Of a stretch of 37,581 nucleotides of DNA, positions 1 through 37,581 are shown in pieces. Numbering within the stretch: position 1 is the stretch's first letter; every line of letters begins with the position of its first letter. The stretch spans positions 1-37,581 of the forward strand of contig JABSRX010000082.1 in the NCBI GenBank assembly GCA_013214695.1, in the 5' to 3' direction. Under the pieces are notes generated by a model that had not been told where the DNA came from, made no database searches, and was given only the letters and a program-made list of their open reading frames with translations. The DNA is from Rhizobiaceae bacterium. Its GTDB lineage: Bacteria > Pseudomonadota > Alphaproteobacteria > Rhizobiales > Rhizobiaceae. Position numbers and translations under genes: made by a program.

Positions 1-2
1 TA

Positions 3-386
3 GAACTCGCCCTTCAATTTCTCGCAAACCCTTGGAAACTATGGGAAACTGGTGAAATCACCCTGCGTAGAACAGTGCTTAGACTAGCCTTTAAAGACCG
101 TCTGCAATACCACCTAAATAAGGGAGCCAGAACTCCTGATTTATCGTTACCTTTCAAAGCTTTAAAGGGTAATTTCACTCAGGAAGTCTGTTTTGGTGCC
201 CAGGAGAGGACTCGAACCTCCACTTCCATACAGAAACTAGCACCTGAAGCTAGCGCGTCTACCAGTTCCGCCACCTGGGCAACGAGAGGCGGTTTAGGCA
301 CATGTCAGCGGCGTGTCAATTGCAAAGTGACATTGTTTTCCAATGAATTCGAAGATCGGTGTGTCGAGGCCATTTATCTGGTGTGA
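3..386 (+). CDS. C-terminal part of a probable site-specific serine recombinase (partial, runs off left edge; reads through the tRNA-Leu gene in antisense)
   Basis: Frame 3 is open from the window edge: ELALQFLANPWKLWETGEITLRRTVLRLAFKDRLQYHLNKGARTPDLSLPFKALKGN..., resembling C-termini of alphaproteobacterial recombinase family proteins (FLANPxKxW...RRxVLKLAF...RYxxNEGxRTPxxxLPFKxL). The supplied ORF start at 75 (GTG) is internal. Confidence 0.6.
   Translation, partial: ELALQFLANPWKLWETGEITLRRTVLRLAFKDRLQYHLNKGARTPDLSLPFKALKGNFTQEVCFGAQERTRTSTSIQKLAPEASASTSSATWATRGGLGTCQRRVNCKVTLFSNEFEDRCVEAIYLV
194..280 (-). tRNA. tRNA-Leu (anticodon CAG), CCA encoded
   Basis: Reverse complement GCCCAGGTGGCGGAACTGGTAGACGCGCTAGCTTCAGGTGCTAG...GGTTCGAGTCCTCTCCTGGGCACCA. 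Acceptor stem GCCCAGG/CCTGGGC, anticodon stem CTAGC/GCTAG with loop TTCAGGT, long variable arm. Confidence 0.95.
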
Positions 387-472
387 ATGGGGGCTCCAAG
401 GCTTTCGTCAGACAGCAAATGAGGCTAGTTAACAGTCAAATTGCCAAATCACGTCTGGATCGGAGCCAATCC

Positions 473-1441
473 ATGTCGAACAACAATCAGAAACTCATCA
501 CCGTTTTCGGTGGATCCGGATTTATCGGACGCCATGTGGTGCGGGAGTTAGCTGCCAAAGGCTATCGAATTCGCGTCGCCTGCCGTCGTCCGGATTTGGC
601 TGGACACCTGCAGCCATTGGGCAATGTTGGGCAGATTCACTGCATGCAGGCCAATTTGCGCTACCGCTGGTCTGTCGACCGCGCCGTGGAAGGCGCGGAT
701 TGTGTCGTCAATCTGGTTGGCATACTCGCCGAGAGCGGCAAGCAGTCGTTTGATAGTCTGCAGGCCCGCGGCGCGGGCTGGGTGGCGGAAGCTGCTTCCG
801 CCAATGGCGCCAAGATGGTGCAAATGTCGGCGATCGGCGCCGATTCAGATTCCGCCGCGGATTACGCCCGCACCAAAGCGGAAGGCGAAGCGCTGGTCCG
901 CGCAGCAGCGCCTGATGCGATCATTCTGCGGCCCTCGATCGTGTTTGGGCCTGAAGATGAGTTCTTCAACCGTTTTGCTGCGATGGCCCGGATTTCGCCG
1001 GTTTTGCCAATGATCGGTGGAGGCGAAACGAAATTCCAGCCGGTTTATGTCGGTGATGTTGCCAAAGCAGTGGCCAAAGCCGTTGAGGGTGAGCTTGAGC
1101 CGGGCAGCACATGGGAACTGGGCGGACCAGAAACCCTGTCCTTCAAGGAATGCATGGAACGTATGCTGGAAGTGGTTGGTCGCCAGCGACTGTTGGCCTC
1201 GATGCCGTTTGCGATTGCCAACATGATTGGTCAGTTCGCTCAATATCTGCCCAATGCGCCGATCACACCGGATCAGGTTGAGATGATGAAAACGGACAAC
1301 GTCGTTTCTCAATCGGCCGTCGATGCCGGCAAGACGCTGGCCGGAATGGATATTGCTGCAGCGCCACTGATGTCGATTCTGCCACGTTACCTGGTGCGTT
1401 TCCGCAAACACGGCCAATTTGAAGCCAATCGTGGATTGTGA
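473..1441 (+). CDS. NAD(P)-binding, complex I NDUFA9-like family protein
   Basis: N-terminal Rossmann motif ITVFGGSGFIGRHVVRELAAKGYRIRVACR and IILRPSIVFGPEDEFFNRFA, typical of this family. Confidence 0.85.
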   Translation: MSNNNQKLITVFGGSGFIGRHVVRELAAKGYRIRVACRRPDLAGHLQPLGNVGQIHCMQANLRYRWSVDRAVEGADCVVNLVGILAESGKQSFDSLQARGAGWVAEAASANGAKMVQMSAIGADSDSAADYARTKAEGEALVRAAAPDAIILRPSIVFGPEDEFFNRFAAMARISPVLPMIGGGETKFQPVYVGDVAKAVAKAVEGELEPGSTWELGGPETLSFKECMERMLEVVGRQRLLASMPFAIANMIGQFAQYLPNAPITPDQVEMMKTDNVVSQSAVDAGKTLAGMDIAAAPLMSILPRYLVRFRKHGQFEANRGL

Positions 1442-1582
1442 CGCCGACGCAGCGTAAACCGATGTATCCTTGCAACAGGTGGCATAAATAGCCCATCACG
1501 ATAGCAATAAAGTGATGGAAATCAGTCACTCACGCAATTGCATAGTAAGCTTTTGCTGGTAAACCATTTCTGGGGACTTAGC

Positions 1583-1602
1583 CCAGGCGACGAATCGCCT
1601 GG
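1583..1602. promoter_or_regulatory. Perfect 8-bp inverted repeat with 4-nt loop upstream of the L,D-transpeptidase gene
   Basis: CCAGGCGA-CGAA-TCGCCTGG, ending 31 nt before ATG 1634. Function unknown. Confidence 0.35.
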
Positions 1603-1633
1603 ATAATCTTGTGTGAAATGGGTTGCCGCCGCC

Positions 1634-3805
1634 ATGCGCAAAATACTTGCCATTATTCTCGCCTCTACATTCCTGTCTACTTCACCGGTCGTGGTGAATA
1701 GTGGACCGGCCGAGGCCCAGTCTCTCTTTGAAGTGCTTTTTCCAAAAGCTGCTGAACGCCGTCGCAAGCGCAAGGAAGCGCAGCTGCAGCGTGAACGCCA
1801 GGAGCGGGCCCGCGAAAGATTGCGGCGTGGCGGAGGCGTTCGCATAAAGGCGCCGACTTTCAAAACCTATGTGCCGACCAAGCTGCCCGCCATTCAGCTC
1901 GCTTCTCTGGCTCCGGTGTTTTCCGCCCACGAGGAAAAACTCCTGCTGGCAAAAACCGGGCCCGTTGAACCAGTAATCGAACAGACGGTGCCTTCCACCG
2001 CAGCCATTGAGGCCCCTGAAGCTGCAGATCCGCAGATTACCAATTCCACGTCGAACGAAGGTGCCCTTGTCACGGACGACACACCAGTTGAACAGGTTGC
2101 AGAATCCAACCTGCCTCTGTCTTCTGACACCAATCTGTCGGTTGTTGCCGAAAACGGTGTTGAAGATGCAGAAACGGTTGCGCCAACATTGGCATCCCAG
2201 ACTGTCGAAGTGCCAACTGACGATGCCGGATCCGATGCGGTTAGGTTGAGCTCAGGCTTTGATCAACTGGCATCGATCCAGCTGCGGGCCCGCAAGTCGC
2301 TCGGCAAAGCCGTCGTTGCCCATTACACCGAGGCCCCTGAATTCATCTGGATCGACGAAAAAGGTGAGATGAATGATAAGGCGCGCGGGGTTCTGCGTGT
2401 TCTGGCCGAGGCCGATACTTATGGCCTGCGCATGGAAGACTATGCGTTGCCAGTCATGGTTGTCGGCGATGATGCCACCGAGTCGGATCTGCTGCGGGCG
2501 TCGATGAAATTCGAATTTTCCATGACAGCGGCAGCATTGCGTTACATGTCAGATGCGCGCAACGGCGTGGTCGATCCAAACCGGATCAGTGGCTATCACG
2601 ACTTTTCCGAGCTGAGTGCTGATTATGAAGCACTTTTGAAATCTGTCCGGTCTGAAGATGACGCGGCAGCCTTCATGCTGAGCCAGCACCCGCAGGAAGA
2701 GGTGTTTGACGCCCTGCGCAAGGAACTGGCGGAATTGCGGGAAACCGCTGTTGGTTACGACTCGATCGAAATCAAACCAAAGACTTTCATTCGGCCTGGT
2801 CAGACCAATGACCAGTTGGCTAATATTGTCGAAAGCGTGCGGCGCAAGGCGTCTGACGAGCTGTTGGCGGACCACTTCGATGTCTTCGCCGTGACCCATA
2901 AAGACGGTCTGTACACAGATGCCGTTGTCGCCATGATCAAGGATTTCCAGGGGTCGGAAGGCTTGAAGAAAGACGGCATCATCGGCCGCAACACGATTGC
3001 CAAAATGAAGGCGGATGATCCCAATGTCCGCCTCAACAAGGTGCTCTATGCCATGGAGCGTTTGCGCTGGCATCCGGACAAACTGGGCAACACCCATGTG
3101 TTCATCAACCAGCCGGCCTACCGTGCCAGCTATATGGTGGATGGACAGCCTGAGCTTTCAATGCGGGCCATCGTTGGCAAACGGTCGAACCAGACCAACT
3201 TCTTCTATGACGAGATTGAGTATGTGGAATACAATCCTTACTGGGGTGTGCCGCAGTCGATCCTGGTCAACGAAATGTTGCCTAAGCTGATCAACAATCC
3301 GTCTTATCTGGACAATTTGGGCTATGAGGTGACGAACCAGAGCGGCCGCCGAATTTCTTCGAGCAGCGTCGACTGGTGGAGTGTGGGCAGGACCTTCCCA
3401 TACAACGTTCGCCAACCCCCTGGACGTAAAAACGCTTTGGGTGAGCTGAAAATCATGTTCCCCAACAAGCATTCCATCTACATGCACGACACACCGGCCA
3501 AGAGCCTGTTTGGTCGCAATGAGCGCGCGTTCAGCCATGGTTGTGTCCGCCTTGCTGATCCACGCGGCATGGCTGCTGCGGTGCTTGGATCAGACGTCAA
3601 TCACGTCGCGTCGAAACTGGCGGGTGGGCGCAATAAAAAGCAGAATCTGGAAGTGAAGATCCCTGTTTATGTTGCTTATTTCACCGCCTGGCCAGACGAG
3701 AACGGCCATGTCAAATTCTACAACGACATGTATGGCCGCGATAACGCTCTGTCCAAAGCCATGAAGGCCGAGGCCGCAGCGCGCGACGAGGGCCGAGAGG
3801 TCTAG
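1634..3805 (+). CDS. L,D-transpeptidase (YcbB/LdtD-like, YkuD domain with PG-binding domain)
   Basis: Signal-like N-terminus MRKILAIILASTFLSTS; peptidoglycan-binding segment VVAMIKDFQGSEGLKKDGIIGRNT; YkuD catalytic motif HDTPAK...AFSHGCVRLADP. Confidence 0.88.
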   Translation: MRKILAIILASTFLSTSPVVVNSGPAEAQSLFEVLFPKAAERRRKRKEAQLQRERQERARERLRRGGGVRIKAPTFKTYVPTKLPAIQLASLAPVFSAHEEKLLLAKTGPVEPVIEQTVPSTAAIEAPEAADPQITNSTSNEGALVTDDTPVEQVAESNLPLSSDTNLSVVAENGVEDAETVAPTLASQTVEVPTDDAGSDAVRLSSGFDQLASIQLRARKSLGKAVVAHYTEAPEFIWIDEKGEMNDKARGVLRVLAEADTYGLRMEDYALPVMVVGDDATESDLLRASMKFEFSMTAAALRYMSDARNGVVDPNRISGYHDFSELSADYEALLKSVRSEDDAAAFMLSQHPQEEVFDALRKELAELRETAVGYDSIEIKPKTFIRPGQTNDQLANIVESVRRKASDELLADHFDVFAVTHKDGLYTDAVVAMIKDFQGSEGLKKDGIIGRNTIAKMKADDPNVRLNKVLYAMERLRWHPDKLGNTHVFINQPAYRASYMVDGQPELSMRAIVGKRSNQTNFFYDEIEYVEYNPYWGVPQSILVNEMLPKLINNPSYLDNLGYEVTNQSGRRISSSSVDWWSVGRTFPYNVRQPPGRKNALGELKIMFPNKHSIYMHDTPAKSLFGRNERAFSHGCVRLADPRGMAAAVLGSDVNHVASKLAGGRNKKQNLEVKIPVYVAYFTAWPDENGHVKFYNDMYGRDNALSKAMKAEAAARDEGREV

Positions 3806-3824
3806 TCCTTTCATTTACATTCTT

Positions 3825-3859
3825 GATCAGCGAGGGCGATGGCTCCTCGCTGATCTGTT
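3825..3859 (+). terminator. Probable intrinsic terminator after L,D-transpeptidase gene
   Basis: 11-bp perfect stem GATCAGCGAGG / CCTCGCTGATC followed by TGTTT. Confidence 0.55.
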
Positions 3860-3955
3860 TCGCTTGACTTTATCTGAAGCGGGGCCGATAGAGCGGCTTG
3901 CGCCCATCAGCGCTGCACAGGGCAGCGGGGCAGCACGCTTTGTGCAGAGGCCGTT

Positions 3956-5398
3956 TTGACCGACAAAAAAAACCAGACCAAACCCGACACAAGCGTGGCG
4001 CGGGAAAATCCCTTCATGCAACTTGGCTTGTCCGCCAAGGTGGTGCGTCCGCTTGCCGTGCTGGGCATTGCCGAACCAACGCCGATCCAAAAACAGGCAA
4101 TTCCTTTTGTGCTGGAAGGCCATGATGTCATGGGGCTGGCTCAGACCGGTACCGGAAAAACCGCCGCTTTTGGTCTTCCGCTGGTCCAACGGCTGCTGGA
4201 CGAGAATCTGCGGCCCGACCCAAAGACGGCACGCTGTTTGGTCTTGGCGCCGACCCGTGAACTGGTTCAGCAGATCGCCGAAAACCTGCGCAAATACGTC
4301 AAGAAAACACCGATCTGGGTTAGTTCCGTCGTCGGTGGTCAGGCCATCGGGCCGCAGATCAAACATCTGCTGCGCGGCACTGACATATTGGTTGCAACCC
4401 CGGGGCGCTTGCTTGATCTGGTTGACCGCAATGCGATTCAGCTTGATCAGGCGCGGTATCTGGTGCTCGACGAAGCCGACCAGATGCTGGATCTGGGGTT
4501 CATTCATGATTTGCGCAAGATTGCCAAACTGCTGGCGACGCCACGCCAGACACTGTTGTTCTCCGCCACCATGCCACCCTTAGTGGAAGAGATTTCAAAG
4601 ACCTATCTGACGCAACCCAAGCGCGTCGAAGTGGCTCCACCTGGCAAAGCGGCAGACAAGATCAAGCAAAGCCTGTATTTCGTTCACGCGCGCGGCAAGG
4701 CAGATCTGCTGCGCACGCTTTTGGCCGAGCGGGAAGGCGATCTCTCTCTCGTGTTTGCCCGGACCAAGCATGGCGCCGAGAAGTTGATGAAAACCCTGGT
4801 GGCGCACGGCTTTGCTGCTGCCTCCATTCACGGCAACAAAAGCCAAGGGCAGCGGGATCGCGCGCTAAAGGCTTTCAAGTCTGGTGAGGTCCGCATCCTC
4901 GTCGCAACAGATGTTGCTGCCCGGGGGATCGATATCCCCGGTGTGACGCATGTCTACAATTTCAACCTGCCGGAAGTGCCAGAGAACTATGTGCACCGTA
5001 TTGGCCGGACCGCACGTGCGGGACGTGACGGCGCTGCCGTGGCTTTTTGCGCGCCGGAAGAGCGCAAACTGCTGCGCCAGGTCGAGCGCTTGATGGGGAT
5101 CGATATCCCCGTCGCCGGTGATGACGGTAGTGATCCCGAATCCTATTCAAAAGAGCCCACCAAGCGTGGCAAGAAAGGGGCTGGTGGCAACCGCAACGCC
5201 GATGGCTCCTTGAAGAAAAAGCGCCGCCCCAATCGGGCCAGCAATGCCGGTGGCAAGGGCAACAGTGCCAAACCGGCCCGCCCCAAACCCAATGCCAAGC
5301 CCAACGCCAAGCCAAAGCCCAAGCCGAAACCAAAAGCCGCTGGTCGTCCCGGCAAAAACCGCCGCCGCGGCGGACGGGGAAGGGCGCCCTCCAATTAG
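3956..5398 (+). CDS. DEAD/DEAH-box RNA helicase (RhlE-like)
   Basis: Motifs AQTGTGKTAAF, PTRELVQQ, TPGRLLD, DEAD, SAT, ARGIDIPGV, HRIGRTARAG; basic Lys/Pro/Arg-rich C-terminus. Start is TTG; ATG 4018 is an alternative. Confidence 0.93.
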   Translation: MTDKKNQTKPDTSVARENPFMQLGLSAKVVRPLAVLGIAEPTPIQKQAIPFVLEGHDVMGLAQTGTGKTAAFGLPLVQRLLDENLRPDPKTARCLVLAPTRELVQQIAENLRKYVKKTPIWVSSVVGGQAIGPQIKHLLRGTDILVATPGRLLDLVDRNAIQLDQARYLVLDEADQMLDLGFIHDLRKIAKLLATPRQTLLFSATMPPLVEEISKTYLTQPKRVEVAPPGKAADKIKQSLYFVHARGKADLLRTLLAEREGDLSLVFARTKHGAEKLMKTLVAHGFAAASIHGNKSQGQRDRALKAFKSGEVRILVATDVAARGIDIPGVTHVYNFNLPEVPENYVHRIGRTARAGRDGAAVAFCAPEERKLLRQVERLMGIDIPVAGDDGSDPESYSKEPTKRGKKGAGGNRNADGSLKKKRRPNRASNAGGKGNSAKPARPKPNAKPNAKPKPKPKPKAAGRPGKNRRRGGRGRAPSN

Positions 5399-5405
5399 GC
5401 TGGCG

Positions 5406-5969
5406 CTACATGCGCCATTTGATCGAGCATCCCGCAGAGGCAATTTGGTCTTGTGGACCGTCTCCGGTTTCGGCGATCAGCCGCATTGCGTCCAGCAGAT
5501 CGGGTGACCGATTGGCGATTTGATCGGCGCTGGCGCCGGGCCGGCAGTCGTCCAGGCGCCCGCGATATTGCAGTTTGAGCGCGCCGTTATAGGCAAAAAA
5601 GTCGGGAGTACAGACAGCGTCGTAATCGCGGCCCACCTGCTGCGTTTCGTCCACGAGATAGGGAAAGGTGAAGCCGTATTTTTCGGCAAAGAGCTTCATG
5701 TTTTCAGGATTGTCAGCACTGTAGGTGTGATAGTCGTTTGACATGATCGCAACCACACCAAAGCCTTGTACCTGCGCCAGTTTTGCGTCGGCTGCTAGGC
5801 GGTCTGCGATGGCGATGACATAGGGGCAATGGTTGCAGATGAATGCAACGAGCAAACCGTTTGGTCCAGCAAGTTCCGCACCCTTGTAGACTACGCCATC
5901 AGGATCTTTGAGCTCGAAATCTAGGAAGTCAGCGCCAAAGTCACAGATCGGCGTTTGCAAAAGGGCCAT
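5406..5969 (-). CDS. Thioredoxin-like family protein (AhpC/TSA-type redoxin)
   Basis: LLVAFICNHCPYVIAIADRLAADAK...FGVVAIMSND and DYDAVCTPDFFAYN, typical of this family. Confidence 0.85.
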   Translation of the reverse strand: MALLQTPICDFGADFLDFELKDPDGVVYKGAELAGPNGLLVAFICNHCPYVIAIADRLAADAKLAQVQGFGVVAIMSNDYHTYSADNPENMKLFAEKYGFTFPYLVDETQQVGRDYDAVCTPDFFAYNGALKLQYRGRLDDCRPGASADQIANRSPDLLDAMRLIAETGDGPQDQIASAGCSIKWRM

Positions 5970-6034
5970 GAATCATCTCCGTCGGCTTGGCTTTGGCCAA
6001 ACCTACAGGGAACTCCTGGCCCTTGAAAGCGTGA

Positions 6035-6274
6035 TCAGGCGGCGGCCAAAATTGATGCAATCTCGTCCTTGAGATGGAGCCGCTTCTTACGCAACTCGGT
6101 TTCAAATTGTTCCGATGTCGGTTCGACGCCCGTTTCAACACGATGAATTTGCCGGTTCAACTCGTGGTATTCCTCGGCCAGACGTTGGAAATGGGCGTCG
6201 CTCATTTTCAGATCATGCATTGCCTGGATTTTGTCTGGAAATTCCTCCGGCAATTCGTGGGGAACGTGGCTCAT
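6035..6274 (-). CDS. YdcH/DUF465 family protein
   Basis: MSHVPHELPEEFPDKIQAMHDLKMSDAHFQRLAEEYHELNRQIHRVETG..., characteristic DUF465 pattern. Confidence 0.85.
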   Translation of the reverse strand: MSHVPHELPEEFPDKIQAMHDLKMSDAHFQRLAEEYHELNRQIHRVETGVEPTSEQFETELRKKRLHLKDEIASILAAA

Positions 6275-6305
6275 GCTGGTCTCCTTTGGCGGTATTATTA
6301 GAGCG

Positions 6306-7271
6306 CTATTTTTTGCGCTTTTTGCGTTGTTCGGGGTGCAGGCTTTTGCCCAAAATATGATCGCTGCGGCCAATCACGTCGTGGCTGCTGCCGACAATCA
6401 GTGGATCAGGCCTGCCAACAATGGTTTCGTCCTTGTCCGTGTAGGGCAGGGTGTCGAGAAAGTGGCGCATGCAGTTCAGCCGGGCGCGTTTCTTGTCGTT
6501 TGACTTTATGACCGTCCATGGCGCATCGGCTGTGTCGGTGTAAAAGAACATGGCTTCCTTGGCCTCGGTATAGTCTTCCCATTTGTCGAGCGATTGACGG
6601 TCGATGGGCGACAGTTTCCAACGCTTCAGGGGTTCCAATTCGCGCGAGTCAAACCGGCTCTTCTGTTCCGACTGGGTGACTGAAAACCAATATTTGAACA
6701 GGATAATGTTGGAGCGCACCAACATGCGTTCCAATTCGGGCGCGGCACGCATGAACTCGAGATATTCGTTCGGGTTGCAGAAGTTCATCACCCGCTCAAC
6801 ACCGGCCCGATTGTACCAGGAGCGGTCAAACAAAACCATTTCGCCACCGGCGGGCAAATGGTTGATATAGCGTTGGAAATACCACTGCGACCGTTCGCGG
6901 TCGGTTGGCTTGTCCAGAGCAACAACCCGCGCGCCTCGCGGATTCAGATGCTCCATGAAGCGCTTGATCGCGCCCCCTTTGCCGGCAGCGTCGCGCCCCT
7001 CAAACAGGATGACAACCTTTTGCCCGGTCGCCTTGATCCAGTCTTGGGCTTTGAGCAGTTCGATCTGCAATTCGGCCTTTTGCTTTTCGTAGTCGTCCTT
7101 CGAGATCCTGTCGGCATAGGGATATTCGCCGTTTTCAAAAAACAGGCGGGCCTGATCTGCTTGGCTGAGATTGGCCTGCGGCGGCGCAGTGCCGATCATC
7201 TGTGTTGCCACGGAATGAACAGCAGGCTTTTTCGGTGCTTCCTCGGTCTGCTTTTGACGTGTAACGGCCAT
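6306..7271 (-). CDS. ppk2: Polyphosphate kinase 2
   Basis: VVILFEGRDAAGKGGAIKRFMEHLNPRGARVVALDKPTDRERSQWYFQRYINHLPAGGEMVLFDRSWYNRAGVERVMNFC: PPK2 Walker A and B/lid motifs. Confidence 0.95.
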   Translation of the reverse strand: MAVTRQKQTEEAPKKPAVHSVATQMIGTAPPQANLSQADQARLFFENGEYPYADRISKDDYEKQKAELQIELLKAQDWIKATGQKVVILFEGRDAAGKGGAIKRFMEHLNPRGARVVALDKPTDRERSQWYFQRYINHLPAGGEMVLFDRSWYNRAGVERVMNFCNPNEYLEFMRAAPELERMLVRSNIILFKYWFSVTQSEQKSRFDSRELEPLKRWKLSPIDRQSLDKWEDYTEAKEAMFFYTDTADAPWTVIKSNDKKRARLNCMRHFLDTLPYTDKDETIVGRPDPLIVGSSHDVIGRSDHILGKSLHPEQRKKRKK

Positions 7272-7375
7272 TCACCCTTCCCCCGCACAAAATTGAACAT
7301 TGTGGGAGAAATGTAGTCGGCGGAACTGTTGGTTCCTTGACTTAGATCAACGGTGGTTGGCTGTCTGAAACCGTT

Positions 7376-9880
7376 TCAGTGGCGTTCGACAAACGAGTCA
7401 AGAACCCGCTTTTGACCAGCTTTTTCGAAATCGATGGTCAGTTTGTTGCCGTCGATGCCGACAATCGCACCGTATCCGAATTTCATGTGAAAAACCCGTT
7501 CGCCCATGCCGAAGGTGCTTTCTTCGGCGCCAACAACGGACTTGGCGACCAACTCGCCTTCGATCGTGCGTGGACCACCAGAATAGGTCGACTTATAGCC
7601 CGAACGGGTGCCCCAGTTCTTGGCGGTATCTTCATTGGCATTGGCCTGTGCCCGTCGCCAACCTGGCGAGGTGTAGCCGGAATTACTGAACGGGTCAGAC
7701 GTATCGAAGCGACTGGCGCCATAGGTGCCGCCGGATCCGATCGCCCCATAACCGCCATAGGAGCCTGACGGCTCGACAACTTCGACATTTTCGGGTGGCA
7801 GTTCATCGATGAAACGGCTGGGAATGCTGGCCTGCCATTGGCCATGTATGCGTCTGTTCGACACAAACCAGATATGGCAGTTGCGCCGGGCCCGCGTGAT
7901 GCCAACATAGGCGAGGCGACGTTCCTCTTCGAGGCCGGAACGTCCTCCCTCGTCGAGGCTGCGCTGATGCGGAAACAGGCCTTCTTCCCATCCGGGCAGG
8001 AACACCGTGTCAAACTCAAGGCCTTTGGCACTGTGCAGTGTCATCAGATTGACGGCATCAAGACTTGGGTCGTTTTCGGTGTCCATCACCAAAGAGACAT
8101 GCTCGAGGAAGCCGCGCAAGCTCTCAAACTCTTCCATGGAACGGATCAGTTCCTTGAGGTTGTCGAGACGCCCTGGCGCTTCGGCACTGCGGTCGTTTTG
8201 CCAGAACTCCGTATAGCCTGATTCATCGAGTATCATTTCGGCCAGATCGGTGTGCTTGGTGGTATCGATCAACTCTGCCCAGCGGCCGAAGTTCAGCGCC
8301 AGCGTCTTCAGCGTCATGCGCTGTTTGGGTTTCAACTCTTCGGTGTCGACCAGTTCATGCACAGCCTGCAGCATCGGAATACGTTGGGCCCGAGCATGGT
8401 CGCGAACAATGCGGATGGTGGCGTCGCCCAGACCGCGTTTTGGCGTGTTGACGATGCGCTCGAATGCCAGGTCGTCTGCTGGTTGGCAGGTGACCCGGAA
8501 ATAGGCCATTGCGTCGCGGATCTCCATGCGCTCATAAAAGCGCGGGCCGCCGATCACCCGATAGTTCAGACCCAACGAGACGAACCGGTCTTCAAATTCG
8601 CGCATCTGGAACGACGCGCGCACCAGGATGGCGATTTCGTTGAGGCTGTGTCCCTTGGTCTGCAGGCTTTCAATCTCTTCACCGATGGCGCGGGCTTCTT
8701 CCTCCGAGTCCCATCCGGCGGCGACCTTGACTTTGGCTTCATCCGGGTCGGCAATGTCGGTAAACAGCGTTTTTCCCAACCGGCCTTCATTGTGGGTGAT
8801 CAGATGAGAGGCCGATTTCAGGATATGGGACGTTGAGCGGTAATTGCGCTCCAAACGGATGACCTTGGCCCCTTTGAAATCCCGGTCAAAGCGCAGGATG
8901 TTGTCGACCTCCGCTCCACGCCAGCCGTAGATCGACTGGTCGTCATCACCGACACAGCACAGATTGGTCGGGGCGACATCGCCATTGCCGTTGTCGTCGC
9001 CATTTTGGTGTAGCCCGGCAGCCTTCTCGGCCTCGTACTGGGCGCCACTGGCGATGGCGGTTTTTGCCTGGCGCGGTTGGGCCAGCAGGCGCAGCCAGAG
9101 GTATTGGGCAACGTTTGTATCCTGATACTCGTCGACGAGAATGTATTTGAACCTGTCCTGGAAGTCGCGCAGCACATCTTCGTTTTCCCGGAACAGGCGG
9201 ATGCATTCGGTCAGCAGATCGCCGAAGTCACAGGCGTTGAGGATTTTCAGGCGTTCCTGATAGGCGGCATAGAGTTCGCGTCCACGGCCATTCCCGAAGG
9301 CCCGGGCTTCGCCTTCCGATATTTGATCCGGGCCCAGCGCCTTGTTTTTCCATCCATCGATCAATCCGGCCAGTTGGCGCGCCGGCCAACGCTTGTCGTC
9401 AATGCCTTCCGCCTGAATCAACTGTTTGAGCAGCCTGATCTGGTCATCGGTGTCGAGAATGGTGAAGCCTGACTTCAGGCCGACCAGTTCAGCATGGCGA
9501 CGCAAGATCTTCACGCAGATCGAGTGAAACGTGCCGAGCCAGGGCATGCCCTCAACGGTTTCGCCCACCATATCGGCAATGCGGTTTTTCATTTCCCGGG
9601 CCGCCTTGTTGGTGAAGGTGACGGCGAGGATCTGACTCGGCCAGGCGAGTTGTTGTTGCAGGATGTGAGCGATGCGGGAGGTCAGGACCCGGGTCTTGCC
9701 CGTGCCCGCACCAGCCAGCACCAGAACCGGACCTTCAGTGGTCAGTACGGCCTCTTTTTGCTCTGGGTTGAGCCCTTGCATATAGGCGCGTGCTTCGACG
9801 TTGGGCAAAGCAGCCCGTTTTGCGCCCAAAGCGCGTGCAGCAATGCCCTGTTCAGGGTGATTCGAGGCCCAGTCGTTCAT
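7376..9880 (-). CDS. uvrD: ATP-dependent DNA helicase UvrD/PcrA-like (superfamily 1)
   Basis: LNPEQKEAVLTTEGPVLVLAGAGTGKTRVLTSRIA, VDEYQDTN, VGDDDQSIYGWRGAE, LERNYRST, TLHSAKGLEFDTVFLPGWEEGLFPHQRS, YVGITRAR. Confidence 0.95.
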   Translation of the reverse strand: MNDWASNHPEQGIAARALGAKRAALPNVEARAYMQGLNPEQKEAVLTTEGPVLVLAGAGTGKTRVLTSRIAHILQQQLAWPSQILAVTFTNKAAREMKNRIADMVGETVEGMPWLGTFHSICVKILRRHAELVGLKSGFTILDTDDQIRLLKQLIQAEGIDDKRWPARQLAGLIDGWKNKALGPDQISEGEARAFGNGRGRELYAAYQERLKILNACDFGDLLTECIRLFRENEDVLRDFQDRFKYILVDEYQDTNVAQYLWLRLLAQPRQAKTAIASGAQYEAEKAAGLHQNGDDNGNGDVAPTNLCCVGDDDQSIYGWRGAEVDNILRFDRDFKGAKVIRLERNYRSTSHILKSASHLITHNEGRLGKTLFTDIADPDEAKVKVAAGWDSEEEARAIGEEIESLQTKGHSLNEIAILVRASFQMREFEDRFVSLGLNYRVIGGPRFYERMEIRDAMAYFRVTCQPADDLAFERIVNTPKRGLGDATIRIVRDHARAQRIPMLQAVHELVDTEELKPKQRMTLKTLALNFGRWAELIDTTKHTDLAEMILDESGYTEFWQNDRSAEAPGRLDNLKELIRSMEEFESLRGFLEHVSLVMDTENDPSLDAVNLMTLHSAKGLEFDTVFLPGWEEGLFPHQRSLDEGGRSGLEEERRLAYVGITRARRNCHIWFVSNRRIHGQWQASIPSRFIDELPPENVEVVEPSGSYGGYGAIGSGGTYGASRFDTSDPFSNSGYTSPGWRRAQANANEDTAKNWGTRSGYKSTYSGGPRTIEGELVAKSVVGAEESTFGMGERVFHMKFGYGAIVGIDGNKLTIDFEKAGQKRVLDSFVERH

Positions 9881-10006
9881 GTTATGGTCTTATTCTGTTT
9901 TTCATCTGCTGGGTAGTCATCGGCCATTTATCTCACCAGATTGCGGGGATCTCGGTCTTGCGGTGTTCTCTGAACAAAAGCCTCTTCAAGCTTTCTCAGA
10001 AAGTCC

Positions 10007-11341
10007 TTGAACAAGCGCCATCATCGGCAGATTGTGGATGCGTCCATTGCTTTGATCTGGTGCTTCTTGTCCACTCAATCAACTCCTGTTTCAACCAGTT
10101 GGCGTGGCTGGTTCATTTGGTCGCTGGCGGCAATGGCATTCGGCTATGCCTTCTTCCAAAGGGTTGCTCCGGGCGTCATGGTTTCGGACCTGATGCGCGA
10201 CTTTGCCATCGGTGGCGGCATGCTGGGTGTGCTCTCGGCGCTCTATTTTTACCCCTATTTTTTGCTGCAAATTCCACTCGGAGCGCTGCTTGACCGGCTG
10301 GGCGCGCGTCTATTGCTGTCAACCGCACTGCTCCTGGCGGGGCTTGGCTCGTTTCTGTTCGGCATCGCAGAAACCCTGCCGGTTGCCTATACCGGACGCA
10401 TATTGATCGGCATCGGTTCGGCTGTCGGTTTTCTTGGCTCGATTAGCCTGGCAGCACGTTGGTTTCCACCAAACCGTTTCGCCTTTTTGACCGGTCTTGC
10501 CATGTTCCTGGCCATGATGAGCGGCATGTTGGGGCAGGGGCCATTGGCGGTCTTCGTCGAGGCCTTTGGCTGGCGTGCCAGCCAGTGGAGCCTTGGGTTC
10601 TTTGGCCTGGGCCTCGCGGCGCTGATCTTCTTGTTCGTGCGCAATGCGCCGCCGGGCGCCGCAAACCAACTGAAAGAAAAGGGTGAGCAGGTTCAACCCT
10701 GGTCGGATGTCTGGCGGGGCTTGAAGCGCGCAGCGAGCCTGTGGAACTCGTGGAAAATTGCCTTTGTTGCCGGGTCCATGTCGGGGCCCATGCTGGTGCT
10801 CGGCGGTTTGTGGGGCGTTCCTTATTTTATGGAAGCGTACGGGTTGGAACGGCCCGATGCGGCCTATCTCGTTTCGCTGCTGCTGTTCGGCTGGGCGGTG
10901 GGGGCACCGACAAGTGGTTGGCTCTCCGACCGGCTTCAGCGGCGCAAGTTGCTGATTGTTGCCGGCGCAGCTGCCATGACGGCCTCCCTGGGCATCATCG
11001 CCTTTTTGCCGGTACCACCGCTGGCGGTTTCAACTGTGCTTTTTGTGATTGTCGGTTTTGCCGGCGCATCGATGGTTCCATGCTTTGCCCTGGTGCGCGA
11101 AACATCCGACCCGGATATTGGCGGCTCTGTGTCGGGCATCGTCAATGGCATGACCGTTGCCTCAGGGGCGTTGCTGCAACCTTTGGTTGGCTTTGTGTTG
11201 GACCTGGTCTGGGATGGTGCGATGGAAAACGGGTCGCGGCTCTATCAGCCCGCCGACTTCCAAACGGCTTTCACCATTTTGTTCCTGACTGGATTGCTGG
11301 GGCTTTTGTTGAGTTTGACGCTGAAGGAAAGAGCTCGCTAG
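10007..11341 (+). CDS. MFS transporter
   Basis: About 12 hydrophobic segments; SWRGWFIWSLAAMAFGYAFFQRVAPGVMVSDLMRDF and LGALLDRLGARLLL. The start codon is uncertain (TTG at 10007). Confidence 0.85.
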   Translation: MNKRHHRQIVDASIALIWCFLSTQSTPVSTSWRGWFIWSLAAMAFGYAFFQRVAPGVMVSDLMRDFAIGGGMLGVLSALYFYPYFLLQIPLGALLDRLGARLLLSTALLLAGLGSFLFGIAETLPVAYTGRILIGIGSAVGFLGSISLAARWFPPNRFAFLTGLAMFLAMMSGMLGQGPLAVFVEAFGWRASQWSLGFFGLGLAALIFLFVRNAPPGAANQLKEKGEQVQPWSDVWRGLKRAASLWNSWKIAFVAGSMSGPMLVLGGLWGVPYFMEAYGLERPDAAYLVSLLLFGWAVGAPTSGWLSDRLQRRKLLIVAGAAAMTASLGIIAFLPVPPLAVSTVLFVIVGFAGASMVPCFALVRETSDPDIGGSVSGIVNGMTVASGALLQPLVGFVLDLVWDGAMENGSRLYQPADFQTAFTILFLTGLLGLLLSLTLKERAR

Positions 11342-11357
11342 GCGCCACTGCCTAGCG
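11336..11357. terminator. Shared hairpin at convergent gene ends (candidate bidirectional terminator)
   Basis: Perfect 8-bp inverted repeat CGCTAGGC-GCCACT-GCCTAGCG containing both stop codons (plus TAG 11339-11341; minus TAG 11354-11352). No strong T-tract. Confidence 0.4.
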
Positions 11358-12983
11358 GTGTTCCTCAACGCTCATGTCCACAAGAGCATTGTTGTAGGTG
11401 CGCAGCGCCGCCAATTGGGTCGCCCAACCAATGATCTTTGCCTCGTCTCGGGCATCTATCACCGGCAAGCGGGATGATCCCAACTCGTCGAATTGGCGCA
11501 TGGCGACCTCCAAACTGGTGTCGGTGCGTAAGGGGTTGGGGTGCTTGTCCGTGTCCAGCGCATTGTCTTCGTCTCCCACCAGCGGTTCCATGAAATCGGC
11601 CACCCTGGTGTTACGCACCATCAATCTATGGGGGCCGTCCTGCACCCTCAGGCCCCTTGTTTCCAACTGCCATTGGAAGAAAGAACGGCCATGGATTGCC
11701 TGGTTGACCCCCACGGCAATCGAGACCGTCAACAACAGGGCCAGCGACAGGGCGTAACCACCGGTTAGCTCAAACACCATCACGACCGTGGAAATCGGCG
11801 CGCCGATGACAGCTGCCGCGACGGCACCCATCCCCAGAATGGCATAGAGGCCTTCAGAAGACGCCAGTTCAGGGAAAACGCGGGATGCGATCAGGCCAAA
11901 GGCGGCACCGGTCATCGCACCAATGTAGAGGGAAGGGGAGAACACACCGCCACCAAAGCGCGAGGCCAGCGTGATCGACGTGGCGGCCGTTTTGGCGGCA
12001 ATCAGGATGAGCAACATCATAAGCGGGATTTGATTTTTCAACGCCATATCGGTGGCCTGATAGCCAACGCCGAGAATCTCCGGCAAAAATACCCCAATGC
12101 AGCCAATCATCAGGCCGCCAACTGCCGGCCGTATCCACAACGGCATGACGATGGATCGTGCAACATAGTCGGTGGCGATCAAACTGAACTGAAAGATTAC
12201 CGCGATGAGCCCGCATGTAACGCCCAGAAGGGCGAAGGCCGGAACCTCAAGATAGGAAGTGATCTGATAGGCGGGGATGGAAAAAGCGGCCGCATCCCCA
12301 AACCAAATGCGGGTGGCAATGGTGCCCATCACGGAGGAGATGACGATCGGGATGAAGGCGCGTTTGGCGTAATGGCCGAGTACCACCTCATGGGCAAACA
12401 AAACGCCGGCAATTGGCGCGTTGAAGGACGCGGATACCGCGCTGGCCACACCGCAGGCCAGCAATGTGCGCCGGCCCCAGTCCGGGAGTCGAAACTTAGC
12501 TGCAACCGATGTTGCAAGCGTGGCGCCGAGATGAACCATCGGCCCTTCACGTCCGGAGCTGGCGCCAAAGCCCAGCGACAAAGCGCTGACTACCGCCGAG
12601 GTCAGTCCCGGTTTCAGTTCAATGTCTCGGCCGCCATAAGCCTTAGCCTCGATGACGTCTGCCACACCGTAGGAACGCCGGGCGGGCATGAACCGGGTGA
12701 GAATCCAACCGACGATCAATCCGCCGACAACGGGGGCCATCAACACCCAAATCCAATGAATTTCCTTTGCCGAAGTGGTGACCGTTTCCTCAGCCACACC
12801 CAGCCATAGAAACTGGGTGTTCAGGATCAACAGGCGAAACAGGATGGCCGCGATTGACACGCAGAGGCCGATGATCACCGAGATCAGCCACAATTGTGGC
12901 TCTCGCGACGACAGGAAAGTTTGCAAATTGGGAGTGATCCATCCGCGCAGAATAGACGGCAGTCGACGGATTATCTCTGGCAT
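11352..12983 (-). CDS. ClC-family chloride channel/transporter with C-terminal CBS region
   Basis: FGASSGREGPMVHLGATLA, ASAVSASFNAPIAGVLFAHEVVLG, and C-terminal VADFMEPL...SSRLPVIDARDEAKIIG. Confidence 0.92.
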   Translation of the reverse strand: MPEIIRRLPSILRGWITPNLQTFLSSREPQLWLISVIIGLCVSIAAILFRLLILNTQFLWLGVAEETVTTSAKEIHWIWVLMAPVVGGLIVGWILTRFMPARRSYGVADVIEAKAYGGRDIELKPGLTSAVVSALSLGFGASSGREGPMVHLGATLATSVAAKFRLPDWGRRTLLACGVASAVSASFNAPIAGVLFAHEVVLGHYAKRAFIPIVISSVMGTIATRIWFGDAAAFSIPAYQITSYLEVPAFALLGVTCGLIAVIFQFSLIATDYVARSIVMPLWIRPAVGGLMIGCIGVFLPEILGVGYQATDMALKNQIPLMMLLILIAAKTAATSITLASRFGGGVFSPSLYIGAMTGAAFGLIASRVFPELASSEGLYAILGMGAVAAAVIGAPISTVVMVFELTGGYALSLALLLTVSIAVGVNQAIHGRSFFQWQLETRGLRVQDGPHRLMVRNTRVADFMEPLVGDEDNALDTDKHPNPLRTDTSLEVAMRQFDELGSSRLPVIDARDEAKIIGWATQLAALRTYNNALVDMSVEEHR

Positions 12984-13019
12984 TGCACCGATCCCGCTTC
13001 ACGCTTCCCTTTGGCGAGC

Positions 13020-13508
13020 TTACACCGCTTTGCGTTTTATTTCGATGCGTCGGCCAATGTTCTGTGAACGTGGTAAATCACTTTGGCTTGAAGCCAGTGC
13101 CTCAATTTTCTCCATGATGTCGGCCGGGAAGGGAGCCACTTTGGGTCCACTCATATCCACATGCAGCGACATTGTTTCAGAAGTGGCGGACAGCCAACCG
13201 TCCTCGTGATGCAACTCGGCATAACAGTGAATGCGCTTTTCATCGTAATCGACGATCTGCATCGAAACGCGAACCTTGTCGCCCAGATGCAGTTCTTGGA
13301 CGTAGCGGACGTGAGCTTCGGCGGTATAGAAGCTCAAATTGCGTTCCTTGATATAGTGCGGCCCCAGGCCCATTTCCTCGAAGAACACATCGCAGCCTCG
13401 GTCGAACAGGACATTGTAATAGGCCATATTGAGATGACCATTATAGTCGATCCAGTCCTTCTCGATTTCCATCAAAGGGGAAACATGGGGTGCCGGTTCC
13501 TGGGGCAT
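13020..13508 (-). CDS. Acyl-CoA thioesterase family protein (4HBT hot-dog fold)
   Basis: MEIEKDWIDYNGHLNMAYYNVLFDRGCDVFFEEMGLGPHYIKERNLSFYTAEAHVRYVQELHLGDKVRV. Confidence 0.85.
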   Translation of the reverse strand: MPQEPAPHVSPLMEIEKDWIDYNGHLNMAYYNVLFDRGCDVFFEEMGLGPHYIKERNLSFYTAEAHVRYVQELHLGDKVRVSMQIVDYDEKRIHCYAELHHEDGWLSATSETMSLHVDMSGPKVAPFPADIMEKIEALASSQSDLPRSQNIGRRIEIKRKAV

Positions 13509-13613
13509 TTTGCCTTCTCCAAACTGTAGACCGAAAATAGCTTTCTGATAGTCTGGTATTGGCAGTTGGTGTGTGAGACAAGGGCACGCGACAGAAAAGA
13601 TTGGGAGCAAGTC

Positions 13614-15026
13614 ATGGCGCTGTCTGATTTGGAGGCATCACAACGCAATGATGGGGGGATTGCCACTGCAGTCGGTATCCTCAAACAGCGCTTTGGTGAT
13701 CAGTTGCAGACCAACCAGAGTCTGCTGGAACAGCATTCTCATACAATGACTTACATCCCGTCGCAGTTACCCGACGCGGTGATTTTTCCAAACTCAACCG
13801 AAGAGGTGCAGGAGATTGTTCGCACCTGCGCCGAATACAAGGTTCCGATCATTCCCTTCGGCACCGGCACGTCGTTGGAAGGCAATGTCAATGCGCCTGC
13901 TGGGGGAATCAGCATTGACATGATGCGCATGAACCAGGTGCTGAAGGTGAATGCCGAGGATCTCGACGTTGTTCTTCAGCCCGGGGTGACGCGCAGCGAA
14001 CTGAACGTTCACCTGCGCGATCAAGGCCTGTTTTTCCCGATCGATCCGGGCGCGGACGCCAGCCTTGGTGGCATGGCGGCGACGCGCGCTTCCGGAACCA
14101 ACGCCGTGCGCTATGGCACGATGCGCGACAATGTCATCAACCTGACCGTCGTGATGCCCGACGGCAGTGTCGTCAAAACCGGCGGCCGGGCGCGCAAGTC
14201 TTCTGCCGGATATGATCTGACACGCTTGATGGTCGGTTCGGAGGGCACTTTGGGCGTGATCACCGAAATGACCCTGCGCCTGCATGGGATCCCTGAAAAC
14301 ATTTCTGCCGGCGTCTGTCAGTTCCCAACTGTCGAGGACGCCTGCAACACCACGATTTTGGCCATGCAGAGCGGTTTGCCGATGGCCCGTATCGAGTTGC
14401 TGGACAGCCTGATGACGCAGATCATCAACGACTATGCCGGCCTGGATTACGCGCCCCAACCGACCCTGTTCCTGGAGTTTCATGGCACCGATGCTGGAGT
14501 CGCGGAGCAATTGGAACTGTTTCGGGATATTGCCGGCGAGTTCGGCGGCTCCGACATTCAATGGGTGAGCACGGTCGAGGATCGCAACAAGTTGTGGCAG
14601 GCCCGGCATGATGCCTATCACGGCATGTTGGCCCATCGTCCGGGCTGTCAGGGTATTGCAACGGATGCCTGTGTGCCAATCTCGCGCCTGGCAGAGTGCA
14701 TTTCTGAAACCATTGCCGACGTTGAAGAGCTGGATCTGATCTGCCCGATCATCGGTCATGTGGGCGACGGTAACTTTCATTCGACCCCGCTGATCATGAT
14801 GGATGATCCCGATGAAGTGGCGCGGGCGGAGGAAATGATCGAACGCCTGAACATGCGCACCATCGCCATGGAGGGTACCTGCACCGGCGAGCACGGTATC
14901 GGGCAGGGCAAGCGCCGCTTCCTGCAATTGGAACATGGAACGGGTGTCGATGTGATGGCCGCCATAAAAAGGTCAATAGATCCGGACAACATCATGAACC
15001 CGGGAAAGGTCGTGCGGCTTGACTGA
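13614..15026 (+). CDS. FAD-linked oxidase (D-lactate dehydrogenase / GlcD-like)
   Basis: VPIIPFGTGTSLEGNVNAPAGGISIDMMRMNQVL; ARKSSAGYDLTRLMVGSEGTLGVITEMTLRL; GHVGDGNFHSTPLI; CTGEHGIGQGKRRFL. Confidence 0.93.
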   Translation: MALSDLEASQRNDGGIATAVGILKQRFGDQLQTNQSLLEQHSHTMTYIPSQLPDAVIFPNSTEEVQEIVRTCAEYKVPIIPFGTGTSLEGNVNAPAGGISIDMMRMNQVLKVNAEDLDVVLQPGVTRSELNVHLRDQGLFFPIDPGADASLGGMAATRASGTNAVRYGTMRDNVINLTVVMPDGSVVKTGGRARKSSAGYDLTRLMVGSEGTLGVITEMTLRLHGIPENISAGVCQFPTVEDACNTTILAMQSGLPMARIELLDSLMTQIINDYAGLDYAPQPTLFLEFHGTDAGVAEQLELFRDIAGEFGGSDIQWVSTVEDRNKLWQARHDAYHGMLAHRPGCQGIATDACVPISRLAECISETIADVEELDLICPIIGHVGDGNFHSTPLIMMDDPDEVARAEEMIERLNMRTIAMEGTCTGEHGIGQGKRRFLQLEHGTGVDVMAAIKRSIDPDNIMNPGKVVRLD

Positions 15027-15102
15027 AGCTGCAGACGGGAACCGGAGACAGAATGACTGTGACAAGCCGCATTTGTATTTCGAAATCTGGGACTGACGGT
15101 TC

Positions 15103-18100
15103 ATGAGGTTTTTTGCCTTTCTTGGAAGTTTGCTGGTCATCGCGTTGCTCGCTGCGCTCATTGGCCCGTCCTATGTCGACTGGAACCAGTTCAAGTCCCG
15201 GTTCGAACAGGAAGCCAGTCTGACGCTTGGTCTGCCGGTCAAGGTGAAGGGCACGGCAGGCATTCGATTGCTGCCGCTGCCATCGGTGACCTTTACCGAC
15301 ATCGAAGTGGGTGCGTCGGCAGACAGCGTGCCGATCCTGGTGGCCGACAGTTTCAAGATTGATATCGAGCTTGCACCCCTGCTGAAGGGCAACGTCGTGG
15401 TCGTCGACATGCAAATGGCCAACCCGACCATGAACATCGCATTGGACCAGCAAGGTCAGTTGGATGTGCCAGAGTTTGCCAGCCCGAGACAGGAGTTGCA
15501 GGGCGCCAACGTGTCATTGGAGAACATTTCCATCACCAATGGCCAGGTTCAGATTACCGACGCCCGCTACGACCGAACCATTCAGGTTGAAAATATTGAT
15601 GCAACAGCCTCGGCCAAATTGTTGACCGGCCCCTGGCAGGTTGAAGGTACGGCCAGCCATGATGAGGAGCGCTACCGCATCGGTGTGTTGACAGGCAGCT
15701 GGCAGGAGACCGAACAAATCCGTCTCACCGTCGATGTCGACGCGCAAAACCTTCCCTATGATCTGCAGTTCAATGGCCCGCTGTCCATGAAGGGTGGCGT
15801 ACCCACCTGGAAGGGAACATTGAAACTCGCGCCGATGGGCAATCAGAACGCTGACGAGTTGATTGCCTTCAGACGTCCCGGGCGCGATGCGGCCTTTCCC
15901 GTTCGTCTTGAAAGCGAACTGGAATTGGTCAGCGGCGGAGCGAGCGTGCCGTCGTTTGAACTGAAAATCGGCGACAGTGACGATCCCTACACGCTCAACG
16001 GCAACGGTCAGGCGGTATTTGGAGAGGACGTGTCGTTCCGAATTCGTGCCGAAGGCCAGCAGGTTAATGTCGAGCGTTTCTCGACTCAGCAGGGTACAGG
16101 GATCGACTTCACGCAGCGGCTTGCCATTTTCCGTGAATTTCTCGCCCGTATTCCGCAGTTTGAGGCGGACGGTGAAATCAATCTTTATCTGCCTGCGGTG
16201 GTTGCCGGAGACACAGTGATCCGCGAGGTCGGCATGGATCTGCGTCCGGCTCCGCTCGGCGTCGGCTGGCAAATCAGCAATCTGGAAGCGCAATTGCCGG
16301 GGCGCACGGAGCTGCGCGCCGACGGTCAATTGCTGCTGGGGGATGACTTTGGCTATCAGGGCGAGCTGATCCTCGCATCTTCCCAGCCTTCGGGTTTCGC
16401 CAAATGGTTGGGATCCGAAGTTAGCCCCGCCATTCGAGACCTCTCGGCTGCAGGATTTTCTGCCAATGCCCTGATTTCAGGCGAGCTGATAGAATTCGAC
16501 AATGTTGAGATCATTCTCAACCGTGAGGTGCTGAAAGGCAGCATCCGCCGCAACGCGGTGGAAGGAGCGCGGCCGGAACTGGTCGCCAAGCTTGAAGGCG
16601 ATGCGGTGGACTTTGATCAGCTTAGCAGCCTGTTTGATCTGTTCGCGGGGGGCAATGCGGGTGACAATGCCAATCAAAACTTTGTCGACCGCCACGATCT
16701 GGATCTCGATTTGAAGGCCAACTCGATGGCTGTCGCTGAACTTCAAGCCAATGACGTGATCGCACGGCTTTCCCTGAAGGGCGACAACCTGATTATCGAT
16801 CAGCTCGATATCGGCGATATGAACAATGCGGCTTTGAGTGTGGTTGGCACCATCGAAGGAATTGCTTCTCAGCCCGACGGTCGTCTGTCGACGAAATTCG
16901 AAGCGCAAGACCCGAGTGCATTTCTCGACGTTATCAACAAACGCTTCGGTCCTTACCCGCTGGTTCAGCGGCTTATTGATGATCGGCAACTGATCCGCGC
17001 AACAGAACTCACTCTGGACTTTGAAGCCACCAACGACGGCTATTCGCTGAAATCGACCGGCTTTGTCGGCGACAGCGAACTGGAAGCCAATTTGTCCGGC
17101 GATGACGTTTCCAAGCCACTGGAACAGCAGCAGTTGGACGCAAAACTGATCGCCGTAAACGCCGAAGCAGCCCAACTTCTTCTTCAGTTGGGTGTGCCGG
17201 TTGTGCCGCTGGAGGATACGGGGCGGGCCGCGATACGAATTACCTCGGCTGGCATTTTGGAACAGGGGCTGCAAACCAATGCGACCCTCACGGTCAGTGG
17301 CGGTTATCTCAGCGGGGAAGGGACGTTGAAACCGACCCTGGAAGATGACGAGCTGACAGTCAGCGGCAATCTCAAGGTCAAAGGTGAATTGCAGGACCTG
17401 GATCAGGCGATCTTGCTGTCGGGTTTGCCGATCCCGGGCTTTGGTGACGGAAATGGCGTCGAACTTGAGACACTGTTGTCGATCAACGATTCACGCTTTC
17501 AGGCCCGCGATCTTACTGGACGTGTGGGCGGTTCTAAATTCAGCGGTGATCTGACCCTGAATGCCCAGAAACGGCCGCGACCGGAATTGCGCGGCACGAT
17601 CAATCTGACAGGTCTTGACGGTCCGACACTCGCCGCGCTCGTATACAGTGGCTCTGGCGATGCGGAGGCATTGACGGAAGATGGTGAGGTTATTGCCAGC
17701 CAACCGGTTCTGTCCGGACTCGATGCCAAACTTTCCCTGTCAGCCGACGTTGTGGATGTGCTCGACGAGTATCCGCCAGCGCGTATGTTGAAGGCCGATT
17801 TGGAAATCGAAAACGGCGATATTTCCCTGCAATCGCTCAGTGCGAATTGGCTAACCGGGGCCATCAGCGGTGATCTATCCATGGCTCAATCGACCGCTGG
17901 TCGTGCGCTGAATGGTCAGCTGCAATTGGAGAATGGCGATATTGGCCTCGTCAGCCGTCTGGCTGGATTGCCGCGGGGTCTAGCTGGAAAGCTCTCCGTC
18001 GGCGGCACGTTTGAAACGGCGGGCAGCGATTCACAATCGATGCTGTCTCAGGTCACCGCCAGCGGTAGTGTTTCCGTCAAGCAGGTCTCCATTGATGGCT

Positions 18101-18882
18101 TTAATAGTGATGCCTTTGCGGGCCTGTTGCGCGCGGCAGACACGATTGACGACGAAAAACTGGCGGACCAGGCTGAAACCCTGTTGGAAAATCAGTTTGC
18201 CAACGGGCGCTCGACTTTTGAAGATATTGAACTGCCGTTCACGGTCGCGACGGGCAGTCTGCGCATCAACAGCTTTGCGCTGGAAAATCCCAAGGTAAAA
18301 ATTGCCGGTTCCGGCAAGTATGAAATCGCCAATCGCCAAGCTGAGGTCGATGCCCGTGTGACCTATGATCCCGGCAAGGAAGTCGTGGTGGGTGCCCAGC
18401 CGGAATTCGCCCTGACGGCGGCGACCGTTGACGGTGTGTTGGATCACCAACTCGATGCCAGCCTGTTTTCGACTTATCTGGGCATGCGGGTCAGTGAGCG
18501 GCGCGAGCGTGAATTTGAAGCCCAGAGGTCGGAAATCCTGGAACGTCAACGGCTGCAGCAGGTGGCGCGCATTTACGCCTTGAAAGAACAGGTGAGACTG
18601 ATCGCCGAAGCCGAGCGCGAGCGCATCCGGTTGTTGGAACTGGAACAGGAACAGCAGCGCCGTCGCGAAGAAGCACGACGCCGTCGCGAGGAGATTGAGC
18701 GAAAGCGGATTGAGGCTGAGATCCTGGCGGCTGAGAAACGTGCTGCCAGGGAAGCCGCGTTGGAAGCCGGGCGCCGTGAGCGGCGTCAGGAAGAGATCGA
18801 CCTTCTGCGCGAACAGGCCAAAGAAGCGGCCGACCGGATTCGCCTCGACACCTACGACGACGCGACGACAGCAACCGAGTAG
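15103..18882 (+). CDS. AsmA family protein
   Basis: N-terminal TM plus ALIGPSYVDWNQFKSRFEQEASLTLGLPVKVKGTAGIRLLPLPSVTFTDIEVG. C-terminal AsmA_2-like region followed by a long charged coiled coil. Confidence 0.88.
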   Translation: MRFFAFLGSLLVIALLAALIGPSYVDWNQFKSRFEQEASLTLGLPVKVKGTAGIRLLPLPSVTFTDIEVGASADSVPILVADSFKIDIELAPLLKGNVVVVDMQMANPTMNIALDQQGQLDVPEFASPRQELQGANVSLENISITNGQVQITDARYDRTIQVENIDATASAKLLTGPWQVEGTASHDEERYRIGVLTGSWQETEQIRLTVDVDAQNLPYDLQFNGPLSMKGGVPTWKGTLKLAPMGNQNADELIAFRRPGRDAAFPVRLESELELVSGGASVPSFELKIGDSDDPYTLNGNGQAVFGEDVSFRIRAEGQQVNVERFSTQQGTGIDFTQRLAIFREFLARIPQFEADGEINLYLPAVVAGDTVIREVGMDLRPAPLGVGWQISNLEAQLPGRTELRADGQLLLGDDFGYQGELILASSQPSGFAKWLGSEVSPAIRDLSAAGFSANALISGELIEFDNVEIILNREVLKGSIRRNAVEGARPELVAKLEGDAVDFDQLSSLFDLFAGGNAGDNANQNFVDRHDLDLDLKANSMAVAELQANDVIARLSLKGDNLIIDQLDIGDMNNAALSVVGTIEGIASQPDGRLSTKFEAQDPSAFLDVINKRFGPYPLVQRLIDDRQLIRATELTLDFEATNDGYSLKSTGFVGDSELEANLSGDDVSKPLEQQQLDAKLIAVNAEAAQLLLQLGVPVVPLEDTGRAAIRITSAGILEQGLQTNATLTVSGGYLSGEGTLKPTLEDDELTVSGNLKVKGELQDLDQAILLSGLPIPGFGDGNGVELETLLSINDSRFQARDLTGRVGGSKFSGDLTLNAQKRPRPELRGTINLTGLDGPTLAALVYSGSGDAEALTEDGEVIASQPVLSGLDAKLSLSADVVDVLDEYPPARMLKADLEIENGDISLQSLSANWLTGAISGDLSMAQSTAGRALNGQLQLENGDIGLVSRLAGLPRGLAGKLSVGGTFETAGSDSQSMLSQVTASGSVSVKQVSIDGFNSDAFAGLLRAADTIDDEKLADQAETLLENQFANGRSTFEDIELPFTVATGSLRINSFALENPKVKIAGSGKYEIANRQAEVDARVTYDPGKEVVVGAQPEFALTAATVDGVLDHQLDASLFSTYLGMRVSERREREFEAQRSEILERQRLQQVARIYALKEQVRLIAEAERERIRLLELEQEQQRRREEARRRREEIERKRIEAEILAAEKRAAREAALEAGRRERRQEEIDLLREQAKEAADRIRLDTYDDATTATE

Positions 18883-18883
18883 A

Positions 18884-19123
18884 CTAGTCGCCGGCTTTGG
18901 ATTGTTCGGCTGTGCTGAGCTTGGCCTTCAAATCGCGGAGCAAAAACAGCCGCAAGGCCGACGACAGGTTTTCATCTTCGCCGCGTCGCAAATCCACCTG
19001 TGTCACGAGTTGCGCAAGCGAGATCTTGCGGCGCGCTGCAATCGCCTTCAATTCGTTCCAGAATTCATCTTCCAGTGAAAAGGACGTTCGGTGTCCGCGA
19101 ATGGAGACGGAGCGTTTTTTCAT
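18884..19123 (-). CDS. Ribbon-helix-helix domain protein
   Basis: MKKRSVSIRGHRTSFSLEDEFWNELKAIAARRKISLAQLVTQVD, typical of the alphaproteobacterial RHH family. Confidence 0.85.
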   Translation of the reverse strand: MKKRSVSIRGHRTSFSLEDEFWNELKAIAARRKISLAQLVTQVDLRRGEDENLSSALRLFLLRDLKAKLSTAEQSKAGD

Positions 19124-19127
19124 TCAC

Positions 19128-19673
19128 TCACTTTTTGCGGAAAGCGTCCAGCGACACGACTTCGGCAGAGCTTTCTTCTTCAGCCTCTGTGGCTTCAGAT
19201 TCGGCGCTGCCGGAAGTCAGCTTCTCCAGCTCCGGAGGCGAGGGCAGGGCGCCTGTCTCGACGGCTGTTGCGGCATCCTCCTCGTCTGGCTCTTCAACCG
19301 CTTCAAACTGCAGACCAAACTGCACTGACGGGTCAAAGAACCCGCGGATAGCTGAATAGGGAATGGACAGGGCTTCAGGAATGTTGTCGAAAGACAGACC
19401 GATGGAGAAGCCGTGGTCGGTGGTTTCCAGATCCCAGAACTGGTGCTGCACCACGATGGTCATTTCCTCGGGATACTTTTCCCGCATGCGGCTCGACATA
19501 CGCACCCCGGCATATTGGGTGTCGAAGGTGATGTAGAAATGATGATCACCGGGCAAACCCGTGCGCGCCACTTCCTGTAGCACTTTTTTCACCACACCGC
19601 GCAATGCCTCCTGAGCCAGGACATCATAACGGATGAGATCTTCAACCTCTGGGGTTTTGGGCGTATCGGACAT
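19128..19673 (-). CDS. sspB: SspB family ClpXP adaptor
   Basis: IRYDVLAQEALRGVVKKVLQEVARTGLPGDHHFYITFDTQYAGVRMSSRMREKYPEEMTIVVQHQFWDLETTDHGFSIGLSFDNIPEALSIPYSAIRGFFDPSVQFGLQF: alphaproteobacterial SspB signature. Confidence 0.9.
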   Translation of the reverse strand: MSDTPKTPEVEDLIRYDVLAQEALRGVVKKVLQEVARTGLPGDHHFYITFDTQYAGVRMSSRMREKYPEEMTIVVQHQFWDLETTDHGFSIGLSFDNIPEALSIPYSAIRGFFDPSVQFGLQFEAVEEPDEEDAATAVETGALPSPPELEKLTSGSAESEATEAEEESSAEVVSLDAFRKK

Positions 19674-19756
19674 CGGTAAAGGTGGTTCGAGGGTCTTGGT
19701 TAACGAGTATAGCGTCAGCCAATGCAATGCGCACTAGGGCGGACAAAGAAATTAGT

Positions 19757-20100
19757 GGAGGTTTCTGTTGCCAGGTACCTCCGAACCCCGCCTAGCGGAG
19801 CGAACCGCTAGGAGTTCAAGTGAAACATTTCGCGCAGCTTAAGCTGCGAGGCGTGCTTCCGCATAGTTGTTATCATTTGCAACTATTATAATGGCCCGAT
19901 ATCGGTGGGTACCATGCCGAGTGAAAACGCAGTCTTTACACCCTCGTCGATCCTATTTCGCCCCCGCCAAACCGCATCTCAGCGACGCAAAATGCAGTTT
20001 GGTGGAGGCGCCGGGTACCGCCCCCGGGTCCGAATGGCTTATTACAAAGGTCATTTATCACCATAGTCGGGTTGCCCCGACGAACCCAATATAGGGTTCC
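19757..20100 (-). ncRNA. ssrA: tmRNA, circularly permuted two-piece form; tag ANDNNYAEARLAA (outer ends approximate)
   Basis: On the minus strand: acceptor piece ending CCGGGGGCGGTACCCGGCGCCTCCACCA (CCA end at 20000), then a coding piece from 19965 GGGGGCGAAATAGGATCGACGAGGGTGTAAAG; tag GCAAATGATAACAACTATGCGGAAGCACGCCTCGCAGCTTAA at 19880-19839. GGGGGCG pairs with CGCCTCC. Confidence 0.95.
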
Positions 20101-20156
20101 TGAAGGGTGGTGAAAAGGGCCTTTGAGGATTATGCGGAAGACTGGCTCCAGCCAAC

Positions 20157-20187
20157 AAAAAAGGCGCCTGGTTGCCCGGCGCCTTTT
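20157..20187 (-). terminator. Intrinsic terminator downstream of DUF2853 gene
   Basis: AAAAGGCGCC-TGGTTGCCC-GGCGCCTTTT stem-loop. On the minus strand it is followed by TTTTTT. Confidence 0.8.
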
Positions 20188-20212
20188 GAGAAGCTTGGTT
20201 GTGCTGCAGCGA

Positions 20213-20554
20213 TCAGCCGTAGACGCTTTCTTTTCCGAAATGCTTGGTCAGCATGTAGTAGACCACTGCTCGGTATTTGTTGCGGTTGGACTTGCCATAG
20301 GTCTCGATGACCGACGCAATGCCCTCGTCCAGCGCAGGGCTGTCGGCCAGGCCAAGTTTTTTCATCAGGAAGTTCTTCTTGACGGTTTCCAGCTCAGCGT
20401 CGTCGGAGCCGGATACGGTTGACGCATCGTCGTTATAGATTGCCGGTCCGCAACCGATGGTCACCTTGGTGAGCAGGTCCATATCGGCTGTCATGCCGCA
20501 CTTATTTTTCAGATCGTCGGCATATTTGGCGATCAGCTCATCGCGTTTGCTCAT
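20213..20554 (-). CDS. DUF2853 family protein
   Basis: MSKRDELIAKYADDLKNKCGMTADMDLLTKVTIGCGPAIYNDDASTVSGSDDAELETVKKNFLMKKLGL. Confidence 0.8.
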   Translation of the reverse strand: MSKRDELIAKYADDLKNKCGMTADMDLLTKVTIGCGPAIYNDDASTVSGSDDAELETVKKNFLMKKLGLADSPALDEGIASVIETYGKSNRNKYRAVVYYMLTKHFGKESVYG

Positions 20555-20759
20555 TTGAAAATCACTCCCAGTTGCACAATAGTTGCAGATTGTTGAATTC
20601 GTGCCGATAGACTAGTTGACCGGCCTTTGTTCATCAAGGCTGGAGCCAATATTTCCGGGGAGTTTGCTGCAGGACTATTGTGGACGGATATGTCAGGTGA
20701 TTGCCCATGTCTTCGCCATGGTAAACTGTGGTCCGTGATTCGAAGATGGCGGAGGCCCC

Positions 20760-21554
20760 ATGCGCCAATATTTAGACCTGCTGGATCTTGTGCTTTCCCA
20801 AGGCAGCGATCGCGGTGACCGGACCGGTACCGGCACGCGCTCGGTTTTTGGCCATCAGATGCGGTTTGACCTGGGCAAGGGTTTCCCCGTCCTGACCACG
20901 AAGAAGCTGCATCTGAAATCGATCATTCATGAACTGCTGTGGTTTTTGCAAGGCGAGTCCAACATCGCCTATCTGAAGGCCAATGGGGTATCGATCTGGG
21001 ATGAATGGGCCGACGAGAATGGCGAACTAGGGCCGGTCTATGGGGTCCAGTGGCGCTCCTGGCCCCGGGGGGATGGCACCACGATCGACCAGATCGCCGG
21101 GGTGATTGAGCAAATCAAATCCAACCCGAATTCACGGCGGCTGATCGTTTCTGCCTGGAACCCTGCCTTGGTCGATCAGATGGCGCTGCCGCCGTGCCAT
21201 GCGCTGTTTCAGTTCTATGTGGCTGACGGCAAGCTTTCCTGTCAGCTCTATCAGCGATCCGGTGACATCTTCCTCGGTGTGCCGTTCAACATCGCCTCCT
21301 ACGCCTTGCTGACGATGATGATGGCTCAGGTCTGTGACTTGGAGCCGGGTGAATTCGTCCACACACTGGGCGACGCCCATCTCTATGCCAATCACTTTGA
21401 CCAGGCACGGGAACAGGTGACCCGCACGCCGAAACAATTGCCGTCGATGAAGATTAACCCTGATGTGAAAGACATATTTGCTTTCACTTTCGAGGATTTT
21501 GAACTGATCAACTATCAGGCTGATCCGCACATCAAAGCGCCGATTGCTGTTTAG
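20760..21554 (+). CDS. thyA: Thymidylate synthase
   Basis: [66 protein letters not shown]. Confidence 0.98.
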
Positions 21555-21563
21555 GAACCTTCT

Positions 21564-22076
21564 ATGTCTATCCAGATTTCCATCGTCGTTGCTGTCGCCG
21601 AGAATGACGTGATCGGTTTCGATGGTGATATGCCTTGGCAACTGTCGACCGATCTCAAACGCTTCAAAGCGCTGACCATCGGTAAGCCAATGATCATGGG
21701 GCGCAAAACCTTTGCAGCCATTGGTTCGGCTTTGCCGGGACGGACCTCGATCGTGATTACAAGGGACACCGAGTGGCAGGCTGAAGGGGTGGTGCCGGTT
21801 CACTCGATCGAAACGGCGATTGCGCTGGCCAAAGAGGTGGCGCAAAGCCAGGGTGGCGATGAGATCTGCATTGTCGGCGGTGGCAACATCTATCAGCAAT
21901 CGATTGATATGGCTGATGTAATTCACCTGACCCGCGTACATGCGACGCCGACGGGGGACACGGTTTTCCCAAAGATCGACTCGCAGAAGTGGCAGGAGGT
22001 GAGTCGGGAGGAGGTGCCTGCCGGGGAAAAAGACACCGCCGAGACAACCTACATTGTCTACCAACGGCGCCGTTAG
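21564..22076 (+). CDS. folA: Dihydrofolate reductase
   Basis: ENDVIGFDGDMPWQLSTDLKRFKALTIGKPMIMGRKTFAAIG; IVGGGNIYQQSI. Confidence 0.97.
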   Translation: MSIQISIVVAVAENDVIGFDGDMPWQLSTDLKRFKALTIGKPMIMGRKTFAAIGSALPGRTSIVITRDTEWQAEGVVPVHSIETAIALAKEVAQSQGGDEICIVGGGNIYQQSIDMADVIHLTRVHATPTGDTVFPKIDSQKWQEVSREEVPAGEKDTAETTYIVYQRRR

Positions 22077-22228
22077 GCAACGATAACGCAATTGTGTCGC
22101 AGGAAACGGTACGAAAACCACGCTGAATTTGGGTACTTGCGCGTTGAAAGCGGGTCTCGGCGTCCCTATAACAACACCAGAACTCAACGCTTGCAGTCAT
22201 TTGGCTGCGCCTAACTCAAGGACACGAT

Positions 22229-23356
22229 ATGCCCTGGAGCAACCAGACCGGTGGCGGTCACAATAATGGCAGCGGCAATGGCGGCGGCGGCCCGTGGGGA
22301 CAACCTCCCCGTGGACCTCAGCGTCCCGGCGGCGGCGGTGGTGGCGGACAGCAACCACCTGATCTCGAAGAAATTTTGAAGCGCGGCCAAGACCGGCTGA
22401 AGAGCGTCATTCCCGGCGGTGGCGGCGGCGGTGGTCGCGGCATTGGCGCGATGGGTCTTGGCATCATCATCCTGGCAGCAGCCGGCCTTTATGCCTTCTC
22501 CAGCGCCTACCAAGTGGAAGCGGATGAGCTGGCAGTGGAAACCGTTTTCGGTGTGCCACGTGATGACGTCAATGAAGCCGGTCTGCACTTTGCTTTCTGG
22601 CCGTTTGAACGGGCCGACAAAGTCAATATCGGTGTGCGCCAGGTGAACATTGGTTCAACCGGTCGCGGCGGTTCCCGTCAGGGCCTGATGTTGTCGGGTG
22701 ACCAGAACATCGTCGATGTGACGTTTGCCGTTCAGTACAGCGTCAGCAATCCAAAGGACTTCCTGTTCAACGTCGATGACCCGAGCGGCATGGTTGAAGA
22801 AGTGGCTGAAAGCGCCATGCGTGAAGTCGTTGGTCGCCGTCCGGCGCAGGACATCTTCCGTGATGACCGTGAAGGTATCGCGCTGGAGGTGCGTCAGATC
22901 ACGCAAACGATCCTCGATCAGTATGGCACCGGTATCGGCATCCGGGTCTTGAACTTGGAGGACGTGGCTCCACCACCAAAGGTGGCAGATGCGTTTGACG
23001 AAGTGCAGCGTGCTGAACAGAACGAAGACCAGTTCCAGGAAGAAGCTAACCGCTACAGCAACAAAGCGCTGGGTGAAGCCCGCGGTGAAGCGGCGCAGAT
23101 CCGCGAAGACGCGGCTGGTTATAAAAACCGGATCGTTCAGGAAGCCCAGGGTGAGGCCCAGCGTTTCCTTTCGGTCTACGAACAATATGCGAAAGCCCCA
23201 GAGGTAACCCGTAAACGCCTGTTCCTGGAGACCATGGAAGGCGTTTTGAAAGACTCAAACAAAGTGATCATGGAAGCCGGACAGAACGGCGGCACCGGTG
23301 TGGTGCCCTATTTGCCACTGCCTGAAATCAGCAAGCGCAGCGGAGGAACAAACTAA
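22229..23356 (+). CDS. hflK: FtsH protease activity modulator HflK
   Basis: Gly-rich N-terminus, TM, then SPFH domain; overlaps the hflC start; conserved HflK/HflC pairing. Confidence 0.96.
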   Translation: MPWSNQTGGGHNNGSGNGGGGPWGQPPRGPQRPGGGGGGGQQPPDLEEILKRGQDRLKSVIPGGGGGGGRGIGAMGLGIIILAAAGLYAFSSAYQVEADELAVETVFGVPRDDVNEAGLHFAFWPFERADKVNIGVRQVNIGSTGRGGSRQGLMLSGDQNIVDVTFAVQYSVSNPKDFLFNVDDPSGMVEEVAESAMREVVGRRPAQDIFRDDREGIALEVRQITQTILDQYGTGIGIRVLNLEDVAPPPKVADAFDEVQRAEQNEDQFQEEANRYSNKALGEARGEAAQIREDAAGYKNRIVQEAQGEAQRFLSVYEQYAKAPEVTRKRLFLETMEGVLKDSNKVIMEAGQNGGTGVVPYLPLPEISKRSGGTN

Positions 23357-24261
23357 TGGGTAATCGTTTTGGTCTTTTCCTGGCCGCCATCGGTGTGGCC
23401 TTGCTGACACTGTGGAGCGCTTTCTTCATTGTTGACGAGCGTGAGCAGGCAATTGTTCTGCGCTTTGGTGAGATTGTCCGGGTCGAAAAGGATCCTGGCT
23501 TGAACTTCAAGCTGCCGTTCGGCTTTGCCGGTCTCGACACGGTGTTGATCATTGAAGATCGTCTGCTGCGCTTTGATCTGGCCGACATTCGTGTCCAGGT
23601 TTCCGGTGGTAAGTTTTACGAGGTGGATGCCTTTATGACCTATCGGATCGCTGACCCGCGCAAATTCAGAGAGCAGGTTGGCGCCTCACTGCAACAGGCT
23701 GAGACGCGCCTGCGTTCACGTCTCGACGCTGCTCTGCGTCAGACCTATGGTCGTCGCGGCTTTGAAGCTGCTCTTTCTGAAGAGCGTACCGCGATGATGG
23801 TTGAAGTGCGCGATCAGATGCGGCCTGAGGCTGAAAACCTTGGTATCGACGTGGTCGACGTGCGTGTTCGTCGTACCGATCTGACCGCTGAAGTATCGGA
23901 CCAGACATTCCAGCGCATGAGTGCCGAGCGTCTGGCGGAAGCGGAACGTATCCGTGCTCGAGGTCAGGAAGCTGCCCGCCGTATTCGTGCGGCAGCTGAT
24001 CGTCAGGTCGTTGAAATTAAAGCGGAAGCGCAGCGTGAATCCGAAATCCTTCGCGGTGAAGGCGAGGGTGAACGCAACCGTATCTTTGCTGAAGCCTACC
24101 AGAAGGATCCTGAATTCTTCGCCTTCTACCGCTCGATGGCGGCGTACAAGACGGCACTTGAAAATTCCGACACGACCTTGGTTCTGTCACCGCAGTCCGA
24201 GTTCTTCGAATTCTTCCAGGATGCGACCGGTCAGGCAGGTGCCTCAGCACCAGCCAATTGA
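23356..24261 (+). CDS. hflC: Protease modulator HflC
   Basis: SAFFIVDEREQAIVLRFGEIVRVEKDPGLNFKLPF; directly after hflK. Confidence 0.96.
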   Translation: MGNRFGLFLAAIGVALLTLWSAFFIVDEREQAIVLRFGEIVRVEKDPGLNFKLPFGFAGLDTVLIIEDRLLRFDLADIRVQVSGGKFYEVDAFMTYRIADPRKFREQVGASLQQAETRLRSRLDAALRQTYGRRGFEAALSEERTAMMVEVRDQMRPEAENLGIDVVDVRVRRTDLTAEVSDQTFQRMSAERLAEAERIRARGQEAARRIRAAADRQVVEIKAEAQRESEILRGEGEGERNRIFAEAYQKDPEFFAFYRSMAAYKTALENSDTTLVLSPQSEFFEFFQDATGQAGASAPAN

Positions 24262-24279
24262 TAGCCGGAGGCCCGCCAT

Positions 24280-24465
24280 ATGGTGGAGCTGTTCAGCATC
24301 ATCGGTGTATTTCTAGCAATCGAAGGCGCGCTCTATGCGGGCGCGCCTTCCATGGCCAAAAGATTGGCCTTTGATATCAGTCAAATGGACGAAGCCGTAT
24401 TGCGGCGGGCAGGCATTGTGGCGCTGTGTGTTGGTGTCGGCCTTGTTTGGATGGTCCGTGGCTGA
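24280..24465 (+). CDS. DUF2065 family membrane protein
   Basis: MVELFSIIGVFLAIEGALYAGAPSMAKRLAFDISQMDEAVLRRAGIVALCVGVGLVWMVRG; typical position after hflC. Confidence 0.85.
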   Translation: MVELFSIIGVFLAIEGALYAGAPSMAKRLAFDISQMDEAVLRRAGIVALCVGVGLVWMVRG

Positions 24466-24646
24466 CCTCTGGCGTAGCGCTAAATCTGCGCATTCTGTTG
24501 CTCAACACTTCCCCCTTCGCCGCTGCTGGTTTACCAATCGAGCAATCGTGTAAACAAAATTGCCGCAGGGCCTTTTCTCGCCATAATGTTTCGGGCTTGA
24601 TAGGGTAGGTGGAACGTCAAAAGTTCAAAGCATTTTCGGGAGCTGA

Positions 24647-26149
24647 ATGATGAAATTTGCTGCACTCTGGAAGGTGGCGCTGGTCGCAATGACCTTTGCC
24701 CTTGTCAATGTAGCCGGTGCCAATCTGGACAACAGGATGGTCGGATCAAGCGCCCACGCGGCTGGACCGGCCTCTGTGGCGGACTTGGCCGACAGCTTGA
24801 TCGGAGCTGTGGTCAACATTTCAACATCCCAGAACGTCAATGGTCCTGAAAACAACGGGCCGCTGCCGCGTCCGCGGGTTCCAGAAGGATCCCCGTTCCA
24901 GGACTTTTTTGACGAGTTCTTCCGTCAGCAGGAAAACGGTGGCAACAACCGCCGTCGGCCGCGCAAGGTTCAGTCGCTCGGTTCCGGGTTTGTGGTTGAT
25001 CCCGAGGGCATCATCATCACCAATAACCACGTTATTGCTGATGCGGATGAAATTACCGTCGATTTTGCTGATGGTTCTTCGCTGATTGCTTCGGTTGTTG
25101 GTACCGACCCGAAAACCGATATCGCGGTTCTGAGGGTCACGCCGGAACAGCCGCTTCAGGCGGTGGAGTTTGGGACTTCCAAAAGCGCCCGTGTTGGTGA
25201 CTGGGTGATGGCGATTGGTAACCCATTCGGCCAGGGTAGCACAGTAACGCTGGGCATCGTTTCCGCGATCAACCGCGATATCCGTTCTGGTCCTTATGAT
25301 GACTTCATTCAGACCGATGCTGCGATCAACCGCGGTAATTCCGGTGGTCCGCTGTTCAACATGGATGGACAGGTGATCGGCATCAACACGGCGATCATCT
25401 CACCATCCGGGGGGTCAATCGGCCTTGGTTTTTCGATTCCCTCTGATCTCGCCATCAATGTCATCGGACAATTGCGTGAGTTCGGCGAAACCCGCCGCGG
25501 TTGGCTCGGTGTCAGCATTCAGCCTGTCACCGAAGACATAGCTGAAAGCCTGTCGATGGACGAAGCGCGCGGCGCTCTGGTTGCCGGCCTGACTGCCAAG
25601 GGGCCAGCCAAGAACTCCGGTATTCTTGTCGGTGATGTTATTTTAGAATTCGATGGCAAGCGGATCGCTCAGATGCGCGATCTGCCGCGCATCGTTGCCG
25701 AAACACCTGTCGGCAAGGCCGTTGATGTCGTCGTGCTGCGCAAGGGCAAGGAAGAGACCGTGCCCGTGACGCTTGGGCGTCTGGAAGACAGTGAAAAGCT
25801 GGCCAATGCTGGCGCAAATTCCAGCAATGAGGAGCCCGAAGCGGAACGTGTGATCACGGCGCTCGGCATGACATTTGACGAATTGAACGACGAATCGCGT
25901 GAGAAATATTCGATTTCGGCTGATATTACAGGCGTCGTTGTCACTGAGGTTGAGCCGGGTTCGGCTGCTGCTGAAAAGGGCATCGTCGCCGGCAGCGTGA
26001 TTTCCGAGATTGGTCAGGAAGCGGTCAACAAGCCGGAAGACGTGCAGACTCGTCTGGCGGTATTGGAAAAAGAAGGCCGCAAGAAAGCCCTGCTGCTGGT
26101 CGCTGCCAAAGATGGTCAACTGAGCTTCATCGTTCTGAAGCTGGACTGA
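24647..26149 (+). CDS. degP: Do/HtrA family serine endoprotease
   Basis: Signal peptide, SGFVVDPEGIIITNNHVI, DPKTDIAVLRV, QTDAAINRGNSGGPLFN, two PDZ-like regions. Confidence 0.95.
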   Translation: MMKFAALWKVALVAMTFALVNVAGANLDNRMVGSSAHAAGPASVADLADSLIGAVVNISTSQNVNGPENNGPLPRPRVPEGSPFQDFFDEFFRQQENGGNNRRRPRKVQSLGSGFVVDPEGIIITNNHVIADADEITVDFADGSSLIASVVGTDPKTDIAVLRVTPEQPLQAVEFGTSKSARVGDWVMAIGNPFGQGSTVTLGIVSAINRDIRSGPYDDFIQTDAAINRGNSGGPLFNMDGQVIGINTAIISPSGGSIGLGFSIPSDLAINVIGQLREFGETRRGWLGVSIQPVTEDIAESLSMDEARGALVAGLTAKGPAKNSGILVGDVILEFDGKRIAQMRDLPRIVAETPVGKAVDVVVLRKGKEETVPVTLGRLEDSEKLANAGANSSNEEPEAERVITALGMTFDELNDESREKYSISADITGVVVTEVEPGSAAAEKGIVAGSVISEIGQEAVNKPEDVQTRLAVLEKEGRKKALLLVAAKDGQLSFIVLKLD

Positions 26150-26173
26150 GCCGACGCTCAATAAGCAATAGGG

Positions 26174-26758
26174 TCAGGCGCCCTGTGTCGCCTGGCCCCG
26201 CCAATGCCCCGCCGATATTGTGTAAAGAACGTGCTTCTGCAGATGCGCGTGGCTGTCGGGAACCATCGGGTGGTCAAAGTCGCCATCGTCCACGCGATGC
26301 ATGCCCAGGCGCTTCATAACGGCAATTGAGGCATGGTTGTTGTGGACCGCGAAGGCAACAATTTCCGATAGGCCGACGTCTTCGAACCCTTGTTTGAGCA
26401 GGGCCATGCCCGCTTCCGTTGCAAACCCTTGCCCCCAATGCTTTGGGTTGTAGAGCCAACCGATTTCAACACAGGGGGTAAAGGGCGTGTCGTAATGGAC
26501 ATGGCCCAGGCCGGTCACGCCAACCGGTTCGCCGGTTGACTTCAAACAGGCGACGCCCCAGTCGACATCGGTTTCAGCATAGCCTTCCACCGCCTGCTCG
26601 ATCTTCTCATCAGCCTGCTGGCGCGTCATTCGCGTGACGTAGAAACGCCGAACTTCGGGGTCTGAATGAATGAAATGGAAGAAGTTGCGATCTTCTTGCG
26701 ACAACGTCCAGGGGCGCAGAATGAGCCGATCGGTCTCAATGCTGGTGTCGGTTTTCAT
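26174..26758 (-). CDS. GNAT family N-acetyltransferase (RimJ/RimL-like)
   Basis: TDRLILRPWTLSQEDRNFFHFIHSDPEVRRF; EIGWLYNPKHWGQGFATEAGMALL; HNNHASIAVMKRLGM. Confidence 0.92.
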   Translation of the reverse strand: MKTDTSIETDRLILRPWTLSQEDRNFFHFIHSDPEVRRFYVTRMTRQQADEKIEQAVEGYAETDVDWGVACLKSTGEPVGVTGLGHVHYDTPFTPCVEIGWLYNPKHWGQGFATEAGMALLKQGFEDVGLSEIVAFAVHNNHASIAVMKRLGMHRVDDGDFDHPMVPDSHAHLQKHVLYTISAGHWRGQATQGA

Positions 26759-27648
26759 TCAACAAAGTCCGTTTTTCGGTAGCCCTGAATGTAGAGCAGG
26801 GCGGTCAGATCGCCGTGATCGATACGAAATCGTGCCTGTTCGGCGACAATCGGTTTTGCATGAAGTGCAACGCCGGAGCCCGCCAGGTTCAGCATGCCAA
26901 GATCGTTTGCGCCATCGCCGACGGCCATGACGTCGCTGGTTTGCAGACCTTGCTTCTCAACAACATCCTGGAGCGCTTCGACCTTCGCATCCCGCCCCAG
27001 AATTGGAGGAATGACCTCGCCGGCGAGCTTGTCGCCTTCCACGCGAAACGTATTCGCTCGGTTTTCGTCAAAGCCCAGTGTTGCGGCAATCTTTGAGGTG
27101 AACTGTGTGAATCCGCCCGAGACCAAGGCGCAATAGGCGCCGTTGGCCTTCATGGTGGCAACCAGGGCCGGTCCGCCTGGCATCAACGTGATACGTTCCG
27201 CCAGAACCTTGTCGATGATCGACACGGGCAGGTTCTTCAGCAGCCCGACGCGTTCCCGCAGAGCCGGTTCAAATTCCAGCTCACCGCGCATGGCACGGGC
27301 GGTGATGTCAGCGACCTGTTCGCCGACGCCAGCTTCCGCGGCCAGTTCGTCGATGCATTCCTGCTGGATCAGCGTGGAGTCCATATCGGCCAGCAGCGCT
27401 TTCTTGCGCCGCTCGTCCGCCTCCTGTACCACACTGTCGATTGGCAAGGCTGACAGCACTTCGCCGAGTTTCGCTTCGGTATCCACGTCCGCATCAGCGG
27501 GCAGCGGTATGTCACAGGCAATGCCGTCGGCGAGAAAATAAACAGCGCTGGCTCCGAGCGCCTGACGGGCCTGCTCGGCCACATCGGGTGTAAGGCAAGG
27601 ATTGGCTGGATTGGCAATGAGTGTTGCAACTCTGTCGGTGAGGGCCAT
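26755..27648 (-). CDS. serB: Phosphoserine phosphatase
   Basis: KKALLADMDSTLIQQECIDELAAEAG; ALVSGGFTQFTSKIAATLGFD; AVGDGANDLGML. Confidence 0.96.
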   Translation of the reverse strand: MALTDRVATLIANPANPCLTPDVAEQARQALGASAVYFLADGIACDIPLPADADVDTEAKLGEVLSALPIDSVVQEADERRKKALLADMDSTLIQQECIDELAAEAGVGEQVADITARAMRGELEFEPALRERVGLLKNLPVSIIDKVLAERITLMPGGPALVATMKANGAYCALVSGGFTQFTSKIAATLGFDENRANTFRVEGDKLAGEVIPPILGRDAKVEALQDVVEKQGLQTSDVMAVGDGANDLGMLNLAGSGVALHAKPIVAEQARFRIDHGDLTALLYIQGYRKTDFVE

Positions 27649-27670
27649 GGAACAAATCTATCGGTGAGGA

Positions 27671-28561
27671 ATGGTGCAGAGACCGGATGCGATTTTGATA
27701 GCGGGCCCCACAGCCAGCGGCAAGTCCAAGCTGGCAATTGAAGAGGCGCTGCGCTGGGACGGAGAGATCGTCAATACGGATTCGATGCAGATCTATCCCG
27801 TATTGGACATCTTGACGGCCCGTCCTGATGCTGAAGATCTGGCCAAGGTGCCACATCATCTCTACGGAACTGCGGCGCTGGATGAGCCCTATTCGGTGGC
27901 CCGCTGGATGGAAGATGCCAGCGTTGTGGCGCAACAGATATGGTCGCGGGGCAGGGTGCCGGTATTTGTCGGGGGCACCGGATTGTACTTCCGTGGGCTC
28001 GAAAATGGCCTGGCTGCGACACCTGAAATACCGTCGGAAATTCGCGATAAAATCCGCACCGATCTGATCGAATTGGGCAGCGAAAAGCTGCACCTTCAAC
28101 TGGCCGAAATTGACCCTGACGGTGCGGCCAAATTACGCCCCTCCGATGGTCACAGAATTGCCCGTGCCTTGGAGGTCATTCGGGGCACAAATCGCCCTCT
28201 TTCCCACTATCAAAATCTGCCTCATTCGAGGCCTCTTTTGGCCGAAAAAAGCTGCCAAAAAACCGTGCTCATGCCACCGCGAAATGTGTTGCATGATCGG
28301 ATCAATATGCGAACTGACTGGATGATTGAGCAGGGCGCGGTGGCTGAGGTAGAGGCGCTTTTGGGGCTTGAACTGCCCGCAGATGCGACGGTTTTGAAGG
28401 CAATTGGCGTGCGTCAGCTGGGAAGTTATCTACATGGTAAACTAAGTCTTAAACAGGCTACAGAACAGGTAAAAGCTGCCACGCGGCAGTACGCAAAACG
28501 CCAATCGACGTGGTTCAACGGTCAGTTCGACGCAGATTGGCGATTTCGCGACATCGTCTGA
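27671..28561 (+). CDS. miaA: tRNA dimethylallyltransferase
   Basis: AILIAGPTASGKSKLAIEEALRWDGEIVNTDSMQIYPVLDILTARP; VGGTGLYFRGLENGLA; YAKRQSTWFNGQF. Confidence 0.97.
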   Translation: MVQRPDAILIAGPTASGKSKLAIEEALRWDGEIVNTDSMQIYPVLDILTARPDAEDLAKVPHHLYGTAALDEPYSVARWMEDASVVAQQIWSRGRVPVFVGGTGLYFRGLENGLAATPEIPSEIRDKIRTDLIELGSEKLHLQLAEIDPDGAAKLRPSDGHRIARALEVIRGTNRPLSHYQNLPHSRPLLAEKSCQKTVLMPPRNVLHDRINMRTDWMIEQGAVAEVEALLGLELPADATVLKAIGVRQLGSYLHGKLSLKQATEQVKAATRQYAKRQSTWFNGQFDADWRFRDIV

Positions 28562-28703
28562 GGCGTTCGCGCGCGAGCGATTATCCGCTCATTTAGACTT
28601 TGGTTATACAACAAAATCGTGCGGTGCATATTTGTGCATGGGGTTGAATCCTAGGCGGAGTTTGCAAGCTGTTTAGGACGGGAAATTCGGCGACGGGAGA
28701 CCG

Positions 28704-29459
28704 ATGAGAAAACTGGCGGATACAGCCTATTGGATCTTTGCTGTCGGCAGTGTCGGCAGCCTGGCTCTGGCTGTGTTTGTTTTCCTCCGTTTGCGGCCCG
28801 ATATTCTCTCCCGAGGCGGTTCATCCATAGGCCCGTTTGACCCGATGTTTTTGGCCGTCGTTGCGATGGGCATCACGCTGGTTTTCGGGCTGGTTATCAC
28901 CATGCCGATATTGCGCCAGCGACACCACGAACAGGAGAAGCTGACGGACCGCGCCGCCGAGCTTGAAGTGGCCGTTGTGACCGATCCGCTGACCAAGCTG
29001 TACAACCGGCGCTACTTCGAGGACGCGCTGGACGAGTATGTCAGCGAGTTCGCCAAAATCGGGGCACCATTGGCGCTGCTCACCCTCGACCTCGATCACT
29101 TCAAGAGCGTCAACGATACCTACGGCCATGATGCTGGTGATGTTGTGCTGAAGCATTTGGCCAGCAATCTGCAGAAGGTCACCAGGGAGCACGACATCGT
29201 GGCTCGAACGGGCGGGGAGGAGTTTTGCATCGTTGCACCGTTTTCTGACGCCAGTCAGATACGACCCTTCGCGGAGCGTGTCTGTCGAATGGTGGAGCAG
29301 ATGCGGGTGGACATTGGTGTGATTATTCTGAGGCCAACGATTTCGATCGGAGTGGCCTCGACTGCTGATGGGCCGAAGACGCCGAAAGAGCTGATCAAGA
29401 TCTCGGACGAGCGGCTGTATGAGGCCAAAGAGCAAGGGCGTAACCGGGTCAGCTGCTAG
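28704..29459 (+). CDS. Membrane GGDEF-domain protein (probable diguanylate cyclase)
   Basis: Two N-terminal hydrophobic helices; DPLTKLYNRRYFEDALDEY; LDLDHFKSVNDTYGHDAGD; TREHDIVARTGGEEF (GGEEF active site with RxxD five residues upstream). Confidence 0.93.
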   Translation: MRKLADTAYWIFAVGSVGSLALAVFVFLRLRPDILSRGGSSIGPFDPMFLAVVAMGITLVFGLVITMPILRQRHHEQEKLTDRAAELEVAVVTDPLTKLYNRRYFEDALDEYVSEFAKIGAPLALLTLDLDHFKSVNDTYGHDAGDVVLKHLASNLQKVTREHDIVARTGGEEFCIVAPFSDASQIRPFAERVCRMVEQMRVDIGVIILRPTISIGVASTADGPKTPKELIKISDERLYEAKEQGRNRVSC

Positions 29460-29483
29460 GCGACAAATTTTCGTCGCACCCTG

Positions 29484-29511
29484 TTGACGAAATCAAAAGC
29501 CACACTATTGT
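29484..29511 (+). promoter_or_regulatory. Candidate sigma70-type promoter for the ilv leader
   Basis: TTGACG-N16-TATTGT located 5' of the leader peptide. Pattern match only. Confidence 0.4.
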
Positions 29512-29544
29512 GTTGCGCAATTGAAATTACCCGGGGGCACGGCT

Positions 29545-29595
29545 GTGTCTAAAATTCTGGTAGTGGTGAGGAAGCGCGTTAGCGTGGTGAGATAG
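29545..29595 (+). CDS. Candidate attenuator leader peptide MSKILVVVRKRVSVVR
   Basis: GTG start preceded by GGGGG (7-nt spacing); 16 codons with Ile-Leu-Val-Val-Val and later Val and Val-Val, TAG stop in the loop of a following hairpin, upstream of ilvI. Confidence 0.75.
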   Translation: MSKILVVVRKRVSVVR

Positions 29596-29619
29596 ACTCC
29601 ACCACGAATGCTAACGCGC
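29574..29619 (+). promoter_or_regulatory. Attenuator pause hairpin overlapping the leader peptide codons
   Basis: GCGCGTTAGC-GTGGTG ... CACCAC-gaat-GCTAACGCGC: 10 bp plus 6 bp with a 4-nt bulge. Confidence 0.7.
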
Positions 29620-29622
29620 GTC

Positions 29623-29646
29623 AGGCTCCTTCGGGGGCCTTTTTTA
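29623..29646 (+). terminator. Attenuator terminator upstream of ilvI
   Basis: AGGCTCC-TTCG-GGGGCCT stem with UUCG tetraloop followed by a T-run. Confidence 0.75.
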
Positions 29647-29712
29647 TTGGTCGAAAGACCGCATTGATGGTTATTAAGTGGCGCAAAGCGCCGAGCAAAA
29701 TGGGAAGGTACA

Positions 29713-31506
29713 ATGGCAGGCAAAAGCGAAAGTGGGGCCGGTTCACGCGAAATGAGCGGAGCCGAAATGGTCGTACAGGCTTTGATCGACAATGGGGTCA
29801 CAGATCTGTTTGGATATCCAGGCGGCGCTGTACTGCCCATCTACGATGAGCTGCATCAACAGGACACCGTGCGCCACATTCTGGTGCGCCATGAGCAGGG
29901 TGGTGGGCATGCGGCCGAAGGCTATGCACGTTCCACGGGCAAGCCGGGCGTTGTCCTGGTGACATCTGGCCCTGGTGCAACCAACACCGTGACGGCTTTG
30001 CAGGATGCGTTGATGGATTCCATCCCACTTGTTTGTATTACAGGCCAGGTTCCAACGCCGCTGATCGGTTCAGACGCATTCCAGGAATGCGACACCGTTG
30101 GCATTACCCGTCCCTGCACCAAGCACAATTGGTTGGTCAGCGACGTCAACGACCTCGCCGAAATTCTGCATCAGGCCTTTCACGTCGCCACTCACGGTCG
30201 CCCTGGCCCGGTTGTTGTTGACGTTCCGAAAGATGTTCAGTTCGCGGTTGGTACCTATCATCCACCCTCCGAATTTGACCAGAAATCCTATTCGCCCAAA
30301 GTCAGCGGCGATCTGGAACAGATCAAGGCGGCGGTTGAACTGATGGCCTCGGCCCGCAAGCCCATCATCTATTCCGGTGGCGGCGTCATCAATTCCGGCC
30401 CGGAGGCCACGCAGCTGCTGCGTGAGTTGGTGAAACTGACCGACTTTCCAATCACCTCGACCTTGATGGGGCTGGGCTGCTATCCGGCCAGCGGTGACAA
30501 ATGGCTCGGTATGTTGGGCATGCACGGCACCTACGAAGCCAATATGGCGATGCACGACTGTGACGTCATGGTCTGCGTTGGTGCCCGGTTTGATGACCGG
30601 ATCACCGGCCGCGTCGACGCCTTTGCACCAAACGCCAAGATCATTCACATCGATATTGATCCGTCCTCCATCAATAAGGTTGTCCATGCGGACGTCCCGA
30701 TTATTGGTGATGTCGGCCTCGTGCTGGAAGACATGGTGCGTCTGTGGCGGGCCCACAGCGACCGTCCTGATCCGGAAGCCTTGCAGGCCTGGGAACGGCA
30801 AATCGACATTTGGCGTGATCGCAAGTCACTGGCCTACAAACCCAATGATGACGTCATCATGCCGCAATATGCGATTGAGCGTCTCTATGAGCTGACCAAG
30901 GACATGGACACCTACATCACAACCGAAGTTGGGCAGCATCAGATGTGGGCGGCTCAGTATTACGGCTTTGAGGAGCCTAATCGCTGGATGACGTCAGGTG
31001 GCCTCGGCACGATGGGCTACGGTCTGCCGGCGGCTATGGGTGTGCAAATTGCCCATCCGGACTCGCTGGTCGTCTGTATTGCCGGGGATGCGTCGGTGCA
31101 GATGAACATCCAGGAAATGTCCTCCGCGCTGCAGCACGGCACTCCCATCAAGATCATGATCTTGAACAACGAATATATGGGCATGGTGCGTCAGTGGCAG
31201 CAGCTTCTGCATGGCAACCGTTTGTCCAACTCCTATACGGAAGCCATGCCGGACTTTGTCAAACTGGCCGAAGCCTATGGCGGAACCGGTATTCGCTGCA
31301 CCAAACCATCGGAACTGGATGATGCGATCAGGCAGATGATTGAAACCGATGGACCGGTGATTTTCGACTGTTGCGTTGTCACCCTGGCCAACTGCTTCCC
31401 AATGATCCCATCAGGCAAGGCGCACAACGAAATGCTGCTGCCGGATGAGGCGACGGACGAAGCCGTTGGCTCGGCAATCGATGAAAAGGGCAAGGCGCTG
31501 GTCTAA
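29713..31506 (+). CDS. ilvI: Acetolactate synthase large subunit
   Basis: [66 protein letters not shown]; ThDP motif [29 protein letters not shown]. Confidence 0.97.
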
Positions 31507-31544
31507 GCCAATATAGGCTTGGATGGTTTGCTGCGGGTAAGCTG

Positions 31545-32450
31545 ATGTCAAAGACGCCGACACTGCCAGATTATCTGCTGTTGCTTCTTCTGGGAGCGAT
31601 ACTGGGGTCGAACTTCATGATGACCAAGATTTCAGTGCAGACCCTGCCACCGATGTTTGTGGTCTCATTTCGGCTGGCAGTGGCTGCCGTGATCCTCTAC
31701 GTGCTGATGAAAGCCGCCGGACTGAGCTTGCCCAAAGGCAAGATATGGTGGCCCTTGATCGGGGCAGGGGTGTTTGGTTTGACCCTGCCTTTCACCCTGC
31801 TGGCCTGGGCGCAGCAACGGGTGGATGCCGGCCTTGCCGCCATTTTGATGGCGATCATGCCGTTGTTCACGCTGCTGTTGGCCCAGATCTTCACCAAGGA
31901 TGAAAAGCCCAACCGATATGCCTTTGGGGGCTTTGCGATTGCGCTGGTGGGGATCGTGGTGCTGTTCGGTGCTGACAAACTGGCAAGTCTGGCCGATCAG
32001 AGCATCCGACAATATGCGGTTATCGGCGCGGCCCTTTGCTATGGGCTAAACGCCATTATCACCAAGCAGTTGACCGGCATGGATTGGCAACAATCATCGG
32101 CAGCGTTTTTGATCATCGCATTCGTGTTCTCGCTTCCGCTGCTGCTGCTCTCCGATCTCTCTTCGCTGGTTGCGCCCGCACATGTTTGGGCGGCCACGAT
32201 CTATACCGGGATCGTGCCGACGGCGATTGGCAGCATCATCATCATCATGATCGTGCGAAAGACCAGTGCCAGCTTTCTGTCGCAGATCAATTTTCTGGTA
32301 CCCGTATTTGGCGTTGCATTTGCCATCATCTTCCTTGATGAAGCTTTGCCGAACAATGGTGCGGTTGCCCTACTTGTCATCCTGGCGGGCGTTGCCTTGG
32401 CACGCCGTCGACTGAAACGTGAATTTATCTCTATAAACAAAGGTGTTTGA
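31545..32450 (+). CDS. EamA/DMT family transporter
   Basis: About 10 TM segments: LPDYLLLLLLGAILGSNFMMTKISVQTLPPMFVVSFRLAVAAVIL and C-terminal FLSQINFLVPVFGVAFAIIFLDEAL. Confidence 0.92.
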   Translation: MSKTPTLPDYLLLLLLGAILGSNFMMTKISVQTLPPMFVVSFRLAVAAVILYVLMKAAGLSLPKGKIWWPLIGAGVFGLTLPFTLLAWAQQRVDAGLAAILMAIMPLFTLLLAQIFTKDEKPNRYAFGGFAIALVGIVVLFGADKLASLADQSIRQYAVIGAALCYGLNAIITKQLTGMDWQQSSAAFLIIAFVFSLPLLLLSDLSSLVAPAHVWAATIYTGIVPTAIGSIIIIMIVRKTSASFLSQINFLVPVFGVAFAIIFLDEALPNNGAVALLVILAGVALARRRLKREFISINKGV

Positions 32451-32454
32451 ACCC

Positions 32455-33048
32455 ATGAAGCCTGTTGTTGAACACAAAGACGGGGCAGTAACCCCTCCGG
32501 CATCTGCCTATTTCATTGCTGAAAACCGCGAAATGATCGTTCAGCACACATTGTCGGTTCTGGTCGACAATGAATCGGGTGTGTTGGCACGTGTGATCGG
32601 GCTGTTTTCCGGGCGCGGCTACAATATTGAAAGCCTGACGGTTTCCGAAACCGAACACGACCGCCATCTTTCCCGCATCACCATCATTTCCAAGGGCACA
32701 CCGAAAGTGCTGGAGCAAATCAAGCGCCAGTTGGAACGCATGGTGCCGGTTCATCGCGTGGTGGATCTGACCTTGCGTGCGCATCGCCTGGGCCATGAGA
32801 AGCCCTTGGAACGCGAATTGGCGCTGGTGAAGGTCGCTGGTACCGGAGAGCACCGAGTTGAAGCGCTTCGCTTGGCGGAAGCCTTCGGTGCCCAGGTCGC
32901 AGATGCAAATGTCGGGCATTTCGTTTTCGAAATCACCGGACGCCAGCAAAAGATTGAGCAATTCATCTCGATCATGACTCCGCTTGGTCTGGTCGAAGTT
33001 TGTCGAACCGGTATTGCCGCGATGAACCGCGGTTCGGAAGGTATGTAG
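32455..33048 (+). CDS. ilvH: Acetolactate synthase small (regulatory) subunit
   Basis: HTLSVLVDNESGVLARVIGLFSGRGYNIESLTVSETE (ACT domain); FEITGRQQKIEQFISIMTPLGLVEVCRTGIAAMNRG. Confidence 0.97.
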   Translation: MKPVVEHKDGAVTPPASAYFIAENREMIVQHTLSVLVDNESGVLARVIGLFSGRGYNIESLTVSETEHDRHLSRITIISKGTPKVLEQIKRQLERMVPVHRVVDLTLRAHRLGHEKPLERELALVKVAGTGEHRVEALRLAEAFGAQVADANVGHFVFEITGRQQKIEQFISIMTPLGLVEVCRTGIAAMNRGSEGM

Positions 33049-33076
33049 GCGACAATAGATTCTTCAACAGTGACTC

Positions 33077-33120
33077 TTGCATTGGGCAGTAAAAGTCATT
33101 AGGTAAGGTATCCTTACCTA
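33077..33120 (+). promoter_or_regulatory. Candidate promoter with overlapping perfect dyad (operator or RNA hairpin) upstream of LysE-family gene
   Basis: TTGCAT-N17-TAGGTA; dyad TAGGTAAGG-TAT-CCTTACCTA at 33100-33120. Confidence 0.45.
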
Positions 33121-33130
33121 TTTGGTGGTT

Positions 33131-33733
33131 ATGCTCATGTCTTTGACGACATTTCTGGCTCTTCTGGTCTTCTCCTTTGTTTCGTCGATCACGCCGGGAC
33201 CGAACAACATCATGCTGTTCGCTTCCGGAGTGAATTTCGGCATGTGGCGCACCATGCCCCATGCGTTGGGCATTTCGTTTGGATTTGGCGTCTTGCTCGC
33301 TGCGGTTGGCGCTGGGGTCGGGGTGATCCTGGCAACCGTTCCGATCCTGTTTCTCGCCATCAAGGTGGCGGGTGGCCTCTACATGCTGTTCCTGGCTTGG
33401 AAAATAGCCAATTCCGGTAAGGTGGAGGCCAAGCAAGTGACCGCCAAGCCGATGACCTTTTTGCAAGCGGCCTTGTTCCAGTGGGTCAATCCGAAGGCCT
33501 GGGTGATGGCGACCGTTGCCATGTCGGCTTACACGCATGAGGGCAATTACGCTCTCAATGTCGGCATCGTTGTGTTTTCGTTTGTTGTATTGAACTTCCC
33601 ATCGGTGACGGTTTGGGCTGGCTTTGGCACCGTGATGCGCAACTTTCTGGAAGATCCGGTGAAGTTGAAGATTTTCAACTATGTCATGGCCATCGCGCTG
33701 GTGCTGTCGCTGTGGCCCATGCTGGTCACCTAA
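33131..33733 (+). CDS. LysE/Rht family translocator
   Basis: LLVFSFVSSITPGPNNIMLFASGVNFGMWRTMPHALGISFGFGVLL. ATG 33131 or 33137; the supplied ORF begins at TTG 33122. Confidence 0.9.
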   Translation: MLMSLTTFLALLVFSFVSSITPGPNNIMLFASGVNFGMWRTMPHALGISFGFGVLLAAVGAGVGVILATVPILFLAIKVAGGLYMLFLAWKIANSGKVEAKQVTAKPMTFLQAALFQWVNPKAWVMATVAMSAYTHEGNYALNVGIVVFSFVVLNFPSVTVWAGFGTVMRNFLEDPVKLKIFNYVMAIALVLSLWPMLVT

Positions 33734-34025
33734 TCACTTCAAATTCAAACTGTGTGATTGCGCACATCGGGCCGCCCTAATCTCCGTTAAGTATTTCTTA
33801 TCGGGGATTTTGACGTTGGATGAAAATCAAATAGCAAATGCCTGATGCGACAGGGAGAGTCGACGATCGCCCCTGTGCGGCCTTCCTGACCCGCCTCTTT
33901 CCAGCGAAAGGGGCGGGTAAACCGCTTTGTGCTCACCGATATGTAATAGCGACACTTGCTCCCCTTTTACCCAGTGGCTTTGGGGTGTAGGTTCCTGCCA
34001 ATATTTCATGACATCGCGAGCCTCG

Positions 34026-34973
34026 ATGACCCAAAAGCTGCCCACCTCCATCGATGAAACTCTCAACCTTCTGGCCCAGTCGAGCTATGTTGCCGACCGG
34101 TCGCTGGCGACGGTGCTGTATCTATCCTTGAAAATGCAACGCCCGCTGTTTCTCGAGGGCGAAGCGGGCGTTGGTAAAACCGAAATTGCCAAGGTGCTCG
34201 CTGAAGGGTTGGATCGGCCGCTCATTCGTTTGCAGTGCTACGAGGGGCTCGATATTTCCTCGGCCGTCTATGAGTGGAATTATGCCGCCCAGATGGTCGA
34301 CATCCGGATGCGCGAAGCCTCCGGTGATACCAACCGCGACGCCATGGAAGACGGGGTCTTTTCCGAGCGTTTCTTGATCCGACGCCCGATTATGCAGGCC
34401 TTGCAGCAGGTGGACGGGCGGGCGCCTGTTCTGCTGATCGACGAACTGGACCGTACCGATGAGGCATTCGAGGCCTTTCTGCTGGAAATTCTGTCGGACT
34501 TTCAGGTCACAATTCCGGAGCTGGGCACGATCAAAGCTGCCGAGCCACCGATTGTCATCATCACGACAAACCGGACCCGCGAAATTCACGATGCTCTGAA
34601 GCGACGCTGTTTGTATCATTGGGTGGATTACCCGGATGCGGAACGCGAGCTTGAAATCGTCAAGTTGAAGGTGCCAGGTGCCGATGCGCAACTGTCGCGT
34701 GAGATTGTCGAATATGTGCAGAAGCTGCGCACCATGGAACTGTTCAAGAACCCGGGAATCGCGGAAACCCTGGATTGGGCAACCGCGCTGATTGAATTGG
34801 ACAAGGTGGCTCTGGATCCGCAGACCGTCTCGGATACGCTTGGCGTGATCCTGAAATATCAGGATGACATCGCCGCCATTCAAAGCAGCAAGGGCGCGGA
34901 GATATTGAAGGAAATCAAGTCTGAAGCGCGGTCTCAGGGCGCGGTTGCTGGTGCTGCGGCACCCGGAGTTTGA
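34026..34973 (+). CDS. MoxR-family AAA+ ATPase (CoxD-like)
   Basis: LFLEGEAGVGKTEIAKVLAEGLDRPLIRLQCYEGLDISSAVYEWNYAAQM; LLIDELDRTDEAFEAFLLEILSDFQVTIPELGTI. Confidence 0.93.
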   Translation: MTQKLPTSIDETLNLLAQSSYVADRSLATVLYLSLKMQRPLFLEGEAGVGKTEIAKVLAEGLDRPLIRLQCYEGLDISSAVYEWNYAAQMVDIRMREASGDTNRDAMEDGVFSERFLIRRPIMQALQQVDGRAPVLLIDELDRTDEAFEAFLLEILSDFQVTIPELGTIKAAEPPIVIITTNRTREIHDALKRRCLYHWVDYPDAERELEIVKLKVPGADAQLSREIVEYVQKLRTMELFKNPGIAETLDWATALIELDKVALDPQTVSDTLGVILKYQDDIAAIQSSKGAEILKEIKSEARSQGAVAGAAAPGV

Positions 34974-34995
34974 TTTGAACGCGTCCAGCGAACCC

Positions 34996-36186
34996 ATGGA
35001 TGAGGGCAAGCTCTCTCAGAACATTCTCTATTTTGCGCGTGCCCTGCGTGATGCGGGCCTTCGTGTCGGTCCAGCTTCGGTGGTCGATGCTGTCAGGGCG
35101 GTGAAAGCTGCCGGCATTGGCAGCCGCGATGACCTCTATTGGACATTGCACTGCGTATTCGTCAGCCGCAAAGAGGACCATCCGGTTTTTGATGAGGCTT
35201 TCAAACTGTTCTGGCGTTCCCGTGACCTGATGGAGAAGATCATTGAAATGTTCTCTCCCGTGGCCAATCCGGACAAACCGCCTGAGAAACAAAAGGCCGG
35301 TCAGTCGCGGGCCGCTGAGGCGCTGTTTCAGCAAGAGGACAAGCCACGCCAGGATCGCATGGAGATCGAAGTCGATGCGACCCTGTCGATGAGCGCCAAT
35401 GAGGTTTTGCGCAAGAAGGACTTCGCTCAGATGAGCAGCGAGGAATTCGCCGCAGCACGCCAGGCGATCGAAAAGCTGCGCCTGCCGGTTGATCAGGTGC
35501 GAACACGGCGCTTCAAACCGGCCAATCGCGGCGAACGGTTCGATGCCCGGGCGGTGCTGCGCAAGTCGATGGCCACCGGTGGCGACTTGATGCTGCCGAG
35601 GTTCCGCGAACCGCGTATGGTGCAGCCCCCCTTGGTGGTGCTTGCAGACATTTCCGGTTCGATGAGCCAGTACAGCCGCATTTTCCTGCACTTTCTCCAC
35701 GCGCTGACCGACAAGCGCAAACGGGTTCACACCTTCCTATTCGGTACCCGACTGACCAATATTACCCGCGCCTTGAGGGCGAAAGACCCTGATGAGGCGC
35801 TGGACGATGTGTCTGACCAGGTGGTGGACTGGGAAGGAGGAACCCGCATTGGAGAAACATTGTCCGAGTTCAACCGTGTCTGGGGCCGCCGCGTTCTGGG
35901 GCAGGGGGCGGTGGTTCTATTGATCACCGATGGTTTGGAACGGGCCCGCGATGATGCAGATTTGGAACGGTTGGATAAAGAGATCGAACGGCTGCATAAA
36001 TCCTGTCGCCGGTTGATTTGGCTTAATCCGCTACTTCGCTTTGAGGGATTTGAGCCGCGCGCTGCAGGCGTGCGCATCATGTTGCCCCATGTTGATGAGT
36101 TTAGAACCGTGCACTCTCTCGATTCTCTGGCGGATCTGTGCGCGGCCCTTGGTTCTTCGCAGTCGTCGCCGCCGCTGCGGCGTTGA
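34996..36186 (+). CDS. VWA domain-containing protein (CoxE-like)
   Basis: MIDAS-like LVVLADISGSMSQYSRIFLHFLHAL; RVHTFLFGTRLTNITRAL; GGTRIGETLSEFNRVWGRRVLGQGAVVLLITDGLER. Alternative TTG start at 34975. Confidence 0.92.
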   Translation: MDEGKLSQNILYFARALRDAGLRVGPASVVDAVRAVKAAGIGSRDDLYWTLHCVFVSRKEDHPVFDEAFKLFWRSRDLMEKIIEMFSPVANPDKPPEKQKAGQSRAAEALFQQEDKPRQDRMEIEVDATLSMSANEVLRKKDFAQMSSEEFAAARQAIEKLRLPVDQVRTRRFKPANRGERFDARAVLRKSMATGGDLMLPRFREPRMVQPPLVVLADISGSMSQYSRIFLHFLHALTDKRKRVHTFLFGTRLTNITRALRAKDPDEALDDVSDQVVDWEGGTRIGETLSEFNRVWGRRVLGQGAVVLLITDGLERARDDADLERLDKEIERLHKSCRRLIWLNPLLRFEGFEPRAAGVRIMLPHVDEFRTVHSLDSLADLCAALGSSQSSPPLRR

Positions 36187-36219
36187 ACGCGAGCAGATTT
36201 GCTCTAAATTGGATCTGTG

Positions 36220-36555
36220 ATGGAAAATCAAAACGATACATTGGCGATTGCGGAGCGCTGGAAGGGTGAAGGCCGTGAGCTCGCCCTGGCCACGGTGATT
36301 GAAACCTGGGGTTCTGCACCGCGACCAGTGGGTAGTCACTTGGTTATTGATTCTGAAGGAAATTTCGAAGGCTCGGTTTCCGGCGGCTGTGTTGAAGGCG
36401 CTGTGGTTTTCGAAGCCGTCGAGGCTATTGAAACCGGCAAGGCGAAGGTTTTGGAATTTGGCGTTGCTGACGAAACGGCCTGGGAAGTGGGCTTGTCCTG
36501 CGGTGGCAAAATTCGTGTTTATGTTGAGCCTGTAACAGGTTCGGCTGCCGGTTAG
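36220..36555 (+). CDS. XdhC family protein (N-terminal-type domain only)
   Basis: ELALATVIETWGSAPRPVGSHLVIDSEGNFEGSVSGGCVEGAVVFEA...GLSCGGKIRVYVEPV. Confidence 0.92.
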   Translation: MENQNDTLAIAERWKGEGRELALATVIETWGSAPRPVGSHLVIDSEGNFEGSVSGGCVEGAVVFEAVEAIETGKAKVLEFGVADETAWEVGLSCGGKIRVYVEPVTGSAAG

Positions 36556-36569
36556 GCGGGGCTACAGCT

Positions 36570-37256
36570 ATGGAAACGAGTCTGCTTGAACGCATCAACG
36601 AGGCCCGTCAGTCGCGACAAGCCGTGGCGGTTATCACCGACATTGCGACGGGCCACCAGCAATTGGTGACGCCGCAGACGGTGCTCGAAGGTGAGCTGGC
36701 GACGGAGGTGGGCAAACGGTTCAGATCGGCCAAATCCGGCGTCGTGACGGTGAACGACAAAGAAACCTTCATTCAGGTTCACGTTCCGTCGCCCCGTCTG
36801 TTGATCATCGGCGCAGTGCACATTTCGCAGGCGCTGGTGCCCATGGCGCAATCCTGTGAATTTGACATTACCGTCATCGATCCGCGGACAGCCTTCGCCT
36901 CTGAAGAGCGCTTTCCCGGTGTAGATTTGTTGGCCGAATGGCCACAGGAAGTGCTGGAAGAGCGCCCACTGGATGCGTTTACCGCCTTGGTCGCGGTGAC
37001 CCATGACCCGAAGATCGACGACATTCCGCTGCAACAGGCTCTGGCTGCCAACTGTTTCTATATCGGTGCTCTCGGCAGCCGCAAAACGCATGGCAAGCGG
37101 CTCGATCGCTTCGCGCAGGCTGGCATTTCGAGCGCCGACATGGAGCGCATTCACGCCCCCATCGGTCTCGATATCGGCGCTTCCAGCCCGGCAGAGATTG
37201 CCGTATCGGTAATGGCTGAGATCATCGCGACCCTGCGCAAGGGAGACGCCGCTTGA
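36570..37256 (+). CDS. XdhC family protein (Rossmann C-terminal-type)
   Basis: RLLIIGAVHISQALVPMAQSCEFDITVIDPRTAFASEERFPG; ALVAVTHDPKIDDIPLQQAL; YIGALGSRKTHGKRLDRF; IGLDIGASSPAEIAVSVMAEII. Confidence 0.93.
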   Translation: METSLLERINEARQSRQAVAVITDIATGHQQLVTPQTVLEGELATEVGKRFRSAKSGVVTVNDKETFIQVHVPSPRLLIIGAVHISQALVPMAQSCEFDITVIDPRTAFASEERFPGVDLLAEWPQEVLEERPLDAFTALVAVTHDPKIDDIPLQQALAANCFYIGALGSRKTHGKRLDRFAQAGISSADMERIHAPIGLDIGASSPAEIAVSVMAEIIATLRKGDAA

Positions 37257-37581
37257 CTTTCGGTGAGGTTGCTCTGGAAGAGGCGGAAGGGGGGCTGGTG
37301 GCTCATGCCTTGGTTCTGTCGGACCGGCGTCTGAAGAAAGGCCACGTTCTTTCCCGACAGGATCTGGAGGCACTGGAGGCGGAAGGCATTCAAAGCCTGA
37401 CGATTGCCCGCCTCGAGAAGGGCGACGTTGAAGAAAACGCGGCAGCAACAAAGCTCGCCGCTGGAATGTGCAGCGCGCAGATCAGCGCGGCCGATGTGTT
37501 TACTGGAAGGGTTAATCTCTACGCCCAAACCACCGGGATTTTCCACGCCGACAAGCATCTGGTTGATCAGTTCAATCGAAT
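37253..37581 (+). CDS. Molybdopterin-binding domain protein, probably molybdopterin-binding/glycosyltransferase-type (partial, runs off right edge)
   Basis: TTG start overlapping the xdhC stop: MTFGEVALEEAEGGLVAHALVLSDRRLKKGHVLSRQDLEALEAEGIQSLTIARLEKGDVEENAAATKLAAGM; typical neighbour of xdhC genes. Confidence 0.75.
   Translation, partial: MTFGEVALEEAEGGLVAHALVLSDRRLKKGHVLSRQDLEALEAEGIQSLTIARLEKGDVEENAAATKLAAGMCSAQISAADVFTGRVNLYAQTTGIFHADKHLVDQFNR

Follow-up and report, generated by a model that had tools for sequence, protein, structure and literature searches.

Results

A probable branched-chain amino acid attenuator precedes ilvI

The 37,581-nucleotide stretch of Rhizobiaceae DNA that we analyzed (hereafter the window) very probably carries, ahead of ilvI, a ribosome-mediated transcription attenuator with a branched-chain amino acid leader peptide; we put the probability at roughly 0.88. 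Its position before ilvI, its Ile/Leu/Val leader, its codon bias, its spacing and its covarying helices all argue for this identity. The element and its gene consist of the following features:

29484-29489, plus strand: -35-like hexamer TTGACG; TTGAC recurs upstream of the leader start in relatives
29506-29511, plus strand: -10-like hexamer TATTGT, 16-nt spacer to the -35-like hexamer; the same in sibling L059
29533-29537, plus strand: GGGGG, ribosome-binding-like stretch read in the sequence; able in the window to pair with the terminator 5' arm and loop, which is not conserved in siblings
29545-29595, plus strand: leader peptide ORF MSKILVVVRKRVSVVR, 16 codons; GTG start at 29545-29547, TAG stop at 29593-29595
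29554-29568, plus strand: control codons ATT CTG GTA GTG GTG (Ile-Leu-Val-Val-Val), ending 8 codons ahead of the stop
29574-29583, plus strand: 5' arm of the hairpin 1 outer stem, GCGCGTTAGC
29584-29605, plus strand: inner hairpin GTGGTG/CACCAC (arms 29584-29589 and 29600-29605), with the stop codon in its loop
29610-29619, plus strand: 3' arm of the hairpin 1 outer stem, GCTAACGCGC
29623-29645, plus strand: intrinsic terminator with a 7-bp stem, a UUCG loop and T6
29713-31506, plus strand: ilvI, acetolactate synthase large subunit, the controlled gene (NF006581, 1169 bits against a cut-off of 974)

A preliminary description had reported a 16-codon, GTG-start frame with a GGGGG ribosome-binding site and an Ile-Leu-Val-Val-Val run, a long hairpin that holds the stop codon in its loop, and, ahead of ilvI, a terminator with a UUCG loop and a T-run. 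The sequence bears out each of these elements. Hairpin 1 spans 46 nt (29574-29619). The terminator lies between the leader ORF and the first structural gene, with arms AGGCTCC and GGGGCCT around TTCG (29623-29640) and a T-run at 29640-29645, and 67 nt separate its end from the start of ilvI. When 29530-29655 was shuffled 200 times, 199 of the shuffled sequences folded less stably than the original (z = -3.0).

The leader and its codon choice are conserved

Comparison of the ilvI upstream regions of relatives, which the preliminary description had proposed as a check, recovers both the leader and covarying paired stems. A leader was called when at least three consecutive Ile/Leu/Val codons were followed by a T-run soon past the stop. 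By this rule, 126 of 138 ilvI loci have a leader of 14-21 codons with an Ile/Leu/Val run. The ilvI loci that we took independently from named genomes (Rhizobium, Mesorhizobium, Agrobacterium, Bartonella, Bradyrhizobium and others) agree with those derived from the Rfam family RF02502. All 121 unique leaders have the T-run 42-55 nt past the stop, a T-run at 35-75 nt being itself the selection rule.

The tandem-codon leader expected of a ribosome-mediated attenuator is found in the window as ILVVV, and it is frame-specific. Among 60 diverse representatives (leaders under 85% identity), codons -12 to -9 encode Ile, Leu or Val in 97, 97, 100 and 83% of leaders, compared with 0-27% for the same positions in the other two frames. 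Because the run was a criterion for selecting ORFs, its presence is partly circular; codon choice and stop spacing were unselected. Of the Val codons in the leader run 54% are GTA, compared with 3% in the ilvI genes of these loci (odds ratio 37, p = 3e-54). CTG is replaced by CTT, CTC or CTA in the run, and ATT is preferred, with ilvI and the window genes as the codon background. Attenuation leaders are expected to show such a bias in their control codons (PMC1183508). Exactly eight codons separate the run from the stop in 98 of 121 leaders. In 91 of 121, the GCGC at the foot of hairpin 1 begins five nt past the run.

Promoter placement and the leader start

In several genera, the window's among them, TTGAC is found between -53 and -64 relative to the leader start. 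From the two hexamers, transcription of the window element would start near 29518, leaving a predicted 5' UTR of about 25 nt. In 63 leaders, mostly from Rhizobiaceae, TTGAC lies 36-38 nt ahead of the leader ATG. Given the usual promoter spacing, transcription would begin on the ATG or a few nt away from it, so most Rhizobiaceae ilvI leaders may be leaderless. A leaderless leader ORF has been reported for S. meliloti trpL (PMC10117765), another rhizobial attenuator, which upon termination leaves an RNA that accumulates as an sRNA (rnTrpL). The trpL leader resembles the possibly leaderless ilvI leaders of most Rhizobiaceae, but it responds to a different amino acid and differs from the window leader with its putative 5' UTR.

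The leader start in siblings is mostly ATG, and sibling L048 has an ATG at the exact position of the window GTG; GTG is therefore a plausible start codon. In sibling L059, an ATG lies six nt upstream of that position, where the window reads ACG (29539-29547). An ancestral ATG start may have been lost in the window species.

The element belongs to Rfam family RF02502

The window element matches RF02502 (Atu_C8) at 29541-29655 with 53.1 bits, above the gathering cut-off of 50 (E = 2.3e-8, cmscan), and is thus a member of the covariance-model family. This is the single RF02502 match found in the window's genome. The family has a match in 77 of 150 genomes drawn from the order and in 46 of 61 relatives; the window's genus is represented by 14 of 15 genomes (its own genome counted). 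In 58 of 59 fetched RF02502 loci, ilvI lies directly downstream. Since the 29 ilvI loci of other orders yielded one clear counterpart (L154), the strict form of the leader looks limited mainly to Hyphomicrobiales.

Rfam files Atu_C8 as 'Gene; sRNA', a Rhizobiales sRNA, whereas we read the window member as an ilvI leader with a peptide. The attenuator reading makes this 'sRNA' family a leader-peptide attenuator in about half of the order's sampled genomes, and it annotates the control of branched-chain amino acid synthesis in the window's genus.

Three helices covary across relatives

We compared own-partner with swapped-partner pairing among the 60 representatives, a test that needs no alignment. 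Three helices stand out: the inner stop-codon hairpin (z = -12.9), the outer stem (z = -10.2) and the terminator (z = -7.8), where the swap ignores relatedness, so that these z values are guides and not probabilities. Covariation of both the outer and the inner helix identifies an upstream hairpin that overlaps the ORF (1:2). In a 39-sequence alignment, ten of sixteen pairs keep pairing with changes on both sides, compensatory changes preserve the outer stem, and the GCGC base pairs of hairpin 1 are nearly invariant. Hairpin 1 and the terminator are separated by 3 nt in the window and by 0-9 nt elsewhere.

No fourth covarying helix rose clearly above noise in the pairing scan of the 60 representatives, and consensus folds of truncated transcripts, made clade by clade, contained no shared alternative helix. 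The bases directly after the T-run (29646-29652 in the window) are conserved in all relatives with the consensus ATTGCC or ATGCCC, without covariation. In read-through RNA, these bases could pair with GGGC/GGCC of the terminator 3' arm. As a candidate helix with that arm or with the leader, ATTGCC was set aside, since its covariation did not exceed noise.

An enteric-type antiterminator is not found in the ilvI leaders

We measured what pairing of the terminator 5' arm and loop with sequence upstream of a stalled ribosome gains in energy, and compared this with the gain for shuffled arms. The E. coli trp, his, thr, leu, ilvGMEDA, ilvBN (ivb) and phe leaders gain between -7.1 and -13.7 kcal/mol, more than 92-100% of the shuffled arms do. 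The 60 representatives average -1.9 kcal/mol against -3.4 for shuffled arms, and the window gains -1.5 against -4.0 kcal/mol. Upstream partners for the terminator 5' arm seem to be depleted. Thus, in the window and its 60 relatives we did not find an enteric-type antiterminator that sequesters the terminator 5' arm, a result that concerns the enteric mechanism and not attenuation as such. We rejected the equilibrium probability of the terminator under ribosome masks as a test, because it is also mostly high for E. coli leaders (pheL excepted); plain equilibrium folding is therefore uninformative about an antiterminator.

The preliminary description had failed to see an antiterminator by eye and had doubted the switching geometry. 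This doubt was justified: all seven E. coli leaders pass the energy test, while the window and its relatives fail it. Given the test in 60 representatives, the missing antiterminator is a property of the whole family. The accompanying claim of a match to classical branched-chain attenuation is therefore borne out in part: the leader, codon bias, spacing and covarying helices before ilvI fit it, but the enteric-type antiterminator does not appear.

Discussion

How stalling could lead to read-through

In the proposed mechanism, when Val-, Ile- or Leu-tRNA is charged, the leader ribosome would reach the stop codon inside hairpin 1. The terminator would then form and transcription would end ahead of ilvI, yielding a leader RNA of about 120 nt, the kind filed as the sRNA Atu_C8. 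When charged tRNA is scarce, the ribosome would stall on Ile-Leu-Val-Val-Val, its leading edge would touch the invariant GCGC at the foot of hairpin 1, and more polymerases would read through into ilvI. The data show the leader, the selection on its codons, the fixed spacing, the three helices and the terminator; we infer the stalling, the amino acid response and, above all, the step from stalling to read-through. If the last Val codon occupies the A site, the ribosome footprint, about 12 nt, would end on the GCGC base of hairpin 1, and this may explain both the invariance of GCGC and the fixed eight-codon spacing. Against the mechanism, hairpin 1 would stay closed while a ribosome is held on one of the earlier Val codons. 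Read-through after stalling might depend on a 2:3 pairing that is short and kinetic, or on hairpin 1 acting in a non-classical way.

The kinetic candidate is a classical antiterminator in which the stretch that directly follows the stop codon (CGAA..GC in the window and CCGGCGA-AGCC in rhizobia) would pair briefly with the terminator 5' arm and loop. Such pairing is visible by eye in many sequences, its duplexes reach -19 kcal/mol, and the segment is well placed to be masked by a ribosome at the stop codon. However, the segment pairs with its own partner no more strongly than with swapped ones (p = 0.38-0.56) and does not outdo an arbitrary GC-rich segment, and engagement in the window is worth about 0 to -4 kcal/mol. 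Striking as it is by eye, the segment is unsupported as an antiterminator by the own-versus-swapped test, and we regard this switch as possible but doubtful. Somewhat less probable is a non-classical switch, in which stalling lifts termination although no antiterminator hairpin competes with the terminator: once its base is opened, hairpin 1 might, for example, alter polymerase pausing or terminator efficiency, or a protein might bind the freed 3' arm. Such a switch refines the attenuator reading and is compatible with it. It would account for the calibrated absence of 5'-arm pairing in the 60 representatives, for the nearly invariant GCGC at the stem base at its set distance past the control codons, and for the close abutment of hairpin 1 on the terminator in the window. 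All of this evidence is negative, though, and energies can miss pseudoknots, tertiary contacts or short kinetic pairings. There is also a weak candidate helix between the post-stop segment and the terminator loop plus 3' arm (z about -2.5 to -3.5; -3.5 in a coarse scan and about -2.7 in a finer one), whose duplex energies are the same for own and swapped partners. We consider it unlikely that the family is a widespread ribosome-sensing attenuator, present in at least about half of the sampled Hyphomicrobiales genomes, that relieves termination without an RNA antiterminator, with stalling acting through the terminator-abutting hairpin, the polymerase or a bound protein. If the antiterminator is truly missing, the family would be a tractable system for studying how a stalled ribosome can block intrinsic termination by means other than RNA refolding.

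Folding also indicates that the window's GGGGG (29533-29537) is able to pair with the terminator 5' arm and loop. In a switch specific to the window, the ribosome-binding site (29530-29537), free under a Val-stalled ribosome, would pair with 29627-29636. The full RNA favors this pairing under a stalled-ribosome mask, with a terminator probability of 0.00-0.13, and it is present in the unmasked minimum free energy fold. The pairing is absent in siblings L048 and L059, however, and before the terminator 3' arm is made it is worth -1.7 to -4.2 kcal/mol, no better than shuffled arms. As it is found in the window only, we rejected it as the switch and regard it as very improbable. We give even less credence to a reading of RF02502 as a free-standing gene for a trans-acting sRNA that lies before ilvI by chance. 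The Rfam type would fit it, and attenuator RNAs can act in trans, as does rnTrpL of S. meliloti (PMC10117765), but the nearly invariant position before ilvI, the conserved control codons and the codon bias indicate a leader, and the single exceptional locus still has a Val-rich ORF.

Relation to known attenuators

The ribosome-mediated attenuator of ilvI has described counterparts. Passages in citing papers attribute an alphaproteobacterial ilvB leader peptide to Vitreschak 2004 (PMC1273637), cite Vitreschak et al. 2004 for an 'ilvIH cis regulatory' element in S. meliloti (PMC2573895), and cite Tarleton et al. 1994 for C. crescentus ilvBN attenuation with an ilvL leader CDS (PMC4117421). Because these passages cite the element as known in alphaproteobacteria, the branched-chain attenuator family is already described, and the window instance belongs to it. 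As represented in those citing papers, the ilvB/ilvIH attenuator shares with ours the gene, the bacterial class, a tandem Ile/Leu/Val leader ORF and a terminator before the acetolactate synthase gene. The E. coli ilvGMEDA, ilvBN, leu and trp attenuators likewise have a leader rich in control codons, biased codons, a stop near the upstream hairpin and an intrinsic terminator, but their 2:3 antiterminator is detectable by energy, unlike in the ilvI leader family. Three points may be new: the link to RF02502, the statistic on codon choice, and the calibrated result that an antiterminator of the enteric type is absent.

Neighboring genes and unusual loci

In L141 (8742-8862), an RF02502 leader with the Val-rich ORF MMIAIDMVVVGRRMGTAA lies before an MFS transporter gene instead of ilvI, and the same genome has a second, weaker RF02502 match in the region of its ilvI gene. 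The attenuator has possibly been transferred to another gene there. The Rhizobium ecuadorense genome has a second RF02502 copy (L140, 3950-4070, minus strand) before a divergent acetolactate synthase paralogue of 583 aa, from which a stretch towards the C-terminus seems to be missing.

Within the window, a GGDEF diguanylate cyclase gene (28704-29459) lies between miaA and the ilvI leader. An EamA-family transporter gene (31545-32450) is located between ilvI and ilvH (32443-33048), and a LysE-family translocator gene (33122-33733) lies downstream of ilvH; both possibly encode amino acid exporters. The window also carries an alphaproteobacterial tmRNA gene on the minus strand (19754-20120; RF01849, 290.8 bits), which the permuted-tmRNA family matches as well.
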